DNA of 64,000 bases from a bacterium. GTDB taxonomy: Bacteria; Armatimonadota; UBA5829. The notes beneath the pieces were generated by a model. The model was not told where the DNA came from. It saw only the letters and a list, made by a program, of their open reading frames with translations, and searched no databases. Shown piece by piece: positions 1 to 64,000 of this stretch. Location: contig JAJFVF010000002.1 of the NCBI GenBank assembly GCA_021371935.1, positions 310,001 to 374,000 on the forward strand. Reading direction: 5' to 3'. Position numbers and translations under genes: made by a program. Positions within the stretch are counted from its first letter, which is position 1. Every line of letters begins with the position of its first letter.

Positions 1-444
1 TCGATCCATAAACTCGATTCGCAGAAAAAAGTGATCCAACAGGCCTGCCCTGAATTCGTGCCTTTGGTGGAATCCGGCAGAGCAGACAGTGAAGAAGCAG
101 AAGCTGCCGCGCGAGACTATGTTGCGCCGCTCATCGGCGAAGGATGCCGGACTATCATTCTGGGCTGCACTCATTACCCATTCCTGCGCCGAGCCATAGA
201 GTCTGCCGCGGGGCGTGACATCATTATTGTCGATCCGGCGGTTGAGACCACTCAGACACTGGGCAAAATTCTTGTTGAGCAAGGTATGGCTGCTTACAGG
301 CTTGATGCCCCGCATGTTTTCAGTGCAAGCGGGGATACGGCTGGTTTCGCAGCCCTTGGCAGCATATTTCTCGGAAGAACTATTGATAAGGTCGAAAAGA
401 TTACAATCGCTCATGCGGTCGAAACCGCAGTAAAAATAGAATAA
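1..444 (+). CDS. murI: Glutamate racemase, C-terminal part
   Basis: The reading frame is open from base 1, so the 5' end lies outside the window and 147 C-terminal residues remain. Glutamate racemase interconverts L- and D-glutamate in the cytoplasm and supplies D-Glu for peptidoglycan. The motif LGCTHYPFL near nt 158-186 carries the second catalytic cysteine of the Asp/Glu racemase family. The following segment (DPAVETTQTL) also fits the family C-terminus. The first cysteine half is not visible. The next gene, rph, follows 81 bp later on the same strand; murI, rph and rdgB often neighbour one another in bacteria. Identity is secure from the motif; only completeness is unknown. Confidence 0.93.
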   Translation, partial: SIHKLDSQKKVIQQACPEFVPLVESGRADSEEAEAAARDYVAPLIGEGCRTIILGCTHYPFLRRAIESAAGRDIIIVDPAVETTQTLGKILVEQGMAAYRLDAPHVFSASGDTAGFAALGSIFLGRTIDKVEKITIAHAVETAVKIE

Positions 445-525
445 TATAAGCCGACCGAGCGGTTACAGTTCCGGGTTCTTCGCTCTCCACTCTCCGCTCT
501 CGGCTATTCAGGGAGATATAAGCAT

Positions 526-1251
526 ATGATTCGACTAGACGGCCGTTCTGCCGACCAGCTCAGGCCAGTCACGATAACTCGCAACTTCAACAAATATGCA
601 GAGGGAAGCTGCCTGATAGAGATGGGCGACACAAAAGTCATCTGCACAGCTTCCATCGAAGAGAAAGTGCCTCCATTCTTGAAGAACTCAGGCCAGGGGT
701 GGGTGACTGCCGAATATGGCATGCTGCCGCGTTCATGCGAGACCAGGACCCAGCGCGACATAACTAGGGGTCAGATAAATGGCCGCTCTCAGGAAATTCA
801 GAGGCTCGTCGGGCGATCAGTCAGATCGGTCACCGATATGACTGCCTTCGGTGAGCGGACGATCTGGCTCGACTGTGACGTTATTCAGGCCGATGGCGGC
901 ACGCGGACCGCATCCATCACCGGAGCATTCATAGCGTTTCTGGATGCATGTGCAGTACTCAAGAAAGAAAATATCTGCAAAAAACTGCCATTCACCGACC
1001 TGATGGCTGCCATCAGTGTCGGGGTTGTGATGAACGAGGAGCTTCTCGACCTCAACTATAAAGAAGACTCCAATGCCTCAGTTGACATGAATGTGGTGAT
1101 GACCGCATCGGGCAGGATTATCGAGATCCAGTCCACAGCCGAGGGCGCTCCATTTACCCGCAATCGTTTCAACAACCTGCTTGACCTGGCTGTGAAGGGC
1201 ACGGGAGAGCTGACCAGGCTCATCAAAGAGAAGATGGCCGACATACTGTGA
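526..1251 (+). CDS. rph: Ribonuclease PH
   Basis: A 241-residue protein of normal family length. RNase PH is a phosphorolytic 3'-5' exoribonuclease that trims tRNA precursors. The N-terminus ([15 protein letters not shown]) is characteristic, as is the block [15 protein letters not shown] near residue 60-75. The phosphate-binding stretch [12 protein letters not shown] lies near residues 124-135. The ATG is preceded by a good Shine-Dalgarno site (GGGAGA, about 510-516). The gene ends in a GTGA overlap with rdgB, so the two are translationally coupled. No key residue looks altered. Confidence 0.96.
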
Positions 1252-1826
1252 GGAAGCTGGTCATAGCAACAAAGAATCCAGGCAAGGTCAAGGAGATGGC
1301 CGAGATATTGGCCGATATGCCCTACGATATCGTCTCACTTTCAGACTATCCCGATGCGCCTGAGGTCGAGGAGACCGGCTCGACGTTTGTCGAGAACGCC
1401 ACAATCAAAGCAAAGGCTTACGCCGAATATACGGGCGAACTAACATTGGCGGACGATTCGGGTCTGGAAGTTGACGCGCTTGAGGGTGCGCCCGGTGTAT
1501 ATTCAAGCCGGTTTGCCCCTACGGATGCCCAGCGCATCTCCAAACTCCTCGGCCTTATGAAAGACGTGCTGGACGATAAACGCACTGCTCGCTTCAGATG
1601 TGCCGTGGCAATTGCCGAGCCTGCAGGTGGTGTAAAGACGTGTGAGGGCAAAATCGAGGGCACTATTGCATATGAACCGCGCGGCTCCAATGGTTTCGGT
1701 TATGACCCGGTCTTTATAGTAATCGAGCTTGGCAGGCATATGGCCGAACTTGAGTCAGGTGAAAAGAACACGATTTCCCACAGGGGCAGGGCGCTTGCTG
1801 AAGCTAAAAAACTGCTGGCGAATTAA
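1248..1826 (+). CDS. rdgB: XTP/dITP diphosphatase (RdgB/HAM1 family)
   Basis: A 192-residue house-cleaning nucleotidase that hydrolyses dITP, XTP and ITP to monophosphates so that deaminated purines stay out of DNA and RNA. Visible family motifs are [10 protein letters not shown] at the N-terminus (residues 7-16), [11 protein letters not shown] near residue 68 (metal and substrate binding), GYDPVF near 153 and SHRGRAL near 177. Translation starts at a GTG that overlaps the rph stop codon (GTGA). The gene ends only 6 bp before the stop of the convergent acetyltransferase gene, with no obvious terminator between them. Confidence 0.96.
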
Positions 1827-1832
1827 ACGCTG

Positions 1833-2405
1833 TTATGCCAAGAGAGCTTCGTAATCCGATTTTAGAACCGAGAATATTTGAAAATCCCAAAAATCCGATT
1901 TTTGATATTGATACTGCCTCAGTATTCCTTCGAGTTTCATGCCGATCTTTGCCATTACTCGTGCGCCAGCATGATTTTCGGGGATACAAAACCCTTCGAT
2001 TCGGTTAAGCTGCATCCTGGTAAAGCAATATTCAAAGACTTTGTCGACGGCTTCGGCCATATATCCACGGCCCCAATAAGTTTTTGCAAGCACAAAGCCG
2101 ATCTGAGCTTTTTTGTGGAATAGATCGAGCTGCATGATATGAACGCTTCCTATAATCTTCTTTCCGGCTTTATGCTCAATTCCCCATGGGCTGTCTTTAC
2201 CATCGGAATAATTGTCGAGCACTCCCAGAATATATTCACGAGTATAATCCTGATTCGGATGCGGTCCCCAACGTAAGAATTTGGTAACCTCTGGATCAGA
2301 TGAGAAGACGAAATAATCATCTACATCTTCCAAAGTGTATTTCCTGATTATTAAGCGCTCTGTTTCCAAGCGCGGCAGGTTTTTGTAAAAATCAGACTCT
2401 TTCAT
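1833..2405 (-). CDS. GNAT N-acetyltransferase, RimJ/RimL type
   Basis: A 190-residue acetyltransferase. Its N-terminus (PRLETERLIIRKYTLEDVDDYF) is typical of the RimJ/RimL branch, which acetylates ribosomal-protein N-termini or small amines using acetyl-CoA. The acetyl-CoA binding motif A corresponds to FVLAKTYWGRGYMAEAV near residues 106-122, followed by the usual NHAGARVMAKIGMKLEG segment. It lies 4 bp downstream of the methyltransferase gene on the same strand and is probably cotranscribed with it. The real substrate cannot be told from sequence. Confidence 0.88.
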   Translation of the reverse strand: MKESDFYKNLPRLETERLIIRKYTLEDVDDYFVFSSDPEVTKFLRWGPHPNQDYTREYILGVLDNYSDGKDSPWGIEHKAGKKIIGSVHIMQLDLFHKKAQIGFVLAKTYWGRGYMAEAVDKVFEYCFTRMQLNRIEGFCIPENHAGARVMAKIGMKLEGILRQYQYQKSDFWDFQIFSVLKSDYEALLA

Positions 2406-2409
2406 TCTT

Positions 2410-3180
2410 CTATCTGTCTGCAGGCTTGCATGCCGCCAAAATAAACTGTCCGGGAATATCAGCGAGCTGTGAGAACGGCAGTTCGACCAACTCTTTGATA
2501 ATCAGCCCGGCGTGTGCAAATGCGGTGACAATCTCACCCATAGTCCAGTAGCGCAGCAGACATTTTGGAAAGCTGTCCTGTTCCTTGTCGGCAAAGAATT
2601 GCTGAAATGCAACGCTGCTTTCGTGAAACTGCTCATCGAAATAATCTCCAGCTAGGGATATCCGGTCACCGTTGATTGAAATGCATTTTCTTATAGGGTG
2701 AAAGTCACTTGCCACCAGCCGCCCACCTGGCGACAAGACGGTATTAGCGATCTGTGCAAATCCAGAAAGGTCGGCAATGTAGTGAAAGATGCCGCCTTCC
2801 ATGTAGACTATATCGAAACTACTTGCGAACTCATGAAGGGGTAATGCCATCACATCGGAAATAATATATTCGATATGAACACCAGCAGCTTCTGCAAGTT
2901 CCTCGGCATATCGCGCACCCTCAGGTGATATGTCTACAACAGTGACATCTGCTCCAAGCAGCGAGAGGGGCACCGCTTTGCGGCCATTCGACCCCATCAA
3001 ATTGATAACACGTTTTCCTGTGACATCGCCCAGATATGGCAATTCATGCTTGATAAACGATGCCGGATCATCTTTCATCTGAGCTGCAGCCTGATCCGGC
3101 CGGCCGCTGTATCGCATCCAGTGTTCGTATGCTCTATATGACCATGCGATCTCATTTGCCTTGCTTTGTTGCTCTTGCAT
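2410..3180 (-). CDS. SAM-dependent class I methyltransferase
   Basis: A 256-residue methyltransferase. Motif I is GKRVINLMGSNGRKA (near residues 54-68), with the acidic end of strand 2 in VTVVDIS and motif post-I in EYIISDVMALP. The segment DIVYMEGGIFHYI corresponds to the strand-4 region that usually holds catalytic or substrate residues. The fold class is clear, but the acceptor substrate is not predictable. It is the first gene of a two-gene minus-strand unit with the GNAT gene, and a promoter lies 36 bp upstream of its start. A toxin- or antibiotic-modifying role is possible but unsupported. Confidence 0.85.
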   Translation of the reverse strand: MQEQQSKANEIAWSYRAYEHWMRYSGRPDQAAAQMKDDPASFIKHELPYLGDVTGKRVINLMGSNGRKAVPLSLLGADVTVVDISPEGARYAEELAEAAGVHIEYIISDVMALPLHEFASSFDIVYMEGGIFHYIADLSGFAQIANTVLSPGGRLVASDFHPIRKCISINGDRISLAGDYFDEQFHESSVAFQQFFADKEQDSFPKCLLRYWTMGEIVTAFAHAGLIIKELVELPFSQLADIPGQFILAACKPADR

Positions 3181-3215
3181 TGCTGGGCTCCCGATTGTGT
3201 GTCAAGACAAGCTGT

Positions 3216-3244
3216 ATCTTACTATGCGGTCTTTTTACTGTCAA
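3216..3244 (-). promoter_or_regulatory. Promoter for methyltransferase-GNAT unit
   Basis: Reading the minus strand, TTGACA (plus 3239-3244) and TAAGAT (plus 3216-3221) are separated by 17 bp. Transcription would begin near 3209, about 28 nt before the start codon at 3180. Confidence 0.6.
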
Positions 3245-3273
3245 ACTTATGTTCCTCAAGCTTAGGCAAATGG

Positions 3274-3302
3274 TTGACTAACAGCCGAGATTCGTGTAGA
3301 TT
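3274..3302 (+). promoter_or_regulatory. Promoter for HIT-UDG genes
   Basis: TTGACT (3274-3279) and TAGATT (3297-3302) are separated by 17 bp, just upstream of the HIT-protein start at 3333. It faces away from the minus-strand promoter at 3216-3244. Confidence 0.55.
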
Positions 3303-3332
3303 ATCACTGAGTAAGGCAGCAAGGGGAATTAT

Positions 3333-3821
3333 ATGCAACAGCTTTGGGCGCCTTGGCGCCTTGAATATATTGTAGGAAACAAAGCCGAAGGATGCATCTT
3401 CTGTGTCTTTCCAAAAGAGGAGAATGACGAGAAAAACCGCATACTCTATCGCGGTAAGTATGCGTTTGTAATTATGAATGCATTCCCGTATTCCAATGGG
3501 CATCTGCTCATCCCGCCATATCGCCATATAGCGGACTTGACTGAGCTTACCGACGAAGAGAGCCTGGAGATCATGCAGCTTGCGCAATTGTCCTGCAAGG
3601 CAATCAGCGCGGTATGCAAACCGGACGCGTATAATATAGGCATAAACCTCGGTACGGCGGCCGGAGCGGGTATTGCAGATCATCTGCATTTGCACATAGT
3701 CCCCAGGTGGAACGGAGACACCAACTTTATGCCCGTCTTCGCGGATATCAAGGTCATCCCAGAAGCCCTCGAAACCACCTATAAAAAACTGAAGATCGAA
3801 TTCGACCAATTGGCAGGCTAA
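3333..3821 (+). CDS. HIT-family nucleotide hydrolase/phosphorylase
   Basis: A 162-residue histidine-triad protein. The catalytic triad motif is HLHLHIVPRW near residues 117-126. The N-terminus WAPWRLEYI followed by the CIFC pair resembles the AP4A phosphorylase/hydrolase branch found in actinobacteria and several deep phyla. Such enzymes cleave dinucleoside polyphosphates or nucleoside phosphoramidates through a His-AMP intermediate. The UDG gene begins 1 bp after its stop, so the pair is an operon. The precise nucleotide substrate is inference. Confidence 0.9.
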   Translation: MQQLWAPWRLEYIVGNKAEGCIFCVFPKEENDEKNRILYRGKYAFVIMNAFPYSNGHLLIPPYRHIADLTELTDEESLEIMQLAQLSCKAISAVCKPDAYNIGINLGTAAGAGIADHLHLHIVPRWNGDTNFMPVFADIKVIPEALETTYKKLKIEFDQLAG

Positions 3822-3822
3822 T

Positions 3823-4455
3823 ATGGAAGAGTCAGTTACCCAGCAAATCGAGCAGCTTAAGACGCAATGTCTGGGCTGTAGTGAGTGCGCGCTAGCGCTC
3901 ACCAGAAGAAACGTAGTCTTCGGCGAAGGCAACCCAGAGTCCCCGCTTATGATAATCGGTGAAGGCCCCGGCATGAATGAAGATGCTACAGGCAGGCCGT
4001 TTGTAGGCAGGGCAGGTGCACTGCTGGACGAGGCGCTTACTGCGTGCCGAATAGGCAGGCATCACGTATTTATCTGCAATGTGCTAAAGTGCCGCGCATG
4101 TATAACTGAAAACGGCAGGACGCGCAACCGCCCTCCCGCAACTGATGAGATCGAATCCTGCACGCATTGGCTGGAGGAACAGATACATATTATAAACCCG
4201 CTTGTGATCCTGTGTTTAGGCGCGCCTGCCGCCAAGTTCGTAATCAAGAAGGATTTCAAAATGACGCAGGAGCGCGGCATCTTCTACCCGACAAAATATG
4301 CTCGCTATGCGATAGCCGCTCTGCACCCGGCCTACATCTTGAGACAGGCGGGTCAGAGCTATGACGGCGGCAAATCGCTGCTCATTTCAGATATAGAGTC
4401 GGCGCGCAAAAAAGTGATCGAGGCTAAAAAAGAGCCGAAACTTACTCTTTTCTGA
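3823..4455 (+). CDS. Family 4 uracil-DNA glycosylase
   Basis: A 210-residue uracil-DNA glycosylase that removes uracil from DNA to start base-excision repair. The N-terminal cluster CLGCSECALALTRRNVVFGEG supplies the first Fe-S cysteines, and further cysteines occur in CNVLKCRAC and IESC. The active-site motif GEGPGMNEDATGRPFVGRAG occupies about residues 46-65, and the leucine-loop motif is ALHPAYILRQ near residue 165. This Fe-S arrangement and the GEGPG motif fit family 4 (thermophile-type) enzymes. The gene is tightly coupled to the HIT gene (1 bp gap). Confidence 0.93.
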   Translation: MEESVTQQIEQLKTQCLGCSECALALTRRNVVFGEGNPESPLMIIGEGPGMNEDATGRPFVGRAGALLDEALTACRIGRHHVFICNVLKCRACITENGRTRNRPPATDEIESCTHWLEEQIHIINPLVILCLGAPAAKFVIKKDFKMTQERGIFYPTKYARYAIAALHPAYILRQAGQSYDGGKSLLISDIESARKKVIEAKKEPKLTLF

Positions 4456-4511
4456 TGGAACAACTCGACGCTTATCTTCGTAACTCAACTGATTATAAAC
4501 GGAGGCTTGAT

Positions 4512-5102
4512 ATGAGAAATTTACTATTGTTTGTGCTGACTTGCTGTCTTGTTATTATGGCTGTGCCTGTGCTCTGTGCCCAGGAGGCGCCTCCCCCAGC
4601 TCCAACGATGCAGGGGTCATCATCTACATCGAACGCTCAAGAAATAATGCTCCCTGCTCCTTGCTTGATATCTTCGCTGCATGTGATAAATTCCAATGCA
4701 GTGCCCATGCTTTCGACACAGCTAAATCTTACGGATGAGCAAAAGACAAAAGTAACCGAGCTGTTTTCGGAGGCCGACAAGACGCTCAAGCCGACAATTC
4801 AAGCGCAGCAAAAGGCTGTTGATAAATACACAAAGTTGCTGCTCGACAATAGTACATCTGAGTCTGACTTGACATCTGCGGCAGCGGACGCGATGAAAAT
4901 GGAGTCGGCGATTGTGACTGAAAAGATAAAGACTCTTGAGGGGCTTCGTGCCTTATTAACTGACGATCAAAAGGCCAAGCTCAACACAATGTTTGCGCAG
5001 TTTGCGGCAATATCGAAAATGAGGACGATAATAAAGCCAAGGCTGATGCAGCCCGGTGGACAACCTGGTACATCCACAGCCGCTCCTGCAAACCAGCAAT
5101 AA
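4512..5102 (+). CDS. Secreted Spy/CpxP-like helical protein
   Basis: I place the start at 4512 because a GGAGG site (4501-4505) precedes that ATG and the protein then opens with a clean signal peptide (MRNLLLFVLTCCLVI, cleavage near CAQEAP). The mature protein is about 175 residues. It contains LNLTDEQKTKVTELF and a second LLTDDQKAKLNTMF. These two copies of the LTxxQ motif frame a helical hairpin, as in periplasmic Spy/CpxP-type chaperones. The ends are rich in Pro, Ala and Gln. An upstream in-frame ATG at 4455 overlaps the UDG stop but would spoil the signal peptide. A chaperone role is by family analogy only. Confidence 0.7.
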   Translation: MRNLLLFVLTCCLVIMAVPVLCAQEAPPPAPTMQGSSSTSNAQEIMLPAPCLISSLHVINSNAVPMLSTQLNLTDEQKTKVTELFSEADKTLKPTIQAQQKAVDKYTKLLLDNSTSESDLTSAAADAMKMESAIVTEKIKTLEGLRALLTDDQKAKLNTMFAQFAAISKMRTIIKPRLMQPGGQPGTSTAAPANQQ

Positions 5103-5145
5103 TACAGTTTGTTTGCAGAATTTTTTGTTTTTTATCACATGACTA

Positions 5146-5174
5146 TTGACAAATCTCGCAGGCAGCACTATTAT
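5146..5174 (+). promoter_or_regulatory. Strong promoter of the riboswitch-controlled operon
   Basis: TTGACA (5146-5151), a 17 bp spacer and TATTAT (5169-5174). Transcription would begin near 5181, giving a leader of about 250 nt that contains the riboswitch and terminator. The -10 box lies inside a perfect 17-bp palindrome (AGCACTAT, t, ATAGTGCT at 5164-5180). A second palindrome (AGGTGC/GCACCT, 5182-5196) sits at the expected start site. Confidence 0.8.
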
Positions 5175-5249
5175 AGTGCTGAGGTGCTATGCACCTTCCC
5201 AATTCCACACGACTGTACAACTTAATAAAAAACCGAATAAAACAACAAA

Positions 5250-5354
5250 ACGCCGAGTTTCTTATGAAAGCGGAGGACCCGACCGATGAGGGGGCGAGTC
5301 CGGAAACGGAGGGGGAGCTTCCTACCCTAGCCCGACAGCTTACTCCGCAGGCGA
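5250..5354 (+). promoter_or_regulatory. Cyclic di-AMP riboswitch (ydaO-yuaA type)
   Basis: The leader RNA matches the ydaO-yuaA aptamer core in order: GCCGAG at 5252-5257, AAGCGGAGGACCC around 5268-5280, GGGGGCGAGTC at 5290-5300, the AGGGGGAGC...CCTACCC helix (5309-5327), and the most conserved 3' block CCCGACAGCTTACTCCGC at 5331-5348 followed by AGGCG. The outer helix pairs CGCC (5251-5254) with GGCG (5350-5353). Known ydaO riboswitches bind two c-di-AMP molecules and usually switch genes off. A promoter lies upstream and an intrinsic terminator follows 27 nt later, so the whole leader forms a complete transcription-termination switch ahead of the YhaO/YhaN operon. Confidence 0.92.
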
Positions 5355-5380
5355 GGCAGGAAGGTATTTTTTAACCACAC

Positions 5381-5411
5381 GCTGCGGTAGAGCATCTATC
5401 GCAGCTTTTTT
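5381..5411 (+). terminator. Intrinsic terminator / riboswitch expression platform
   Basis: The arms GCTGCGGTAG (5381-5390) and CTATCGCAGC (5396-5405) form a 10-bp stem (one G-U pair) around a 5-nt loop, followed by TTTTTT. It lies between the c-di-AMP aptamer and the start codon at 5433, so it is best read as the terminator controlled by the aptamer. Confidence 0.88.
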
Positions 5412-5432
5412 ATTGATGAGGGCACTGAGGGT

Positions 5433-6689
5433 ATGGCGTTCACATTCGTGCATGCTGCCGACCTGCATCTGGACTGTCCATTTGATAGTCTTGGGTATGT
5501 CTCGCCGGAGCTTGCATCAGTCCTGCAAGATGCCACATTTGCCTCGCTCGACAACATAGTTAAGCTTTGCCTTGTGCGCAAAGTCAACTTTGTTGTGATT
5601 GCCGGGGATGTATATAATTCCAGCGACAAAAGCCTGCGTGCACAGTTGAGGTTTCGGTCTGCTCTCGAAACACTTTCCGAGGCGGAAATCAGCTCATATA
5701 TAGTATGCGGCAACCATGATCCCTCAAACGGCTGGAGCGCAAGCCTGAACTGGCCTGAGCATGCCCACTTTTTCTCATCCAGTGAGCCTGAAGTGATGCC
5801 GGTTGTCCGCAATGGAAATTTGATTGCCACAGTCAACGGCATCAGCCATTCAAAACAAGGTATCACTGAGAATCTTGCTCTGCGGCTTTCGCACGACAAA
5901 GGCTCACCTTTTGCCATAGCTCTGCTGCACTGCAATTGCGGCCAGGCGGCAGCTTACGACCCATACGCCCCATGCACGCTTGCCGACCTTACACGTTCCA
6001 CTTTCGATTATTGGGCGCTGGGCCATATTCATAAGAGGATGATCCTGCACGAGAGCGCTCCACTTGTTGTCTACCCGGGCAACTCACAGGGTCTGAATCC
6101 CAAAGAAATCGGTGCAAAGGGCTGCTATGTTGTCAGCGTCGATGATTCGGGCAGCGCAAGCATGGAATTTGCGCAGACTAACGCGGTTCGTTGGCATCAA
6201 GAAGAGATATCTGCTGCAGGGATTGCGTCGGAGCAGGAGCTCATCGAGTCTCTGAGTGAAAGAGTGGGGGATATCAGGCAGTCAGCAGTCTGTCCGGTGC
6301 TGGTCCGCTTTCGCATTACAGGCAGAATGCCCCTCCACCGTTCCATTACCCGCACGTCAATACTCGACGATATCACAGCTGACCTGAGGCATAGCGCATC
6401 ACTGCAGGGCAACTTCGTCTGGGTCGAGTCGATTATGGATGAGACCAGGCCGGACATCAATATAGACGAGAGACGACTTTCCGAGGATTTCGTAGGTGAC
6501 TTTCTGCGTCTGGCTCAGGAGATGCGGCAATGCCCGGATCGTATTGCCGATCTCAGGAGCGCATTAGAGCCTTTATTTGAGCATGGAAGAGCTCGTGCAT
6601 ATCTCGGCCAACCGAGTGATGACCAGCTGTTGGCATGGCTGGATGCAGCGACGCTTTACGGCCTGGATGCTCTCACGGAGGAGACCTGA
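5433..6689 (+). CDS. Mre11/SbcD/YhaO-like metallophosphoesterase (DNA nuclease subunit)
   Basis: A 418-residue calcineurin-like phosphoesterase. Metal-binding motifs appear in order: DLHLD (residues 11-15), GDVY (near 66), GNHD (near 93) and GHIHK (near 198). This arrangement and length match YhaO/SbcD, the nuclease partner of a Rad50-like ATPase that processes DNA ends. The partner gene starts 2 bp after its stop. The start is fixed by the ATG before AFTFVHAADLH with a GAGGG site about 10 nt upstream. The gene sits directly behind a c-di-AMP riboswitch and terminator. Known: YhaO/YhaN function is less well characterised than SbcCD. Inferred: the pair is regulated by c-di-AMP. Confidence 0.88.
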   Translation: MAFTFVHAADLHLDCPFDSLGYVSPELASVLQDATFASLDNIVKLCLVRKVNFVVIAGDVYNSSDKSLRAQLRFRSALETLSEAEISSYIVCGNHDPSNGWSASLNWPEHAHFFSSSEPEVMPVVRNGNLIATVNGISHSKQGITENLALRLSHDKGSPFAIALLHCNCGQAAAYDPYAPCTLADLTRSTFDYWALGHIHKRMILHESAPLVVYPGNSQGLNPKEIGAKGCYVVSVDDSGSASMEFAQTNAVRWHQEEISAAGIASEQELIESLSERVGDIRQSAVCPVLVRFRITGRMPLHRSITRTSILDDITADLRHSASLQGNFVWVESIMDETRPDINIDERRLSEDFVGDFLRLAQEMRQCPDRIADLRSALEPLFEHGRARAYLGQPSDDQLLAWLDAATLYGLDALTEET

Positions 6690-6691
6690 TT

Positions 6692-8758
6692 ATGAAGATC
6701 ACTGAGCTTTTCATATCGGGTTTCGGCATGCTCTCCAAGGTGCGCATTGAGGGTCTTTCATGCGGCCTAAATATTTTTGTCGGTGACAACGAGGCCGGCA
6801 AAAGTACACTGCTTGCCTTCATCAGAGCGGTCTTTTTCGGCTTTGAGACTGCCCAGAGCAGAGAAAACCAATATAAGCCTGTTGCCGATGTCGAGCAAGG
6901 TGGCATCATAAAGCTGCATCTCGACCACAGCGGCCTGGATTATATCATAAAACGCGGACCCGGCAGAGCGCAGGGCATTGTCGAAGTGACGATGCCCGAC
7001 GGCTCCAAAGGCAGTGAAGAGGTCGTATCTCAACTTCTGCCGGGAGTGACCAAAGACCTCCATCGCAACGTGTTTGCATTCAGCCTGAACGAACTCCAAA
7101 AATTGGATTCTCAAGATGTCCGGTCGCGCATATACAGCTATGGCGCAGGCGCGGGCGATATTTCGGCGATCGATGTTGAAAAACAGATAGACTCTGAGAT
7201 GTCAGCTCTGTTCTCGCCCAGAACTGCCAAGCGAAAGATTAACACACTGCTGGCTGAGATTAGCTCATGCAATTCACATATCAAAGAGTTGAGCACGCTT
7301 AGCACCGACTACGATTCACTTCGCACGCAGCTATCGGGTATCAACAGTGACATAGAGCGCTATCAGCAGCAAAAGACCGACCTGGAGAGAAAAATAACCC
7401 ATCTGGAACATATGAAAAAAGCCTGGCCGAGTTGGGAGTCTTTATATAAAGCCAAAGCAGAACTCAGCCGCCTGCCCGATATCGACTCTTTTCCAGCAGA
7501 TGGCATCGGACGCCTGGAGAGATGCATTGAGAAGAAAGCCGACCTCTCACGCAAGCTCAACAACAAACGATCCGAACTTGAAACAGAGAAGCAAAATTGC
7601 CCAACCGATGTTTATACAAAGCCTGTGAGAAGATCGCCAATAAAGCCTGCCGCTGTAATCGCGGGCGCATGTCTGGTTGCGCTATCGGTAGCGTTCAGGG
7701 ATAACGCTCTGGCTGCTGCCGCTTTAGGGCTGCTGGGCATTGCAGCAGCATCAACAGGGTTTTTTGTGCAGTCGAGCCTCGATGCGTCGGAGCAGTCCCG
7801 GCGTGCCCAACTCATGCAATCGCATAAGAGCAATCTTGATAGGATATCATGCGAGATTGCGGACATTGAAAATGAGCTTGACCAAGCTGGAAAAGAGCAC
7901 GAGTCTCTTCTGCGTGCAGGCGGTTCCGCCGACGAGGAAAATTTCCGAAAGCGAAGTGGAGTATATTCCGAACGCGAGCGGATCAAATCGGATATTACAC
8001 GCCTGAAAGCCGATATAGAGCTTATTGCAGGCCGCGAGCATGCCGAGAGCCTAAAGTCTGATCTTGAATCGACTGAACTTGATTCGATCCAGTCAGAGCA
8101 CTTGAACAAGCATAATGAGCTTGACAGGCTTGCCGGAGATATTTCCGACCTGACCGAGAAGCGCGGGCGGCTTATCCAGCGCATAGCCGAGATTGAGAGG
8201 AGTGAGGAACTCTCAGCCGCATTATTGCAGGCAAGGACACTGAGGGCGCAGTTGGAGAAACACGCATCCGACTGGGCAGTAAAGGCAATCTGCAAATTGC
8301 TAATGGAACTGACACGTCAGAAGTATGAACGTGAAAAACAACCACGGGTGATAAAGTCCACATCTAGCTTTTTAGGTCGGTTCACTTCCGGCGCATATTC
8401 GCGGGTGTTTTCTCCTCTTGGTCGGGACGAAATGGAGCTTGAAACCCCCGAAGGCATCCGCAGAGACGTATCAAAACTCTCTCGCGGCACCCGCGAGCAG
8501 CTATATCTGGCTCTGCGCTTCGGTCTGATCCTTGAGTATGGCCTTGTAGCCGAGCCTCTGCCGGTGATTATGGATGACATCCTTGTCAATTTCGACCCTG
8601 CCCGCTCACGTGCCGCTGCACAGGCTATAACTGAGCTTTCAGCATCAAATCAAGTTCTCTTCTTTACCTGCCATCCCGACGTTGCGGATATGTTTTCCGA
8701 ATTGGGCTCCTCTGCATCCAGATTTGAGATCAGAGACGGCCAGATTGCTCGGTTATAG
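6692..8758 (+). CDS. Rad50/SbcC/YhaN-like AAA ATPase
   Basis: A 688-residue SMC-type ATPase. I start at 6692 (MKITELFISGFGML), just behind GGAGGAG in the end of the previous gene. Walker A is GDNEAGKST near residues 31-39. Long coiled coils follow (about 170-310 and 370-520). They are separated by a hydrophobic stretch at about 317-360 that could form two membrane segments, as in YhaN. The C-terminal ATPase half has the signature LSRGTREQLYLALR and Walker B PVIMDDILVNFD. There is no CxxC zinc hook. With the adjacent phosphoesterase it should form a DNA-end processing complex, possibly membrane-tethered. Confidence 0.87.
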   Translation: MKITELFISGFGMLSKVRIEGLSCGLNIFVGDNEAGKSTLLAFIRAVFFGFETAQSRENQYKPVADVEQGGIIKLHLDHSGLDYIIKRGPGRAQGIVEVTMPDGSKGSEEVVSQLLPGVTKDLHRNVFAFSLNELQKLDSQDVRSRIYSYGAGAGDISAIDVEKQIDSEMSALFSPRTAKRKINTLLAEISSCNSHIKELSTLSTDYDSLRTQLSGINSDIERYQQQKTDLERKITHLEHMKKAWPSWESLYKAKAELSRLPDIDSFPADGIGRLERCIEKKADLSRKLNNKRSELETEKQNCPTDVYTKPVRRSPIKPAAVIAGACLVALSVAFRDNALAAAALGLLGIAAASTGFFVQSSLDASEQSRRAQLMQSHKSNLDRISCEIADIENELDQAGKEHESLLRAGGSADEENFRKRSGVYSERERIKSDITRLKADIELIAGREHAESLKSDLESTELDSIQSEHLNKHNELDRLAGDISDLTEKRGRLIQRIAEIERSEELSAALLQARTLRAQLEKHASDWAVKAICKLLMELTRQKYEREKQPRVIKSTSSFLGRFTSGAYSRVFSPLGRDEMELETPEGIRRDVSKLSRGTREQLYLALRFGLILEYGLVAEPLPVIMDDILVNFDPARSRAAAQAITELSASNQVLFFTCHPDVADMFSELGSSASRFEIRDGQIARL

Positions 8759-8768
8759 CTACTCCTCT

Positions 8769-8807
8769 CTAGCCCGCATTATACGGTAAGCGCATAATCC
8801 GGGCTAG
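8769..8807. repeat. CTAGCCCG-type hairpin, copy 1
   Basis: Arms CTAGCCCGCATTATACG (8769-8785) and CGCATAATCCGGGCTAG (8791-8807) are complementary at 15 of 17 positions with a 5-nt loop. It lies 10 bp after the ATPase stop and may act as a transcript end, though it has no T-tract. A shorter form of the same hairpin follows znuB (17956-17978). Confidence 0.7.
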
Positions 8808-8854
8808 TATTGACTCACAGAATTGTATTACATCGTCATATGGCACTTTGACTA

Positions 8855-8883
8855 TTGACAAGGCGCATTATATAGATTATAAT
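8855..8883 (+). promoter_or_regulatory. Consensus promoter of the GntR operon
   Basis: TTGACA (8855-8860), 17 bp, TATAAT (8878-8883): a perfect housekeeping promoter. Transcription would begin near 8890, inside the palindrome at 8884-8908, which suggests strong basal expression blocked by a bound repressor. Confidence 0.85.
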
Positions 8884-8908
8884 ACTCATTATAATGACTA
8901 TTATGAGT
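8884..8908. promoter_or_regulatory. Candidate GntR operator palindrome
   Basis: A 25-bp near-palindrome with outer arms ACTCAT (8884-8889) and ATGAGT (8903-8908); 10 of 12 paired positions are complementary. It starts one base after the -10 box and ends 13 bp before the gntR start codon. That is where an autorepressing GntR protein would bind. Confidence 0.55.
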
Positions 8909-8921
8909 TGGATAACATCGT

Positions 8922-9686
8922 ATGGCCATTCAGCAGATTACAAACAATCATTTATATGAAGCTGTCTATGAAGCTCTCCGAGATAGAATAATAGCTGGGG
9001 ACCATCAACCCGGTGATGCGCTGCCTTCGGAACCAAAACTCAGGGAAGAGTTTGGAGTCAGCACGATCACTGTCCGCCGAGCGATACATGAGCTGGCGCT
9101 CGATGGCTTGGTCGAACCCAGGCAGGGTGTCGGCAATATAGTGCGCCGGCCTGCAGATAGCAGTGTAGTGATCGGCATGTCCAGTTTTACTACCGATGTC
9201 GCTCACGGCAGGCTCAGGCTTGTTCGTACACTGCTGGTCGACGAAACTGTCTCTGCTGCATCGGACACAGCCGAAAGACTGCAGGTGCAGCCTGGTTCGA
9301 TGCTGAGACGCTTAGTCCGGCTCGATAGCGAAGGCAATGCACCTCTCTCTATTGATGAAGTCTTCATACCACCCGTGCTTGCTTCGGTAATAACAAGTGA
9401 TATTGCAGCATCGCCTACATTCATGCATCTCTGGCAGGAAACCTCAGGGCTACAGTTTGTTCGCACGCAGTATGAGATATGGGCAGAGAAGTCATCTCCT
9501 GACGATCAACGGACCCTGCAGATCGATCCGGAATGCCCGGTGCTGGTTACCGGCGAGCTTATTCAAGATAATCAAAGCAGGCCGTGCGCGTGGATTGTAA
9601 GTCGATACAGAGCCGACAGAGGCAGGCTCTCGGGAACAGTTGTGCTGGCGCAAAAGAAGACCAAACGCGGAGTAATTGGAGAGTAG
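8922..9686 (+). CDS. GntR/HutC-family transcriptional regulator
   Basis: A 254-residue regulator. The N-terminal winged helix (about residues 8-75) has the family signature DRIIAGDHQPGDALPSEPKL and STITVRRAIHEL. The remainder (about 90-235) is a UTRA ligand-binding domain (LQVQPGSMLRRLVRL, PLSIDEVFIPP). HutC-type regulators normally bind a pathway metabolite and then release DNA. The gene is first in a run with the ceramidase-like gene (2 bp gap) and the aminotransferase gene, and a palindrome overlaps its own start site. Inference: an autoregulated local repressor of the catabolic genes behind it. Confidence 0.9.
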   Translation: MAIQQITNNHLYEAVYEALRDRIIAGDHQPGDALPSEPKLREEFGVSTITVRRAIHELALDGLVEPRQGVGNIVRRPADSSVVIGMSSFTTDVAHGRLRLVRTLLVDETVSAASDTAERLQVQPGSMLRRLVRLDSEGNAPLSIDEVFIPPVLASVITSDIAASPTFMHLWQETSGLQFVRTQYEIWAEKSSPDDQRTLQIDPECPVLVTGELIQDNQSRPCAWIVSRYRADRGRLSGTVVLAQKKTKRGVIGE

Positions 9687-9688
9687 TT

Positions 9689-10996
9689 ATGTTTGCCGGA
9701 ACAGACAGAACGGATATTACCCCGTCCTACAGTGTGTGGATGGACGGGATGATAAGGGATCACAAATCTGAAGGTGTTCATGACCCAATATATGTGCACA
9801 CGGTTGTGATCTCAAATGATAAAGATGCCAACGATTGCCTGGCGATAATCTCCCTGGATGTCTGTGTGATAGGCACGCCGTCAGTTAACAAGGCCAAAGA
9901 GCTAATCTACCAAAAATCCGGCATATCGCTAGACAGGGTCGTCATCGCCGCAACTCACTCGCACTCAGGCCCGGCTGCACTCGGTATCTTCCAGGAGATG
10001 GAAGAGAGATACGTAGACGATCTGATTCTTCTCATCGCCGGTTCTGTCGCTAGAGCCAAAGCTAATATCAGACCCGCGTTAGTTTCATGCTGCAGTGGGC
10101 GCGAGGAGACGATCAGCCATTACAGGCGCTTTACCGATGCCGACGGCAAGATAGTCATGTTTTGGGAGCAAGATCCGGCGGAGGGAAAAATTCACGCTCT
10201 AGGCGAGCCTGACCCGGAGGTTGGCGTGATGAAGATTATCGACCCGGAGACGAACAAGCCTATCTGCGTGCTTTTTAACCATGCAGGGCACCCGAATGTG
10301 ATGTCCGGCGACAATTACATGATCAGCGGTGACTATACGGGTGCAGCGGCACGTATCGTCAGTGAAAGACTTGGATGCGAAGCTCTGTTTGTCAATGGTG
10401 CGCAGGGTTCCGTGGATATGGACAACTGGCGGTTTCGCGATTGGGCGGCGGTTGAGTTACTGGGAAGTCGACTGGCTGAGGCTGTAATTGCAGCCTGCGA
10501 CAACTCAGATTCCGCCGCCCATACAAAGATGCGATTTACAAAAACAAACTACACACTGCCTCGCAGAAAAGTCACAGATCAGGAAATTGCTTGGGCGGAT
10601 GAGGTGCTTAAACAGACCAGTGGTCAATTTGCTGCTGCAGCCGATGGAGTTGGCGACGATTACAAAGCAGCTTTCTGTAAAAAAATCCGCGCTCTGCAGA
10701 ATCAGGATATCGATGTAGAACAGGTCGCTTTCAGTATTGGCGACACTGCATATATCAGCTTTCCAGGTGAGCTGTTTACTGAGGTAGGCCTGAGAATCAA
10801 ATCTCGGAGTCCTTTCCGGCATACCTATATCATCGGGCTGGCAAACGGCTATGTAGGCTATGTGCCTACTCGTGAAGCTATCAGCCAAGGTGGATATGAA
10901 GTCGAGACGAGGCATGTCGACGAGAAAGCAGCTTTAGCAATTGAAGATATTAGTGTCAAACTGCTTAATGAACTTTCAGGAGGAAAAAATGTCTGA
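9689..10996 (+). CDS. Neutral/alkaline ceramidase-like hydrolase
   Basis: A 435-residue protein starting at 9689 (MFAGTDRTDITPSYSVWMDG), 2 bp after gntR. The opening AGTDRTDITP, the metal-binding ATHSHSGPAAL and FNHAGHPNVMSGDNYMISGDYTG, and the later NGAQGSVDMDNW follow the pattern of the neutral ceramidase N-terminal domain, a zinc amidase. There is no clear signal peptide, so it is probably cytoplasmic. Many environmental bacteria keep such proteins in sugar or amide catabolic clusters, where the substrate is unlikely to be ceramide. Its stop overlaps the next gene by 8 bp. Confidence 0.82.
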   Translation: MFAGTDRTDITPSYSVWMDGMIRDHKSEGVHDPIYVHTVVISNDKDANDCLAIISLDVCVIGTPSVNKAKELIYQKSGISLDRVVIAATHSHSGPAALGIFQEMEERYVDDLILLIAGSVARAKANIRPALVSCCSGREETISHYRRFTDADGKIVMFWEQDPAEGKIHALGEPDPEVGVMKIIDPETNKPICVLFNHAGHPNVMSGDNYMISGDYTGAAARIVSERLGCEALFVNGAQGSVDMDNWRFRDWAAVELLGSRLAEAVIAACDNSDSAAHTKMRFTKTNYTLPRRKVTDQEIAWADEVLKQTSGQFAAAADGVGDDYKAAFCKKIRALQNQDIDVEQVAFSIGDTAYISFPGELFTEVGLRIKSRSPFRHTYIIGLANGYVGYVPTREAISQGGYEVETRHVDEKAALAIEDISVKLLNELSGGKNV

Positions 10997-12320
10997 AAAA
11001 CTGGCAATTGACGGCGGCGTCCCGGTGCTGGCGCGAAGTGATTTTAAGAACTGGCCTATTATAGGCAATGATGAGCGCAGGCTGGTGAACGAGGTGCTCG
11101 ATAGTGGAATAGTTGCAGGTGGCACTGCGCCGCAAGTAGTCGCGCTTGAAAAGGAGTGGGCGACCTACACAGGCGCAAAGCACTGTCTTACCACATGCTC
11201 TGGCACAGCGGCTCTGCACATGGCTCTTGCGGCCGCCGGAGTCGGACCGGGTGATGAGGTTATCACTTCGGCATTTACATTCCTGGCGTCGGCGTCATGC
11301 GCAATCCATCAGAACGCGGTCCCGGTCTTTGTCGACATTGATCCCAAGACCTACTGTATGGACCCAGCCAAGCTCGAAGCTGCAATTACCGAGCGCACAA
11401 AGGCTATCATTCCAGTACACATTCAGGGCTGCCCTGCCGATATGGAACCGATAATTGCTATCGCAAAGAAGCACAATCTATTCGTGATCGAAGATGCCTG
11501 CCAGGCTCATGGAGCCACATATAAGGGCAAGAAAACGGGCACAATCGGGAATGTCGGCTGCTTCAGCTTGAACAATTTTAAGAACCTCTGCGGAGGTGAA
11601 GGCGGTCTTTTCATCACGGACGATGAAGACATTCTCAACAAGGCTGCGCTTGTCCGCTGCTTTGGCGACGAGGTAGATGAAGTCAGTCGCCGCCGCGTAT
11701 ACAACGCCTCAATTCTGGGTTATATGTATCGCAATCAGGAGCTTCCTGCGGCTCTCTGTCGCGCGCAGCTTATCCATCTGGACGAGTTTAACACTACACG
11801 CATCGCAAATGCCGATTATCTCACCAAGGAACTTAGCAAAATCCCCGGCGTCATACCGCCATATTGCCCGCCGGAGGGCAAGCACGTTTACTTCATGTAT
11901 AACGTCAGGTTTGACCCGAAGGCTGCCGGAGTCGATTGCGATCCTCTGAAGTTCAGGATTGCCGTGGAAAAGGCGCTCTATAAAGAGGGGTTGCTGCTGG
12001 GTCAGTGGCAGACCATGCCTGTCCCTGCTCAGGATATCTTCCAGAGCAAGCTTGGTTACGGCGGCTCGGGCTATCCGTGGAGCATAAACGAGGCCAAGGG
12101 CATCAAGTATAATTACGACGTTGATCAGTTCCCTGTAGCTAAGAATCTCTGTGACACTTATACGATCGTTCACGGAATCCATGCTCCTAACGGCAAAGAT
12201 CTGATGGATAAGTTTATTGTGGCATTCAAGAAGGTCTTCGCCGACCTGGATACCGCTATTGCCCATGCAGATGACGAAATCTATCCTGGTGCCGATGGCA
12301 AACTCTACGGCGCTGGTTAG
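10989..12320 (+). CDS. DegT/DnrJ/EryC1/StrS-family PLP aminotransferase
   Basis: A 443-residue sugar aminotransferase-type enzyme starting at 10989 behind AGGAGG (10979-10983). The PLP lysine is K198 in SLNNFKNLCGGEGG, with the cofactor motif EDACQAHGATYKGKKTG upstream. Family members move an amino group between glutamate or glutamine and a keto-sugar or keto-cyclitol (for example inosose aminotransferases). It overlaps the ceramidase-like gene by 8 bp and is followed by a hairpin array and a zinc dehydrogenase. Inference: the set handles an amino-sugar or aminocyclitol. The substrate is not identifiable. Confidence 0.9.
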   Translation: MSEKLAIDGGVPVLARSDFKNWPIIGNDERRLVNEVLDSGIVAGGTAPQVVALEKEWATYTGAKHCLTTCSGTAALHMALAAAGVGPGDEVITSAFTFLASASCAIHQNAVPVFVDIDPKTYCMDPAKLEAAITERTKAIIPVHIQGCPADMEPIIAIAKKHNLFVIEDACQAHGATYKGKKTGTIGNVGCFSLNNFKNLCGGEGGLFITDDEDILNKAALVRCFGDEVDEVSRRRVYNASILGYMYRNQELPAALCRAQLIHLDEFNTTRIANADYLTKELSKIPGVIPPYCPPEGKHVYFMYNVRFDPKAAGVDCDPLKFRIAVEKALYKEGLLLGQWQTMPVPAQDIFQSKLGYGGSGYPWSINEAKGIKYNYDVDQFPVAKNLCDTYTIVHGIHAPNGKDLMDKFIVAFKKVFADLDTAIAHADDEIYPGADGKLYGAG

Positions 12321-12324
12321 TATG

Positions 12325-12529
12325 CTGAGGGTTTCACCCTCAGACTCCCATAAGGGGCGCTGCCCCTTAACTCCGCCAGGAGCCGAGTGGCCCCTGGACC
12401 CCCATCTCGAACTTGATTGTCCCCCTTTTGTGGGGGACAATCAAGTTCGGGTCAGAAGGTCAAGGAAACCAGGTTTCCTTGCAGAGTCCAGAGACAGAGT
12501 CTCTGGTGGGGTTTGGGGCAAAGCCCCAA
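12325..12529. repeat. Array of seven consecutive hairpins
   Basis: Between the aminotransferase and dehydrogenase genes, seven inverted repeats follow each other almost without gap. Pairs of arms: 12325-12332/12336-12343 (8 bp), 12351-12358/12362-12369 (8 bp), 12376-12384/12389-12397 (8 of 9), 12408-12425/12432-12449 (18 bp, perfect), 12461-12470/12472-12481 (10 bp), 12488-12495/12499-12506 (8 bp), 12513-12519/12523-12529 (7 bp). No T-tract follows any of them. They could adjust downstream expression, stabilise mRNA ends, or be a mosaic repeat element. Confidence 0.85.
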
Positions 12530-12553
12530 TATCCAACAGCTATGAGGTGAAAA

Positions 12554-13582
12554 ATGAAAAGCAAGGGACTCTTCGGTAAGAAGTATCTTGACATACAACT
12601 CCGCGAGAGTGAAATAGGCCCACTTGACGAAGACCACGTATTGGTAAAGGTCAAGGCATGCGGCGTGTGTGGAACCGACATCAACTTCGTACGTGACTGG
12701 GACGATGAATCAATGCCGCTGGGCCACGAGATATCGGCTGAGGTTGTAGAAGTCGGCAAGAATGTGACATCTGTAAAGCCCGGCGACTGCGTAATAGTGG
12801 AAGACTGCTCTATGTGCGGAGTTTGCGAGGACTGCAAGAGCGGCAACCCGCAGTTTTGCCGCAATATGTATGACATGGAAGGCCAGCCCGGCATGGGCGA
12901 GTATATGTCTGTGCGCTTCAACAGCCTGAACAAGTATGACGGTCTGGATCATGTGTCGGCGTGTCTCACTGAGCCACTTGCTGTATCACTGACGGCGGTG
13001 CTCAATGCGGACATCCCGCTCGGCGGCAAAGTGGCTGTGCTTGGAAACGGTCCACTGGGTCTAATGGCCGCAAGGCTCGCCAAACTGAAGGGAGCCAGTT
13101 TTGTTGCTATAACCGGCTTGGTTGCCGACAATGCGCGTGAGAGCGCTCGCTTTAAGCTTGCGAAAAAGTTCGGCATAGATATGTCTATAGAAGTAGGGAA
13201 GCAGAGTGTGGGGGATGAGGTCCTGTCTAAATTCCCCAAAGGTGTGGACAGGGTGATTGTCACATCACCTCCTCAGAGCATGCTCGATGCATTCAAGATA
13301 ATCAAGTTTGGGGGGCTGATTACGTTTCTTGGTCTGCACTTTGGCGGCAAGAACAAGATCGAGGTAGATGTAAATGACCTCATCTTCCGGAAGATTAGGA
13401 TGATCCCCACATTTGCAGAGCCGGCCATCAACTTCCCGATTTCAAACCGTCTGCTGCGTGATGGCTTGGTAAATGCTGAAGACCTGGTCACCACCACATT
13501 TGGTTTTGACGATGCCAAGACCGTGATGACCTCGGTCGTCGACGGAAGCGGACCGATCATAAAAGCTGTTATGGTTCCGTGA
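12554..13582 (+). CDS. Zinc-dependent medium-chain dehydrogenase (threonine/sorbitol type)
   Basis: A 342-residue MDR-family enzyme. The catalytic zinc region is KACGVCGTD (C39) with GHE at residues 57-59. A structural zinc site is formed by C88, C91, C94 and C102. The NAD-binding motif is VAVLGNGPLGLMAARL near residue 160. It oxidises a secondary alcohol on a polyol, cyclitol or amino acid. A GAGG site precedes the ATG. It is separated from the aminotransferase by the hairpin array, so it may be expressed at a different level. The downstream promoter at 13587 suggests the operon ends here. Confidence 0.9.
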   Translation: MKSKGLFGKKYLDIQLRESEIGPLDEDHVLVKVKACGVCGTDINFVRDWDDESMPLGHEISAEVVEVGKNVTSVKPGDCVIVEDCSMCGVCEDCKSGNPQFCRNMYDMEGQPGMGEYMSVRFNSLNKYDGLDHVSACLTEPLAVSLTAVLNADIPLGGKVAVLGNGPLGLMAARLAKLKGASFVAITGLVADNARESARFKLAKKFGIDMSIEVGKQSVGDEVLSKFPKGVDRVIVTSPPQSMLDAFKIIKFGGLITFLGLHFGGKNKIEVDVNDLIFRKIRMIPTFAEPAINFPISNRLLRDGLVNAEDLVTTTFGFDDAKTVMTSVVDGSGPIIKAVMVP

Positions 13583-13586
13583 GTTG

Positions 13587-13615
13587 TTGACATGTTGCGT
13601 CCGGTCAGTTACAAT
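13587..13615 (+). promoter_or_regulatory. Promoter of the zinc/manganese uptake operon
   Basis: TTGACA (13587-13592), 17 bp, TACAAT (13610-13615), 4 bp after the dehydrogenase stop. The start site would be near 13622. The left arm of a 15-bp inverted repeat (13597-13611 with 13634-13648, 14 of 15 complementary) covers the spacer and the edge of the -10 box. Confidence 0.75.
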
Positions 13616-13648
13616 GCCACTGGTGAGGTTGTTTAACTAACCGGACGC
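13597..13648. promoter_or_regulatory. Inverted repeat at the metal-uptake promoter
   Basis: Arms GCGTCCGGTCAGTTA (13597-13611) and TAACTAACCGGACGC (13634-13648) match in 14 of 15 positions with a 22-bp spacer that holds the start site. It could be a two-half-site operator or, transcribed in part, a leader element. It does not resemble the usual AT-rich Zur box. Confidence 0.5.
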
Positions 13649-13653
13649 CGGGC

Positions 13654-14010
13654 ATGCCTTTATCAAGCAGAAAAATAAGGTTCAAAGCAATCCTCTGGCT
13701 GCTGCCCTATGTGATTTTATGCATAGGTGGTCCACTTATGCACACTTGCTCATGTGATAGTCTGCAAGTGTGCACAAAATACACCTCAGCAAACGCCGAT
13801 CCCATTCATTATTCATCCAGTTGGACTACCTCAAATCATCACCGTCAATGTGCTGTTTGCTCATTGGCAAGGACAAGTGTAAGTGAGCCCATCTTATCGC
13901 CAGACTATGCTCCGTCCGATGAGATCGTTTTATCATTCCCTACAAAACTATCCTTGCTGCATGATGCAATACTTCCAAAAAAGTCTTCTCGCGGCCCTCC
14001 ACATTACTAG
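13654..14010 (+). CDS. Small Cys/His-containing membrane or secreted protein
   Basis: A 118-residue protein at the head of the metal-uptake operon. It begins with a hydrophobic segment (AILWLLPYVILCIGG, about residues 12-26) that could be a signal anchor. It then has HTCSCDSLQVC and HHRQCAVCSLA, and ends in SRGPPHY. The Cys pair in the middle and an R-x-PP-type end recall DUF2946-like proteins encoded near metal uptake genes, but similarity is weak by eye. Six cysteines and several histidines would allow metal binding. The start codon has only a poor ribosome-binding site. Function unknown. Confidence 0.55.
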   Translation: MPLSSRKIRFKAILWLLPYVILCIGGPLMHTCSCDSLQVCTKYTSANADPIHYSSSWTTSNHHRQCAVCSLARTSVSEPILSPDYAPSDEIVLSFPTKLSLLHDAILPKKSSRGPPHY

Positions 14011-14111
14011 TTTCCCTTTATCCAATAATTCCAACAACTTTCTCGCTTTGCAGATAGACGAAACACTATTCGCAAAGCGAACAATCGTGCACAAATACGG
14101 GAGATATAGCA

Positions 14112-15350
14112 ATGAGACTCACGATAGCAATACTCTTGTGCGTGTCTTTGTTTGCCTGCGGCGTAATGGCTCAGGATTCTCAGGACACACAGGAAACCAT
14201 AACTGTTACAAAATTTCAATTTGACTTGCTCAATGAAAAGGTAGAGCAAATGCAGCAGGAGCTTGATGAACTCAAAGCGGGTCAGCAGTCCGATTCGATC
14301 CTCCAGACTGAGCCTGCTGACACTCAGGCAAATGAAGGCGGCAGGCACCTTGCTCTGCCTGATATAAGCCTAATCGTGCAGGCAAAAGGCAAGCTTACTG
14401 ACGACAAGAATGACCCGGATAGACAAAAAATCCTGCTTTCAGAAGCCGAACTGGGCATACAGGGGTATGTGTATCCAAATGTCAAGGCGGATGCATTCTT
14501 TACGTCAAGCCCTGCCGAAGATGAACCCTTTGGTGTCGAAGAGGCATATTTGACCTATCTCGGCATAGGTAAAGGCCTTAATTTCAACGTTGGCAAAAAA
14601 CATGTTGCGTTCGGGCGTACAAACCTGCTTCACTGTCATTCCTGGCTATACACACGCCAGCCGACTGTGATCAGCAATTTTGTATCTCCTGAGAGTCTTA
14701 CAGGTCAGGGTATGAGCGTCAGTTATGTAATTCCGACCAATCTTAACCTTTTTGCCCAGCTTGATCTCGGCGCATGGGCAAACGGCAGTGAAGGTGAGCC
14801 ATCCGATCTTCCTGATATAGTGACTGGTCCCGGTGCCAATATGACCAACAGGTTCAGCACTGCGAGGCTCTGGACAAGTTATCCGACAAGCGTAAACAGT
14901 GAGCTGGAGCTTGGCGGATCATGGGCAGGTGGAAAGTCTAGTGAGGATCCGGTTACCCTTGAGACAGACTATGTTCATCTTAGGGGAATTGACATCAGCT
15001 ACAGGCATTTCGGCCAGGGCACTAACCGAACATTGCTGCGCAGCGAATATTTCTGGCGCAGCGGCACCACCGATTCAAGTGACGCAACCGCAAAGGGATA
15101 CTATATCTTCGGCAACTATCGCTGGAACAAATACGGCAGCATCGGCTTGCTCTATGATTGGAATGAATTTCCACAGGCAGTAGATATGCATGAGTCATCT
15201 GTGTCCTTGATTCTCACGAAGCAATTCTCGGAGCAGTATTATGTCCGTCTTCAAGCAATACATGGCTGCCGACCGGACTGCGACTCTTATAATGAGTGCT
15301 GGCTGCAATGGGTGTGGGGTGTCGGTCCGCATACTCACAATTTGGAGTAA
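14112..15350 (+). CDS. Outer-membrane porin-like protein of the metal operon
   Basis: A 412-residue secreted protein. It has a signal peptide (MRLTIAILLCVSLFACGVMA, cleavage near residue 20) and a short coiled coil (about 28-56, NEKVEQMQQELDELKAG). The rest alternates polar and aromatic residues as in a beta-barrel (SYRHFGQG, YYIFGNYRWNKYGSIGLLYDW). GGGAGA precedes the ATG. It lies 52 bp upstream of the ZnuA-like gene on the same strand. Inference: a porin that lets zinc or manganese cross the outer membrane for the ZnuABC system. I do not recognise a named family. Confidence 0.72.
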   Translation: MRLTIAILLCVSLFACGVMAQDSQDTQETITVTKFQFDLLNEKVEQMQQELDELKAGQQSDSILQTEPADTQANEGGRHLALPDISLIVQAKGKLTDDKNDPDRQKILLSEAELGIQGYVYPNVKADAFFTSSPAEDEPFGVEEAYLTYLGIGKGLNFNVGKKHVAFGRTNLLHCHSWLYTRQPTVISNFVSPESLTGQGMSVSYVIPTNLNLFAQLDLGAWANGSEGEPSDLPDIVTGPGANMTNRFSTARLWTSYPTSVNSELELGGSWAGGKSSEDPVTLETDYVHLRGIDISYRHFGQGTNRTLLRSEYFWRSGTTDSSDATAKGYYIFGNYRWNKYGSIGLLYDWNEFPQAVDMHESSVSLILTKQFSEQYYVRLQAIHGCRPDCDSYNECWLQWVWGVGPHTHNLE

Positions 15351-15402
15351 TCGCACCATATGTAACACACGGAACAGACCAGAGCATGAAAGGAAATAAA
15401 AA

Positions 15403-16305
15403 ATGAAAGTATTAATGCGCACAGCTTTAATATTAGCGCTTCTTTGCATTGCGACATCAGCAATTGCCGCGATAAATATCGTGGCGTCCACACCCGAGCT
15501 TGCAGATATTGCCAAACAGGTAGGCGGCAGCAAGGTCCATGTTTATTCGATAGCCAAGGCAAACCAGGATTATCATATGATCGAACCAAGGCCGTCTGAT
15601 GTATCAAAAATTGCGCGTGCCGATATGGTCGTGCGCGTTGGCCTTGATCTGGATTTGTGGTTTGATGCTCTTTCCAATGCTGCGGGTAATCCGAAAGTGA
15701 GGCTAGGCGCTCGTGGTTATGTGGATGCATCCGAAGGTATAAAGAAGCTCGAGGTTCCCAAAGGTCAGATTACAGGTGCTTCCGGTGATATTCATGTCTG
15801 CGGAAATCCTCACTATTTCTATGATCCTGAGAACGCAAAGATAATAGCGAACAACATCTTGGAATGTCTGGAAAGAGTCTCGCCAAGTAATAAGTCCGTC
15901 TTCATAGACAATTATAAGGATTTCACAGAGAAGATTGACAACAAGATGGGTCAATGGAAGAAAGAACTTGCCCCATATAAAGGCGAATATGTTGTGACCT
16001 ATCACCAGAGCGCCATCTATTTTCTGCGCCGGTTCGGCCTGAAGGCATTCGGCACATTGGAGGTTAAACCAGGAATTCCGCCGTCTGCTTCACATATATC
16101 GAGCCTGATAAAGCGTATGAAAAACGATCATGTTAAGTCTGTAGTTATTGAGTCGATTTATCCAAAGCGTTTTCCAGACCTTATTAAAAGGCAGACAGAT
16201 GCAAAATATCAGGTTGTGCCTTATTCGGTCGGCTCGATGGGCACAAAGAGTTACATTGACCTGATCGATACGTGGGTCGACAAATATATACTGGCTCTGC
16301 GTTAA
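15403..16305 (+). CDS. znuA: Zinc/manganese ABC transporter substrate-binding protein
   Basis: A 300-residue cluster A-I solute-binding protein with signal peptide (residues 1-22). Likely metal ligands are H58 (DYHMIEPRPSD), H137 (GNPHYFYDPENA) and H201 (VTYHQSAIYFLRRFG), placed as in ZnuA/PsaA proteins. It lacks the His-rich loop of classical ZnuA, so zinc versus manganese cannot be decided. It captures the ion in the periplasm and hands it to the ZnuBC permease encoded next. A strong hairpin (16325-16357) separates it from the ATPase gene and may make the binding protein more abundant than the membrane parts. Confidence 0.9.
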   Translation: MKVLMRTALILALLCIATSAIAAINIVASTPELADIAKQVGGSKVHVYSIAKANQDYHMIEPRPSDVSKIARADMVVRVGLDLDLWFDALSNAAGNPKVRLGARGYVDASEGIKKLEVPKGQITGASGDIHVCGNPHYFYDPENAKIIANNILECLERVSPSNKSVFIDNYKDFTEKIDNKMGQWKKELAPYKGEYVVTYHQSAIYFLRRFGLKAFGTLEVKPGIPPSASHISSLIKRMKNDHVKSVVIESIYPKRFPDLIKRQTDAKYQVVPYSVGSMGTKSYIDLIDTWVDKYILALR

Positions 16306-16324
16306 TTGCAGATATATTCAGCAA

Positions 16325-16357
16325 TACAGTGGTCCGGGCTCTGCCTGGACCACTGTA
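16325..16357 (+). repeat. Intra-operon hairpin between znuA and znuC
   Basis: Arms TACAGTGGTCC (16325-16335) and GGACCACTGTA (16347-16357) are perfectly complementary, and four further inner pairs close to a 3-nt loop. There is no T-tract. In this position it could protect the upstream mRNA end or reduce readthrough. Confidence 0.75.
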
Positions 16358-16380
16358 CCTCAAGCAAGAAAGAAATAATC

Positions 16381-17163
16381 ATGTTGAACCTTGAAAAGAA
16401 GAAATCACAAAAGGTTGAGATGCTCTCATTCAGCCATGCCGACTTGGGCTATGGCAAAAACAGAGTGCTATGTGACCTCAATTTTGTGCTCAACGAAGGG
16501 GACTTTCTGGGAATAGTCGGGCCGAACGGAACCGGCAAGACGACTATGCTCAAATCAATGCTGGGAATTCTCAAGCCACTGGCAGGGCAAATAAATAGAA
16601 AGCGCGACGTCAGATTTGGATATGTGCCTCAGAGACAGTTTATAGATGAAGTCTTTCCCCTAACCGTTATGGATATTGCTCTTATGGGCAGATATCCTCT
16701 GCTTGGAGCAATCAGACGTCCATCGAAGCGTGACAGAGAATATTCGCTGGAGTGTCTTGACCATGCGGGAATAGCCGATCTGGCGGGTAAGTCATATAGA
16801 GAACTCAGTGGTGGTCAGAAACAGCGTGCGCTTATCGCCCGTGCTCTTGCAGCTGAGCCGAAAGTCATGATCCTTGACGAGCCGACTAACGATATGGACA
16901 TTGCCAGCGAGCATGCAATAATGGAGCTTCTGAGCGAACTGCACGAAGCCGACAATATCACGATTGTAATGGTCAGTCATCTGCTGAATGTTGTCATTAA
17001 TTATGTAAAGAGACTTGCCCTAATAGACGGCGGCCTGCGAATGATAGGCGATATCGACGAGGTCCTTTCATCGAAAAACCTTCCGGACATATACGAGATC
17101 GGATTGGAAGTAGGAACATTCGGCGGACGGCGAGTTATAGTTACAGGAGGCAAAGATGCTTAG
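16381..17163 (+). CDS. znuC: Metal ABC transporter ATP-binding protein
   Basis: A 260-residue ABC ATPase. Walker A is GPNGTGKTT, the signature is LSGGQKQR, and Walker B is VMILDEPTNDMD, followed by the switch histidine in VMVSHLL. It powers zinc or manganese import through the adjacent membrane protein. I use the ATG at 16381. A second ATG at 16420 (MLSFSHADLGYGK) is possible and would sit closer to the usual start of the fold. The TTG at 16306 is rejected because the intervening sequence is a hairpin. It overlaps znuB by 8 bp. Confidence 0.9.
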   Translation: MLNLEKKKSQKVEMLSFSHADLGYGKNRVLCDLNFVLNEGDFLGIVGPNGTGKTTMLKSMLGILKPLAGQINRKRDVRFGYVPQRQFIDEVFPLTVMDIALMGRYPLLGAIRRPSKRDREYSLECLDHAGIADLAGKSYRELSGGQKQRALIARALAAEPKVMILDEPTNDMDIASEHAIMELLSELHEADNITIVMVSHLLNVVINYVKRLALIDGGLRMIGDIDEVLSSKNLPDIYEIGLEVGTFGGRRVIVTGGKDA

Positions 17164-17959
17164 CGCTTTTCACGATTCATTTCTCCAGATAGCATTAGCA
17201 GCCAGCCTGATAGTGGGAGCAGTATGCGCGTATCTTGGTGTGTACGTAGTGCTGCGGCGGATAGTCTTTGTCGGGGCGGCTCTGGCTCAAGTGTCGAGCG
17301 CTGGAGTTGGCCTGGCTCTTTGTACGGGCTATAGTCCATCTATTGTTTCCCTTATTCTTACACTTGGCGGAGTGGCGGCATTTTCAGTCAAATCCAAAGA
17401 CCGCCGGACCACTCAGGAAAGCCTTATTGGAATCGGCTACGCGCTGGCATCCGCATTGGCTGTGCTATTTGTTGCAAAAAGCGCCCAGGGCGAGGGCCGG
17501 ATGCTGGATGTGCTCTCAGGCAATATACTCACTGTAACTCCGGGTCAGGTTTGGCTTATGGCATGTGCAGGCATAGCTTCAATAGCCGTGCACTCGCTGC
17601 TGAGCAAACAATTTCTATTCTCTATGTTTGACCCGGAGACTGCCCGAGCTTGCGGAATCAAATCTGGATGGTGGGACCTTTTGTTCTTCCTGATCTTGGG
17701 TGTAATAATCTCACTGGCAATCCGGCTTGCAGGTACACTGCTTGTATTTGCATTCCTGGTGATCCCAGCGGTTACGGGTCTGCTTGTGAGCCAGCGTTTG
17801 AGCGGAATATATATTGTGGCACTAGGATCGTCCGCCATAGCGACGGTTTGCGGACTATATGCGTCTTTCCAGATGGACCTGCCTTCAGGACCTGCTATTG
17901 TCGCCTGTCTGTTTGTCCTACTGATTGCAGGATGGCTGATATCCAAATTCAGGCACTAG
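17156..17959 (+). CDS. znuB: Metal ABC transporter permease
   Basis: A 267-residue membrane protein with about eight hydrophobic segments, of the ZnuB/MntB permease family. Family features include YVVLRRIVFVGAALAQVSSAGVGLAL near the N-terminus and ARACGIKSGWWDLLFFLILGV in the centre. It forms the inner-membrane channel of the zinc/manganese importer with the ZnuC-like ATPase. An 8-bp overlap with znuC shows translational coupling. A hairpin begins inside its last codons (17956-17978) and likely marks the operon end. Confidence 0.9.
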   Translation: MLSAFHDSFLQIALAASLIVGAVCAYLGVYVVLRRIVFVGAALAQVSSAGVGLALCTGYSPSIVSLILTLGGVAAFSVKSKDRRTTQESLIGIGYALASALAVLFVAKSAQGEGRMLDVLSGNILTVTPGQVWLMACAGIASIAVHSLLSKQFLFSMFDPETARACGIKSGWWDLLFFLILGVIISLAIRLAGTLLVFAFLVIPAVTGLLVSQRLSGIYIVALGSSAIATVCGLYASFQMDLPSGPAIVACLFVLLIAGWLISKFRH

Positions 17960-17978
17960 CCCGCATAATACGGGCTAG
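17956..17978. terminator. CTAGCCCG-type hairpin between convergent genes
   Basis: Perfect arms CTAGCCCG (17956-17963) and CGGGCTAG (17971-17978) around a 7-nt loop, between the stops of znuB and the convergent minus-strand gene. It has no T-tract. It shares its arm and core (CCCGCATAATACGGG) with the hairpin at 8769-8807. Confidence 0.6.
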
Positions 17979-17979
17979 A

Positions 17980-18765
17980 TCAGTTATTGTGGGGTTCCTG
18001 CAAGATTTTCCAGCGCACGAAAGTTACGGGAACGTTGAACCATGCGCGCTTGGAGTTTGCGGGAGCTCTATTTATAATCACTTTCTTTTCATTCGGGTTT
18101 GCTTCGATCCATCTGTCCTTCCCAAGATAAATGAGGATGTGAATTCCGTTTCTGGCGACAGCCATATCTCCCGATTCAAGCCTGGAAGTGTCATACCCGG
18201 CAAGTTTTGCTGCTTTGCCGATTGTTTTTGTATAGCCATAATTACCATTCAATATTGCTTCGACGCTCAAATCTCGCCACCAGAACTTCCAGAAATCCTT
18301 GCCCATCAGTTCCGGGTTAAACTCACGTACACCCTCGATCAACATAGCCTGCCACAGTGCGCTCCTCGCAAGACCCGAGCTGTCTATCCCGCTGGTTGTC
18401 TCGCCGCCCCGGACATAGCGAGTACCGTCGAATTTCATCAGTCGCTTGACATATGTCGACCGAAGCAGAGGCACGTTAGGTTGTCTGTTTGCCAGAACCA
18501 TCCAAACCACAAACAGTGCTATGAAGAAAAGGCCGGGGTAGAGCACTTTGGGGTGCGAGCCAGGTAACTTAATAATATAAATCAAGGCTGTAAACAAGCC
18601 GAAAAGCAACGTGCCGACCAGCAATAGCCTTACTCCGGTCGTCATTGTTGCCACTCTAATGGTTATCGCAGTGGCTGCCAGTAATCCGACAAAGATCCAT
18701 GCACAAAGCCTGCGAAACGGCATTGCCGGCCTTACATTATTGGTTGGCTCCAATTTACTCATCAT
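17980..18765 (-). CDS. Membrane protein with degenerate NlpC/P60-like domain
   Basis: A 261-residue protein. The N-terminal 95 residues contain three to four hydrophobic segments (about 20-38, 45-65, 76-92). The rest resembles an NlpC/P60 peptidoglycan hydrolase: GTRYVRGGETTSGIDSSGLARSAL (residues 114-136) for the usual GTPYVWGG...GIDCSGLV, and RNGIHILIYLGKDRWIEANP (205-224) with the family histidine H209. The catalytic cysteine position is serine (S129, codon AGC). It may be inactive, use serine, or only bind its target. It lies 48 bp downstream of the SLBB export gene, so a link to envelope polysaccharide is plausible. Confidence 0.7.
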   Translation of the reverse strand: MMSKLEPTNNVRPAMPFRRLCAWIFVGLLAATAITIRVATMTTGVRLLLVGTLLFGLFTALIYIIKLPGSHPKVLYPGLFFIALFVVWMVLANRQPNVPLLRSTYVKRLMKFDGTRYVRGGETTSGIDSSGLARSALWQAMLIEGVREFNPELMGKDFWKFWWRDLSVEAILNGNYGYTKTIGKAAKLAGYDTSRLESGDMAVARNGIHILIYLGKDRWIEANPNEKKVIINRAPANSKRAWFNVPVTFVRWKILQEPHNN

Positions 18766-18813
18766 TGAGTCTACGATCTATCTACACCTTATTGTTCCGG
18801 GCTATGAAGGAGA

Positions 18814-21800
18814 TCATAGTTTGGTAAGCACGTATAGTGAGCTGAATACATCAGAGATCACTTTAGTTACCGTACCGGCTCTTTCCCATTTCTTTGCGAT
18901 ATCGATGAGTCCTGAGTTTGGAACGACAATAATGTCGCCTGCATTCACAGACTTAACATCGGCCTTAGGCAATGCGTCTCCATTTGGACGTACGACAACC
19001 ACATTACCACGTGCGGCGTCCTGAGCATAACCGCCTGATCGTTTTATATAATAATCGACACCTTGACCAGTGTTTGCCGCAAATGAGTGCGGATGCAGTA
19101 CTGATCCTATCACAGTGACAACTGTAGTAATTTTTGGAATGTGTATTCTGTCTCCATTCCGAAGAGCTAGGTTATTGGGAGAATTTGAATCTTTAAGCGC
19201 GCTCACCAAGTCTATGGATATCCTTGCGCTTGTGATCTGCGGCATTTGCGATTTATACTCAGCCGAATTGTCAAGATTTTGCTCATCAACGGGTGCTCCC
19301 ATCGCACTGAGCTGGTCGGGCTGCTTTTCTTTTGCCAGTGCCTGTATGACTTCTTCTGCCTTCTGATTATATTCTGCATTTGCCGACATGCTTGCCTGAG
19401 CCAGTTCGTCTTGCGTCTTTAAGTCCCCATGTACATCTGCAGGCTTTGTTAGATCATCAGAATTTTTGTTGGTGGAAAGTATAAAGTTTTCCGGCAGTTT
19501 AACACCCATCTGAGCAAGTTGGGTAAGGAACTGCTTGTCGGCAAAGAGTCTGGACTTATCAAGGATAATATCCGAATCCTGGTTCTGGTGTTCATTTTCG
19601 AATGTATCTTTATTTCTCAGGAACAGAAGACCGTTTACATCAGCATATTGAGTCAATCCGCCTGCTCTCTTAATTAAGTCAGTCAACTTATCATCCGGGC
19701 CGGTCAGCACATAAGGTCCGGGTTTTGCTACCTCTCCATCTATAAAGACAACATTTGGTTCGCGCAAATATGGATTGACGGATGGAACGGTCACAACGTC
19801 GAGGTCGCCTAAAAGTATATCTGCTTTACTGTTCGGTTTTAATTCAGCGACTCTTATTTTATTGACCACACTGCAACCGAGCTGCGACAAGTGTGCTACC
19901 TCTATAGAGTCAGCCGCTTCAGGCATCAGACCCCCAGCCAAAAATATGAGGTCGCTGACCCGCATATTCTCGGACCTTGTGTATGTTCCTGCCTTCTGAA
20001 CAGCTCCTTCAATACGGACGGTATGGTTTTGCCATTGGACTTCATCGTGAGTGTAGATTGTCAATTTATCTCGATCTTGCAATTCCACATTTGCATCAGT
20101 ATCGCCGCTTAATGCCGCCTGCAGGTCAACTCTAATCAGGCTTGTTGTGTTATCAGGCTTTGTGCGGAAAAGATCAGCACGCTGCAAATAGGCTTGTGGT
20201 AACACACCACCACCGGCCGCGATGGCATCGCTTACTCTCATACCTCCGCTTCGTTTGTATGTACCCGGACGAGCAACGCAGCCTATCAATGAAACCAGCT
20301 TAGGTTGAAACGCAACTTGGTCTGGGGAATAAACAAACACTCGATCCAGTTTATGCAATTCGATATTATTGCTTATGTCATCATTCAAGGCTTTGTCGAG
20401 ATTGAAAGAAATTATCTGGGTTCCCTTGAGTGGCTCAATCCGCAAAACATCGGCTCTTGGTCCATATACTTCTTTATCCTTTACCAGACCCTGTGCCATC
20501 CTGATCAGTTCGCTGACCCGCATGCCCTCTTTGAAACCATACATTCCCGGCACACCCACAAGTCCATTTATTTCGACCTGATTGGTGGGGTCTTGTCTGA
20601 CTGTCGAGATGATGACTTGGTCACCCGGCTGCAGAGTGAATGATGATTTTCCGTCTATGTTTTCGCTCAACAGCACCCTGTATTCGCCATTTTCAACACG
20701 TTCTACTTGAACACTCTTTAGAAAACCGCCCGGTTTCGTACCCCCTGCCATTTTAATTGCTTGCCCGAGGGTTATTGGGAAATCCGGTTCATAGCGTCCT
20801 GGACGAATCACCTCACCACTTACCACAACTGTCGGACCCACTGGATAAATAAATATTGAATCTCCGCCTTTGAGGATGACGTCCTTGTCTTTGTTGCCTT
20901 TCAGAACAAAATCGTATAGATCAATATTCTGCGCTGGGTGGCCACTTCTCAGAAGCGATATATGCCGCATTGACCCGGTCTTTTTTGGACCGCCTGCTTG
21001 ATAAAGAGCGTTTGTAACGGTTGCCAGGCCGTTAAGCACATAGGTTCCTGGTCTGACTGCATCACCTGTTACCTGTATCTGAACCGGCGACATGGCCTGG
21101 ACAATAACATCCACCGTTAACTGTCGGAATCTGGATGATATCCTTCCTGCCAACACTTTCTGCAGGCTTAATGCGGTTCGACCAGCAGCTGCCACTCGTC
21201 CTGCTCCGGGCAGTGTTATGTCTCCGAGATTGTCCACCTGGCGTGAATACTCATCCTGAGCGCCCAGACTGCTGTGGACAACAATAAGAAGAGTATCACC
21301 TTTTCTAATGACATAATTATCCGGCACTTGTCTGTTATCCAGCGATGCAACTGGTGGTGGGCTCTGGAAAAAATCCATTCCGAAGACGTCCCAATCGCTG
21401 TTCCAGCGTCGGCTTAGTATCTCCATAGACAGATCGCATTCGAACATCTTGTCCTGGAGCTGCTCACGCTGCAGTCGTGTAAGTGGGGAGAGTGTAGTAA
21501 TATCTATCTTACTAAGTTCGGTTTCAGCTGCCTTAATATCTCTGGTTAAGCGGTCCATGTCTTCCTGCATAGGTCGATATGTTTGTCTACGCAGAGCGTC
21601 AATGCGGGTTGTAATGTCTTCAAGCACACCCTTTATATCCGCCATTTTCTGCTGGATCAATACTTCTGATTCCTGTAACTTCTCGGCATTTGTTTGCTCA
21701 GCAACAGCACCTTCCACAAACATGGGGCGTTGGTTCTGGTTGGTGGTGTTTGTCCCGATTCGAGTTTGATTCGTTGGTTGGCCGGCAGGGTTATTTGTTA

Positions 21801-21885
21801 TATTGGCGGCCGGGACAACATGAGCAATAATGAGGAGAGTGATACTTAGTAGAAAGGCGTTGATGTGCTTCATATCTTTACTCAC
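18814..21885 (-). CDS. Polysaccharide export protein with seven SLBB domains
   Basis: A 1023-residue secreted protein. A signal peptide (about residues 5-27) is followed by a helical region (70-160) and a polysaccharide-export domain beginning near VPDNYVIRKGDTLLIVV. At least seven SLBB-type repeats follow, each with a G-x-V-x-x-P-G-x-Y pattern: ITGDAVRPGTY, VSGEVIRPGRY, INGLVGVPGMY, IGCVARPGTYK, IEGAVQKAGTY, IDGEVAKPGPY and a diverged IGSVLHPHSF. Wza-like exporters usually have two or three, so this is a long form. It probably forms a channel or scaffold for exopolysaccharide. The start is GTG at 21885 or ATG at 21873. A perfect promoter lies upstream. Confidence 0.88.
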   Translation of the reverse strand: MSKDMKHINAFLLSITLLIIAHVVPAANITNNPAGQPTNQTRIGTNTTNQNQRPMFVEGAVAEQTNAEKLQESEVLIQQKMADIKGVLEDITTRIDALRRQTYRPMQEDMDRLTRDIKAAETELSKIDITTLSPLTRLQREQLQDKMFECDLSMEILSRRWNSDWDVFGMDFFQSPPPVASLDNRQVPDNYVIRKGDTLLIVVHSSLGAQDEYSRQVDNLGDITLPGAGRVAAAGRTALSLQKVLAGRISSRFRQLTVDVIVQAMSPVQIQVTGDAVRPGTYVLNGLATVTNALYQAGGPKKTGSMRHISLLRSGHPAQNIDLYDFVLKGNKDKDVILKGGDSIFIYPVGPTVVVSGEVIRPGRYEPDFPITLGQAIKMAGGTKPGGFLKSVQVERVENGEYRVLLSENIDGKSSFTLQPGDQVIISTVRQDPTNQVEINGLVGVPGMYGFKEGMRVSELIRMAQGLVKDKEVYGPRADVLRIEPLKGTQIISFNLDKALNDDISNNIELHKLDRVFVYSPDQVAFQPKLVSLIGCVARPGTYKRSGGMRVSDAIAAGGGVLPQAYLQRADLFRTKPDNTTSLIRVDLQAALSGDTDANVELQDRDKLTIYTHDEVQWQNHTVRIEGAVQKAGTYTRSENMRVSDLIFLAGGLMPEAADSIEVAHLSQLGCSVVNKIRVAELKPNSKADILLGDLDVVTVPSVNPYLREPNVVFIDGEVAKPGPYVLTGPDDKLTDLIKRAGGLTQYADVNGLLFLRNKDTFENEHQNQDSDIILDKSRLFADKQFLTQLAQMGVKLPENFILSTNKNSDDLTKPADVHGDLKTQDELAQASMSANAEYNQKAEEVIQALAKEKQPDQLSAMGAPVDEQNLDNSAEYKSQMPQITSARISIDLVSALKDSNSPNNLALRNGDRIHIPKITTVVTVIGSVLHPHSFAANTGQGVDYYIKRSGGYAQDAARGNVVVVRPNGDALPKADVKSVNAGDIIVVPNSGLIDIAKKWERAGTVTKVISDVFSSLYVLTKL

Positions 21886-21941
21886 ATACTATTGAATTAG
21901 GATGGGCTTTCATTCAGCGGAACGAACCTCAACCTGGGTAG

Positions 21942-21970
21942 ATTATATGAGGCAAGAGTGCAGGTGTCAA
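21942..21970 (-). promoter_or_regulatory. Consensus promoter of the SLBB export gene
   Basis: On the minus strand TTGACA (plus 21965-21970), 17 bp, TATAAT (plus 21942-21947). Transcription would start near 21935, about 50 nt before the coding region. The hairpin at 21982-22014 and repeat copy A lie just upstream of it. Confidence 0.85.
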
Positions 21971-21981
21971 GGAAACAGTTT

Positions 21982-22014
21982 ACCCGTATTATGCGTGAAG
22001 CACATAATACGGGT
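21982..22014. repeat. Hairpin with CATAATACGGG core
   Basis: Perfect 12-bp arms ACCCGTATTATG (21982-21993) and CATAATACGGGT (22003-22014) with a 9-nt loop. The core resembles the hairpins at 8769-8807 and 17956-17978. Here it lies upstream of a promoter rather than at a gene end. A partial copy of the core (AATAATGCGGGTGG) occurs at 22138-22151, so the repeat element at 22038-22134 is flanked by related sequence. Confidence 0.65.
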
Positions 22015-22037
22015 CTCCGATAGCATTATTCACGTTC

Positions 22038-22134
22038 CTAAGCAATTTACGGTCAGTAAATTGCACGTTTGTATGTGGTTTTACTGGTGTGAAAAACTAT
22101 AGTGATATACAAGCGACCAACCGTGATTTACTTA
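22038..22134. repeat. Dispersed 97-bp repeat, copy A (MITE-like)
   Basis: This segment is about 94% identical to 57134-57229 (five substitutions and one 1-bp gap by eye). Its ends form imperfect terminal inverted repeats: CTAAGCAATTTACGGT at the left and the complement of ACCGTGATTTACTTAG at the right (13 of 16). A perfect internal hairpin (GCAATTTAC at 22042-22050 with GTAAATTGC at 22056-22064) is present. It encodes no protein. A non-autonomous mobile element or a structured regulatory element is possible. It lies 152 bp upstream of the SLBB gene. Confidence 0.85.
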
Positions 22135-22184
22135 GTGAATAATGCGGGTGGTTGTCTGCTTCCATTTTTCAGATGTGCGTAGTA

Positions 22185-22193
22185 TGGTATACT
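22185..22193 (+). promoter_or_regulatory. Extended -10 promoter of the transglycosylase operon
   Basis: TGGTATACT (22185-22193) is an extended -10 element (TGn-TATACT). No good -35 box is found 17 bp upstream. The start site would be near 22200. Confidence 0.5.
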
Positions 22194-22225
22194 AAATATA
22201 GAGCTTTTTGCCGGGAGATATCGGC

Positions 22226-23230
22226 TTGAGACTGCGTTTGATCTTAATAATTCCTCTTTTGATTCTTGTTTCCTCAGCGGCTTTTGCCGACGAACCTATG
22301 TCGGTAAAAGAGTATTTGTCGCTGCGAAAGAAACTGCTCACCAAATTGCCATTGTCCACATTGCGCGCAGATTCCGGTTCATATATTGGCAAGGTTTTTG
22401 AGATTAGGGGTACAGTGTCCGGGTACTCAGAAAACTCAAGCGGCAGCAGTCTTATCATCACGGCACGAAATAATGGCTCATTTATAGTGAGTACGGACAG
22501 GTTGCCGTCTGAAAACCCACCTCTTGAGCTTGCATGCCTCGTGCGGATAGGCGATGGCTCGACTCACTCACTCTCGGATCTGCGGCTTGTCGCATGCACG
22601 TATGATATCGACTTGAAAAGGCGCGAGCAGGCAACAAACAAAGATGAGGAGACAAAAATTGTTAAGGCCGAAGCGGCTAGGGTCAAGGCAACAAAATCGG
22701 ATAAGAAAAAGGACAAGCAAGACGGCAAGCAAGTGACGTACGAAGAATTTGTAGCTGCTTACAAGAATGCGATCAAGAGTTTCAACAAGAAACTCTCAGA
22801 AGCCCAGGCAGACAAAATTGCAAGGAGCGTGGTCGGATTCGGCTTGAAATATCAAGTGGACCCCAGACTTGTATGCGCAGTTATTCTGGCCGAGTCACAT
22901 TTCAGGATCGATGCAACTTCTCGGTGCGGTGCTCAGGGTCTGGGACAACTAATGCCGGGCACAGCGGCTGGTCTTGGCGTCAATAATGCATACGACCCGG
23001 TGGAAAACATATACGGCTCTGTTCGATATATCCGAAGTATGATCGACAGGATGGTCGGCGGTAAAGCTTGGTCTGAACTTACCTGGAATGACCTTGCTAT
23101 TGCACTGGCTGCCTATAATGCCGGTCCCGGCGCAGTCAAAAAGCATGGTGGAGTGCCTCCATATAAAGAGACTCAGAATTATGTGCGCAGGGTCGTTTCG
23201 ATATATAAGCAGCTCTGCGGGGTAAAATGA
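22226..23230 (+). CDS. SLT-type lytic transglycosylase
   Basis: A 334-residue secreted enzyme. I start at the TTG at 22226, which has GGAGA 8 bases upstream and gives a clean signal peptide (LRLRLILIIPLLILVSSAAFA). A beta-rich OB-like region (about 45-140) is followed by a charged Lys/Glu linker (140-175). The C-terminal SLT domain has catalytic Glu near residue 223 (AVILAESHFRIDATS), then GAQGLGQLMPGTA and ALAAYNAGPGAV. It cleaves the glycan strands of peptidoglycan. The next gene starts 1 bp after its stop. Confidence 0.9.
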   Translation: MRLRLILIIPLLILVSSAAFADEPMSVKEYLSLRKKLLTKLPLSTLRADSGSYIGKVFEIRGTVSGYSENSSGSSLIITARNNGSFIVSTDRLPSENPPLELACLVRIGDGSTHSLSDLRLVACTYDIDLKRREQATNKDEETKIVKAEAARVKATKSDKKKDKQDGKQVTYEEFVAAYKNAIKSFNKKLSEAQADKIARSVVGFGLKYQVDPRLVCAVILAESHFRIDATSRCGAQGLGQLMPGTAAGLGVNNAYDPVENIYGSVRYIRSMIDRMVGGKAWSELTWNDLAIALAAYNAGPGAVKKHGGVPPYKETQNYVRRVVSIYKQLCGVK

Positions 23231-23231
23231 A

Positions 23232-23651
23232 ATGAGCGGAGCAGTACATGCTTTGATCGGCGCGGCAATAGGATCACTTGTAAAAAGCAAAGCTGGCGCG
23301 TTTGCCGGTGGAGTTGCCTCACATATTCTCGCAGATGTGCTGCCACACAGGGATTTTGATGCTTGCGTGGAAGTTCCGCTTATGGCGGGGACGCTTGCAG
23401 CAATTGCCAAACTTAATGGAATTGGTTCACCAGAGTTTTTGGGAGCACTTGGAGCAATTGTCCCTGACGCCGAGCATGCGCTTTCAATTGCAGGACTTAT
23501 TACTTGTGAGCAAAAATTTTTTCCCACCCACATAAACGACGGCAAGTATCATGGTTCGGACAGCGGTGAGCATTTGAGCCAGACTCTGATTGCTCTTATA
23601 GCGGCATGTATTGTCGCTGTCTGCTCCGACGACAGCACCCCCGGCAAATAG
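23232..23651 (+). CDS. Small membrane protein, YdjM/DUF457-like
   Basis: A 139-residue hydrophobic protein. The histidine and aspartate motifs HALIGAAIGSL, ASHILADVLPHRD and AIVPDAEH follow the layout of the YdjM/DUF457 membrane-bound metal-dependent hydrolase family. The hallmark is an early H, then H-x-x-x-D and a P-D-x-D/E-H-like site in the membrane. Substrates of this family are unknown. It is packed against the transglycosylase gene (1 bp gap), so an envelope role is plausible. Confidence 0.68.
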   Translation: MSGAVHALIGAAIGSLVKSKAGAFAGGVASHILADVLPHRDFDACVEVPLMAGTLAAIAKLNGIGSPEFLGALGAIVPDAEHALSIAGLITCEQKFFPTHINDGKYHGSDSGEHLSQTLIALIAACIVAVCSDDSTPGK

Positions 23652-23728
23652 CCTCATCTTTTCCGTCTTGATTGCAACATTGCAGTTCCGAGAGGAATTG
23701 TCTCTCCGTGCATAGAACCTATTTTGAG

Positions 23729-24373
23729 ATGGCTATAAAATGTCCGAAAGTCAAAAAGGCCCTGCTTTGCATATGCGTGTCAACAGCGATGGTCATCACC
23801 ATTTTGGTAGGCGCACGTCTGTGGGTACATATATCGACACGTAATCAAGTCCGCACACATATTGCTGCGATGCCTCACGGTAAAATTGCGCTTGTCCTTG
23901 GTGCCAAGGTCCATAAAAACGGCAAGCCTGCAACACTTTTAGCCGACCGTCTGAACACGGCCATCAGGTTGTATCAAGCAGGCAGGGTGGATAAACTGCT
24001 CATGTCCGGCGACAACCGTTTTACTCATTACAACGAACCTCAGCGAATGCGTGACTACGCAGTAAGTCACGGTGTTGCTCCTGATGATGTTGTGATGGAT
24101 TTTGCGGGAAGGCGGACTTATGACTCCATCTATAGGGCAAAACATATTTTTGGGCTGAGCAGCATTGTAATAGTCAGCCAGCGCTCGCATGTAGAGAGGG
24201 CACTTTTCATATCAAAACGTATTGGTATTGATGCTTGCGGAGTGCCTGCGGATGTTAAGAGCCATTGGAATGCGCGCATGTCTTTTAGAGAATTGCCAGC
24301 CTGCTTCAGCGCGGTAATTGATGTATATGTCAGGCATCCGAAGCCTGTAATGGGAAGAAAAGAGAGAATTTGA
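23729..24373 (+). CDS. SanA/YdcF-like (DUF218) membrane protein
   Basis: About 214 residues from the ATG at 23729. GTG at 23708 or TTG at 23672 are alternative starts. One N-terminal membrane helix (ALLCICVSTAMVITILVGARLWV) is followed by a DUF218 domain: IALVLGAKVHKNGKPATLLADRL, LLMSGDN, and VIVSQRSHVERALFISKRIGI. This is the SanA pattern (a protein linked to barrier function against vancomycin in enteric bacteria). It probably acts on the outer side of the inner membrane. It overlaps the PAP2 gene by 4 bp. Confidence 0.85.
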   Translation: MAIKCPKVKKALLCICVSTAMVITILVGARLWVHISTRNQVRTHIAAMPHGKIALVLGAKVHKNGKPATLLADRLNTAIRLYQAGRVDKLLMSGDNRFTHYNEPQRMRDYAVSHGVAPDDVVMDFAGRRTYDSIYRAKHIFGLSSIVIVSQRSHVERALFISKRIGIDACGVPADVKSHWNARMSFRELPACFSAVIDVYVRHPKPVMGRKERI

Positions 24374-24888
24374 AACTGAAAACTTTTTCCAGAGCGCTAT
24401 TTGCATTACTGATAATACTATGGGCATTTCCAGCATATGCGGACAGCAGCGCGGCAAGCGTGGTCTCTGACCTGACAGGGCCATTAATCTTGGCCGGTGA
24501 GCTTAGTCTGTATTATTCCGGCACAAATGGCAGACAGGAAGCCGTTGATGGGGCTAAAGCGCTGTTTGCAACCGCAGCAATTACAGAGCTTCTAAAGCAT
24601 ACGGTCCATGAAAAGCGACTCGAAAGCAATGAAGATGACAGTTTCCCCAGTGCGCACACCGCAGTCGTGTTTGCTATGGCAACTACACTTGCAGACTACC
24701 AACCCGATATCAAGTGGGCGGCATACGGCACTGCATCTGCAATCGGGTGGTCACGCGTAGAGGAAAGGGAGCACCGGTGGAGAGATGTTATTGCCGGCGC
24801 GCTCATAGGTCATTATGTGGCACGGCATTTCACCGGCAGTCATGTCGCAATAACTCCAGGCGGCCTGGCATACCAGACCGTCTGGTAA
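24370..24888 (+). CDS. PAP2-type phosphatase, probably periplasmic
   Basis: A 172-residue protein that starts at a TTG overlapping the stop of the previous gene (TTGA). It has a signal peptide (residues 1-25). The three phosphatase motifs are visible: K-x6-R as KHTVHEKRL, the histidine motif as SFPSAHT (serine-alanine instead of PSGH), and SR-x5-H-x3-D as SRVEEREHRWRD. PAP2 enzymes remove phosphate from lipids such as undecaprenyl pyrophosphate or phosphatidic acid. Most lipid phosphatases have six helices, whereas this one looks mostly soluble. With SLT and SanA-like genes it completes an envelope operon. Confidence 0.83.
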   Translation: MKLKTFSRALFALLIILWAFPAYADSSAASVVSDLTGPLILAGELSLYYSGTNGRQEAVDGAKALFATAAITELLKHTVHEKRLESNEDDSFPSAHTAVVFAMATTLADYQPDIKWAAYGTASAIGWSRVEEREHRWRDVIAGALIGHYVARHFTGSHVAITPGGLAYQTVW

Positions 24889-24891
24889 CTT

Positions 24892-25950
24892 CTACTTAAT
24901 AGGCTCCAGGCTGTCTAGAATTTCCTGAAGGCTTAAATCGGCTGCGCACATAGTCTCATCAGCCGCGCCATAGTAAATGGTCACAACATCGCCCCGCAGC
25001 AAAGCCCCGCATGTGAAGACAACATTGCCCTTAAACCCATTCACCTCATATGAAGCTTCGGGTTCCAGAATGGGAGCCGGGCTTTTTGCAATCACCTTCT
25101 CGGGATAGTCTTTGTCCATCAGCAGAGCACCCAGGCAGTAGCGGTCGCCCTCCGTGGCCGCATGATAGATTGCCAGCCAGCCACTTTCAGTCATAAAAGG
25201 CACTGCGCCGCCGCCGAGCCTGCCACCCTCCCATGTGCCTTCAGCGCAGGCAAGCATAAACTTATGTTCTCCCCAGTGGACCATATCTTCGGAGTATGCG
25301 ATCCACATATTTGGAGAACCGATGAACCTGGGAAACGGCCTGTGCATCAGGGCATACTTACCACGCACCCGTGACGGAAAGAGCAAACCGTCCATATTCT
25401 CCGGAGCCAGAATTACCCCATGCTTTTGCCAGGTTATGAAATCTTTCGTGCTGGCAAGGCATTGAGTGATTCCAGTGGGTGCGACACCTTTATAGACCAC
25501 GTAATAAGTATCGTCCAGCTTTGTTATCCTGGGGTCCTCGACGCCGTATGCCTCGTATTCTTGATCTGGAGCAATTGCGGGCTTCTCGTCAACAGTAAAA
25601 TGAACACCGTCTCTACTGCGGGCGATCCTGAAGTGAGATATCGAAGTGAGGTACACTTTGCCTGGAAACTCGACAATACGTGGGTCAGCCAGGTTAATGC
25701 CGTCAGCTTTTGAACTGAAGGAAAGTACCTTCTGCCTGGCAGTGCCTTCCTCGAAGTCTATAATCGGGACCAACACCAGGTCAGGCTCGTGATTTATCGG
25801 TCTTTCAGCCACGCGCATAAGAAGGATTATCTCATCGCCGTGCTCGATCACACCTGCGTTAAACGCACATAGGACTTCAAAGTTCGGCAAAGACGGCTTT
25901 ACATCCGATGGCTTTATCAGCGGGTTTTCGGGATATCGCCTGATGTTCAT
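24892..25950 (-). CDS. GH130-family glycoside phosphorylase
   Basis: A 352-residue five-bladed propeller enzyme. GH130 hallmarks are NPLIKP near the N-terminus, the region GVEDPRI with proposed catalytic Asp139, and the YHAATEGDRYCLGALLMD and YYGAADETMCAADL segments. GH130 members break beta-mannosides (for example mannosyl-glucose or mannobiose) with phosphate. Subfamily and exact glycan cannot be assigned by eye. It is the last gene of a four-gene minus-strand operon with an SDR, a dehydrogenase and an aldolase. The 5-bp gap to the SDR gene supports cotranscription. Confidence 0.9.
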   Translation of the reverse strand: MNIRRYPENPLIKPSDVKPSLPNFEVLCAFNAGVIEHGDEIILLMRVAERPINHEPDLVLVPIIDFEEGTARQKVLSFSSKADGINLADPRIVEFPGKVYLTSISHFRIARSRDGVHFTVDEKPAIAPDQEYEAYGVEDPRITKLDDTYYVVYKGVAPTGITQCLASTKDFITWQKHGVILAPENMDGLLFPSRVRGKYALMHRPFPRFIGSPNMWIAYSEDMVHWGEHKFMLACAEGTWEGGRLGGGAVPFMTESGWLAIYHAATEGDRYCLGALLMDKDYPEKVIAKSPAPILEPEASYEVNGFKGNVVFTCGALLRGDVVTIYYGAADETMCAADLSLQEILDSLEPIK

Positions 25951-25955
25951 ATTAA

Positions 25956-26750
25956 TTATCTCATCTCCTGGCCGCCTGTGACGTTGATCGCTTGGCCGGT
26001 CATATAGCTTGCCTGGTCTGAAGCAAGGAATGTGACCACATTTGTGATATCATCATAGGTGCAGCTGCGCCCAAGTGGGACCTGGTCCATATATTTCTTT
26101 TTTACTTCTTCGATTGATATGCCTTGAGTCTCGGAATACTGCTTGAAGAGACTGTTTTGCCAGAGTGTGCCCTCGAGCAGGTTGCCCGGGCAGACAGAGT
26201 TCACACGCACACCATGAGGAGCCATCTCCAGGGCAAGGCTCTGAGTGAGGCCGATGCCGCCGAATTTGCTGGCTGCATACGCCGAGTTGCGGAAAGAGCC
26301 TTTCTTTCCGGACTTGGAGTTGACCTGAACAATGTTTCCGCTCTTTTGTTTCATCATGATCTGGCAGGCATGCTTCGCGCAGATCATATATCCGACCAGA
26401 TTGACCTCCATCACCATTCTCCACTCGCTGACGGGAAACTCCTCGATGGCATGCGCCTTAAGGATTCCGGCGTTCGAGACTAGCACGTCCAGCCGACCGA
26501 AGTCTTGTTCGATCTTCTCCATTGTGGAATGGACCTCAAAATCATCCGTGACGTTCATCTTGATGCCCTGTGTCTTTACACCATATTCATTGGCGATGTT
26601 CTCGGCAGTCGCCTTGGCGCCGTCCTCGTTGATGTCCGCTACGAGCACTGTTGCTCCCTCGGAGGCAAACCTCTTGCTTATTGCTTCACCAAGGCCCTGT
26701 GCCCCACCGGTGACCAGCACTATTTTCTTATCAAACCTTGCTTCACACAT
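25956..26750 (-). CDS. SDR oxidoreductase, sorbitol-6-phosphate dehydrogenase-like
   Basis: A 264-residue short-chain dehydrogenase. I use the ATG at 26750 (AAGG upstream), not the in-frame TTG at 26783. The cofactor motif is TGGAQGLGEA, and the catalytic residues lie in VNSKSGKKGSFRNSAYAASKFG (Ser-Tyr-Lys). The C-terminal part, from RVNSVCPGNLLEG to MTGQAINVTGGQEMR and including the EEVKKKYMDQVPLGR segment, closely follows SrlD, the sorbitol-6-phosphate 2-dehydrogenase. A polyol or polyol-phosphate substrate is likely, which fits the aldolase and zinc-type dehydrogenase in the same operon. No PTS genes are present. Confidence 0.87.
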   Translation of the reverse strand: MCEARFDKKIVLVTGGAQGLGEAISKRFASEGATVLVADINEDGAKATAENIANEYGVKTQGIKMNVTDDFEVHSTMEKIEQDFGRLDVLVSNAGILKAHAIEEFPVSEWRMVMEVNLVGYMICAKHACQIMMKQKSGNIVQVNSKSGKKGSFRNSAYAASKFGGIGLTQSLALEMAPHGVRVNSVCPGNLLEGTLWQNSLFKQYSETQGISIEEVKKKYMDQVPLGRSCTYDDITNVVTFLASDQASYMTGQAINVTGGQEMR

Positions 26751-26816
26751 TGTAATTGCCTTTCTTATTAAACCTCCAGACAAGTTACCTAGAGGGATAT
26801 CATTTCCAAACAGAAG

Positions 26817-28559
26817 TTATATCTCCAACTTGCTCTTGAGCAGCTCTTCCTCTGCTTCCGGTGTCCAGAATGTGCCGTCTTTGAGTTTTGCATAGACACT
26901 TGGAAGCACCTTGTCCAGATCAGTCAGAGCGGTAAGCGGCAGCTTTATATGTGGGAATATAACGGTCTTGCCGGGGAACTTCTGTGTTTTTACGGCCATC
27001 ACACCATCTGCCATCGCATCGATACCACCGACTGCCGCCATGGAGCTTCGTGCGGGTAGTTCGCCTGATTCTGTATAAGCCAGTGTGTCCACCATGTCCT
27101 GCGGTCTGGAACCACTCGATCCAACGAACCGTGACCCGTTCAAATATGTAACGCTCAAGTCGATCGTGGCTATGGTCCCACGGGGAACCCCTGCAAAGAT
27201 ATTCATAAGACCGTCTTCAGCCAGATGCTTGACGGCTCCTGCGATCAATGCCGAAACAGGAGCCAGCACCACTACGTCATCGAAGCCTTTGCCGCCAGTC
27301 ATTTCGTCGATGGCCTTTTGCTGAGCATCCATCCCGGCTTCCATGGGGTTCAAAAAGACCATCTCGATGCCGTTCGCTTTTGCCGCATCAGCCACGCCGG
27401 ATTTGAGATAGTTCAAACGGGCGTTGTCCACGTCCGTGCATAGAATCTTCTTAGGACCGTTTGTCATTTTTGCTGCGCGCTGGACGTGCATCTGTCCCAT
27501 CGGACCCGCCGCGCCTATAAACCAGGCCGTGCCACCGGGTGTAAACTCGCTGTCGCGGCTCCTTGAGTAGGCATCGGAGACCTTGTTGGACCTTGCGCCG
27601 ATGTAGTCGATGTAGTCATAATGGACTCGACCGACATCCACCTGCAGCGGCCTGCTTATCGGCTTATCAGCCAAGATCGCCATGACGGCTTCGTGAGCAA
27701 GACAAGCGCTCAAGGCTTCGGCAAGCTCAGGACTGGGAGTGCCGAGCACAATCACATCGTTGAATCCCTTATCGCCGGTGCGTTCCTGCGAAAGAGCTTT
27801 GACTTGTTCTGGCTGGAGCTTGTCAATCTCGATGACTTCGGCGCTGCATCCTCCGCGTCCGCAGATTTTTGACTTCAGAGGATCACTCACACCCGCCAGG
27901 ATAATCTTGCCGGGCGCACCGTTTGCACATATCGAGTCACCCAGTTCCCAGTTGCCATCCTCGACCTCGACGATCAAAGTGACTCCACCAGGTTGCAGAC
28001 TCTTTCTCGGCTTGATCCGATATGACGCAACTACACAAGTCCACGGTTCTACAAGTGCCGCCTCAGCGTAACCGGTCTCGGGTTTCACAGGGATCAGATA
28101 CGAACCCTCATCGCCATTCAACACAGGCTCACCGACAGTGACGAACTGCTCCATACCACCCGGCAGAGCATAACCAAAGGCTATATTTTTGCCCTTATAG
28201 TAGACATCGGCCTGCACGATAAAGCGGTCGCCCGGCTTGTATGTATCTCTATAGTTTGCACCCGCCTCGACTACAGTCAGGGAGACCTCATGGCCGGGCG
28301 TCACCGGCTCTTTTTGCATGTCACGACCGGTAATTCTCGGGTGACTCGAACCTTGGGTTATCAACTTTACGTCAGAAAAACAGATACCAATCGTGTCGAC
28401 CCGCAGGAGCACCTCATCAGGTCCGGGTTTGGAAATTGGAAGCACATCCGTACCGTCCTTGCCGAAGTTCTCCACTCCTGCCTCGTGCATACGCCAGGCA
28501 AGGTTTTGCTCCGGCATCTTATAATCCAAAGCCTTATATTTGCTTATTACATCGCTCAT
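26817..28559 (-). CDS. MDR-type dehydrogenase with duplicated nucleotide-binding fold
   Basis: A 580-residue protein, much longer than the usual 340-360. The GroES-like catalytic half occupies about residues 35-180 (GICFSDVK, PVTPGHEVSLTV, GGMEQFV). Two Rossmann-like units follow. The first (190-325) lacks a clear glycine motif. The second (342-480) has WFIGAAGPMGQM. The units share TGDKGFNDVIVLG (261-273) and TGGKGFDDVVVLA (421-433) and matching ends (YDYIDYIGARS, LNGSRFVGSSGS). The normal Cys of the catalytic zinc site is retained as C60. It probably oxidises a sugar phosphate or polyol. Confidence 0.82.
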   Translation of the reverse strand: MSDVISKYKALDYKMPEQNLAWRMHEAGVENFGKDGTDVLPISKPGPDEVLLRVDTIGICFSDVKLITQGSSHPRITGRDMQKEPVTPGHEVSLTVVEAGANYRDTYKPGDRFIVQADVYYKGKNIAFGYALPGGMEQFVTVGEPVLNGDEGSYLIPVKPETGYAEAALVEPWTCVVASYRIKPRKSLQPGGVTLIVEVEDGNWELGDSICANGAPGKIILAGVSDPLKSKICGRGGCSAEVIEIDKLQPEQVKALSQERTGDKGFNDVIVLGTPSPELAEALSACLAHEAVMAILADKPISRPLQVDVGRVHYDYIDYIGARSNKVSDAYSRSRDSEFTPGGTAWFIGAAGPMGQMHVQRAAKMTNGPKKILCTDVDNARLNYLKSGVADAAKANGIEMVFLNPMEAGMDAQQKAIDEMTGGKGFDDVVVLAPVSALIAGAVKHLAEDGLMNIFAGVPRGTIATIDLSVTYLNGSRFVGSSGSRPQDMVDTLAYTESGELPARSSMAAVGGIDAMADGVMAVKTQKFPGKTVIFPHIKLPLTALTDLDKVLPSVYAKLKDGTFWTPEAEEELLKSKLEI

Positions 28560-28605
28560 AATTGCGCCATCCTTAAATAATCAATCTCAAATCCAAAATA
28601 CTGAA

Positions 28606-29364
28606 TTATTTGAATTGCTGCTGTCTGTATGCTTCATCAGGTCTTGTGTAGATCCGATTAACCTGTTCCTCAGTAAAATAGTTGATCCCACCGAACTGCA
28701 TTGCGCCGCGCAATACGCGAGCGGTCTTGATCGCTTCAGCCGTAATAGCTTCGCATTCATGAGCAGTCTTGCCTATGGCAATGAGACCATGGTTTTGCAT
28801 CATGATCATCTTGGGGTTGCAGCCATGCTTGTCCTGAAACTTAGTGACCTCAGTCCTGATTGTGCGGCCGAGCGTAAGACCCGGGTCAACGTAGTCGATC
28901 CAGACCGGCTCTATCCCGCAATAGACTATCTCATCCGGGAAGATGCGGCTCTTTACAATTTCCTTGCCCTTAACGCTGCAGGTAATCATGTTGACGGCGG
29001 TAGGATGGGTATGAGCCACAAAGTTTACTCCGGACAAACTCAGCAAATATCCATGAAAAGTAGTCTCGACAGAGGGTTTCAGAGGATTGGATTTATCGGC
29101 GCGAAGGTCGAACAGGGCATCTTTGATCTGATCGTCCGTAAGGTCCGGGCCGTCGAGCATTGCAAGCGCTCCCTTAAGGTCCACTTTAACAAACGTGTCG
29201 GCGCCTGAGCGCCCAAGGTATTTTCCGCTGCCCTTCACAAAGAACGCTTCGTCACTAATCTTCGCCGACGTATTTCCCTCACCGAGTATTACTGCATCAA
29301 GTTCGGGTTTGGCGATTTCAAGTGACATGCGGATCAGTTGATCGAGCACCATCTGTTCGTCCAT
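28606..29364 (-). CDS. Class II aldolase/adducin-family protein
   Basis: A 252-residue protein. I start at 29364 because GGAGG lies 8-12 bases upstream of that ATG. The longer frame from 29496 crosses a hairpin leader. Zinc ligands fit HTHPTAVNM and NHG in MMQNHGLIAIG. GEGNTSAKISDEAFFVKGSG is the phosphate-binding part, as in L-fuculose or L-ribulose phosphate aldolases and epimerases. It likely cleaves a ketose-1-phosphate into lactaldehyde or glycolaldehyde and DHAP. It is the first gene of the operon with the dehydrogenase, SrlD-like and GH130 genes. Confidence 0.86.
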   Translation of the reverse strand: MDEQMVLDQLIRMSLEIAKPELDAVILGEGNTSAKISDEAFFVKGSGKYLGRSGADTFVKVDLKGALAMLDGPDLTDDQIKDALFDLRADKSNPLKPSVETTFHGYLLSLSGVNFVAHTHPTAVNMITCSVKGKEIVKSRIFPDEIVYCGIEPVWIDYVDPGLTLGRTIRTEVTKFQDKHGCNPKMIMMQNHGLIAIGKTAHECEAITAEAIKTARVLRGAMQFGGINYFTEEQVNRIYTRPDEAYRQQQFK

Positions 29365-29397
29365 ATTCGATTTCCTCCAAGGTCCGTACAGCACATA

Positions 29398-29417
29398 GGG
29401 TCTTGCACTCAAGACCC
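29398..29417. promoter_or_regulatory. Hairpin/operator in the aldolase-operon leader
   Basis: Perfect 8-bp arms GGGTCTTG (29398-29405) and CAAGACCC (29410-29417) with a 4-bp centre, 33 bp before the aldolase start. It could be a repressor operator or an RNA hairpin in the leader. Confidence 0.5.
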
Positions 29418-29512
29418 ATCGTATTCTACTAAATCCGGCACAATTAGTCCAGTGTTGTGAATTCTCATAGATATAGTCAGAGCAGGAATAGGACAAGGAC
29501 CGTCGAAATGAT

Positions 29513-31012
29513 ATGAAAGCACAAACAAATTCGGAGCCTATTATAATGCGTCAGCTGCAGTCTCTGGACAATGTTGAATATCGGTTGTTTATTGCCCCCT
29601 TTGCTTTCACTGTCATTGCTGCTTTTGCATCCATGCCGATTATTTCGGCAGCAATGATGTGGGATATACTCAGCGAAATGCGGGCGACTGTAATTTGGGG
29701 ATGCGCGATAATTTTGATGCCGGTAATCTGGACTCTGTATAGATGCCTTAAGGATGCCTATTACTGGAAGACTGATGCTTATGGCATTACACAGCACTCC
29801 TTCTTTCGGAGGTTTACTGCCCTGTGGGACCAAGTCGAGTCTGTAAGGATAAACTCGGGTCTGCTGGGAAGTAGGAGTTATCAAATAAACACATCAGTTG
29901 GCACCATCTCAATACCGGATATATATGGGCCCTCCAGGTTTACAAACCTGCTCGCATCAATCAGACAGCATCTGGCGGTAGATGGCAGACCCGATATTCC
30001 ATTCTTGCCTGAGAGTGTGCTGTCATTCTGGTATTCAATTCCTGACGAGGTGCCCACGCGGATGGAATGGACATCGGTCAAGGGAGTGGAGTGGCTGCCT
30101 TTAGCTTTTCTTTGGAGTATGCTTGCAGTGTTTTGCATAGTGTTTAGTGGAGAGCTAAAGACTGCTGATGCAGCAATAATCACTATGGTCACTGTTTTGG
30201 GTGTGGTGGTTGCGTCTGCAACGATCTACACCCTTAAAAACATAACTGTGGGGAAATACTGCATAAGCGAAGAATCGATAGCAGTCCACCATAAATCCAA
30301 AAGCATAACTATACCATGGGCAACAATTGAGCACGCGTCGTGGAGTGGTAACCCTAATGGCGGGTCGGCAATTCTCATACGACAGAATGATCCGAAGAGG
30401 CGGATTCTGATTCCTTATGATAGGAAAGATGACGATTCAGGACGGCTTATTCTCTCTGCAATTCGTGCTCTTCAATCTGTAGGCATATACCTGCCAATAC
30501 CACGGCGTTTACGGGTCTCAAATCCACAATATGTGAATGTCTCTCAAGATGGTGTTAAGCTGAGTCTTCATCGGATGATAAAATATGGTCTACCTCTAAT
30601 GTTTGTTTTTATAGGAATTCTGCCACTGCTTCCAATAACTCCAAAACAACACAATAATGACAGCATTTGGATTGCAGCTTTCGCTCTGGCCCTTGTTATC
30701 CTGTTTGGAGTAGTTGTCAATTATTATCGTATCTGTGCAGATGAGAACAAACTGCATATGAGGACAATCTTCAGCTCAAAAACAATTTCATGGGATGAGG
30801 TTGGGACATATGAGAAGATCTTTTGTAATACGGGCGAGTATGGTGTGTACAAGATAAGATTGCTGGATAAGCAGGAGAAAGTTAGATTCAAGATTGAGTC
30901 GAGTAGTTTCTTCAGATCGGAGTGGGACACACTTGTGGCTTACATAGACAGCAAAGTGGGTTATTTGCTTGCAGATGAGACAAAGTCCTGGCTTGCTCGC
31001 CCCTATGATTGA
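29513..31012 (+). CDS. Membrane protein with three PH-like modules
   Basis: A 499-residue protein made of three repeats of the same plan: two transmembrane helices followed by a beta-rich PH-like (bPH) domain. Helix pairs lie near residues 23-48/59-80, 187-210/220-240 and 355-375/383-405. PH-like parts begin at YWKTDAYGITQHS (about 82), KYCISEESIAVHHKSKSITIPW (about 246) and YRICADENKLHMRTIFSSKTISW (about 404). Each has the pattern aromatic-x-I/T-x-x-x-S/G and a central W-x-x-V/I-E. The function of bacterial PH proteins is mostly unknown. The stop overlaps the end of the convergent LuxR-type gene by 10 bp. Confidence 0.7.
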   Translation: MKAQTNSEPIIMRQLQSLDNVEYRLFIAPFAFTVIAAFASMPIISAAMMWDILSEMRATVIWGCAIILMPVIWTLYRCLKDAYYWKTDAYGITQHSFFRRFTALWDQVESVRINSGLLGSRSYQINTSVGTISIPDIYGPSRFTNLLASIRQHLAVDGRPDIPFLPESVLSFWYSIPDEVPTRMEWTSVKGVEWLPLAFLWSMLAVFCIVFSGELKTADAAIITMVTVLGVVVASATIYTLKNITVGKYCISEESIAVHHKSKSITIPWATIEHASWSGNPNGGSAILIRQNDPKRRILIPYDRKDDDSGRLILSAIRALQSVGIYLPIPRRLRVSNPQYVNVSQDGVKLSLHRMIKYGLPLMFVFIGILPLLPITPKQHNNDSIWIAAFALALVILFGVVVNYYRICADENKLHMRTIFSSKTISWDEVGTYEKIFCNTGEYGVYKIRLLDKQEKVRFKIESSSFFRSEWDTLVAYIDSKVGYLLADETKSWLARPYD

Positions 31013-31281
31013 TGCTTGCCCGGCAGCCTGACATCAACCAGTCCAAGCAGAGTGGCGCGATGCATGGCCTGCACACGGTTGGAGACATTCAGCTTGTCGT
31101 ATATCCTCGCCAAGTGAAAATCGACCGTTCTTTTACTACATACTAAAGCAGCAGCAGCTTCCCTGGATGACTTCCCTTCCAAAACCAGGCTCAGGACCTC
31201 GGCCTCCCTCTTCGTAAGGGAAACAGTTCGATTTTCCTGAGTCTCGCAGCGCGGCTCGTTTTTACTCCTGTCCAGCTCCAT
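31003..31281 (-). CDS. LuxR/GerE-type DNA-binding protein, stand-alone
   Basis: A 92-residue protein that is almost only a helix-turn-helix: LTKREAEVLSLVLEGKSSREAAAALVCSKRTVDFHLARIYDKLNV occupies residues 22-67. No receiver or ligand-binding domain is attached. It resembles GerE-like single-domain regulators. It has its own strong promoter (31342-31370) and no cotranscribed partner. Target genes are unknown. Confidence 0.88.
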   Translation of the reverse strand: MELDRSKNEPRCETQENRTVSLTKREAEVLSLVLEGKSSREAAAALVCSKRTVDFHLARIYDKLNVSNRVQAMHRATLLGLVDVRLPGKHQS

Positions 31282-31341
31282 AATTACAACCTATAAAAGG
31301 ATTGGAAACGACCATAAGGCGCTCAACTATTGACATGTTGA

Positions 31342-31370
31342 AGTATATCAGCAGATTTTTGTTCTGTCAA
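31342..31370 (-). promoter_or_regulatory. Promoter of the LuxR-type gene
   Basis: On the minus strand TTGACA (plus 31365-31370), 17 bp, TATACT (plus 31342-31347). The transcript would start near 31335, some 54 nt before the coding region. Confidence 0.75.
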
Positions 31371-31524
31371 GGCGCAAAATGAACCTCTGCTGTGCGCAAT
31401 GTTCACAATTTGTGGATGTAACGTGCAGGTGTATAGAAGTTAAAAGCGTTTATGGCTGTCCATTTTCAGCTTTTTGTCTGACTTAATAGATAGCCGACGA
31501 ATGACGCCTGACTGCCGACAAACA

Positions 31525-32724
31525 CTATGTGTGATACTCGGCGTTGATCTTTACATAGTCGTATGAAAAATCACAGGTGAAGGCTGTTGCACATTCGGCG
31601 CCCAGTCCCAGATCGACAGTGATAAACAGCTCCTTTTCGAGCATAGGTTTTCTTGCGGTTTCGGCATCGAGCTTAACTGGTTCGCCCTTCTCCACGATCT
31701 TGACATCGCCGAAATATAGCGAAGTCTTGGCCGGGTCGACCTTTGCGCCAGAGCCGCCTGCAGCGCAGAGCACACGTCCCCAGTTGGGATCTTCACCAAA
31801 TATGGCCGTCTTTACTAGAGGGGAGTTGGCTATTTTCATTACCACAGCCTTTGCATCGGCATAGGTCTCGGCGTTCACGGCTTTGACCTCCACATATTTG
31901 GTCGCGCCCTCGCCGTCGTGCGCTATCTGTTTTGCAAGTTCCACGCAAATCTCGGCCAGAGCCTTTTCAAATGATTCGAAATCAGACGTGCCCTGGGTGA
32001 TCTTTGCACATCCCGACTTGCCGTTGGCCAGCATAATCACACAGTCATTGGTGCTCATATCACCGTCCACACTCAGGCTGTTGAGGCTCCGGTCCACTGC
32101 AGAAGCAAGACTGCTCTGCAGAGCGGGTGGATCGATATTGGCGTCGGTTGTGACGAAGCAGAGCATGGTCGCCATATTGGGGCATATCATACCCGAACCT
32201 TTACAGATTGCGCCTATGCGCACGGGAATGCCACCGATTTCGATTTTGCAGGCAGCAGTTTTGGGCTTGGTGTCAGTGGTCATGATCGCAAGAGATGCAG
32301 CATCGCCGCCGTTTTCGTCCAACTCCGCAACTGCATCCATGATGCCTATCTCATATTTGTCCATTGGCAGCATCTGGCCGATTATCCCGGTCGAGGCGCA
32401 CATGACCATATCAACCGGTACGTTGAGCAGCTCACCCGTGAAGTTGCGTATATGATCGACATCCTTGAGACCCTGATCGCCAGTGCAGGCATTGGCATTT
32501 CCCGAGTTGACCACAATCGCTCTGCCTTTTCCGGTCTTAATAGCCTCCATGGTCCTGATTACAGGCGCAGCTTTAAAGATGTTAGTGGTGAAAACCCCGG
32601 CAGCCGATGCCTCGATTTCCGAGTATATGATCGCTAGGTCACTGCCCTGCTGCTTGATTCCGCACCGCACACCTGCGGCCTTAAACCCTTTAGGCGCAGT
32701 GACGGCACCGTCTATTTTCTTCAT
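31525..32724 (-). CDS. argJ: Bifunctional ornithine acetyltransferase/N-acetylglutamate synthase
   Basis: A 399-residue enzyme of arginine synthesis. I start at the ATG at 32724 (MKKIDGAVTAPKGFKAAGVRCGIK). ArgJ moves the acetyl group from N-acetylornithine to glutamate and in some bacteria also makes N-acetylglutamate from acetyl-CoA. The self-cleavage site is in CPNMATMLCFVTTDAN, with the threonine that becomes the nucleophile of the beta chain. Other conserved parts are NANACTG near the N-terminus and EDPNWGRVLCAAGGSG. It follows argC by 48 bp on the same strand. Confidence 0.94.
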   Translation of the reverse strand: MKKIDGAVTAPKGFKAAGVRCGIKQQGSDLAIIYSEIEASAAGVFTTNIFKAAPVIRTMEAIKTGKGRAIVVNSGNANACTGDQGLKDVDHIRNFTGELLNVPVDMVMCASTGIIGQMLPMDKYEIGIMDAVAELDENGGDAASLAIMTTDTKPKTAACKIEIGGIPVRIGAICKGSGMICPNMATMLCFVTTDANIDPPALQSSLASAVDRSLNSLSVDGDMSTNDCVIMLANGKSGCAKITQGTSDFESFEKALAEICVELAKQIAHDGEGATKYVEVKAVNAETYADAKAVVMKIANSPLVKTAIFGEDPNWGRVLCAAGGSGAKVDPAKTSLYFGDVKIVEKGEPVKLDAETARKPMLEKELFITVDLGLGAECATAFTCDFSYDYVKINAEYHT

Positions 32725-32772
32725 CCTTAACTCCAATAAAAATGGGCTCTTATCTCTGCCCTCAACTTTCAA

Positions 32773-33825
32773 CTATGGATAGACCGCAGGCATCATCAGA
32801 CCGGTCGTTTCGTCCAGACCATGCATGACGTTCATATTCTGTATGGCCTGGCCTGCTGCGCCCTTGCCCATGTTATCGATGGCGCAGGTAACGATTATCC
32901 GGTTGGTCCTTGCATCTGAGACAATGCCTATATGGGCAAAGTTGGTGCCGAAGACATTTTTAGTGCATGGCTGCTGACCCTCATCGAGCACGACTACGAA
33001 TGTCCTCTCCGCATAAAGCTCTTTATACAGAGCAATTATCTCTGCCGCAGACTGAATGCTTTTTCCCTTTGGGGCACTGGCGTAGGCTGTCGTCAGGATT
33101 CCCCGGTTCATCGGGATCAGGTGGGGAGTAAAGTTTATGGTGATCTTCTCGCCCGCCACGCTGGTAAGCTCCTGCTCAATCTCAGGCGTATGTCGATGTG
33201 TAGAGACTGCGTATGCCTTAAGACCCTCGTTGACCTCGCAAAACATACCTGACACAGTCAACTTCGACCGCCCGGAACCGGATACTCCTGACTTGGAGTC
33301 CACTATAATCGAATCCGGGCATATAGCCTTGCTCTTAACAAGCGGAGCAAGTGCGAGTATCGAACTTGTGGCGTAGCAACCAGCGTTGGCCACTATCCTT
33401 GCTTCGGCTATCTTGTCTGCGTTCAGCTCTGGGATTCCATAGACTGCTTCGGCGACAAGCTCAGGACAGGTATGATCCAGTCCATAAAACTGCTTATATA
33501 CAGCCATATCCTTAAGCCTGAAATCTGCCGGCACATCTATGAGTTGCTTGCCATACTCCATCAACTCCGGAGCTACCTTCATTCCATTGCCATTTCCCTG
33601 GGCATGAAAGAAGAAATCTGCTTTATCCGCCGCACTTTCGATATCCCACTGCTCGCACAGCGGCAGGTCCTGACCAAGAAAACTGGGATAGGCGTCTGAA
33701 AGAGGCTTGCCCGCATAGGTGCCGGAGGCGAGATATGTGATCTGCACACCCGGGTGCATCAATAAATATCTTGTCAATTCAGCTCCGGCATAACCCGAAG
33801 CTCCTATTATTCCAACCCTGATCAT
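32773..33825 (-). CDS. argC: N-acetyl-gamma-glutamyl-phosphate reductase
   Basis: A 350-residue NADPH-dependent reductase, the third step of arginine synthesis. The N-terminal nucleotide motif is GIIGASGYAGAELTRYLL, and the catalytic cysteine lies in NAGCYATS (ARIVANAGCYATSSIL). A further family segment is FTPHLIPMNRGILTTAY. The ATG at 33825 is preferred to the in-frame TTG two codons upstream. A promoter with a perfect TATAAT box lies just upstream. argC and argJ form an operon. Confidence 0.95.
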   Translation of the reverse strand: MIRVGIIGASGYAGAELTRYLLMHPGVQITYLASGTYAGKPLSDAYPSFLGQDLPLCEQWDIESAADKADFFFHAQGNGNGMKVAPELMEYGKQLIDVPADFRLKDMAVYKQFYGLDHTCPELVAEAVYGIPELNADKIAEARIVANAGCYATSSILALAPLVKSKAICPDSIIVDSKSGVSGSGRSKLTVSGMFCEVNEGLKAYAVSTHRHTPEIEQELTSVAGEKITINFTPHLIPMNRGILTTAYASAPKGKSIQSAAEIIALYKELYAERTFVVVLDEGQQPCTKNVFGTNFAHIGIVSDARTNRIIVTCAIDNMGKGAAGQAIQNMNVMHGLDETTGLMMPAVYP

Positions 33826-33865
33826 AACCAATCAAACCTTTCGCATGCGAGCATTTTCAAGCACG

Positions 33866-33895
33866 ATTATACCAGCGTGCGGGTGACGTTAGCAA
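33866..33895 (-). promoter_or_regulatory. Promoter of argC-argJ
   Basis: On the minus strand TTGCTA (plus 33890-33895), 18 bp, TATAAT (plus 33866-33871), with an extended -10 TG just before it. No obvious ARG-box palindrome is seen. Confidence 0.7.
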
Positions 33896-33967
33896 ATCTG
33901 ATCAGCCTCAATCAATGCCACCGGCAACAGGTCACTGAAAAAACCGGGGAAATTTTATAAAAATAGG

Positions 33968-33996
33968 TTGACCACTATTAGTGAACATGGTATATT
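33968..33996 (+). promoter_or_regulatory. Promoter of the HTH regulator gene
   Basis: TTGACC (33968-33973), 17 bp, TATATT (33991-33996). The expected start (about 34003) falls at the edge of the LexA-like palindrome, consistent with repression. Confidence 0.75.
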
Positions 33997-34004
33997 ATAT
34001 CAAG

Positions 34005-34018
34005 CGAACACTTGTTCG
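34005..34018. promoter_or_regulatory. LexA/SOS-box-like palindrome
   Basis: CGAACACTTGTTCG is a 14-bp palindrome (outer CGAAC/GTTCG) that follows the Gram-positive-type SOS box CGAAC-N4-GTTCG. It sits over the start site of the gene at 34064, the classical position for LexA repression. I cannot see the host's own LexA, so its binding preference is unknown. Confidence 0.6.
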
Positions 34019-34063
34019 GCCTGTCGACCGATGACCGACAGCTAACATGTTGAGGAGGCCGAT

Positions 34064-34591
34064 ATGTTGAGTAATGCTATTCCAAAGGCAGTAGTCAATC
34101 ACAAAACATGCGAGAAAAGCCCGCCGCACAATACCAATTTCGATATTCTGTTTCTTGCTGCCGATGAGGGTCTCATCGACTATGAAGATGCGGTCAACAT
34201 TGTTTTATCCACGACAGAATGCCTCGGATACGAACATGGAGCATATACACAAGTCCAGCTTGATAGAAAAATTCGCAGCGAGAATCGACGCATGCCCAGA
34301 ATCGACGAATGTGCCATCTCCAGTGAAGTGGTGGAGGACATGCTGGATCGCATATTGGACGAGCTTATTGATGTGAGTCGGCTTACTGCCTTTCAAGAGA
34401 TAGTCTTGCGGCTGAGTGTGAGTGGTCTGACAGTAGCAAATATAGCTTCAAACCTCGGTTTGTCCAGGGCGAGGACTGCGAAAGCGCTAAAGATAGCCAG
34501 GTCCAAGACAAGAGCGGCCTACGAACAGGGGAAATATGCGGGGTGGTATGAGGTGTATCTGAGCGAAGTGAACCGTACTCGAAAAAGGTAG
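34064..34591 (+). CDS. Sigma-70 region 4-like HTH protein, possibly SOS-controlled
   Basis: A 175-residue protein. The C-terminal third, from TAFQEIVLRLSVSGLTVANIASNLGLSRARTAKALKIARSKTRAAYE, looks like a sigma region 4 or related helix-turn-helix. No region 2 is present, so it is not a full sigma factor. The N-terminal part (1-100) has no recognised domain. GAGGAGG precedes the ATG. Its promoter carries a LexA-like palindrome, and the divergent neighbour is the argC operon. I infer a DNA-damage-inducible regulator. The identity beyond HTH is unknown. Confidence 0.65.
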   Translation: MLSNAIPKAVVNHKTCEKSPPHNTNFDILFLAADEGLIDYEDAVNIVLSTTECLGYEHGAYTQVQLDRKIRSENRRMPRIDECAISSEVVEDMLDRILDELIDVSRLTAFQEIVLRLSVSGLTVANIASNLGLSRARTAKALKIARSKTRAAYEQGKYAGWYEVYLSEVNRTRKR

Positions 34592-34601
34592 GCCCCGCAC
34601 T

Positions 34602-34641
34602 GCGAGGCGAGTTGTGCGGCGACTCACGCAGCTCGCCTCGC
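34602..34641. terminator. Hairpin between convergent genes
   Basis: Perfect 10-bp arms GCGAGGCGAG (34602-34611) and CTCGCCTCGC (34632-34641), 10 bp after the stop at 34591 and before the end of the convergent gene at 34683. It has no T-tract. Probably a bidirectional transcript end. Confidence 0.55.
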
Positions 34642-34682
34642 CACAATCAAATATAAAATCCAAAATATTCATTACTAAATTG

Positions 34683-35909
34683 TTAAAGTTGTCCTTGGTG
34701 CCGGAGATTGTCTCTGACTTCCTGTGCTTCGGCGCTGTCCGGCGCAATGGCGATGATTTTGTTCCAGACGCCTTCAGCTTTTGAGTGCTCGCCATGTTCA
34801 TTATACATATATCCGAGCGAGAGCAGTGCCGTTAAATCATTGGGGTCAAGTTCCAGGGTCTTTGAGTATTCGGCGAATGCAGGCTCGTCATCATCGTTCT
34901 CATCATAAGCGACGGCCAGGTTGCAGTGATATGAGGCGTTTTCCGGCTCAAGCTCGACTGCAGTCTTGAACTCACGCACTGCCTGCTCCAGTTCGCCATT
35001 TTCAAAGTATTTTAGGCCGCGCTTGTTGTAGTCTTCAGCAACCATCTGCGAAGCTGACTGCTGAGGCTCCGGCGCAGGTGGCTCAGCGGGCTTTGAACTC
35101 TGAGATTCCGAATTACGTAGTTCCTGAAGCCTGCGCTGAGCATTCATTGCGGATCGTGGATCGAGCCTGTCCGAACCGATAAGTCTGCCGCAGTTTGCGC
35201 AGTGTGTCCAGTCCGGTTGAATTGATGCTCCGCACGCTACGCATATCTTCTGCAGCATTGATCCACATTCGGGACAATATTGCATCCATCGCATTATTCT
35301 CGACCCGCACTTAGGACAGTGTGGGTTATATGCTATAAACTTTCGACCGCAGTGAGAGCAATACTGCGAGCCCACTGGGGATGAGGAAGTGCACTGCGAG
35401 CATATCTGTCTCAGCTGTTCACCGCATGAAACGCAAAAGATGGATTGTTCTTCGACCGCCACTCCACACTTGGGACACTTATTGCCTACTGCGCCGGATA
35501 TATCTGCTGCAGGAGTGGACTGTGGCATTTGAGTGGAGGATAAAGCCTTGTTAATATAATCCACTGCTCTCTGAAATATGCCGAGGTCATAAGATGGAAA
35601 ATAGACCCGCGCCTGCTCGGCGTCTGCGACAGGTGTGCGCAGTGTCAATTCAATATATCCGCTGGTGCCTGACGAGGCCACGGTTATGTCGGCGACATCG
35701 GGCAATGGATAACTGAACACTTTGCACTCGGCGTTAAGCCCGGAGTCGCAGTCTCTGACGACGAAGGCACGTTTGTCCGAGACGGCAAAAGCCTCACCAA
35801 AACTGCCTGGCAGTGATATGATAATGTTCTCACCAGCGACCAACTGTGCCTTAAGTGCGTCCTCAAGACCCATCGAAAGGCTCTTTTTCAGGTCAGCATT
35901 ATTGTCCAT
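34683..35909 (-). CDS. Zinc-ribbon and TPR-repeat protein
   Basis: A 408-residue cytoplasmic protein. Residues 1-110 form a beta-rich region, possibly PH-like (AEQARVYFPSYDLGIFQRAVDYI). Between about 140 and 250 there are ten CxxC pairs forming roughly five zinc ribbons (CPKCG...CVSCG, CSQC...CSHCG, CPKCG...CPECG, CVACG...CANCG). About residues 300-400 are three TPR units (YNKRGLKYFENGELEQAVREF, SYHCNLAVAYDENDDDEPAFAEY, LTALLSLGYMYNEHGEHSKAEGVW). It probably holds partner proteins together. It follows the histidine kinase gene after an AT-rich terminator-like hairpin. Confidence 0.8.
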   Translation of the reverse strand: MDNNADLKKSLSMGLEDALKAQLVAGENIIISLPGSFGEAFAVSDKRAFVVRDCDSGLNAECKVFSYPLPDVADITVASSGTSGYIELTLRTPVADAEQARVYFPSYDLGIFQRAVDYINKALSSTQMPQSTPAADISGAVGNKCPKCGVAVEEQSIFCVSCGEQLRQICSQCTSSSPVGSQYCSHCGRKFIAYNPHCPKCGSRIMRWMQYCPECGSMLQKICVACGASIQPDWTHCANCGRLIGSDRLDPRSAMNAQRRLQELRNSESQSSKPAEPPAPEPQQSASQMVAEDYNKRGLKYFENGELEQAVREFKTAVELEPENASYHCNLAVAYDENDDDEPAFAEYSKTLELDPNDLTALLSLGYMYNEHGEHSKAEGVWNKIIAIAPDSAEAQEVRDNLRHQGQL

Positions 35910-35942
35910 CCAATCACCTCAGAAAATTGAGTCACAATGTAA

Positions 35943-35988
35943 AAAAGTCAAAAAGCTGAGACGTAATGCCTGCGACTTTTTGACTTTT
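35943..35988 (-). terminator. AT-rich terminator-like hairpin
   Basis: 13-bp perfect arms AAAAGTCAAAAAG (35943-35955) and CTTTTTGACTTTT (35976-35988) with a 20-nt centre. On the minus strand it ends in a run of T, so it may limit readthrough from the kinase gene into the zinc-ribbon gene. Confidence 0.55.
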
Positions 35989-36003
35989 AGAACTATACAA
36001 TTA

Positions 36004-37803
36004 CTAGTTTGCTGCGGGGGCTTCTTTTTCCATATCTTTTGGACGCATTCCCGGCTGATCGCTTTTAGCCTCGCCGCCATTTTCCTTCATTTCTTCAACG
36101 AACTGCGGCGGACACAGCGGCACCTCGAAGATGAACTGTGAGCCTACTCCCACTTCGCTTTCGACCCATATCTTGCCTCCGTGGGCTTCAACAAAGTGTT
36201 TGACCAGATATAGCCCGATTCCCGTGCCGCCGACTTTGCGAGTGTCTCGGTTATCGACCCTGTGGAACCGGTCAAATACCTTGGGCAAGTGTTCCTTGGG
36301 AATACCCATACCCTGATCCTCGACGGACATACGGATCATACCGTCAAGTTTCCTGCCTTTGACTGTGACCGTGCCGCCGTTGGGTGAGTATTTAATAGCG
36401 TTATTGGTAAGGTTTGTCAATATCTGGACGAACTTGTCCTGGTCGGCAACGATGGTCGGCATATTGTCGTCGAGGTCCATCTCTATCTTATGCTTGGTGG
36501 TATATGACCTCTGGACAGCGACCACTCTTTCTACTGCTTCAGTCACATCCACCGGCACAGGATTGAGGTCCAAAGCACGTCCGGCCTCGATTCTGGAGAC
36601 ATTGAGCAGGTCGCTGATAAGTCTGGTCAGACGGTCGCATTCCTGGTCGATGATCGTATAGAATTCGTGTACCGTGTCTTTGTCATAGAAGCCTTCGGTA
36701 TCTTGCAGCAGGGTGGATATGAATCCCTTGATGGAGGTCAGTGGCGTGCGCAGTTCGTGAGAAACTGTCGATACGAACGCTGTTTTCATTCTCTCAATCG
36801 CGCGAATATCAGTTATATCATTGAAGATAGCGACTATTCCAATGTTGGTCTGGTCCTCGCTTTTCACCATAGCTGTTTGGACCTGATAAAAGCGCTCAGC
36901 GCCTTCTTCCTCAGATTTGAAATCGGGAAGTGATATTTCTTCCTGTACTTCGCTGGTTTCTTCAAAGGCTTTTGTTATTACATCGCGAACGATCTCATTT
37001 TCGATTGCACTCTTATAATCGCCCACCAGCTTTGCATCATCGTCAAGCCCGAGCATTTCTCTGGCCGATGGATTAACCTGCATCAGCCTGCCGCTGTTAT
37101 GTACCATGATGATACCGGCATATACGCTCTCGATTACATGCTCGAGTTCTTCTTTTTCCTTGACGACTTCTCGATACATCTGTGCGCTTGCGATGACCGA
37201 GGCTGCGTTGCGCGAGAGCCTGTCCAAGAGGTTCACATCTTCCTGGATGAAGACATTGCCATAGCGCTTATTGAAGACCCACATTGTGCCGATGATTTTA
37301 CGTTCCAGAACTTTATTTGTGTCTTCGTCACGCTTTTCAATTACCAGTGGCACGCAGACGCCGTTGGTTATTCCAAGCAGTGCAACGTTCTCTTTAACCG
37401 TACGCGGGTCGTTGACAGCATCGTAAAGGATTATCGGCTTCTGGTCTCTGAACACTTCACCCGAGACGCCGTCTGTGGCGGGGACTCTGAACATTTTTAT
37501 CTGTTCGTCGGTGATACCGACGCCCGGTTTTGCGGCTTGGAGTTCACCCGAGTCTTTGTCGAAAAGCTGGAAGACGCACTTTTCGGCCTGAAGTATCATG
37601 CTGATCCTGGTCACCAGCCGCTTAAGTGTCTCTTCCAGTTCTGTAAGGGGTGTCGGGCCGGATGCGCCAGCCTCGTTTTCCTTCAGACGTTCTTCCAGGC
37701 GCTTATTTGCCTGTTCCAATGCGCCAATGGCTACATCTTTTTCCTTTACTTGCCGTTCAAGCTCTTCTAATTGCGCTTGGTGGGATTTTGCATCGGCGTT
37801 CAA
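36004..37803 (-). CDS. Soluble sensor histidine kinase (GAF-PAS-HisKA-HATPase)
   Basis: A 599-residue kinase with no membrane segment. A coiled coil (residues 6-45) is followed by a GAF domain (about 55-210), a PAS domain (220-335), HisKA with phospho-acceptor H349 (FVSTVSHELRTPLTSIKGF), and an ATPase domain (about 455-575; N-box NLTNNAIKYSPNG, G1 DQGMGIP, G2 GGTGIGLYLVK). The tail is charged. Start is TTG with GAGGT eight bases before. Its own promoter lies at 37901-37929. It follows the sigma-GGDEF gene. No response regulator is nearby, so its partner is unknown. Confidence 0.92.
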   Translation of the reverse strand: MNADAKSHQAQLEELERQVKEKDVAIGALEQANKRLEERLKENEAGASGPTPLTELEETLKRLVTRISMILQAEKCVFQLFDKDSGELQAAKPGVGITDEQIKMFRVPATDGVSGEVFRDQKPIILYDAVNDPRTVKENVALLGITNGVCVPLVIEKRDEDTNKVLERKIIGTMWVFNKRYGNVFIQEDVNLLDRLSRNAASVIASAQMYREVVKEKEELEHVIESVYAGIIMVHNSGRLMQVNPSAREMLGLDDDAKLVGDYKSAIENEIVRDVITKAFEETSEVQEEISLPDFKSEEEGAERFYQVQTAMVKSEDQTNIGIVAIFNDITDIRAIERMKTAFVSTVSHELRTPLTSIKGFISTLLQDTEGFYDKDTVHEFYTIIDQECDRLTRLISDLLNVSRIEAGRALDLNPVPVDVTEAVERVVAVQRSYTTKHKIEMDLDDNMPTIVADQDKFVQILTNLTNNAIKYSPNGGTVTVKGRKLDGMIRMSVEDQGMGIPKEHLPKVFDRFHRVDNRDTRKVGGTGIGLYLVKHFVEAHGGKIWVESEVGVGSQFIFEVPLCPPQFVEEMKENGGEAKSDQPGMRPKDMEKEAPAAN

Positions 37804-37900
37804 ATCTATTACCTCGCTTCAGGGGCCTTCAAAGAAAATGGCGCGACATTACACTATGCCGCACCGCTGCGCTGAAAACAGGCCCATCGAACATAACGCG

Positions 37901-37929
37901 ATTATAACACAGCACTATATCTGGGTCAA
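37901..37929 (-). promoter_or_regulatory. Promoter of the histidine kinase gene
   Basis: On the minus strand TTGACC (plus 37924-37929), 17 bp, TATAAT (plus 37901-37906). It begins immediately after the stop of the sigma-GGDEF gene (37932-37934). The kinase can therefore be transcribed apart from the pilus genes. Confidence 0.75.
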
Positions 37930-37931
37930 AC

Positions 37932-39275
37932 TTATGCCGCTTTCTTTAGTTGAGTTTTATCTTCACCGGTCAGTTGTCCCATGGTAAGCCCCATGTTTTC
38001 CAATGCTTTTTCGAGCATATCCTCGGCAGTAAATGCGTCAGCCGGATATCGTGCTATTCCCACGTTTGCCGCGCCGATTACCTTGGCGCCTTTTCGTCCC
38101 GACTCCATTCCGGTTGCTTCGACAATTGAGCAGATTCTGTCTGCAACATGCTGCGTATGGCTGGCCGTATGCGGGAGCAGAAATGCAAATGAAGTCTCAC
38201 CAAAGCGGGCGACAAGGTCCATCTTGCGCACTTGTCCGCGCATAGCCTGACCCAGATTGTAGAGGTAATCATCCAGGCGGACCATACGTACATACCTGTC
38301 CAAATCATCAGGCAGTTGAATATCAAGCAGCAGGATAGAGAGCTTATGATTTCCACGATAGGCTCGGCTTATCTCCTCGTCGAGCCTTTCCAGGAAATAC
38401 TGTCGATTGTAGAGTCCGGTGGTAGAGTCAATCACACTCATCGAATCGGCTATATTCTCACCAGGTTTGCGCTTGGATACATGTGTGCGCTGCATTTGTG
38501 CATCTCGAATTTCATCGGTAGCGAGTATCTTGCGCAGTTTCTTTGTGCCGTTGCGCAGAATGTGCGAGACATAGTTACAGCTTATATCCAGTTTTTTTGC
38601 GATCTCAGTCTGATTGAGCCCTTTATAGAAATGATCTGCGATCACTTGCTGTTCAATATCCTTGAGTCTGTCGAGTGCAGACTCAAGAACAATCTTGTCT
38701 TCCAAAGGAAGTTGGAATGTCTCCAACTTTTGGTCCGAAATCTTTTCTTCTTCTTTTGGACCCGAGCCTTCGTCTTTGTCTCCGTCAAGTGAGGTCACCT
38801 TAAACACTTCGCGCGTTGTCAGCATCTCACGCACCGTGCTTTCCGGCATCTGCATCATCTCTGCGATTTCTTTTTCAGTAGGCTGTCGATTATGTTGTTG
38901 GTTTAATGACTCGATCACCCGAGTCATTTTCTGATTGAGTTCCTGAAGCCATGCGGGTTCCTTGATTATCTTGCCCTTATCGCGCAGGTAGTGTTTTATC
39001 TGGCCGACGATGAAGTGGGTCGCATATGTAGAGAACTTGACACCCTTATCGCCGTCATATTTGTCGACGGATGTGATCAGTCCAACATAGCCTTCCTGGA
39101 TAAGGTCTTCCAGAGGCTCGCAGGCGCCCATAAATCTTCTGCCTATGCTTTCGACAAGATTGGCATATTGCAGGACGATCTCGTCCCGTATTTTAGAATC
39201 CGGACTCTGCGCATATTGGACCAGGCGATCCTGGATTTCATCTTCGGTTAACTTTCGACTGCTTCCCAACCGCAT
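37932..39275 (-). CDS. Sigma-70 family factor fused to degenerate GGDEF domain
   Basis: A 447-residue fusion. Residues 35-105 are sigma region 2 (EPLEDLIQEGYVGLITSVDKYD, FSTYATHFIVGQIKHYLRD), about 110-185 region 3, and 195-252 region 4 (DRLKDIEQQVIADHFYKGLNQTEIAKKL...YVSHILRNGTKKL). This is the SigB/SigF/SigG type without region 1. From 283 a GGDEF-type domain begins (DSTTGLYNRQYFLERLDEEI), with LLLDI at 316-320. The catalytic signature is RFGETSFAFLLP, with GETSF (359-363) in place of GGDEF, so cyclase activity is unlikely. The gene lies 77 bp after pilC. Inferred role: nucleotide-tuned transcription of pilus or surface genes. Confidence 0.9.
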   Translation of the reverse strand: MRLGSSRKLTEDEIQDRLVQYAQSPDSKIRDEIVLQYANLVESIGRRFMGACEPLEDLIQEGYVGLITSVDKYDGDKGVKFSTYATHFIVGQIKHYLRDKGKIIKEPAWLQELNQKMTRVIESLNQQHNRQPTEKEIAEMMQMPESTVREMLTTREVFKVTSLDGDKDEGSGPKEEEKISDQKLETFQLPLEDKIVLESALDRLKDIEQQVIADHFYKGLNQTEIAKKLDISCNYVSHILRNGTKKLRKILATDEIRDAQMQRTHVSKRKPGENIADSMSVIDSTTGLYNRQYFLERLDEEISRAYRGNHKLSILLLDIQLPDDLDRYVRMVRLDDYLYNLGQAMRGQVRKMDLVARFGETSFAFLLPHTASHTQHVADRICSIVEATGMESGRKGAKVIGAANVGIARYPADAFTAEDMLEKALENMGLTMGQLTGEDKTQLKKAA

Positions 39276-39352
39276 GTTGTATCCTCACAAGAACAAAGAT
39301 TTCACTACATTTTATATTTGAGATTTAGAATTTTATATTTCAATTCTCACTT

Positions 39353-40567
39353 CTAACCAACCGAACTGATCAGTTTGAATATAGGAGCCATGATAGAGAT
39401 GGCGATAAAACCGACCAGACCACCCATCATAACGATCAGACAGGGTTCGATCATGGAGGTCAGGCCTTTGACGGCGTTATCAACCTCTTGATCGTAGAAA
39501 TCCGAGACCTTGGCAAGCATTTCTGAGAGTCGGCCCGTCTCTTCTCCGATATCGATCATATGCGTAACCATCTGCGGGAAGAGACCGCTTGTCGCCAAGG
39601 GAGTACTGATCTTCTGGCCTTCTCGAATGGCGTTTCTGGCATTTTCAATCGTGTGTGCAATCACACGATTGCCCGAAGTCTCTCCCACTATTTCCAGCGA
39701 ACGCATCATCGGAACGCCGCTGGCGATCAGTGTAGCGAATGTGCGCGAAAAGCGTGAAATTGCCATCTTCTGCACCAGTTCGCCGATTACGGGAAACTTC
39801 AGCTTCAGCATATCAATCTGCCATGCGCCGCTGTCGGTGTTTCGATACCATCGATAGGCAAAAGCTCCACCCACCACTAGTATCGGCAGCACATACCAGA
39901 ATTTGACCGCAATGTCGCTCAGTGCAAAGAGCATTTTAGTTGCGCCCGGCATCTCAACGTTCATGGAATCGAATATTTCCTTAAACTTGGGCAATACGAA
40001 CAGGAAGAGCGCGATTACCATTATCACGGCGAAACTCAAAACCAGGATCGGATATACCATGGCCGATTTGATCTTGCCTCGAATCTCCTGCTCACTCTCA
40101 AGAAATCCAGAGAGTCTTTCCAGAATCTTGTCGAGAATACCGCCTGTCTCCGCCGCCTTGACCATATTTACATATAGACGCGAAAACACATTCGGGTGCT
40201 TGCCGAATGCATCGGTAAGGCTCAAGCCTCCCTTGACGTCTTTTTTGCACTGTGCGATAACGGGCTTAAGGACGGGGTCTTTTGTCTGACCCTCCAGGAT
40301 ATCAAGGCAGCGTACTATGGCTATGCCAGCATCAATCATAGTAGCGAACTGCCTGCTGAATATAACCATATCATTGAGCTTGACTTTCCCTTTCGGGATC
40401 GTGGAACTCGACACGGCCTTTGCGTGAGACCGCTCCTCATTTAGTGAGAGTATATGGTATCTCTGTTCGTGGAGCTTTGACATCACCAACTGCTCACTCT
40501 CAGCATCCACCTTACCCTTCACAGTTTTGCCGTTCGGGTCCAGAGCCGTATAGACAAAGGTAGACAT
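39353..40567 (-). CDS. pilC: Type IV pilus inner-membrane platform protein PilC
   Basis: A 404-residue protein with two T2SSF domains (about 65-190 and 270-395). The first contains FSRQFATMIDAGIAIVRCLDILE and the second FSRTFATLIASGVPMMRSLEIV, and each is followed by membrane helices. PilC is the inner-membrane platform on which the PilB and PilT motors act. The N-terminal ARM region (MSTFVYTALDPNGKTVKGKVDA) is intact. GGGAGG precedes the start. It is 6 bp downstream of pilT. Confidence 0.95.
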   Translation of the reverse strand: MSTFVYTALDPNGKTVKGKVDAESEQLVMSKLHEQRYHILSLNEERSHAKAVSSSTIPKGKVKLNDMVIFSRQFATMIDAGIAIVRCLDILEGQTKDPVLKPVIAQCKKDVKGGLSLTDAFGKHPNVFSRLYVNMVKAAETGGILDKILERLSGFLESEQEIRGKIKSAMVYPILVLSFAVIMVIALFLFVLPKFKEIFDSMNVEMPGATKMLFALSDIAVKFWYVLPILVVGGAFAYRWYRNTDSGAWQIDMLKLKFPVIGELVQKMAISRFSRTFATLIASGVPMMRSLEIVGETSGNRVIAHTIENARNAIREGQKISTPLATSGLFPQMVTHMIDIGEETGRLSEMLAKVSDFYDQEVDNAVKGLTSMIEPCLIVMMGGLVGFIAISIMAPIFKLISSVG

Positions 40568-40573
40568 ATTTGT

Positions 40574-41701
40574 TTAACCTCCCTGGATCAATCTCTTTAG
40601 GTTTTCTCTATCGATAGCGCGTGCGAGCGCTTCTTCCTGGGATATGTAGCCCATCCGACTCATTTCGGCGAGCTGTTTATCCATAGTCTGCATACCGAAC
40701 TGAGCACCCGTTTCAAGAGCGCTGTAAATCTGATAAGTCTTGCCTTCGCGGATCAGGTTTCTGATAGCGCTTGTAGCGACCATAATCTCTATGGCAGCAC
40801 ATCTGCCTCCGCCATTTCGCGGCAGCAGTTGCTGTGCGACAACGGCTTCGATGGTGTTGGAAAGCTGCACCCTTATTTGGTCCTGCTGGTGCGGAGGAAA
40901 GACGTCTACGACACGGTCTATGGTCTGCGGCGCACACCTTGTGTGGAGTGTGCCGAAGACAAGGTGACCGGTCTCGGCCAATGTGAGTGCAGCAGCAATA
41001 GTCTCCAGGTCGCGCATCTCACCTATCAGGATCACATCAGGGTCCTCTCGCAGTACTGCTCTAAGGGCATTGCCGAATGCATCCGTATCCTGGCCTAGTT
41101 CACGCTGATTGACCATTCCCTTCTTATGTCGATGGAGGTATTCTATCGGGTCCTCCATTGTCATAATATGCACCGGGTCCTCACTGTTGATCGTGTCGAT
41201 CATGCATGCGATGGTGGTAGATTTGCCGCTTCCGGTCGGACCTGTGACCAAGATCAGCCCACTGTGTTTTTTGCTTAACTCTCTCAACACCGACGGCAGT
41301 CCGAGCTGTTCAAAGGTGGGGATCTGATCCGGGATAGCTCTCAAGGCTGCTCCTACGCTTCCACGCTGTCTGTATACATTGACGCGATATCTGCCAATTC
41401 CCTTGACACCATAAGAAAAGTCGAGCTCTTTGGTACGCTCAAATTTTTCTACCTGGTCATTGGTTAAAATGTCATAGATAACGCGCTGCGTATCGTTAGG
41501 TCCCAACGGTCGATAGTTGGTGCGCACAAGCGATCCGTCCACGCGAAGTATTGGCGGCAGACCAACCGTCAGGTGCAGGTCCGATGCCCCTCTTTCGGTA
41601 ACAGTGCGCAGCAGATCGTCCAAATGCATATCTTCGATTGACAAGACTTGCGAATCGTTAGAGATATCGACTGCTTCGTCAAATATTGTGTCCGGCTGCA
41701 T
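40574..41701 (-). CDS. pilT: Type IV pilus retraction ATPase PilT
   Basis: A 375-residue hexameric ATPase that powers pilus retraction. I take the ATG at 41701 (MQPDTIFDEA), which has GAGGAG 9 bases upstream. ATGs at 41707 and 41743 are possible. Motifs: DLHLTVGLPPILRVDG near residue 40, Walker A GPTGSGKST, Asp box (HIMTMEDPIEYLH), Walker B-like VILIGEMRD, and the His box GHLVFGTLHT. The PilT marker AIRNLIREGK is present. It is followed by pilC and preceded by pilB with a 14-bp gap. Confidence 0.94.
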   Translation of the reverse strand: MQPDTIFDEAVDISNDSQVLSIEDMHLDDLLRTVTERGASDLHLTVGLPPILRVDGSLVRTNYRPLGPNDTQRVIYDILTNDQVEKFERTKELDFSYGVKGIGRYRVNVYRQRGSVGAALRAIPDQIPTFEQLGLPSVLRELSKKHSGLILVTGPTGSGKSTTIACMIDTINSEDPVHIMTMEDPIEYLHRHKKGMVNQRELGQDTDAFGNALRAVLREDPDVILIGEMRDLETIAAALTLAETGHLVFGTLHTRCAPQTIDRVVDVFPPHQQDQIRVQLSNTIEAVVAQQLLPRNGGGRCAAIEIMVATSAIRNLIREGKTYQIYSALETGAQFGMQTMDKQLAEMSRMGYISQEEALARAIDRENLKRLIQGG

Positions 41702-41715
41702 ATTCATTCTCTCCT

Positions 41716-43446
41716 CTATCCTGCATAGATGACTCGCAGGCATTCTTCAAGTGTAGTTTGCCCCAAAAGAATTTTTGCGATAGCATCATCTCGCAGGCTC
41801 TTCATTCCTGTCTCGACCGCCGCTTCTCGGATCAGGTGTGCTGATGATTTCTGCAGCACCAGATCGCGTATGCGATCATTTACATGCATAAGTTCATAGA
41901 CTCCAAGTCTGCCTTTATATCCGTTTCCGCGGCAGTGATCGCATCCTTTGCCCCGATAGAAACTGACCCGCGCATCTCCATCTATGTCTATTCCAAGCCT
42001 TTTTATGGCGTCGCGCGGAGGTTGATACTGCTCTTTGCATTTCGGGCAGACCACACGCACCAACCTCTGTGCCAGCACTCCGATTACGCTCGAAGCAATC
42101 AAAAACGGCTCGATTCCCATGTCAACCAGTCGCGTAAGCGCTCCGGGTGCATCGTTTGTGTGCAGCGTTGAAAGCACCAGGTGGCCGGTCAGCGCTGCTT
42201 CTGTTGCTATTGTTGCCGTCTCTGCATCTCGAATCTCTCCGACCATAGCTATATCCGGGTCCTGCCTGAGCATTGTTCTCAGACCCGATGCAAAAGTCAG
42301 ACCCGCGCGCGTGTTTATTTGCACCTGGGTCAGCCCCGCCACTTCATATTCGACAGGGTCCTCGATAGTCAGAATATTCTTCTCGCCTGAGTTCAATTTT
42401 GATAGAACCGAATACAGTGTTGTTGACTTCCCGCTGCCGGTCGGTCCCGTAACGAGTATGATCCCGTATGTTCTTGAGATCAGACTCTCAAACCTTTCCA
42501 GTGTCTCCGGCAAAAGTCCGAGTTTGTGAAGTCCAATTGAGATCGAACTCTTGTCCAGAATTCTCAACACTATCTTTTCTCCGAATACCGAAGGCAGTGT
42601 CGAGACACGAAAATCGAACTGCCTGCCGTCGATAACTGCAGAGATTCTGCCGTCTTGTGGTGTCCGTTTGGTTGCTATATCCATCTCGGCCATAATTTTC
42701 AGCCTTGACGTAAGCGATGCTTGAATTTTCTTGGGCACCTGCATAACTTCATGCAGAATGCCGTCGATTCTAAGCCGGATACGCACGGCATCTTTTCCCG
42801 GCTCTATATGTATATCACTGGCTCCGTCACTGACTCCACGGCTGATGATAAGGTTGGCCAGTTTAATTACAGGCGCTTCTTCAGATAGTTCACGGAGCTG
42901 CTCTATGGAGATGTCTTCTTCGTCATCTCCATGGTCGCCGCCGGTGAAATCTATATCGGCGGAATCGAATTCTTTAATAACATCGCTTACCTGTTCCGAA
43001 GCGGTCGCGCCGGTCCGATATAGCCGCCCAATGGCGTTTATGATATCTTCTTCGGGTGCAATAGCGGGCTCAACATCTACACCCGTCATCATGCGTATTT
43101 CATCAATGGCGAAGATGTCCAGCGGGTTTTTCATCGCCAGGGTAAGCTTGCCGTTTTTTCTGGCTATGGGCAATACTTTGAGTTTACGTGCCGCGTTTTG
43201 CGCCACGAGCTTGATTATTGTTGAGTCAACCTCAAGCTCGGTGACGTCAACGAACGGCACTCCCCATTGCTCACCGAGTGCCCTTACCCGGTCTTTTTCC
43301 GAGATCAGTCCCATACTCACTAGAACGTCACCCAGTGAGTCCTGTCGCTTGAGGAGCTTTTGCTTTTCCAGCGCCTGGTCAAGCTGCTGCCTCGAGATGA
43401 TCCCTAATCTCAGAAACACCTCACCTATTGCTTCAGTCTTCTGCAT
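41716..43446 (-). CDS. pilB: Type IV pilus assembly ATPase PilB
   Basis: A 576-residue extension ATPase. The N-terminus carries two tandem MshEN-like motifs (AIGEVFLRLGIISRQQLDQAL, residues 6-26, and SLGDVLVSMGLISEKDRVRAL, 37-57). In relatives this domain binds c-di-GMP, but here the usual leading Arg is Ala or Ser. The ATPase core has Walker A GPTGSGKST, the Asp box, Walker B (DIAMVGEIRDAET), and a zinc site with two CxxC pairs (CPKCKEQ, CDHCRG). It drives pilus polymerisation with PilC. It is separated from pilQ by 285 bp. Confidence 0.95.
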   Translation of the reverse strand: MQKTEAIGEVFLRLGIISRQQLDQALEKQKLLKRQDSLGDVLVSMGLISEKDRVRALGEQWGVPFVDVTELEVDSTIIKLVAQNAARKLKVLPIARKNGKLTLAMKNPLDIFAIDEIRMMTGVDVEPAIAPEEDIINAIGRLYRTGATASEQVSDVIKEFDSADIDFTGGDHGDDEEDISIEQLRELSEEAPVIKLANLIISRGVSDGASDIHIEPGKDAVRIRLRIDGILHEVMQVPKKIQASLTSRLKIMAEMDIATKRTPQDGRISAVIDGRQFDFRVSTLPSVFGEKIVLRILDKSSISIGLHKLGLLPETLERFESLISRTYGIILVTGPTGSGKSTTLYSVLSKLNSGEKNILTIEDPVEYEVAGLTQVQINTRAGLTFASGLRTMLRQDPDIAMVGEIRDAETATIATEAALTGHLVLSTLHTNDAPGALTRLVDMGIEPFLIASSVIGVLAQRLVRVVCPKCKEQYQPPRDAIKRLGIDIDGDARVSFYRGKGCDHCRGNGYKGRLGVYELMHVNDRIRDLVLQKSSAHLIREAAVETGMKSLRDDAIAKILLGQTTLEECLRVIYAG

Positions 43447-43664
43447 ATACTTCTCTAAAGTTTATGAGCATTTCGCCCCGATTTTAAGTCAAAAAAATGA
43501 GAGCTGCGAAAGAGCCAGCATCTCCAAATTCAGTTATCGGCCAAAGAGCCGTTTTGTTAAGTGAAATACGGTCTTGAATTTGTATCAGAGAACTTGCTCT
43601 GAATATACGGTTTCCAGACCGAGACTTGCAATTTATTTAGCTTACGTAATTGAGTGTGTTCATC

Positions 43665-43696
43665 GCCGCCCCACCAGAAATATCCGGCGGGGCGGC
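43665..43696 (-). terminator. GC-rich hairpin between pilQ and pilB
   Basis: Arms GCCGCCCC (43665-43672) and GGGGCGGC (43689-43696), 36 bp after the pilQ stop. There is no T-tract. Two weaker nested hairpins lie in the same gap (CGGTCT 43569-43574 with AGACCG 43616-43621, and TCAGAG 43585-43590 with CTCTGA 43597-43602). The 285-bp gap holds no credible gene and may separate secretin from motor expression. Confidence 0.55.
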
Positions 43697-43731
43697 ACCA
43701 GGCGGAAGCTATGAGCGCTCGTCCTGGAATA

Positions 43732-46029
43732 TTAGTCATTGAAACTTGAGGCCGTGATGAACATGACCACTTCGTTCTTATCGTGGCTTGTTTCTTTATG
43801 CCTGAAGAGTTTTCCAAAGAATGGCAAGTCTCCCAGAAGAGGAATTTTGCTCATGCTTTCGACTTCGTCTTCTCTTATCAAGCCGCCGATCGCGATTGTC
43901 GAACCGTCTTTGACTCTCACGACATGATCTGTAAAACGCCTGTTTACGGTTGGCAGTGTCACACTGTCTTCCGTAGTAAGTGTGACCGTGCTGACTTCAG
44001 GATGAAGGTTGAGTGTAATGTATCCATCAGGGTTCACACTTCCTACCAGCCTGAGCTGCACACCTGCCTGCACAGTGCTTGTGTTATAAGTCTTTTCGCC
44101 GCTTGATGAAGAGCTGACCGAACTGACGTAGGTCACTTCGTCACCGACGAAGAACACACCGGGTTTCCCGTCAAGGCACAGCAGGTTTGGCGAAGCCAGC
44201 ACCGTTGCATCGCCGTTGGTAATAAGTGCATCAAGTGTCGCAGAGAAATTCGTCGCGTTTCTTGTCCAGGTATTTCTCGGGCTTTCCGTAAAGGATATTT
44301 CGTCCCAACTCCAGTCCAGGCCAAGCTGCTGCTCACCTGTTTTGCTGATGCTTGTGATTTTGGCTTCTATCTTGATCTGCGGCGACTTTATGTCAAGCTC
44401 CTTAGCCAGTTGCAGGGCTTTTTCCACATCCAACTCTCGTCCGGTTATGACAATTGCCAGCGGTCTGGTACGTGTTTCAATACTTACCAGTTTGGAACTT
44501 GTCCCAGCCTGGCTGCCCGTGACACCCATCAGACCGATCTGGTCACTTGCCTGCTGTGAAGCATTCTGCTCTTTCTGAATTTTGTTGGATTCGTCCTGAG
44601 TTACAGCCGAGCCGGAGTCATTCACCTTGATGGACTTGGGACCCGCCAAGTCAAAGCCTTCAGTGGGAGCAAAAGTAATGCCGATGCCAGGAATTAGAAC
44701 AGCGATTGCGCTGGCCAGTTCTTTTGCGTTTACATATTTGACCTTATAAATTGCCCTCTTGCTCTCAACTACTTGCACTTTCAGAGTATCTTCAAACTGC
44801 TCAATGAGACTCTTTGCTGCTTCGACTTCACTTTCAGTGCCGGTCAAAACAAGCAGATTGTTGCGTAGAGCTATGGAAGAGTCACCAGCGTTGTTCGATA
44901 GTCCTACCCTGGCAGTCCGTTCGACACCAATCTTACTTATCTGCAGATTGGGATATCTGTTTTTAACCAGGTCAATTACATCGTCGGCCATTGCGTAGCT
45001 GAGTTTGATGACCTCAGTCGTCGGATCTCCATTGTTTCCACTCGTCAGAGTCTTGAGGGAATCCTTTGAAGCGACAAGATAAGTGCCGCCTTCTTTTGTA
45101 TAGGCATAACCGCTGAGCTTTGCGACATAATCGAGTGCGGAATCTACGGTGACGTCAGACAGGCTCACCGTAACATTTCCGGTGACATCCTTGCTTGCCA
45201 CTATATTATGACCACTCTGCACAGACAACGCTTTGAGCACGTCGTTGATATCGGCTCCAAGGAAGTTGAGCGAGACTCTCTTTTCCGAAGCTGCCGCGAC
45301 TCTACCATTTCCACCAGAATCTGCGCGTGCGATTTTCTTCGGCTCGTCACTAAACCTGGGACGGAAATCTTTTGGTATGCTTGAAACGGGTATGGACACG
45401 GATACGCTCGGAGCCTCAGCGACTTCTGTCAGCCCCAAAACCTTCGCAACGGGTGCAGCGGGCCTGGCTGACGGGATAGGCATAGCCTTTGTGCATGCGC
45501 TGACAAGAGGAGCAGGCATATCTTTGCGCACCTGCGTTTTGGCTCTTGTCGTTGTTATGTTTGTAATTGAAGATACGGCTGAAGAAGCATCCGGAGTAAG
45601 CGGATAAGCTGCCTGGCTTTTCGCACTTGTTGCTTTGGGTATGCCGTTCTTCCATATTGTAATCTCAACTCGGCTCTTGTCACCAGCCCAAGAGGTCGAA
45701 TACTGCACATGGCTGCGTGTATTTGCGACCACACGTGTCCTGGGCGGATTGGCCGTAAAATTCGAATATCTGACATTATATATTCTGCCGGAGCGGATTC
45801 CAACAAGTCCGCCCTTTGCAATGAGTTTGCATGGGAACTGAAACCCCACGTATCTGCCGCTGGGTGAAACCAGTGGCGTCATTTTCAGAGCACTATTACC
45901 CTGAATACTGATGATTACGCGGTCTGTTTTGTTGACTACGTTTATTCCGGTTATCGCCTTATCGGCGAAAGCTGCGCTGGAGACCAAACATATAAGGACC
46001 AGCATGAAGGCGATGAATTTAGCTCGCAT
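43732..46029 (-). CDS. pilQ: Type IV pilus secretin PilQ
   Basis: A 765-residue outer-membrane secretin. A signal peptide (MRAKFIAFMLVLICLVSSAAFA) is followed by an AMIN-like region (about 25-130), a Ser/Ala/Pro linker, an STN-type N0 domain (about 245-320, VSLNFLGADINDVLKALSVQSG), further N domains, and the secretin core with VASPNLLCLDGKPGVFFVGDE and the C-terminal signature VKDGSTIAIGGLI followed by KIPLLGDLPFFGKLF. It forms the pore through which the pilus leaves. It overlaps pilP by 11 bp and has a perfect AGGAGG site. Confidence 0.95.
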   Translation of the reverse strand: MRAKFIAFMLVLICLVSSAAFADKAITGINVVNKTDRVIISIQGNSALKMTPLVSPSGRYVGFQFPCKLIAKGGLVGIRSGRIYNVRYSNFTANPPRTRVVANTRSHVQYSTSWAGDKSRVEITIWKNGIPKATSAKSQAAYPLTPDASSAVSSITNITTTRAKTQVRKDMPAPLVSACTKAMPIPSARPAAPVAKVLGLTEVAEAPSVSVSIPVSSIPKDFRPRFSDEPKKIARADSGGNGRVAAASEKRVSLNFLGADINDVLKALSVQSGHNIVASKDVTGNVTVSLSDVTVDSALDYVAKLSGYAYTKEGGTYLVASKDSLKTLTSGNNGDPTTEVIKLSYAMADDVIDLVKNRYPNLQISKIGVERTARVGLSNNAGDSSIALRNNLLVLTGTESEVEAAKSLIEQFEDTLKVQVVESKRAIYKVKYVNAKELASAIAVLIPGIGITFAPTEGFDLAGPKSIKVNDSGSAVTQDESNKIQKEQNASQQASDQIGLMGVTGSQAGTSSKLVSIETRTRPLAIVITGRELDVEKALQLAKELDIKSPQIKIEAKITSISKTGEQQLGLDWSWDEISFTESPRNTWTRNATNFSATLDALITNGDATVLASPNLLCLDGKPGVFFVGDEVTYVSSVSSSSSGEKTYNTSTVQAGVQLRLVGSVNPDGYITLNLHPEVSTVTLTTEDSVTLPTVNRRFTDHVVRVKDGSTIAIGGLIREDEVESMSKIPLLGDLPFFGKLFRHKETSHDKNEVVMFITASSFND

Positions 46030-46672
46030 TCTTGATTCCTCCTAATTTCACGTGAATACGACGACTTTTGTAGACCAGCGTTGCGCCGTCGTCGGAAACG
46101 GATTCAACTTTGTAGCGCCCATCAATGAGCTGGCCCTGCTTTACGATATAACGTCCACCTTCATCAGATCGGATAATGGCGACGTTGCGATCACCACGGA
46201 TAATGCCGGTGAGCGCAAATTCCGGCTCTTGTTCCTGAACTTGAATTTGTTCGGATTGAATTGTCCTAGTGGCTGATTGCCGGAAGGGATTGAACGGATT
46301 AGCTTCAATCTTCGGCACCCTTACTGAAGGGTAAGGTTTATCAACCCTCGTTGTCGATGGTCTGGTCGTCTCGACAGGCTTGTTCGTTTTAGCATTATCA
46401 ATTTCCAATGATGCAACCGGAGCGAACGGGTCTCTCCTTGGCGGAGTGACCATAAGGTCAGGGAAAGTCCCATTTGCAAGACTCGATACCTCTGTGTCAG
46501 TGCTTTCATCAGTCGCAGAACTATTCTCGGTCTGATGATCGGCTTTACACACTGGCGCAGGGGGCGGTTTCGTGCCGGGCGATATCACTTTGAATGAGAC
46601 GTAACCAATACAGATCAAGACAAGGACTCCCAGCACTATAAGCTGAGGGACTTGTTGCTTATCCAGCTTCAT
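46019..46672 (-). CDS. pilP: Pilus assembly lipoprotein-like PilP homologue
   Basis: A 217-residue protein starting at 46672 (MKLDKQQVPQLIVLGVLVLICIGYV). It has a membrane anchor (about 10-28), not a lipobox, then a Ser/Thr/Pro-rich stretch (RRDPFAPV and ANPFNPF) and a C-terminal beta domain (FALTGIIRGDRNVAIIR...VKQGQLIDGRYKVESV). PilP connects the inner-membrane PilN/PilO pair with the secretin PilQ. Identity rests on gene order and the beta domain more than on strong motifs. It overlaps pilO by 14 bp. Confidence 0.78.
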   Translation of the reverse strand: MKLDKQQVPQLIVLGVLVLICIGYVSFKVISPGTKPPPAPVCKADHQTENSSATDESTDTEVSSLANGTFPDLMVTPPRRDPFAPVASLEIDNAKTNKPVETTRPSTTRVDKPYPSVRVPKIEANPFNPFRQSATRTIQSEQIQVQEQEPEFALTGIIRGDRNVAIIRSDEGGRYIVKQGQLIDGRYKVESVSDDGATLVYKSRRIHVKLGGIKNAS

Positions 46673-47414
46673 TGCCGTCTCTCCCTTCACTGCTTGGATT
46701 CCTGCCGGTAATCGTGTCTGCCGGAAGATTCGGCGCGGCAACCGGAGCATCGTCTTTCAGAACATATGCTGTAATACTCATTCTTATGTTCAGTGACGGC
46801 GAACCGATAACTTGTTCACTACCTGCCGGACTCATCTGCACATTATTCACAGCAATGATCTTTGGAAAACTGGTGAGTTTATACAAGAAGTCGAGAGCAT
46901 TCATATACTTGCCCTCCACCTCAATGTCAATATTGAGTTCATCATAGGGAGCCGTCTTTGTTTTTACTGCTTGGCTGCCGGGCTGAGACCTTTGTTCGGA
47001 TGCTGCCTCGACATTTCCTGCGGCTGCCTGCGCGCCACTCGATAGTTTTCGCGGTCCAGTCTGTTCCTTTATGGCCTGTGGGCGAACACCAATCACATTG
47101 AGATTAACCGACTTGCCAAGGTATTCAAGCTGCTTGAGAAGGGTGGGAACGTAAGCCGAAGTTGTGACCGATGACTCCAAAAAGCGTATCTGGCTCCTTG
47201 CGTCCAGATAGTTGAGTTTCGATTCTTCCAGCTTTTGAGCAATTTCCTTGCTTTGAGCCACTTTTTCTTCTTTTGACTTCAGCTCTGCCGCCGTGCCTTT
47301 AAGTTTTCCCGCAACTGCGACATATGCCAGGGTGCAGCCGAAAAAGATCACCACCGCGATGATTATTAGCGCCGTAATCCCTTTTGAGCTGGGCTTAAGA
47401 TTTACTTGCGCCAT
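46659..47414 (-). CDS. pilO: Type IV pilus alignment protein PilO
   Basis: A 251-residue protein with one N-terminal membrane helix (about 13-33), a coiled coil (40-75, ELKSKEEKVAQSKEIAQKLEESK), and a C-terminal ferredoxin-like domain (YDELNIDIEVEGKYMNALDFLYKLTSFPKIIAVNNVQM) with an internal Ala/Gln-rich insert. PilO pairs with PilN to form the periplasmic alignment complex. It overlaps pilN by 20 bp, the tightest coupling in the locus. Confidence 0.88.
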   Translation of the reverse strand: MAQVNLKPSSKGITALIIIAVVIFFGCTLAYVAVAGKLKGTAAELKSKEEKVAQSKEIAQKLEESKLNYLDARSQIRFLESSVTTSAYVPTLLKQLEYLGKSVNLNVIGVRPQAIKEQTGPRKLSSGAQAAAGNVEAASEQRSQPGSQAVKTKTAPYDELNIDIEVEGKYMNALDFLYKLTSFPKIIAVNNVQMSPAGSEQVIGSPSLNIRMSITAYVLKDDAPVAAPNLPADTITGRNPSSEGRDGNEAG

Positions 47415-47997
47415 CGCTGCTTACTCCTTTCGACGTGTTGCCATTCATCATAGTCGCCCCGATCTCAAACTCAAAACCGCTCTGAGAGTTGCTTGCCATC
47501 TTCTTTGTAAAATGGAGGTCAACTTTATCAAAGTCGGGTATTGTCTGCAGTCGGAGTATTGTCTCGCCGACGCGTTCCTGCGTGTCTGAGATTCCCGTAA
47601 GACTGACCGTTGTCTGTACACTCTTGTCTGTGGACTGCGATGCTGAGATACGCGTCAGGTAAGTTGATGCTGCCAGGCTTTGCGTTAATTTATCGAGTGA
47701 GTTATACCAGCGCATTGTGCTGTCTTTAGCATCAGCGAGTAGGTCCATCTTGGGTGTCAGTTTTTTTGTTGCGCTTTCATATTGCTCAATTTCTTTGACC
47801 ACTGGCTGAAGTTTAGCAATCTGCGCATCCAGACGATTGATATTCAAGCGCATCGTATATGCCTTTGTGCATGCCCATCCGCCCAGAATGACGGCTATTA
47901 TCAGTTCCGCCAGAATCACAAGGACCAGTCTGCGCATGTCTCTTTCCAGACGCTGTTTTTCTGCGCGTCTGGGAGCTATCATATTTATGGAAGGCAT
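47395..47997 (-). CDS. pilN: Type IV pilus alignment protein PilN
   Basis: A 200-residue bitopic membrane protein. It begins with the short cytoplasmic peptide (MPSINMIAPRRAEKQRLER), in which SINMIAPRR replaces the usual INLLPWR that contacts PilM. One membrane helix (about 26-44), a coiled coil and a ferredoxin-like domain follow. It pairs with PilO and links the cytoplasmic PilM to the periplasmic parts of the machine. AGGAG precedes the start. Confidence 0.88.
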   Translation of the reverse strand: MPSINMIAPRRAEKQRLERDMRRLVLVILAELIIAVILGGWACTKAYTMRLNINRLDAQIAKLQPVVKEIEQYESATKKLTPKMDLLADAKDSTMRWYNSLDKLTQSLAASTYLTRISASQSTDKSVQTTVSLTGISDTQERVGETILRLQTIPDFDKVDLHFTKKMASNSQSGFEFEIGATMMNGNTSKGVSSDGASKS

Positions 47998-48056
47998 CAG
48001 GAACTCCTTTCCAATTTAGTATTTGAGATTTTTTATTAAGTATTTGGCTGCCGGCA

Positions 48057-49178
48057 TTAGGCCGCAGCATTCTTTGTTTCTGGAATCAGATCTTTCAGAG
48101 CAAGTCCAGTTCCCACTGCAAGAATCGGACCATGTTCTGTGACAAAAGACTCGGAAACACGGTTGGTACCGATAGCCGTCTGCTTGAATACCTCGGAAAT
48201 AACTGTGGGTATACTCAGCTTTGCCGACATATAAGCGTCCATGCCCGGCATTCGTGCCGTGCCCCCAGTCAGGACAATCTTGCTGACCATTGTATCGGCG
48301 CTGCCTTCGGGGAACTGTGACTGATAAAAATGGACTGATCGCCTGATTTCGCGAATCAGTTCGTCAAGAAGTGGCTGTACTACTTTCCAGTTCCGATTCT
48401 CATCGTCCATTGCGCTTATTTGATCCAGCGGGTAGTCTTTTGCCATCTCTATTTTCATGCGCTCCGCATCATCAAATGATGCGCCTGTAAGCGACTTGAT
48501 GGCATTGGTGAAGCTGTTGCCCGCTATTGGAATATTGCGGGTAAGGGCAAACTCGCCTTTGCTTACGATGTTGACATCAGTATGGCTTGCGCCCATGTCG
48601 ATCAGTGCAACTGTCTTGCGGAGGTATTCATCCGATGCGCTGAACTCGACGAGCGATCTGATGAGTGCGAAAGCCTCAATATCGACCATCAATGGTTCAA
48701 GCCCTGCGGATTCTAAAACTTTGACGCGTGAATCAACCATTTCACGCGGTGCTGCCACCAGCATTACATTCATCTCATTGGAGTCGGGCATATCTGAGAG
48801 TATTTCAAACTCGACAACGCTGTCTTCCATAGATGAGGATATATGCTTACCGGCCTCATATTTGATCGATTTCCGAAGGACAGCTTCCGGCATTTTCGGA
48901 AACTGCACTTGGCGCACTATCACTTGGGAACCGGAGATAGCGCTGATGGCTCCAGTGGCGCGTATGCCGGCATCTTTGAGCAGGCTGCGCACTTCCTGGG
49001 CAACATCCAAAATGTTGACGACTACGCCTTCTTTGACTGCATCAGGCGGTGTGGGTGTGACCGCCGCGTTAGCCAGTTCCCATCCGCGGGCGGTCGGCTC
49101 GATTTCCACTGCCTTGATACAGCTCGAACCGATGTCGATTCCGACAGTAGTCTCTTTTGAAAAGAGTGAGTTTAGCAC
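48057..49178 (-). CDS. pilM: Type IV pilus actin-like protein PilM
   Basis: A 373-residue cytoplasmic actin-fold protein. I start at a GTG at 49178 with GGAGG 11 bases upstream, because the longer frame to 49292 has no motif. ATP-binding blocks are TTVGIDIGSSCIKAVEIE, ALIDMGASHTDVNIV and KIVLTGGTARMPGMDAYM. PilM binds the PilN N-terminus and couples the motor to the periplasmic alignment proteins. It is the first gene of the pilus run pilM-N-O-P-Q-B-T-C. A 59-bp AT-rich gap separates it from pilN. Confidence 0.92.
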   Translation of the reverse strand: MLNSLFSKETTVGIDIGSSCIKAVEIEPTARGWELANAAVTPTPPDAVKEGVVVNILDVAQEVRSLLKDAGIRATGAISAISGSQVIVRQVQFPKMPEAVLRKSIKYEAGKHISSSMEDSVVEFEILSDMPDSNEMNVMLVAAPREMVDSRVKVLESAGLEPLMVDIEAFALIRSLVEFSASDEYLRKTVALIDMGASHTDVNIVSKGEFALTRNIPIAGNSFTNAIKSLTGASFDDAERMKIEMAKDYPLDQISAMDDENRNWKVVQPLLDELIREIRRSVHFYQSQFPEGSADTMVSKIVLTGGTARMPGMDAYMSAKLSIPTVISEVFKQTAIGTNRVSESFVTEHGPILAVGTGLALKDLIPETKNAAA

Positions 49179-49492
49179 TATTTGCTGCGACCTCCGATTT
49201 TCCTGTGCGTCTGTCTTTGTCAGACAAGACGACCTCCGGCGCACACACGTCGGCGTTTGTATTGGAAACGCTACGGGCACGCTTCCTAGCATGGATTATC
49301 GTCATTTTTGGGCTCAACATTAGATGTATATAAAAGAACAGGAAATCTTGCCGGGTCCTTGGTGTTAGGGGACGGGGGATAGGGGTTTGTAGAAGGATTC
49401 TGCGCCCCCTGTGTCGGAGTATGGACTTGGCGGTAGTGGCTTGGTTCTTCGCTTTCCACTCTCAGCCCTCAGCTATTTGTAAGGAGCAGGAA

Positions 49493-50914
49493 TTGAAAAA
49501 GACCCCGAGTCCCGGAAACAGCATATCCATAAGGTTAAGATATCCCAACAGTATCGGCAGGCTCTCCGAAGTGACGTCAGCCATAGCGCAGGCAGGCGGC
49601 AGCGTCGGGTCGATCAGTATTGTGTCGTCCGACCGGACGCACATCGTCCGTGATGTAGTTGTCGATACAATCGGCGACGAGCATGCTGAAAGCATAGTCA
49701 GCGCAGTTAAAGCAGTTCCAGATGTGGAAGTGCAGGATGCCTATGACTGCACTTTCAGACTTCATGAAAACGGCAAACTCGATGTGGTTTCCAAGTCTCC
49801 CTTGAAAGACTATGTGGATCTATCGATGGCCTATACGCCGGGAGTCGCGCGTGTCTGCCAGGCAATTTCAAAAGACCGCTGTGCCGCTCGTGACTACACA
49901 ATAAGGCGCAATACGGTGGCCGTCATCACGGATGGTTCAGCCGTTCTCGGCCTGGGCAATATCGGTGCTTTGGCGTCTCTGCCGGTCATGGAGGGCAAAG
50001 CTGTGCTTTTCAAAGAGTTCGGCGGAGTGAATTCATTTCCGGTGTGCGTCGATACCACAGATACGGAGGTCCTCGTTCAGACTGCGATAGCTGTATCGGT
50101 GACATTCGGCGGGATCAATCTCGAGGACATAGCTGCTCCCAAATGTTTTGAAGTTGAAAGGCGTGTCACCGAGGCTGTGGATATTCCTGTCTTTCATGAT
50201 GACCAGCACGGCACTGCCGTAGTTGTCGGCGCAGCATTCATAAATGCTGTCAAGGTAACGGGTAAGAACCCGGCGGACATGCACGCGGTAGTCGTAGGCG
50301 CGGGAGCTGCAGGATGCGCTTGCAGCCGTGCGCTGATGGACCTTGGGATAGGTGATATCGTAGTCTGCGACCGTAAGGGCGCCATTTATGAGGGCAGGGG
50401 CGAGGAAGTTCCCTCCAAGGCATGGCTTGCCCGAGTTACAAATAAAGATAACAAGCGCGGATCGCTGAAAGACGTACTGGCTGGAGCGGATTTGTTCCTG
50501 GGTCTGTCTGGTCCCGATTTGCTTCGGGGCGAAGATATGCGAGTGATGTCCAAAGCCCCTATAATATTCGCTCTGTCTAATCCCGTCCCCGAGGTTCCGC
50601 CCGAGGAAGTGGCTGACTTTGCTGCAGTTGTAGCGACAGGCCGGTCTGACTATCCAAACCAGATCAATAATGTCCTTTGCTTCCCTGGCCTATTTAAGGG
50701 ACTGCTCGACTCGGGTGTGAAGAGAGTCACACGCGAAATGCTCACTGCCGCTTCAAAAGCAATAGCGTCTGTAATAGAGCCTGATGAGCTGAGGCCCGAC
50801 TACGTGATCCCAAGCGCATTTAACGACAAGGTGTCTGCGCGGGTAACGAAGGCCGTTATGGATGTTGCCTCCGATCAGAATTTGGCAAAGACGCCGATTT
50901 ACTTTGAGTTTTAA
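49493..50914 (+). CDS. ACT-domain NAD(P)-dependent malic enzyme
   Basis: A 473-residue protein that starts at a TTG at 49493 behind AAGGAG (upstream codons are in the repeated leader). An N-terminal ACT domain (about residues 8-80, ISIRLRYPNSIGRLSEVTSAIAQ) is followed by the malic enzyme core: SMAYTPGVARVCQAI, ITDGSAVLGLGNIGALAS, FHDDQHGTAVVVGAAF and VVVGAGAAGCACSRALMDLG. It oxidises malate to pyruvate and CO2. The ACT domain should sense an amino acid or related effector. The leader at 49444-49477 matches that of rph. Confidence 0.92.
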   Translation: MKKTPSPGNSISIRLRYPNSIGRLSEVTSAIAQAGGSVGSISIVSSDRTHIVRDVVVDTIGDEHAESIVSAVKAVPDVEVQDAYDCTFRLHENGKLDVVSKSPLKDYVDLSMAYTPGVARVCQAISKDRCAARDYTIRRNTVAVITDGSAVLGLGNIGALASLPVMEGKAVLFKEFGGVNSFPVCVDTTDTEVLVQTAIAVSVTFGGINLEDIAAPKCFEVERRVTEAVDIPVFHDDQHGTAVVVGAAFINAVKVTGKNPADMHAVVVGAGAAGCACSRALMDLGIGDIVVCDRKGAIYEGRGEEVPSKAWLARVTNKDNKRGSLKDVLAGADLFLGLSGPDLLRGEDMRVMSKAPIIFALSNPVPEVPPEEVADFAAVVATGRSDYPNQINNVLCFPGLFKGLLDSGVKRVTREMLTAASKAIASVIEPDELRPDYVIPSAFNDKVSARVTKAVMDVASDQNLAKTPIYFEF

Positions 50915-50982
50915 GTCACCTCGTTCGTTGATGTGTCTTTCAAAAGGATTTATCTGGAGGAAAAAGGGAAATCTTCTAATTT

Positions 50983-53043
50983 ATGAAAAACACTCTGTCC
51001 CTAAATGGCTCCTGGCAGCTTTGTCAAAGCGATAAAAGATCGGATATTGTAATTGCTCAGATCCCCGGTGAGGTTGAGCAAGATTTAATGAATGCAGGCA
51101 AAATTCCTGATCCGGATTTCGGCATGAATGCCGAGCAGACTAAATGGGTTCGCGAGAAGCGTTGGTTATACAAGCGCAGATTCGCGGTAGATGAAGATTT
51201 TCTTCAACGACAGACATATCTTGAACTTGACGGTGTGAGCGCTACTGCAGCGATTACCCTCAACGGCCGTGAAATAGGCCAAGCAGAGGGTGGACTGATC
51301 CAGCGCAAACTTGATGTCACCGATGCCGTAAAAGCCGGAGACAACAGCATTGAAATACTCTTCGAGCCGGGCACAGTATTGTGCCGTGATGTGAGGCTTA
51401 TCTCCTGCGACCTTGTCTCGATGGAGAACATCCACATCGACACGGATCTCGAGGGCAGTTGGGCAAATGCGTGGATTTATATCGAAGTCGCGAACCACAC
51501 TCAAGATGATGTTCGTGTTGTGGCCTCGATAGTCGTATCCAAAGGTGAGAATCGAGAGAAGATTGAGATCGACGACTATATATCGCCCTTCGGCGGGGTC
51601 ATCGAGGCTGTTATCCGCATAGAAGAGCCTGAGTTCTGGTGGCCGAACGGAGTCGGCGAGGCGTCTTTATATAATTGTATGGTGGGCATTACCTGCGAGG
51701 AGGAAGTGCAGGATGTCACCCAGGCTTCATTTGGTGTGCGGAATATCAGTTTTATCGAACTTGAGGGCAAAATTGGTCCGACACTGCTGGTCAATGGTGA
51801 AATGATATTTGCAAAGGCTGCAAATTGGACAAACATCTCGCATTCGCCGGACGAGTGCTATCACGAACTTGTCGAGCTCGCGAAGGATGCGAGTATCAAT
51901 TTGCTCGTGGTTCAGGGAATTGAGGGCACTCTTTTCTATCGGACGTGCGATGAGATGGGCATTATGCTTTGTCAGAGCCTGCCTACAGCCGATAAGGGCG
52001 AAGATGCGGAGGCTGCTTTGAAAGCCCTGCGCAATCATGCGTCTGTTGCGGCTTGGACAGGTAATGATGCCGCCGACATCCAGAAAGTGCTCAGGAAATT
52101 CGATCATTCTCGCCAAGTCATATCAAATACGTTTTTTGCCGACACCCTTCATGTTTCCGGTCCGCCAGAGATAGACTCTCTGCGCAGATTTATATCCCAG
52201 GAACAGCTTTTTCCACCGGACAGTGAGATGATGACCTATCATGGCTGCTCAGCGGACATGATCGAGCTTACGAAACATAAGATGGGCGAGTTCAAGACTG
52301 CCGAGCAGTTTGCTACATATGCGGGCATTTTGCAGGGAGAACTGCTTAAGGCCGAGATAGAGAGCCGCAGGTGCGACAGGCAGAAAACTGATTCCGCACT
52401 TCTGGATATTTTTAACGATTCTCGTCCGGCAATCAGTTCCAGCCTGGTTGACAGCTACATATCTCCAAAGCCGGCATACTATTATGTTAAACGTGCATTT
52501 GATACGGTGATAATATCGTTTAGGCAGGCTGGTGGCCGGCTTCAGGCATACATATGTACGGATGACCGACTGCACGGCATAGAAGGCAAGTTAAAAATCG
52601 GTGTGATGACATTTGACGCGTGCGGGCTAGACACGTGGGAAGTGCAGGTGAATATTGAACCCAACTCATCAGCTATGGCCTGGCAGAGTGAGCCGCTGGA
52701 TAAGGTCTTAACCGATCCGGCAAGGCAGTGCCTTGTCGCTATGCTGGAGGTACGCGAAGAGGTGATAGCACGCGGTGTGTACTTTGCTCTGCCCTGGTCA
52801 CAAATGCATTTTCCTTTGCCGAAACTCCTGGTCCACAGAGAGCAGCTTTCAGAGACCACCCATGAAATGGTGATATCAGTCGATTCTTACGCTCGCAATG
52901 TTACACTATCCAATCTGCCGCATCTTGCTCGTCCATCAGACAATTATTTCGACCTCATCCCCGGTGAGCAAAAGACTGTTATGATCAGAGATATAAATAT
53001 CGAGCAGGCAAATGACCTGAAGTTAAACGTCTGGGCGAGGTGA
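50983..53043 (+). CDS. GH2-like protein, catalytic residues not conserved
   Basis: A 686-residue protein with the GH2 beta-mannosidase plan. A sugar-binding domain opens with LNGSWQLCQSD and ends in ITLNGREIGQAEGGLIQRKLDVT. A central Ig-like domain and a TIM-barrel-like segment (about 265-500) follow, then Ig-like tails. It is shorter than most GH2 mannosidases (about 800 or more). The acid/base position, usually in CGNNE, reads TGNDA (residues 359-363), so the Glu is Ala. I cannot find the nucleophile motif SEFG. A degenerate binding protein is likely. It has only a weak ribosome-binding site. Confidence 0.72.
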   Translation: MKNTLSLNGSWQLCQSDKRSDIVIAQIPGEVEQDLMNAGKIPDPDFGMNAEQTKWVREKRWLYKRRFAVDEDFLQRQTYLELDGVSATAAITLNGREIGQAEGGLIQRKLDVTDAVKAGDNSIEILFEPGTVLCRDVRLISCDLVSMENIHIDTDLEGSWANAWIYIEVANHTQDDVRVVASIVVSKGENREKIEIDDYISPFGGVIEAVIRIEEPEFWWPNGVGEASLYNCMVGITCEEEVQDVTQASFGVRNISFIELEGKIGPTLLVNGEMIFAKAANWTNISHSPDECYHELVELAKDASINLLVVQGIEGTLFYRTCDEMGIMLCQSLPTADKGEDAEAALKALRNHASVAAWTGNDAADIQKVLRKFDHSRQVISNTFFADTLHVSGPPEIDSLRRFISQEQLFPPDSEMMTYHGCSADMIELTKHKMGEFKTAEQFATYAGILQGELLKAEIESRRCDRQKTDSALLDIFNDSRPAISSSLVDSYISPKPAYYYVKRAFDTVIISFRQAGGRLQAYICTDDRLHGIEGKLKIGVMTFDACGLDTWEVQVNIEPNSSAMAWQSEPLDKVLTDPARQCLVAMLEVREEVIARGVYFALPWSQMHFPLPKLLVHREQLSETTHEMVISVDSYARNVTLSNLPHLARPSDNYFDLIPGEQKTVMIRDINIEQANDLKLNVWAR

Positions 53044-53149
53044 AAAATCAGACGTTTGTAACGCAGGGACAGACGCGGATATGTGGAAATAGTACATGTA
53101 AGGCTAATTGCAATCATAAGTGACTCGAATCGAAAGGCAGGGGAGTAAG

Positions 53150-53836
53150 ATGCCAAAGTACATCGAAGAACTGGTCAATCAGCAAGTAAGTAGATCGGAG
53201 CTTGCCCGCCGCAGGTTGCAGGATTCGGGCACTGTATGCCATCATCCTGTAATTACAATCTCTCGAGGAATGGGCAGCGGTGCCAGAATAATTGCCGAAA
53301 AGCTCGCTCATGACCTCGGTTGGAGCTTGTGGGATAAAGAACTGCTCGACGCTATGGCTGAGGATGCATCGGTATCGCGCAGGGTAGTGGAAGAGTTTGA
53401 TGAGCACACCAAGTCTGAAATTGAGCTGTTTGCTCGTGCGGCATTAGGCGATCATGAAGTCGGTGGGTTCATTTATATCAAGCATCTTGCTCACGCAGTG
53501 GCGGCAATTGCCAGACTTGGAAATGCCATTATCCTTGGCCGCGGTGCAAATTTGCTACTACCGAAGGCTTTGAATATTAGGATCGATGCTTCATTTGACC
53601 GTCGTATCGCGAACATGATGACCTATGAAGACCTTACACGCGAACAGGCCGATGCGAAGATCAGGCAGTCCGATAGGGATCGTGAGCATTTTATTGAGAA
53701 AGCGTTCGGCAGGGAAAAGGTCGAGTCCGCACACTATGACCTTTCAATCTGGATGGACGAGTTCACTAATGATGATGCCATTGAAATTATCAAAGTGGCG
53801 CTCAAAGCCAGGTGCTCAAAGCCTTGCCCGGCATAA
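53150..53836 (+). CDS. Cytidylate kinase-like family protein
   Basis: A 228-residue protein starting at 53150 with GGGGAG upstream. After a short basic N-terminus, the core begins HPVITISRGMGSGARIIAEKLAHDLGW, a P-loop-like nucleotide-binding site of the cytidylate kinase-like family. Its Walker loop is GMGSGA rather than GxxGxGKS/T. Further family stretches are WDKELLDAMAED, NAIILGRGANLLLP and RIDASFDRRIANMM. These proteins are distinct from canonical Cmk and their substrate is not established. No partner gene is adjacent. Confidence 0.85.
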   Translation: MPKYIEELVNQQVSRSELARRRLQDSGTVCHHPVITISRGMGSGARIIAEKLAHDLGWSLWDKELLDAMAEDASVSRRVVEEFDEHTKSEIELFARAALGDHEVGGFIYIKHLAHAVAAIARLGNAIILGRGANLLLPKALNIRIDASFDRRIANMMTYEDLTREQADAKIRQSDRDREHFIEKAFGREKVESAHYDLSIWMDEFTNDDAIEIIKVALKARCSKPCPA

Positions 53837-53853
53837 ACTGGTTAACCTAATCT

Positions 53854-53879
53854 GGGTCAAGATTTTCGAATCCTGACCC
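53854..53879. terminator. Terminator hairpin with TTCG loop
   Basis: Arms GGGTCA and GATT (53854-53859, 53861-53864) pair with AATC and TGACCC (53869-53872, 53874-53879), with one mismatch and the stable TTCG tetraloop. It lies between the stops of convergent genes at 53836 and 53881 and is probably bidirectional. Confidence 0.75.
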
Positions 53880-53880
53880 T

Positions 53881-54744
53881 TTAGCCTTTTACCCCTGATA
53901 TAACAACGCCCTGGATAAAGTACTTCTGTCCCACAAAGAAGAGTATCAGCAGAGGCAGCATTACTACAGCCGAAGCAGCCATCAGGTAGTTCCAGTCGGT
54001 GAAATACTGTCCCTGGAAAGCATAAAGCCCTAGTGCGAGGGTTCGTTTGGCCGGGCTGGAAAGGTAAATTAACGGCCCTAAAAAGTCGTTCCAGTGGCTC
54101 ATAAAAGAGAATATCGCCAGTGTCGCAAGCGCAGGCTTAACCTGTGGCAGAAGCACTTTGAAATATACCTGCCAGGTGTTTGCTCCGTCGATACGAGCGG
54201 CCTCGTCCATCTCATGCGGCACCGTCATATAATACTGCCGCAGCAGAAATATAAAGAATGCCGAGCCGAAGAATGACGGCACAGTGAGCGGCAAAATCGT
54301 GTCATACCAGCCGAGGCTGGCAAATATCTTGAAGACAGGGATCATCGTGACTTGCGCGGGCAGCATCATTGTTGCGAGAAGCATCACAAACAGAACATTT
54401 CTGCCGGGGAAGCGCATCCTTGCAAAGCCGAATGCCACCAGCGAGCATGAGAGCATCTGACCGAACATACATATTGCCGTAATACGCACTGTATTAAATG
54501 TATATAATGCAAAAGGCATCTTGGAAAAAGCCTTGCTGTAATTGCTCCACAGCCAGGGCTTCGGCCATATTTGTGGCGGGTCCAAGAATACGTTTGTGGG
54601 GTCCTTAAATGATGTTCCCAGCATCCATAGGAACGGAATGAGCGAGATAATGGAACCTAATATGAGCGCTGCATAAGCGATGGACATCCACATCTTCTTC
54701 TTGGCCGTCCCCGGCCTCTTTTTTGCAACATTAGTCTTGCTCAT
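53881..54744 (-). CDS. Carbohydrate ABC transporter permease, MalG type
   Basis: A 287-residue inner-membrane protein with about six helices. The cytoplasmic EAA loop is EMDEAARIDGANTWQVYFKVLLPQVKP. Together with the MalF-type neighbour it forms the channel for an unknown sugar or oligosaccharide. It overlaps that gene by 4 bp (ATGA). No ATPase gene is in this operon, so it probably uses a shared MsmK/UgpC-like ATPase encoded elsewhere, a common arrangement for this transporter class. Confidence 0.92.
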   Translation of the reverse strand: MSKTNVAKKRPGTAKKKMWMSIAYAALILGSIISLIPFLWMLGTSFKDPTNVFLDPPQIWPKPWLWSNYSKAFSKMPFALYTFNTVRITAICMFGQMLSCSLVAFGFARMRFPGRNVLFVMLLATMMLPAQVTMIPVFKIFASLGWYDTILPLTVPSFFGSAFFIFLLRQYYMTVPHEMDEAARIDGANTWQVYFKVLLPQVKPALATLAIFSFMSHWNDFLGPLIYLSSPAKRTLALGLYAFQGQYFTDWNYLMAASAVVMLPLLILFFVGQKYFIQGVVISGVKG

Positions 54745-55670
54745 CTTTTCAACTCCGCCTCATAATAGACCCACCTGCGCGATGTGCTCATAACAAACAG
54801 TGTAAGTGCCAAAATCACTGCAAACAATATCCATGCCAGTGCGCAGGCATACCCCATTTGCAGATAGTTGAATGCTTTCTGATATAGGTAAAGCACATAA
54901 AAGAGCGAGGCGTTTGCCGGTCCTCCACTGGTCATGATAAACGAACTGGTAAAGACCTGGAAGCTGCCGATGATGCCCATTATCAGGTTGAAAAAGAGTG
55001 TCGGCGAGATCATCGGCAGCGTCACATTGCGAAATTTCTGCCAACTGCCTGCACCATCAATCTCGGCGGCCTCATAAAGCTGTGTAGGCACGCTCTGCAG
55101 TCCTGCCAGGTAGATTATCATTCCTCCGCCGACACTCCACAGGCTCATTATTATAAACGACCTGAGCACCCAATCCGGGCTGGTAAGCCATGGTATAGGT
55201 GCGAAAGCTATATGCAGCAGGTGTGCAATGCCTCCGAGAATCGCGTTAAAGATGCCGTCGGACTCCGGCCTGAAGACCATCTGCCAGACCATTGCTACTG
55301 CTGCGCCGGGCAGAATCGCAGGGATATAAAATATAGATCTGAAGTACTGCATACCCTTGACTTTGAGATTGAGCAGCATTGCCAGTGCAAGCGAACATAT
55401 CATGCCGAGCGGCACTGCACAGACTGCATAAGTGGCAGTTACTTTCAGCGACTGGACGAACAATTCATCATCGGTAAATATCGTGGCATAGTTTCCCAGC
55501 CCCACTGGCTGTGGTGGGTTGACCATGTCCCATTTATACATACTCATTGCAAGCGAGAAGATGACCGGTCCCAGGGTAAGGAAAAGAAATCCTACCAGCC
55601 ATGGGCTGATGCACAGATACCCTTCTATTGCCTCTTTGCGCTGTAATAGTGATTTTTTCTCTTTAGCCAT
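54741..55670 (-). CDS. Carbohydrate ABC transporter permease, MalF type
   Basis: A 309-residue inner-membrane protein with about six helices (first YLCISPWLVGFLFLTLGPVIFSLAMSM). The EAA loop is YEAAEIDGAGSWQKFRNVTLPMISP. It pairs with the MalG-type permease. The substrate-binding protein gene ends 23 bp upstream. Substrate identity cannot be read from the permeases. Confidence 0.92.
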   Translation of the reverse strand: MAKEKKSLLQRKEAIEGYLCISPWLVGFLFLTLGPVIFSLAMSMYKWDMVNPPQPVGLGNYATIFTDDELFVQSLKVTATYAVCAVPLGMICSLALAMLLNLKVKGMQYFRSIFYIPAILPGAAVAMVWQMVFRPESDGIFNAILGGIAHLLHIAFAPIPWLTSPDWVLRSFIIMSLWSVGGGMIIYLAGLQSVPTQLYEAAEIDGAGSWQKFRNVTLPMISPTLFFNLIMGIIGSFQVFTSSFIMTSGGPANASLFYVLYLYQKAFNYLQMGYACALAWILFAVILALTLFVMSTSRRWVYYEAELKR

Positions 55671-55693
55671 AGTATATGTCTGTGGTTGAGCCG

Positions 55694-56980
55694 TCAGTCG
55701 CTATGCCTGAGCATTTGATTTATACGGGGCACAAGTTTTTTGCATCCCTGCTCTGCTGATTCCCTTCCGAGCCAAACCAAATCCAATTCATTTGTTGTGA
55801 CTTGAGTCATCTCAGGTGCACACGAAACCATTGGAAGGGTCTGGCCATATTTGATCATATCGACAAACACTCTTCTGTTCTTTGGTGGAGCATTGAGATA
55901 CAAATACGCGCCTGATTGTGCAACGGATTTGCGACTTGGAAATATTTGGAGCGTAATTGCCGTCCGCCGTTGGTACTGCTTGCCAGTCATCCATTTAACG
56001 AGTTCCCAGGCTTCATTTTTGTGTTTTGAGCGGGCAAGCATACCATACGCTGCACCGCACAATGCTGCTGCCCTGCCTTTGGGACCTTTTGGAAGCATTG
56101 CCACATCATAATCGAATTTTGCTTCTTTTTTGAGGACCAGTTCCGCGATATAACTTGCTCCGATGCACATTGCAATCCTACCGGATGTGAAGAGCTTGTT
56201 GGTTCCCACGTTGGCGGCCTCCTGCGCATTAGGTGCCACGTGATATTTGTTGGTAAGGTCCGCTCTGAACTGCAGCCCGTTATACGCGGCTGGCTGGTCA
56301 AGTATGCATCTGTTTCGGTCTTCGCCGAGTATTTTTCCACCATTTTGGAAGATATAGTTTTGCCAGCGCACATCGATTGTGGTTCCCCACTGGTCCAACT
56401 GCCCATCTCCATCAAGGTCCCTGGTGAATTTCTTTGCGACCTCGACGTATTTTTCCCAGTCCCATGAGTCTTCTGGATAGGGTATTTTGTATTTGTCGAA
56501 CATTTCCTTATTATAATAGAGCGCAAATACTTCTATATCTGTGGGCAGTTCATATAGAACACCGTTATACTTTCCCCAGCCCTCTATAGCCTGCGGATAG
56601 AAATCGTCTATATCGAAATTGTCTCGCTTTACATAGGAGTCCAGTGGTTCGAGAAGTCCCTTTGCTGCAAGCGGTGCAGACCACAGCGAACTGATACGGG
56701 TGACATCCGGCGGTCTTCCCCCGGCGCTGGAAATCATAAGTTTATCGAGCACACGTGACCAGGGCATTATTTCGAGGTCTACTTTGATGTTTGGGTGTTT
56801 TTTCTCGAACTCGGCAACCAGGCTTCTGATATTGACTTCTTCAATATCATTTCCCCAACAGCTGAATCGTATGGTTGTGACGTTCTCCGGCTGCTTCTTG
56901 CCGCATCCCGTTATGAGGGGACATATAAGCGCTATAATAATAAAAACTGCCCCGAGGCGGGCAGGCAGTCTGTTGTCCAT
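55694..56980 (-). CDS. Sugar ABC transporter substrate-binding lipoprotein
   Basis: A 428-residue family 1 extracellular solute-binding protein. The signal peptide ends in a lipobox (PLITGCGKK, Cys near residue 26), so it is anchored by lipid. Features of the family are TTIRFSCWGN, FEKKHPNIKVDLEIMPW, the aromatic cluster YNGVLYELPTDIEVFALYYNK, and the cytoplasmic-side-like W-x-x-x-K region WELVKWMTG. It captures a sugar in the periplasm for the two permeases. Its upstream gap contains repeat copy B at 57134. Confidence 0.92.
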   Translation of the reverse strand: MDNRLPARLGAVFIIIALICPLITGCGKKQPENVTTIRFSCWGNDIEEVNIRSLVAEFEKKHPNIKVDLEIMPWSRVLDKLMISSAGGRPPDVTRISSLWSAPLAAKGLLEPLDSYVKRDNFDIDDFYPQAIEGWGKYNGVLYELPTDIEVFALYYNKEMFDKYKIPYPEDSWDWEKYVEVAKKFTRDLDGDGQLDQWGTTIDVRWQNYIFQNGGKILGEDRNRCILDQPAAYNGLQFRADLTNKYHVAPNAQEAANVGTNKLFTSGRIAMCIGASYIAELVLKKEAKFDYDVAMLPKGPKGRAAALCGAAYGMLARSKHKNEAWELVKWMTGKQYQRRTAITLQIFPSRKSVAQSGAYLYLNAPPKNRRVFVDMIKYGQTLPMVSCAPEMTQVTTNELDLVWLGRESAEQGCKKLVPRINQMLRHSD

Positions 56981-57133
56981 CCAAATACCCTGATCTTGGT
57001 GCTTTGCCTACAAGTTATATATACGGTTTACTTTATCCTTCCGGTTTCTGTGCAAGCCATTCTGTAAAATCGTGAAATATATGCGGACTTTAGTTATGAT
57101 GCAGTTCGCCTGTAATGATTACCTGTTATATTG

Positions 57134-57229
57134 CTAAGCAATTTACGGTCAGTAAATTGCACGATTGTATGTGGTTTACTGATGTGAACAACTATAGTGG
57201 TATGCAAGCGACCAACCGTGATTTACTTA
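57134..57229. repeat. Dispersed 96-bp repeat, copy B (MITE-like)
   Basis: The second copy of the element at 22038-22134, in the same orientation. It has the same hairpin (GCAATTTAC 57138-57146 with GTAAATTGC 57152-57160) and similar imperfect terminal repeats. Differences from copy A by eye: five substitutions and one deleted T. It lies 153 bp upstream of the sugar-binding protein gene and just before the promoters of the PEP-CTERM gene. No reading frame is conserved between the copies. Confidence 0.85.
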
Positions 57230-57257
57230 CTGTGCTTAAAAAAGTCAAAAAAAGCCA

Positions 57258-57286
57258 TTGACAGCTCAGCAATGTGGTGATAAATT
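57258..57286 (+). promoter_or_regulatory. Distal promoter of the PEP-CTERM gene
   Basis: TTGACA (57258-57263), 17 bp, TAAATT (57281-57286). The start would be near 57293, giving a leader of about 480 nt. It is immediately downstream of repeat copy B. Confidence 0.6.
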
Positions 57287-57373
57287 ACACTTGTAAGTGT
57301 TGGCTGTACCCGGCCTTTTTTAGGGCAGGATCTGGTTCGATTAGGTATAATTACCTGATTTATCTAACAAGGG

Positions 57374-57402
57374 TTGACAACCCGACGTTCCGATGTTAAA
57401 CT
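57374..57402 (+). promoter_or_regulatory. Proximal promoter of the PEP-CTERM gene
   Basis: TTGACA (57374-57379), 17 bp, TAAACT (57397-57402). The start near 57409 leaves a 5' untranslated region of about 360 nt. That region holds a hairpin GCCTCT/AGAGGC near 57439-57458 and a structured region near 57480-57575. I see no coding frame in it. Confidence 0.55.
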
Positions 57403-57772
57403 GCCAACACAGCACTTTGTTAGCACTGTTAATAAAGAGCCTCTCGTTTAGAAGAGGCCGGACAGTGAAATGTGAAAGGAAGGACGGAATTCCGCCAATA
57501 TCTTCATGGCGCGGAAACCCAAGCCTTTAGACAGACGCCTGGGAGGGTAGTAACCTAACGCGACTCGTCAAAATACTGGTTTTAAGGCTTGTGCTCTTAT
57601 TTCCCCTGGTGGTGCACCGCTGAGTCAGCCGAATTGGCACGAAATTTGCAACATATGCAAGTGAGTGAGAATTCCGCAAAGTTCAGATGAGCTAGAAAGG
57701 GGGAAACAGTTGCTGAGCACAGGGATACGCGATAATATCGCATCTTCTAATCGGAGAGGAGGAGGTGAAACA

Positions 57773-58414
57773 ATGAAGAAACTTATCGTTTTGGGTATCG
57801 TTCTTACAATGGTGATGGGCTTGGCCGCAATGGTCAGCGCATCGGAAACAGATTGGTTGGTCTATTTGAAGGCTACCAACGCAGCGGGTTCAAAAGGCCT
57901 TAACAGCTCTGCGATTTATGGCACCAGGACTGGTGCATTGGATGGGGTTGATAGCAACGATGCAAATAACGTTGCCGGCACTGGTGATTTGGCTTGTATT
58001 GGTTGCTTTGATCTAGGTGTTGGTAGCGCGATGAATGGTTATTACAAAGACCTTCGTGCTCCACTTACAACCAATGCGACTTGGCATATCAAGATATGGA
58101 AGCAGGACGGCTTTGTCGGTGATCAGATCAAACTGATTGGTTGGAATCCGACCGGGACATATGACGTTGTTAAGCCGGTAACGCTGTCTATTGATAGTGG
58201 GTCCGCTATATGTAATGGAGAATCCGTTACATCATACACATTCACCGGTGCGGAAAATGGCTCATCCACTGCGCCGCTCTTTACGTGGTATTTTGATGTT
58301 TCCGAGGGTCAGACGTATGATTTGACTCTTGCAGTCCCTGAGCCGGGCAGTATGGTCGCTATGCTCAGCGGTCTTGTCGGCCTCGTAGGCTTTGGCATTC
58401 GCCGCAGAAAGTAA
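57773..58414 (+). CDS. PEP-CTERM sorting domain protein
   Basis: A 213-residue secreted protein. I start at the ATG at 57773 with a perfect GGAGG site about 8 bases before. A signal peptide (MKKLIVLGIVLTMVMGLAAMVSAS) is followed by a beta-rich domain and the tail VPEPGSMVAMLSGLVGLVGFGIRRRK, that is, PEP motif, membrane helix and basic end. Exosortase would cut at this tail and attach the protein to the envelope. The exosortase gene is not in the window. A long leader precedes it. The body does not match a named family by eye. Confidence 0.9.
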   Translation: MKKLIVLGIVLTMVMGLAAMVSASETDWLVYLKATNAAGSKGLNSSAIYGTRTGALDGVDSNDANNVAGTGDLACIGCFDLGVGSAMNGYYKDLRAPLTTNATWHIKIWKQDGFVGDQIKLIGWNPTGTYDVVKPVTLSIDSGSAICNGESVTSYTFTGAENGSSTAPLFTWYFDVSEGQTYDLTLAVPEPGSMVAMLSGLVGLVGFGIRRRK

Positions 58415-58449
58415 ACGCTAGCCAAGTAAATTCTTGGTGCACCAATTAT

Positions 58450-58473
58450 GCCGCCGATCATTCGGTCGGCGGC
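58450..58473 (+). terminator. Terminator after the PEP-CTERM gene
   Basis: Arms GCCGCCGA (58450-58457) and TCGGCGGC (58466-58473) with an 8-nt loop, followed by a pyrimidine-rich stretch (AATCTTTCC), 35 bp after the stop. Confidence 0.65.
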
Positions 58474-58625
58474 AATCTTTCCTCAAAGGGGATCTTAAAA
58501 GCAACAAAAAGCCGCTGCCGGCTAAAGGGCAGGGCAACTATATGAATGATCTTCGATGGTTTTCATCGAGAGTCGTCTGGGAAAACATGTTTTGAGACTC
58601 GCACTTATCCAGTAATATTACCAGG

Positions 58626-58654
58626 TTGACAGGCCTCAGGGTGCATGCTATATT
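58626..58654 (+). promoter_or_regulatory. Promoter of the second secreted-protein gene
   Basis: TTGACA (58626-58631), 17 bp, TATATT (58649-58654). Transcription would start near 58661, giving a leader of about 105 nt before the start codon at 58767. Confidence 0.7.
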
Positions 58655-58766
58655 GCAGGCGGGAGGTCTAGAAAGATTGACTCAGTCTAATCAATCTGAA
58701 AGGGGGAGGTGGATAGTTATGTTAACTCTTAATTCAAAGCTCAATATACTGAAAGGAGGTGAAAAG

Positions 58767-59441
58767 ATGAGAACATTAGGTTTAGTGCTTGCAATGGTGG
58801 TGGTTTTGGCAGGTGCAGTGATGGCTGAGACAGCGACATACGATGTTTACGTGGACTGGAACTGTATCAGTGCTCCACTCGTTCCACTGAATTCCGATCC
58901 TCTGGATGTGTTCACTGGCATCAATATTGTTAACAACCTTAGCAGGTTTGATGCAGCAAGTCAGACTTCTATTGGTTATGATGACCTTGACCCTGATGCC
59001 TTTGCTGGTGTTTTGTTAGGTGATGGTTATTGGTTGCTATCCGATGGCAGCTACACTGTAAGTTATGATGGTCTTGCTGATGGAGTTCCTTCCGCAGGGG
59101 TAAAGACGGATATGTGGATATCTCTGCCTGGAGATCAGTTGGACGGCTTGGACAACGGCGGCTGGCATCTTATCGGCACTCCATTCAACACCAGTGTTCC
59201 TGTTACTGTCAGCAGTATGGGTGACAATTTCAAACTGACGGATGGCGTACAGCTGCTTTCTTGGGCTGATGCCGCTGCAGCAGGGTGGTGTGAAGGCTCA
59301 ATGACTGGATTTGATGCAGTATATCAGACTAGTTTCAGTATGGGTTATGATCTTTGTGACAGTGAGGAAATGGCGCCAGGCTATGGCTACTATTTCTTAA
59401 CTTTCAAGGACAACCTTGCCCTGATCATTCCGGGCAGCTAG
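58767..59441 (+). CDS. Secreted protein of unknown function
   Basis: A 224-residue protein starting at 58767 behind a perfect AAAGGAGGT. The longer in-frame opening to 58626 would begin inside the promoter and is rejected. It has a signal peptide (MRTLGLVLAMVVVLAGAVMA). The mature part has repeated aromatic patterns (YVDWNCISAPLVPLNSDP, DGYWLLSDGSYTVSYDG, GGWHLIGTPFN, PGYGYYFLTFKD) as in beta-rich surface proteins. There is no PEP-CTERM tail, and its last residues are IIPGS. It has its own promoter and terminator. Related gene families may carry S-layer or adhesin-like functions, but I do not recognise one. Confidence 0.75.
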   Translation: MRTLGLVLAMVVVLAGAVMAETATYDVYVDWNCISAPLVPLNSDPLDVFTGINIVNNLSRFDAASQTSIGYDDLDPDAFAGVLLGDGYWLLSDGSYTVSYDGLADGVPSAGVKTDMWISLPGDQLDGLDNGGWHLIGTPFNTSVPVTVSSMGDNFKLTDGVQLLSWADAAAAGWCEGSMTGFDAVYQTSFSMGYDLCDSEEMAPGYGYYFLTFKDNLALIIPGS

Positions 59442-59457
59442 TTCCAAGTTAGGTGGG

Positions 59458-59475
59458 TCGGTCAACACCGACCAA
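59458..59475 (+). repeat. Short hairpin behind the secreted-protein gene
   Basis: GGTCGGT (59458-59464) pairs with ACCGACC (59469-59475) around CAAC. It lies 16 bp after the stop, before the main terminator at 59537. Confidence 0.55.
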
Positions 59476-59536
59476 TGTATTAAGTTAGTAATTTAATCCG
59501 GCCACTATGAATTTAAGGGGGACTTCCCCCATAGGG

Positions 59537-59576
59537 GTGGCTGCAGGGAGTAAAATCCAGGCAGCCACTCTTTTTT
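59537..59576 (+). terminator. Intrinsic terminator
   Basis: GTGGCTGC (59537-59544) pairs with GCAGCCAC (59561-59568), followed by TCTTTTTT. It ends the transcript of the secreted-protein gene. The rest of the gap to 59800 shows no gene. Confidence 0.85.
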
Positions 59577-59799
59577 ATTGCCTGCATGAGTTTTAACATC
59601 ATATATGTTGGGAAAACAATCACTGTGATTATATGCTCACATAGAGCAAGCTATTGTTACACGATGGGCGACCAATGACTGTCATTCCGAGTCTAGTCTG
59701 AATAATTCACGGTAAACGTCTAAAAACTCGCCTGCTGCACTTGCCAAAGGACTATTTTTGAGGTATAAAACAATTAGGTGTAAAAATCGAGGTGACCTG

Positions 59800-60264
59800 A
59801 TGAAGCTGTTCACATTGATTATATCTGTTTGCATGGTCGTTATTCTTTCTGCCGTGCTATACGCTGAAGAAGTGCAGCCTATTGCAATAAACAATCGGGC
59901 AATTGGCGGGTCGGCTCTCAATGAATACACTCCTGGCGTTGAAAATGGAGCAGGTGCCAACAATATTGGACTCCTTATCAAGACCTGGGGTGCTGTAACC
60001 TGGGTTGATACTTCAAATGAGTTTTTCTATATTAATGATGGTACCGGCCTTAAAGATGGTTCGATGCATATCGAAAACGATGTCGAGAGTGACAATATCG
60101 GAGTGCGTGTAAGTTACAGCAATCTTGCAACAGGCAGCACGATAAATCCACCCGGCAAGGGGGATATTGTTGCTGTCACATGCATTTCCAGCACAGTTAT
60201 AATAAATGATACAGTGCAGCCAAATCTCAGACCAAGACAGCAATCTGATATTTCTTATTATTAG
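59800..60264 (+). CDS. Secreted OB-like single-domain protein
   Basis: A 154-residue protein from the ATG at 59800 (GAGGTGA upstream), with signal peptide MKLFTLIISVCMVVILSAVLYA. The mature part has an OB-like pattern: RAIGGSALN, LIKTWGAVTWVDTSNEFFYINDGTGLKDG, GVRVSYSNL and GKGDIVAVTCISS. The same pattern closes the next protein (IGGSACN, RLWGKVTD, CQVDDGTGLVD, GVRVKVIG, GDYLMATGVLS). Thus the two genes share a domain and may be related by duplication. Ligand and function are unknown. Confidence 0.75.
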   Translation: MKLFTLIISVCMVVILSAVLYAEEVQPIAINNRAIGGSALNEYTPGVENGAGANNIGLLIKTWGAVTWVDTSNEFFYINDGTGLKDGSMHIENDVESDNIGVRVSYSNLATGSTINPPGKGDIVAVTCISSTVIINDTVQPNLRPRQQSDISYY

Positions 60265-60338
60265 TATAATGTTTGGGTAGAGGCTTCCAACCTATTGATT
60301 CCAACTTCTAACTTTCAGGATGGGACTGGTGGCGAGCA

Positions 60339-62723
60339 ATGTCAATGACTAAAGTTTTTGTTATTAGCATTGTGTTGACGTTCGTCATCCTCACACCTGC
60401 TTCGTGCATAGACAATCCCATCACAAATCCCAGTTTTGAATCCGGCTTAACCGGGTGGACAGCTTATGCTGGAAGCACAAATGGTGCCTTGCCTACTACG
60501 GGATGTATAGGTAGTTCACCATGTGTGTTTGACATATTTGCATCAACGAGTGCGCCGGATGGCAGCAATGTTTGTGGTCTACAATCACTATATCCAACAG
60601 ACCCACCGAAAAATGGAGGTGTGTATCAAGTTTTCACGTGGGGCTATGGTTTTGCCGAGATTACAATAAGTGGCAGGGCATATTCAGAGGGCTATGACAC
60701 CTATTTAAACTGGGGACCTTTAGCCGACGGCTGCAGCGTAAGCGTAGGTCTTGCAGATTTTTCCACATCTGACAGAAATGATGCTTCACAGTGGTCATCT
60801 GTGTACTGGGGTGATTATGATCCATGGCAGACAGCCACGGTTTATCTATATGGCTCCGGCACATATACGCTGTTCATTGAGAATGCTCAACTTGAGGATA
60901 ATGCGACGGTATCATCTCTTTGGGACAATGTAAGCATAAAGACTTACATAAACATTACCAGTGGACCCACTGTAAATGTAGGTGATGATCCCAACAGGCC
61001 GGATACAACGGCTCGCATCGAATGGACCACCGATATACCGTCTAAATCCCGTGTGGACTATGGACTAGATACAAACTATGGTTCTTATGTGCAGGATGAC
61101 ACTCTGACTACTGATCATTCCCTTTTGCTGGAAAACCTCAATCCGTCGAGTCAATATCATTTCATAGCGACAAGTACTGCTCCCAATGCATATGATACAG
61201 ATTCCGGCGACTGCACGTTCGACTTGCCGATATGCTTTTCCAACATATCGGTTGCAACCGAAGGCCTTGATACGATAATAAAATGGAACACTGATGTTGC
61301 TTCTACATCTCAGGTCGAATACGGCAAAACAACAAGCTATGGCAGCACGAGCGACTTGGATACCGAGCTTACTACAGAACATGAAGTGCATCTGACTGGT
61401 CTGGATGAGAATAGTGATTATCATTTCCGAGTCTGGGCAAGCAGGTCTCTATATACGTCGGTTCATTCGGATGATCAGACATTCCACACATATCCTGACC
61501 CTGTGTCATCCCTCGAAAATTCGAGCTTTGAGAATGATTTGTCCCCATGGGTGTTGTATCAGTCTTCGATTACCGGCAGCACAGATATAGACGGTCGAAT
61601 TGGGCCATATCCTTCGTCTGGAACACAAACTTGGTCATCTGCACAAATTAAGGCATATGACGGCTCATACTTTATTGGTGCCCAAACGACGTCAGAGTAT
61701 AAAAATGGTGGCGTTTTCCAAAGGCTATATTGGTCTGCGGGCCAGTTATGTACACTGTGTGCACGTTTTGCCACACAAAACAACAGCGTCAGTTTCTACG
61801 ATACTGAGTTTCGACTGGGCATAGACCCGGATGGTGGGGTCGATCCTACAGACAGCGACATTGTCTGGTGGACGGGATTTTCACCAACAAACAACAATCA
61901 GTGGCATACAGGTGGAGTAACGGCAACAGCGGGCAGCGGTGGAATTGTGACTGTGTTTCTTGACGTTGTCAACAAATACTCGGAGGAGCATGTCGTGGCA
62001 CTTGATGATGCCACCTTTGGTGCGCCGGTTGCTATGAGTATAGGTAACCTAAAGGAGATGGCGACGTGTACGGGCGCAGAGATCCAAGATGCACTGGTTA
62101 CTGCTGAAGCACCATCGGTTTCGTATACAAGCACATCATATCCACGCAGATATATCCAGTGTGCTGATATCCCTGCAGGTATAGCCGTATTGTTTGACAC
62201 ATCCAGAGGCACACCGCCGAGTGTGGGGGATAAGGTAACCATTAAGGGTGCACCTGTGTATGCGTGGAAAGAAGCTACACTGTTTGCTTACGATTGGACA
62301 ACTACACAAGGACCGTTTACTCTGCCCGACCCGCTCGGAATGTCACAGAAGAGTATTGGAGGCAGTGCTTGCAATCAGATAGCGCTATATGCGTCGCAAT
62401 ATGTATGTAATGTGGGGTCTCGCGTAAGGTTATGGGGTAAAGTGACGGATTCCAATTATGATTACACTGAGGGAGCCCAGATATGCCAGGTAGATGATGG
62501 AACAGGCCTTGTCGATCCATATGGTGGCATCAAGGGAGTAAGGGTTAAGGTCATAGGTGGGGAAGAGGTCGCTACAGGCGATTACTTAATGGCTACGGGC
62601 GTTCTTTCTATAGAGCATATTGACCCATACTATCCGCATGGCAGTTCTACAGGTGAATATGATGTCTACAGGCTGATTACCAATTCTGCGAGCGATTGGA
62701 CCTGCATTCCAGCCGAGGAGTAA
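60339..62723 (+). CDS. Large secreted multidomain protein (CBM-like, FnIII, OB-like)
   Basis: A 794-residue secreted protein. After the signal peptide (about 1-24) come a carbohydrate-binding-like module (NPSFESGLTGWTAYAGS, about 28-200), two fibronectin III-like domains (about 205-295 and 296-386, RIEWTTDIPSKSRVDYG and IIKWNTDVASTSQVEYG), a second binding-like module (SSFENDLSPWVLYQSS, about 395-565), and two OB-like domains (about 570-660 and 668-794). There is no catalytic motif and no PEP-CTERM tail. It is likely a surface adhesin or glycan binder. It follows the small OB protein by 74 bp. Confidence 0.8.
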   Translation: MSMTKVFVISIVLTFVILTPASCIDNPITNPSFESGLTGWTAYAGSTNGALPTTGCIGSSPCVFDIFASTSAPDGSNVCGLQSLYPTDPPKNGGVYQVFTWGYGFAEITISGRAYSEGYDTYLNWGPLADGCSVSVGLADFSTSDRNDASQWSSVYWGDYDPWQTATVYLYGSGTYTLFIENAQLEDNATVSSLWDNVSIKTYINITSGPTVNVGDDPNRPDTTARIEWTTDIPSKSRVDYGLDTNYGSYVQDDTLTTDHSLLLENLNPSSQYHFIATSTAPNAYDTDSGDCTFDLPICFSNISVATEGLDTIIKWNTDVASTSQVEYGKTTSYGSTSDLDTELTTEHEVHLTGLDENSDYHFRVWASRSLYTSVHSDDQTFHTYPDPVSSLENSSFENDLSPWVLYQSSITGSTDIDGRIGPYPSSGTQTWSSAQIKAYDGSYFIGAQTTSEYKNGGVFQRLYWSAGQLCTLCARFATQNNSVSFYDTEFRLGIDPDGGVDPTDSDIVWWTGFSPTNNNQWHTGGVTATAGSGGIVTVFLDVVNKYSEEHVVALDDATFGAPVAMSIGNLKEMATCTGAEIQDALVTAEAPSVSYTSTSYPRRYIQCADIPAGIAVLFDTSRGTPPSVGDKVTIKGAPVYAWKEATLFAYDWTTTQGPFTLPDPLGMSQKSIGGSACNQIALYASQYVCNVGSRVRLWGKVTDSNYDYTEGAQICQVDDGTGLVDPYGGIKGVRVKVIGGEEVATGDYLMATGVLSIEHIDPYYPHGSSTGEYDVYRLITNSASDWTCIPAEE

Positions 62724-62749
62724 AATCATCATAATATAACATAGAAAAC

Positions 62750-62778
62750 AGCCCCGGTGACATTTTCATCGGGGCTGC
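62750..62778. terminator. Bidirectional terminator
   Basis: CAGCCCCG (62750-62757) pairs with CGGGGCTG (62771-62778), between the stops of the convergent genes at 62723 and 62804. Confidence 0.7.
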
Positions 62779-62803
62779 TATTTGCATTGCAGGTATCAGT
62801 GCC

Positions 62804-64000
62804 TTACTTGTTTAGTTTGGCTGTAGTATTCATCATTTTATCTAATGTGCTTTTGGGCAGGAGCCCGAGTTTAACTTTGAGGACATCGACTGCTTTTGAT
62901 AGCTGCACATCATATTTAGGATCGCTTGGATCATAGTCTTCTTTTTCTGCTTCTGGCAAACTCTTGAGCACAGTGTCGATATCTGGCTGTTCCACCACAA
63001 CATCAGGGGTGATGCCTTTCTTGTGGATATCGGTTCCATTTGGCGTCAGATATTTAGCTGTAGTGATTGCCACAGCGGAGCCGTCTTGCAGCGGCATAAT
63101 AGTCTGAACCCGCCCTTTACCGAATGTTGTCACTCCGACCAGTGTGCCTGCTTTATCGTCTTTTATTGCTCCCGATACAATTTCTGATGCGCTCGCGCTG
63201 CTACTATCTACCAGCACAACCAATGGATAGCGTTTATGGTTATGCTTATCCTCTTCTACGTATAACGGGTTGCGCTGTCCACCGCGTTCCTGGATTATCA
63301 CAACAGGACCGCTCTCGATAAACCGGCTGCCGATATCCACTGCGACCTGTAGGAGACCGCCGGGATTGCCCCTCAAATCGAGTATCAATCCTTTCAGATG
63401 CTTCTTTTCAAGCTCACCCATTGCTTTATCGAACTGCTCATCACTCTTTTCATTAAACTGATAGAGGCGGATATAACCTATGCCGCTTTTTTCATCGATC
63501 ATTCTCGAACGCACTTTCTGGAACTGGACTACCTGGCGAGTAATCACAATGTCCAGCATTTTTGCACGTCCTGGGCGTCTGATTGTGAGTTTGACTTTTG
63601 TGCCTGCCTTGCCCCGAATCAACTTAACCACATCTTCTATATCGATTCCCTTGATCGATTTTCCATCAACAGCATTGATTACATCGTTGCTCTTGACGCC
63701 AGCCCGCTGCGCGGGTGTATCAGGCAACGGTTCCTTGATATAGACCTCACCTTTTTTGTTTGTGTCCAATTGAGCGCCGATTCCGGTAAAAGTGCCCTCA
63801 TTTTCTTCACGCATACTTTTATATTCGTCCGGATCCATAAATCGCGTGAAAGGGTCGCCCAGCGCATGAAGTGTGCCTCTGATGGCGCTATAAGTAAGCT
63901 CTCTTTCGTCTACCTTATCGCCATAATAGTCGGCTTTCAAGCGCTCCATGACCGAAGAATATGTATCGATAAGAGGCAGTGTTATTTTATCTGATTTGTT
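62804..64000 (-). CDS. ctpA: S41-family C-terminal processing protease, 5' end outside window
   Basis: The frame stays open to the right edge, so the N-terminus (including any signal peptide) is missing; 398 residues remain. An N-terminal helical region is followed by a PDZ domain (GTFTGIGAQLDTNKKGEVYIKEPLPDTPAQRAG). The S41 protease core has Ser and Lys catalytic residues in DSSSASASEIVSGAI and TTFGKGRVQT. Such enzymes trim or degrade periplasmic proteins. It ends 81 bp from the convergent secreted-protein gene, with a terminator between. Confidence 0.93.
   Translation of the reverse strand, partial: NKSDKITLPLIDTYSSVMERLKADYYGDKVDERELTYSAIRGTLHALGDPFTRFMDPDEYKSMREENEGTFTGIGAQLDTNKKGEVYIKEPLPDTPAQRAGVKSNDVINAVDGKSIKGIDIEDVVKLIRGKAGTKVKLTIRRPGRAKMLDIVITRQVVQFQKVRSRMIDEKSGIGYIRLYQFNEKSDEQFDKAMGELEKKHLKGLILDLRGNPGGLLQVAVDIGSRFIESGPVVIIQERGGQRNPLYVEEDKHNHKRYPLVVLVDSSSASASEIVSGAIKDDKAGTLVGVTTFGKGRVQTIMPLQDGSAVAITTAKYLTPNGTDIHKKGITPDVVVEQPDIDTVLKSLPEAEKEDYDPSDPKYDVQLSKAVDVLKVKLGLLPKSTLDKMMNTTAKLNK

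Follow-up and report, generated by a model that had tools for sequence, protein, structure and literature searches.

The locus analyzed here lies in a 64,000-nucleotide stretch of Armatimonadota DNA (the window) and raises the question of what a c-di-AMP riboswitch would be doing in front of genes whose products resemble the Mre11 nuclease and the Rad50 ATPase. In the parts of the sources available to us, published targets of such switches are transporters of K+, amino acids and osmolytes, together with cell-wall and osmotic-shock genes (PMC7266159, PMC9960051, PMC3766115, PMC5575661). No c-di-AMP switch before DNA-repair genes appeared among the matches listed in our literature search, which does not establish absence from print. 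The reading that we favor, and consider probable, is that the leader is a ydaO-class, transcription-attenuating OFF switch for an operon that encodes the nuclease and a probably membrane-anchored ATPase. The features of the locus are given in Table 1.

Table 1. Features of the riboswitch leader and the operon behind it (window coordinates).
Feature	Position	Strand	Basis
Sigma-70-type promoter, TTGACA-17-TATTAT	5146-5174	+	11/12 consensus match
5' hairpin at presumed transcript start, then C-rich TTCCC	5182-5197	+	fold, alignment
c-di-AMP aptamer, RF00379	5241-5368	+	73 bits
CCGCAG, aptamer 3' strand, candidate anti-terminator partner of 5382-5387	5345-5350	+	sequence, fold
Intrinsic terminator: stem 5381-5405 (11 pairs), T-run 5406-5411	5381-5411	+	scanner, conservation
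Probable ribosome binding site, TGAGGG	5417-5422	+	read from sequence
Mre11-like calcineurin phosphoesterase, yhaO type, 418 aa	5433-6689	+	Metallophos PF00149
Rad50/SMC-like ATPase, yhaN type, 689 aa	6689-8758	+	AAA_27/AAA_23

The aptamer was identified by a covariance-model search (gathering cut-off 38 bits, E 4.9e-15), in which the match covered RF00379 completely (positions 1-134) and was the sole Rfam match across the window. A low covariance score for this leader is thereby ruled out. The earlier note had placed a ydaO-type aptamer at 5250-5354; the type stands, and that span is the core only of the full match. A local model, R1, built from 35 of the 39 class sites (L045 and L072, which have large insertions, and L073 and L040 were omitted), scored the window aptamer at 110.3 bits, with the window row in its own training set. 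Position 5341 of the forward strand is U, as opposed to A in 33 of the 35 aligned class aptamers and in the Rfam consensus, giving CAGCUUAC for CAGCUAAC; L062 is the one other aligned aptamer with this variant. The core nucleotides are otherwise complete. We take the element to be a full-length aptamer of the c-di-AMP (ydaO/yuaA) class, predicted to bind its ligand.

The promoter and terminator proposed in the earlier note were both present in all seven cassettes of related genomes. The pattern scanner itself returned 12 promoter-like patterns where 6.5 were expected and seven terminator-like patterns where 5.5 were expected. The two calls in the window therefore rest on position and conservation. 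TTGACA is invariant in the seven cassettes, from which the promoter pattern was also drawn. The cassette terminators (-14.6 to -20.0 kcal/mol) all start 6-11 nt past the aptamer, whereas a terminator of -10 or better follows anywhere within the next ~110 nt at only 8 of the 32 other class sites. In a five-row fold a single compensatory pair backs the 5' hairpin, which also appears in the minimum free energy structure of the leader; by eye, it is of a different build in G006 and G010. The 5'-leader motif was found in all seven cassettes, from which it was derived, and at none of the 32 other class sites. A perfect 17-base palindrome, AGCACTATTATAGTGCT, lies over the -10 box at 5164-5180 and occurs at this one place in the genome. 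A 61-aa ORF across the aptamer (5189-5374) was rejected as a chance frame because, by eye, gaps in the alignment of the seven cassettes cross it.

The genes directly behind the switch are the nuclease and ATPase that the earlier note had named, with domain matches above cut-offs. The first product matches PF00149 at 45.3 bits (cut-off 21.5), and the second, searched as an ORF taken from 6635, matches AAA_27 (PF13514) at 65.3 bits (cut-off 22) and AAA_23 at 42.7 bits (cut-off 27). The mechanical ORF start at the ATG at 6635 was replaced by 6689, which overlaps the yhaO stop by one base. Residues D10, H12, D59, N94, H95, H166, H198 and H200 of YhaO are invariant in eight aligned sequences and correspond to the metal-site residues of Mre11; PDB sequence matches of YhaO were to Mre11 and SbcD. 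Like SbcCD and archaeal Mre11-Rad50, the pair has the Mre11 active-site residues, Walker A and the signature motif. Unlike them, it stays below the curated thresholds of the SbcD, Mre11 and Rad50 models (YhaO reaches 44.6 against 77.65 for SbcD model TIGR00619), and the CxxC zinc hook, found nowhere within the 689-aa ATPase, is replaced by two hydrophobic segments in the middle of the coil (316-360). Judged from sequence, the ATPase is probably anchored in the membrane, and the pair probably trims broken DNA ends. Because a second, more typical SbcD/SbcC-like pair lies elsewhere in the genome without a switch, yhaO-yhaN was ranked as an accessory complex, presumed to process DNA ends. A defence-system reading was set aside: PADLOC matched neither nuclease, and the ATPases gave only weak ATPase-domain matches (best 41.6 and 46.1 bits). 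An unannotated small gene ahead of 5433, considered in the earlier note as the possible true target, was looked for; none fits, because only 21 bases separate the end of the T-run from the ATG.

Within the genus, two further species, G004 (80% protein identity) and G001 (64%), also have the promoter-leader-aptamer-terminator cassette in front of yhaO-yhaN. In two species of a sister genus, G006 and G010, it precedes a different Mre11/Rad50-like pair, 24-27% identical to that of the window. Five of the seven cassettes are thus linked to such a pair, from two unlike families at differing loci, with aptamer scores of 68.8-80.3 bits. Throughout the phylum, an Mre11-like profile match at 1e-15 was found in 112 and the aptamer in 120 of 291 genomes, and inspection by eye shows these five to be the ones in which aptamer and gene stand together in one orientation. 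The domain pair and its order are identical to those of the yhaO-yhaN (sbcE) operon of Bacilli, and YhaO relatives occur in many phyla at 33-44% identity. The difference is that none of 80 named yhaO loci, some holding little upstream sequence, has the aptamer, although R1 does find sites when whole genomes that contain such loci are searched (9 of 15). No switch was found in the other Armatimonadota yhaO leaders tested. The survey of yhaO leaders suggested in the earlier note therefore extends the linkage to three species of the genus, and to a second pair in the sister genus, but not to the named loci. A switch general to yhaO is rejected on the evidence of the latter and, since yhaO lacks it at the other loci surveyed, the arrangement is a local invention.

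The remaining two cassettes, G002 (L071) and G013 (L059), are intact, but the 700 nt or more behind each hold no sense gene of at least 100 aa; the gene that follows in G002 runs the opposite way, with its end near the terminator. At 71.3 and 80.7 bits, the aptamers of these two are comparable to those of the gene-linked cassettes. Identity to the window is 71% and 62% over the promoter plus 5' leader, 80% and 76% over the aptamer, and 14% in both after the terminator.

In the proposed mechanism, transcription would start near 5181 and the RNA would fold into the aptamer, preceded by the 5' hairpin. Binding of c-di-AMP would keep the 3' strand of the aptamer (5345-5353) in the aptamer stems, the hairpin at 5381-5405 would form, and RNA polymerase would halt at 5406-5411. 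Without ligand, CCGCAG may instead pair with CTGCGG (5382-5387), which would pre-empt the terminator and allow yhaO-yhaN to be made. High c-di-AMP would mean termination in the leader and lower expression of the accessory complex. We infer the OFF sign. According to the part of the source available, c-di-AMP terminates transcription at the B. subtilis ydaO switch (PMC9960051). The window aptamer, full-length and above gathering, is followed by an intrinsic terminator, as in that leader. In folds of the truncated window transcript the aptamer 3' strand pairs with the terminator arm (7.6 expected pairs), and in the full-length leader the terminator is formed. Strong anti-terminator pairing was seen in the window and its near-twin only, among the seven cassettes. 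The duplex energies of aptamer strand and terminator arm are not clearly beyond shuffles in the window or most other cassettes (arm shuffles 0.021-0.19, aptamer-strand shuffles 0.030-0.34), and the stability of the window leader fold is not unusual (z -1.38). The anti-terminator folds place the five gene-linked cassettes above both orphans, a weak ordering of seven rows, two of them near-identical. A first impression by eye that the orphans lack this complementarity was dropped; the duplex energies disagree, G002 at -16.9 being among the best. Counted against an OFF switch were the shuffle-level duplex energies, the confinement of strong anti-terminator pairing to two cassettes, the unremarkable fold, U5341, the two orphans and the absence elsewhere.

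Alternatively, what is conserved might be the RNA itself: the cassette would specify a stand-alone small RNA that senses c-di-AMP and works in trans, or serves as a sponge or an antisense RNA, with the Mre11/Rad50-like operons co-transcribed by read-through in some species. The gene-less copies suit this reading, as do their aptamers, which are as good as the gene-linked ones, the loss of similarity past the terminator, and a 5' hairpin with C-rich sequence outside the aptamer. However, a trans-acting RNA does not predict that most cassettes stand before Mre11/Rad50-like pairs of two unlike families; the orphans are explicable if the genes were lost and the switch has still to decay, and the G013 genome is only 67% complete; and the hairpin has the single compensatory pair and the other build noted above. 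We regard such an RNA as unlikely. It is likewise doubtful that the cassette is a self-contained c-di-AMP-sensing RNA gene, selected even without a gene behind it, which in two genera came to stand before the genes of two dissimilar Mre11/Rad50-like complexes, both membrane-anchored, and so ties envelope or osmotic state to DNA-end processing. Riboswitch-derived small RNAs include SreA/SreB and Rli55 of Listeria, which show that a riboswitch with its terminator is able to exist as a short RNA; in the window family, by comparison, that form is suggested by the orphan copies alone. Among the matches listed in our literature search there was no riboswitch-derived small RNA that senses c-di-AMP.

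Switch and operon could also be chance neighbours, the switch belonging to a gene since lost or moved and yhaO-yhaN being unregulated by it. The restriction to one lineage and the variation of flanking genes on both sides among species would fit, but the 21 nt between terminator and ATG leave no space for another gene and the linkage recurs in five genomes with two unlike nuclease families, which makes this reading highly improbable. Lastly, the aptamer may be degenerate at U5341 or bind another ligand, leaving the leader a constitutive attenuator and the operon under another regulator at the -10 palindrome. The rarity of U5341 and the single occurrence of the palindrome favor this, and yhaO-yhaN of Bacillus pumilus is placed in the LexA/SOS regulon in the part of the source available (PMC3896406). 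The aptamer score and otherwise complete core, the retention of CAGCUAAC in G001, G006 and G010, and the absence of the palindrome from G001 argue against it, and we consider it distinctly unlikely.

For the favored OFF switch, the source of the signal can be considered. The genome has a single DAC-domain protein, CdaA (TIGR00159, 217.1 bits against a cut-off of 188.8), which is not DisA (DisA model, 31.1 against 201 bits); in G006 and G010, too, the single DAC-domain protein is CdaA. The host is predicted from these matches to make c-di-AMP via CdaA. The earlier note had proposed that a complete c-di-AMP switch regulates the pair and that DisA bridges DNA structure to repair genes. Switch, terminator and linkage are conserved, but the bridge fails, because with CdaA as the only diadenylate cyclase there is no DNA-scanning synthase to close the loop. 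The other three switches of the genome precede MscS-, octopine-dehydrogenase- and STAS-type genes, and thus point to an osmotic or cell-state signal. We infer that the signal comes from CdaA and not from DisA; the operon would then respond to the osmotic or wall state of the cell instead of to DNA scanning.

The locus differs from known RF00379 riboswitches in its Mre11/Rad50-like target and in a cassette with a conserved 5' hairpin domain and two gene-less copies. If the proposed control is real, RNA-based regulation by c-di-AMP would widen from osmolytes, potassium and the cell wall to DNA-end processing. Armatimonadota is a phylum with almost no genetics, and a DNA-end-processing switch there would operate without DisA; c-di-AMP and DNA integrity, usually joined through DisA, would come apart. 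The resulting question is why an accessory Mre11/Rad50-like complex would be lowered at high c-di-AMP. In addition, the intact gene-less copies offer a direct test of a c-di-AMP riboswitch as a stand-alone RNA.

Feature coordinates (window positions unless a locus is named)
Feature	Position	Strand	Evidence
Promoter, TTGACA-17-TATTAT	5146-5174	+	sequence scan
Perfect palindrome spanning the -10 box, AGCACTATTATAGTGCT	5164-5180		
c-di-AMP (ydaO/yuaA) aptamer, RF00379	5241-5368	+	Rfam scan, sole match in the whole window
Terminator stem, 11 pairs (6 G-C), then T's	5381-5405	+	sequence scan
Metallophos protein, 418 aa	starts 5433	+	domain search
AAA_27/AAA_23 ATPase, 689 aa	second gene, 1-base overlap with Metallophos gene	+	domain search
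YhaN residues 316-360, two adjoining hydrophobic segments mid-ATPase	~7634-7768		
Consensus promoter (12/12) of the GntR/UTRA gene	8855-8883		
GntR/UTRA regulator, next gene after the operon	8922		
hisB behind aptamer	L218:811-1413		NCBIfam
Lysine 2,3-aminomutase behind aptamer	L222:336-1745		TIGR03820, 630.7 bits
dapB-type reductase behind aptamer	L224:719-1597		TIGR00036, 210 bits
Serpin behind aptamer with terminator	L053:893-2149		PF00079, 229.7 bits
Large insertions in folded aptamer domain, still above cut-off	L045:1501-1674; L072:2238-2495		

The covariance search bears out the aptamer that an earlier note had read from the sequence: it scores 73 bits, where the gathering score is 38, and covers the model end to end. 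The promoter and terminator described with it flank the aptamer, and the domain search recovered the nuclease/ATPase pair behind the switch. The same note had named an unannotated small gene ahead of 5433 as a possible true target; the gap from the T-run to that start is 21 bases, which excludes it. U5341 in CAGCUUAC is common to the window and its near-twin cassette L062 only (A in 33 of 35 aligned rows) and may lower ligand binding. The palindrome over the -10 box occurs at a single place in the genome, has a shorter form in G004 and is not retained in G001, both other species of the genus; it could be an operator.

RF00379 was found in 21 of 28 class genomes, at 39 sites. Seven of these form one subtype with its own TTGACA promoter, a 5' hairpin and C-rich motif, the aptamer and a strong terminator starting 6-11 nt past it. 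The 5' motif is present in 7/7 subtype sites, from which the pattern was derived, so that the real test is its absence from the 32 other sites. Inspection of leaders in relatives, which the earlier note had proposed, placed the switch before yhaO-yhaN in G004 (80% protein identity) and G001 (64%) as well as the window. Two further cassettes, in G006 and G010 of a sister genus, stand before a different Mre11/Rad50-like pair; its nuclease shares 24-27% identity with that of the window. By a rough estimate, striking a second, unlike pair by chance would be of the order of one in a thousand, since there are one to three such pairs per about three thousand genes. The closest relative of this second pair (G005, 55%) lies beside a uracil-DNA-glycosylase-like gene without a switch. 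Upstream neighbours are unlike among G000/G004, G001 and G006; shared neighbourhood is not what keeps the cassettes together.

The remaining two cassettes, in G002 (L071) and G013 (L059), have no gene behind them. Their aptamers score 71.3 and 80.7 bits, their TTGACA promoters are kept and their terminators reach -18.3 and -20.0 kcal/mol. Over promoter and leader the two cassettes match the window at 71% and 62% of positions, their aptamers do so at 80% and 76%, and past the terminator both drop to 14%. Recent gene loss accounts for these orphans; a stand-alone RNA, a reading we consider unlikely, would do so as well. In G002 the gene that follows is convergent, and any read-through into it would give an antisense transcript; no sense ORF of at least 100 aa was found over about 800 bases behind the G013 cassette. 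Short intergenic repeats like GAGATTCTTCGCTTCGCTCAGAATGACG occur past 1650 in L059 and between terminator and yhaO in L062.

At the other yhaO loci compared, the arrangement is absent. At 1e-40, 41 of the 291 phylum genomes have YhaO-type genes; among the 30 such loci listed, the switch precedes three, all of the window's genus (the window's own counted by testing the window itself), and none of the other 27. It was found at 0/80 named yhaO loci from many phyla. When the whole genomes to which such loci belong were searched with R1, a local covariance model built from class aptamers, 9 of 15 gave sites, so the model can detect distant switches. Mre11-like matches occur in 112/291 phylum genomes and aptamer sites in 120/291; compared by eye, these lists yield at least five same-direction neighbours, namely the five gene-linked cassettes, and a divergent pair in G024 with a weak nuclease match.

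Eight residues of the nuclease, which we take to be the Mre11 metal site, are invariant across eight aligned relatives, and its PDB sequence matches are Mre11 and SbcD. The ATPase matched no PDB sequence at 0.001. Neither protein attains the NCBI cut-offs for SbcD, Mre11 or Rad50, and "YhaO/YhaN-like" is therefore the right naming level. A different contig of the genome carries a second pair from this superfamily that is more typical (SbcD 68.3 against a cut-off of 77.65); thus, the switch-linked pair is an accessory one. Unlike Rad50, the window YhaN lacks a CxxC zinc hook and carries the hydrophobic segments mid-protein, with comparable segments in the G001, G005 and G006 relatives. This suggests that the apex of the coiled coil forms a membrane hairpin.

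The window belongs to Armatimonadota, since a locus from a genome of the same phylum agrees base for base, over 4257 bases, with a named Chthonomonadales record. The window's genome has four RF00379 sites, the other three preceding an MscS-type channel, an octopine-dehydrogenase-like gene and a STAS protein. The genome encodes a single DAC-domain protein, CdaA, and the ORF next to it downstream resembles CdaR/YbbR by eye; CdaA is also present in G006 and G010. This removes the bridge through DisA by which the earlier note had connected c-di-AMP to repair.

Other settings of the aptamer were also seen. In other Armatimonadota, hisB look-alikes by eye (L219, L221, L226, L230, L231, L232) bring that gene to 7 of 20 sampled sites. 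Lysine 2,3-aminomutase, a step toward the osmolyte N-acetyl-beta-lysine, was also seen by eye in L036 and after mscS in L001, and dapB-type reductases in L227 and L234. A STAS-domain-like protein (identity established for L004, by eye for L044, L041, L051, L042, L043 and L048) starts 3-9 nt past the aptamer without a terminator, and this arrangement makes control of translation probable.

When the window transcript is ended inside the terminator, the aptamer 3' strand folds onto the terminator arm with 7.6 expected pairs (L062 8.2, L068 2.8, L069 0.6, L054 0.3; orphans 0.2 and 0.1), and the full-length leader folds with the terminator hairpin. Duplex energies alone gave no convincing gain over shuffles. 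The B. subtilis ydaO switch stops transcription with c-di-AMP bound (PMC9960051), and OFF is therefore the default expectation, with the sign of the window switch inferred from ydaO. The 3' strand would occupy the terminator arm without c-di-AMP, and the hairpin would form with it.

Targets named for this class in the literature consulted are genes for the transport of potassium, amino acids and osmolytes, for osmotic shock and for the cell wall (PMC7266159, PMC3766115, PMC9960051, PMC5575661), whereas the target here is a Mre11/Rad50-like operon. The B. pumilus yhaO-yhaN genes are assigned to LexA/SOS (PMC3896406). Literature searches of partial coverage returned no report of a c-di-AMP switch ahead of a DNA-repair operon. 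Sign, ligand and DNA function of the switch and operon are putative, as read from sequence. The c-di-AMP switch before yhaO-yhaN is real and conserved: a riboswitch of a known class, in a lineage-specific role, with an unusual target.

Follow-up and report, generated by a model that had tools for sequence, protein, structure and literature searches.

A candidate c-di-GMP-controlled sigma factor: a sigma–GGDEF fusion from a type IV pilus locus of Armatimonadota

The second messenger c-di-GMP usually acts on transcription by way of activators or repressors, or through an anti-sigma factor in Actinobacteria. A type IV pilus locus in an Armatimonadota genome raises the question of whether a sigma factor could instead carry its own receptor, as one gene there encodes sigma-70 regions 2, 3 and 4 followed in the same chain by a GGDEF domain that has lost its active-site signature. 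We examined this gene within a 64,000-nucleotide stretch of DNA, hereafter the window, and across its phylum. A preliminary description had reported this 447-residue layout, and its coordinates proved correct. Four Pfam matches, all scoring far beyond their thresholds, are listed below with the other features of the locus.

37932..39275, minus strand: sigma-GGDEF fusion gene, 447 aa, ATG at 39275, stop at 37932-37934, a single open frame without internal stop
38970..39176, minus strand: sigma-70 region 2, residues 34-102 (Pfam Sigma70_r2, E 9e-17)
38784..38942, minus strand: sigma-70 region 3, residues 112-164 (Pfam, E 8e-12)
38529..38678, minus strand: sigma-70 region 4, residues 200-249 (Pfam, E 1.6e-16)
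38553..38582, minus strand: region 4.2 recognition helix SCNYVSHILR, residues 232-241 (column conservation, n = 73)
38430..38525, minus strand: linker between sigma region 4 and GGDEF, residues 251-282, partly a continuous helix (AlphaFold helix 233-269)
37992..38435, minus strand: degenerate GGDEF domain, residues 281-428 (Pfam GGDEF, E 1.9e-21)
38364..38366, minus strand: R304, equivalent to PleD R313 and WspR R198, the secondary I-site arginine (aligned to the PDB PleD sequence; PMC2270323)
38217..38228, minus strand: I-site RxxD, R350-K-M-D353
38136..38138, minus strand: R380, equivalent to PleD R390, the third I-site residue
38187..38201, minus strand: degenerate active-site signature GETSF, residues 359-363
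37935..37940, minus strand: C-terminal Ala446-Ala447, predicted ClpXP-type degron
39353..40567, minus strand: pilC, conserved upstream neighbor
40574..49292, minus strand: pilT, pilB, pilQ, pilP, pilO, pilN and pilM (operon context)
43534..43560, minus strand (read 43560-43534): FliA/WhiG-type promoter TTAA-N15-GCCGATAA, 5' of pilB
37840..37865, minus strand: terminator-like hairpin 3' of the fusion gene (consensus scan only)
36004-37803: histidine kinase (GAF-PAS-HisKA-HATPase), 3' of the fusion

A genuine and ancient fusion

We found matches to the fusion in 201 of 291 Armatimonadota genomes (E <= 1e-40), and among the matches listed (down to about 1e-78) every alignment spans both domains. 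The 73 fusion proteins that we aligned fall into 27 families and share 34-93% identity with the window protein, with a mean column identity of 45% over the whole alignment and a linker of 17-42 residues. In a maximum-likelihood tree of 61 of these proteins, all 15 multi-member families were monophyletic, requiring 14 changes, the minimum possible. Since each family forms a single clade, we take the fusion to have been inherited vertically. The preliminary description had named a frameshift or assembly join, or a lack of conserved fusions in related genomes, as results that would overturn it; we found an uninterrupted reading frame and the same architecture throughout the phylum. That two genes were joined in error within one metagenome bin could be imagined of a draft genome in 22 contigs, and yet this explanation is refuted by the occurrence of the architecture across numerous further genera, in some cases in genomes assembled as a single contig (G218, G164, G135 and G154), and by the consistent linkers and species-like tree, so that we give it essentially no weight. 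The fusion is genuine and ancient. Beyond the phylum, our search covered plasmids and one narrow contig scan: no plasmid record covered 80% of the fusion query, and the scan, made with the single window protein, returned only genus-level relatives and one sigma-only match. Long N-terminal extensions annotated in two loci (L072 and L077) were discarded, as they derive from open reading frames overlapping pilT/pilC in other frames.

Linkage to pilus genes extends well beyond the window. In the window, the fusion begins 77 bp after pilC, with pilM-N-O-P-Q-B-T-C upstream on the same strand, confirming the gene order first described. Across the phylum, the gene immediately 5' of the fusion and in the same orientation is pilC in 41 of 60 loci, representing 18 of 27 families. 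These families fall on both sides of the tree's deepest split, and the linkage extends to families whose loci showed no other pilus genes. The pilC neighbor is absent in 9 of the 27 families. The fusion is divergent from pilT-pilC in family f10, follows pilQ in f35, and is surrounded by unrelated genes in f8, f12-f14, f16, f24 and f34. The history of the fusion is likely one of ancestral pilC linkage with later separations. PilT paralogues are universal in the phylum, and the co-occurrence of PilT with the fusion at the threshold used adds no contrast.

Two other points of the preliminary description gained no support from this comparison. The histidine kinase, noted there as the gene that follows, is not a conserved partner: we found it next to the fusion in the window and in one further locus, from the same genus (L042), and nowhere else, so that it lies outside the conserved unit, and it is separated from the fusion by a sigma70-like promoter (37929-37901) and the terminator-like hairpin. 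Only gene order points to pilus state as an input. Downstream of the kinase, the window encodes a protein with a double zinc ribbon and TPRs (34683-35909, minus strand) that is conserved within the genus.

The sigma half and the GGDEF half

We compared the sigma half with models of the known sigma classes. Regions 2, 3 and 4 occur in order with their core-binding and DNA-reading residues kept, as expected of a sigma-70 protein, and the presence of region 3 (E 8e-12) sets the fusion apart from the ECF class. Its best NCBIfam model is SigB/SigF/SigG TIGR02980 (E 4e-52); given that its score of 177.2 bits falls below the curated cut-off of 234.35 bits, we regard it as a divergent branch beside SigB/F/G. 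A stand-alone SigBFG paralogue from the same genome (L002) passes that model at 282 bits. The FliA_WhiG model gave 117.7 bits against a cut-off of 189.6, placing the fusion outside the WhiG/FliA type. Residues D57, Q60, T83, Y84, H95, L97, R98 and D99 are invariant, the core-binding pair D57 and Q60 being present in 73/73 proteins, and thus the sigma half looks functional. The recognition helix is similarly constrained (S232 in 73, N234 in 70, Y235 in 70, S237 in 72 and H238 in 66 of 73), and its sequence, SCNYVSHI, is unlike the corresponding helices of stand-alone sigmas in that genome, two of them WhiG-type and one the SigBFG paralogue. From these residues, we infer that the fusion reads a conserved −35 element of its own.

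The GGDEF half scores 76.9 bits against the Pfam cut-off of 23.8, a match strong enough that one might suspect an active diguanylate cyclase tethered to the sigma factor as a local source of c-di-GMP. The active-site residues refute this reading, which we dismiss almost entirely: 0/73 proteins have an intact GG[DE]EF signature, 0/73 combine the metal Asp with the acid at the signature's fourth position, and 0/73 have D327, N335 and E371 together, and the combination of guanine-binding Asn, metal Asp and GG(D/E)EF signature that marks an active enzyme is likewise found in none. The earlier judgment that catalysis is improbable, made from GETSF, can therefore be strengthened to exclusion on sequence grounds.

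What the domain has kept is its I-site. Residues R304, R350, D353 and R380 rank 4, 3, 1 and 6 of the 154 GGDEF columns in conservation and are present in 73, 73, 73 and 72 of the 73 proteins from 27 families, whereas the A-site columns rank 51-136. We found the reverse in a control set of 34 GGDEF domains from the same lineage with an intact signature, where the A-site was present in 34/34 and all four I-site residues in 8/34. Among cyclases more widely, 57% retain RxxD, with the secondary arginine present in 64% of that subset (PMC4215984). Our residue mapping onto PleD was the same whether drawn from the PDB PleD sequence or from structural alignment. D283, R297 and E301 are also near-invariant, with R297 and E301 lying on the R304 helix and differing from PleD.

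Structural alignments of the predicted GGDEF model gave Z scores of 19-20 against c-di-GMP-bound PleD, 20.3 against 4urg (rmsd 2.5 over 148 residues) and about 20 against the Thermotoga maritima GGDEF. The AlphaFold model of the whole fusion had a mean pLDDT of 81.7, with the GGDEF mostly above 90, and a pTM of 0.42; because of this low pTM, the position of the GGDEF relative to the sigma half is not fixed, and masking of core contacts is not seen in the model.

By its sequence, the GGDEF half would belong with PelD and PopA, receptors in which the GGDEF fold and RxxD are kept and the A-site is lost. The preliminary description had suggested that the domain might bind c-di-GMP or GTP and gate the sigma part. 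GTP binding is not supported, since the residues that hold GTP in the A-site are gone, while c-di-GMP binding is predicted from the complete I-site, and because that site is kept, gating of the sigma in cis by c-di-GMP is the best reading of the fusion. The I-site could hold another dinucleotide instead.

It is also possible to read the domain as a pure protein-protein module that binds no nucleotide and docks to a partner cyclase, for example, or to PilB or PilC, its arginines being kept for the interface. Degenerate GGDEFs can be scaffolds, and the ancestral pilC linkage would fit such a role. However, the invariant set is exactly the set of c-di-GMP contacts, D353 among them, against a background of drift elsewhere in the domain, and one would not expect a docking surface to match those contacts; we therefore consider this reading improbable.

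The preliminary description had mentioned neither the intact I-site, the trans arginine R304 nor the distinct −35 recognition helix, and it had also passed over the C-terminus of the protein, which ends in Ala-Ala. This ending is found in 52/73 fusion proteins and 16/27 families versus 7 of 559 neighboring genes of the same loci (1.3%), and it sits at the tip of a tail that is variable in its other residues and in length. It is absent from one clade (families f8, f11, f16, f26, f27, f34-38 and f44). Such C-terminal ends are ClpXP signals in SsrA and CtrA, and clpX is present in the window genome. A C-terminal Ala-Gly degron is known from TacA and ShkA (PMC7010744). The Ala-Ala of the fusion resembles a ClpXP degron, and it may act as one.

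Promoters and c-di-GMP in the surrounding genomes

A −10 motif, GCCGAYAAT, occurs upstream of pilB (f1, f2), pilC (f11, f20) and the fusion itself (f24), with 9 exact sense matches and 1 antisense match in 60 loci against a shuffle mean of 0.2. Its positions include 43534-43560 (minus strand) in the window, L062 at 7957 and L063 at 9016, as well as L078, L090, L074, L096 and L101, and TAAA often lies about 15 bp upstream. We considered whether this could be the promoter that the fusion recognizes and rejected it. The motif is the WhiG consensus used in Rubrobacter, whose type IV pili are under the control of WhiG, c-di-GMP and RsiG (PMC8325347). The window genome has two WhiG-type sigmas, a relative of one of which is found in 233/291 genomes of the phylum. 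Given that WhiG sigmas are present, that the consensus matches and that the recognition helix of the fusion differs, WhiG is the likelier reader. The promoter upstream of pilB is thus probably read by a separate WhiG sigma and not by the fusion. The fusion, probably transcribed together with the pilus genes, would belong to a WhiG cascade and act at a later step. WhiG/FliA-type promoters at pilB, pilC or the fusion in distant families form a parallel to Rubrobacter.

Our searches upstream of pilus-locus and pilin genes did not reveal the fusion's own promoter motif or targets, and the regions upstream of 27 pilin-like genes yielded only sigma70-like TTGACA. No c-di-GMP riboswitch was found by Rfam in 20 pilin loci. 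Several of the 31 pilin-like genes in the window genome (L172, L175, L177, L178 and L188) share a leader element near GCACTGCGGGYGGGCAAA, with no Rfam match in the loci scanned.

Synthesis of c-di-GMP is possible in the window genome, as it has several other GGDEFs with an intact signature. One promoter-like element, TAAA-N15-GCCGATAA at G000:C13:206778-206804 (L157), lies about 0.8 kb before a GGDEF match (C13:207589, L105), and WhiG may also drive the cyclase gene there, as in Rubrobacter. A weakly scoring GGDEF protein of 477 aa at G000:C8:86181-86624 (L109; 74 bits) has an intact signature and no I-site in the alignment, and related genomes contain GGDEF matches that likewise score low and are partial in span. 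The window also contains a c-di-AMP riboswitch (ydaO/yuaA leader, RF00379; 5241-5368, plus strand; 73 bits versus a gathering score of 38), suggesting that its genome probably uses a second cyclic dinucleotide.

Four genomes of family f1 lack the fusion (G237-G240), and they have no WhiG relative either (E <= 1e-30). Two of them, G237 and G238 (same family, genera g5/g6), contain no GGDEF domain at all and seem to have lost their c-di-GMP network entirely. For a c-di-GMP-dependent role of the fusion, these two genomes count in favor, and G239, which has six GGDEF domains, counts against.

A predicted mechanism and its known relatives

We propose, with a probability of roughly 0.74, that the fusion is an alternative sigma factor of the SigB/F/G type and that c-di-GMP controls it as a one-component system. 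In this mechanism, c-di-GMP would bind the I-site and alter sigma activity, and binding would plausibly dimerize the fusion through R304. In WspR (R198) and a Thermotoga cyclase (R115), the secondary arginine comes from the second GGDEF of a c-di-GMP-bridged dimer (PMC2270323, PMC4215984), and since R304 is invariant and its counterparts are supplied in trans, such a dimer is predicted here. At high c-di-GMP, an intercalated c-di-GMP dimer would link two sigma molecules through their GGDEFs in the manner of PleD and WspR, and the bridged dimer might keep the sigma part off core RNA polymerase. As c-di-GMP falls, the dimer would open and the sigma would drive a surface- or pilus-related regulon via its own −35 element. 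In lineages with Ala-Ala, ClpXP might remove the fusion, perhaps only when it is bridged or only when it is open.

The sign of this response could also be the opposite. If c-di-GMP activates, then the apo GGDEF or linker would mask region 4 or 2 of the monomeric sigma, and I-site binding, with or without dimerization, would free the sigma. The same I-site conservation would be expected, R297 and E301 on the R304 helix could be an intramolecular contact, and a CorE-type sigma extension responds positively to its ligand (PMC8999054). However, R304 works in trans in known structures, making a dimer more natural, and WhiG-RsiG, the closest system by function, inhibits with c-di-GMP. We therefore regard activation as the strongest competing account but an unlikely one. 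Between the two signs, analogy with WhiG-RsiG and ECF41 leads us to lean modestly toward c-di-GMP turning the sigma off rather than on.

A broader reading, which we offer tentatively and would not ourselves bet on, is that sigma factors doubling as second-messenger receptors form a class of their own, ancestral to the phylum and present across it. They would be tied to type IV pili, work as pairs bridged by c-di-GMP through their dead GGDEF domains and hand one state to ClpXP through Ala-Ala, so that one polypeptide would do what elsewhere takes a protease adaptor, a sigma factor and its anti-sigma.

If the proposed mechanism is true, then the c-di-GMP pocket is part of the sigma itself, and the path from second messenger to promoter choice could not be shorter. 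The link between c-di-GMP, an alternative sigma and type IV pili would have arisen twice with unrelated receptors, in WhiG-RsiG of Rubrobacter and in the Armatimonadota fusion. The fusion offers a handle on gene control in Armatimonadota, a phylum in which the sequenced genome of Fimbriimonas ginsengisoli encodes few transcription regulators relative to its size (PMC4072686), and it would be a compact natural part for c-di-GMP-responsive transcription. A full-text search of free-licence papers returned no published description of a sigma-GGDEF fusion, nor did the passages of a 2025 review of c-di-GMP effectors that a term search retrieved.

Four known systems come closest to the proposed design. 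In the WhiG-(c-di-GMP)2-RsiG complex of Streptomyces and Rubrobacter (PMC8325347), c-di-GMP likewise sets the activity of an alternative sigma, with a link to pili in Rubrobacter, although the receptor in those bacteria is a helical anti-sigma, a protein apart from WhiG that has its own binding motif, whereas here it would be a dead GGDEF in the same chain, attached to a sigma closer to SigB/F/G than to WhiG (TIGR02980 177 versus FliA_WhiG 118 bits). PelD and PopA bind c-di-GMP at the I-site of a dead GGDEF (PMC7112168, PMC12564702). They have also lost the signature and kept RxxD, as in the receptor predicted here, but their output is an exopolysaccharide or protease-adaptor module rather than a sigma factor. 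ECF41 and other extended ECF sigmas (PMC3426412, PMC8999054) share a C-terminal fused regulatory domain and the lack of an adjoining anti-sigma gene, although they consist of regions 2 and 4 only, with SnoaL, TPR or Cys-rich extensions, where the fusion has regions 2-3-4 and a GGDEF fold. Finally, the Caulobacter PopA/ClpXP cascade and the Ala-Gly ends of TacA and ShkA (PMC7010744) pair a c-di-GMP I-site receptor with a C-terminal small-residue degron in separate proteins of one pathway, while the fusion unites both features in one chain, with its degradation a prediction.
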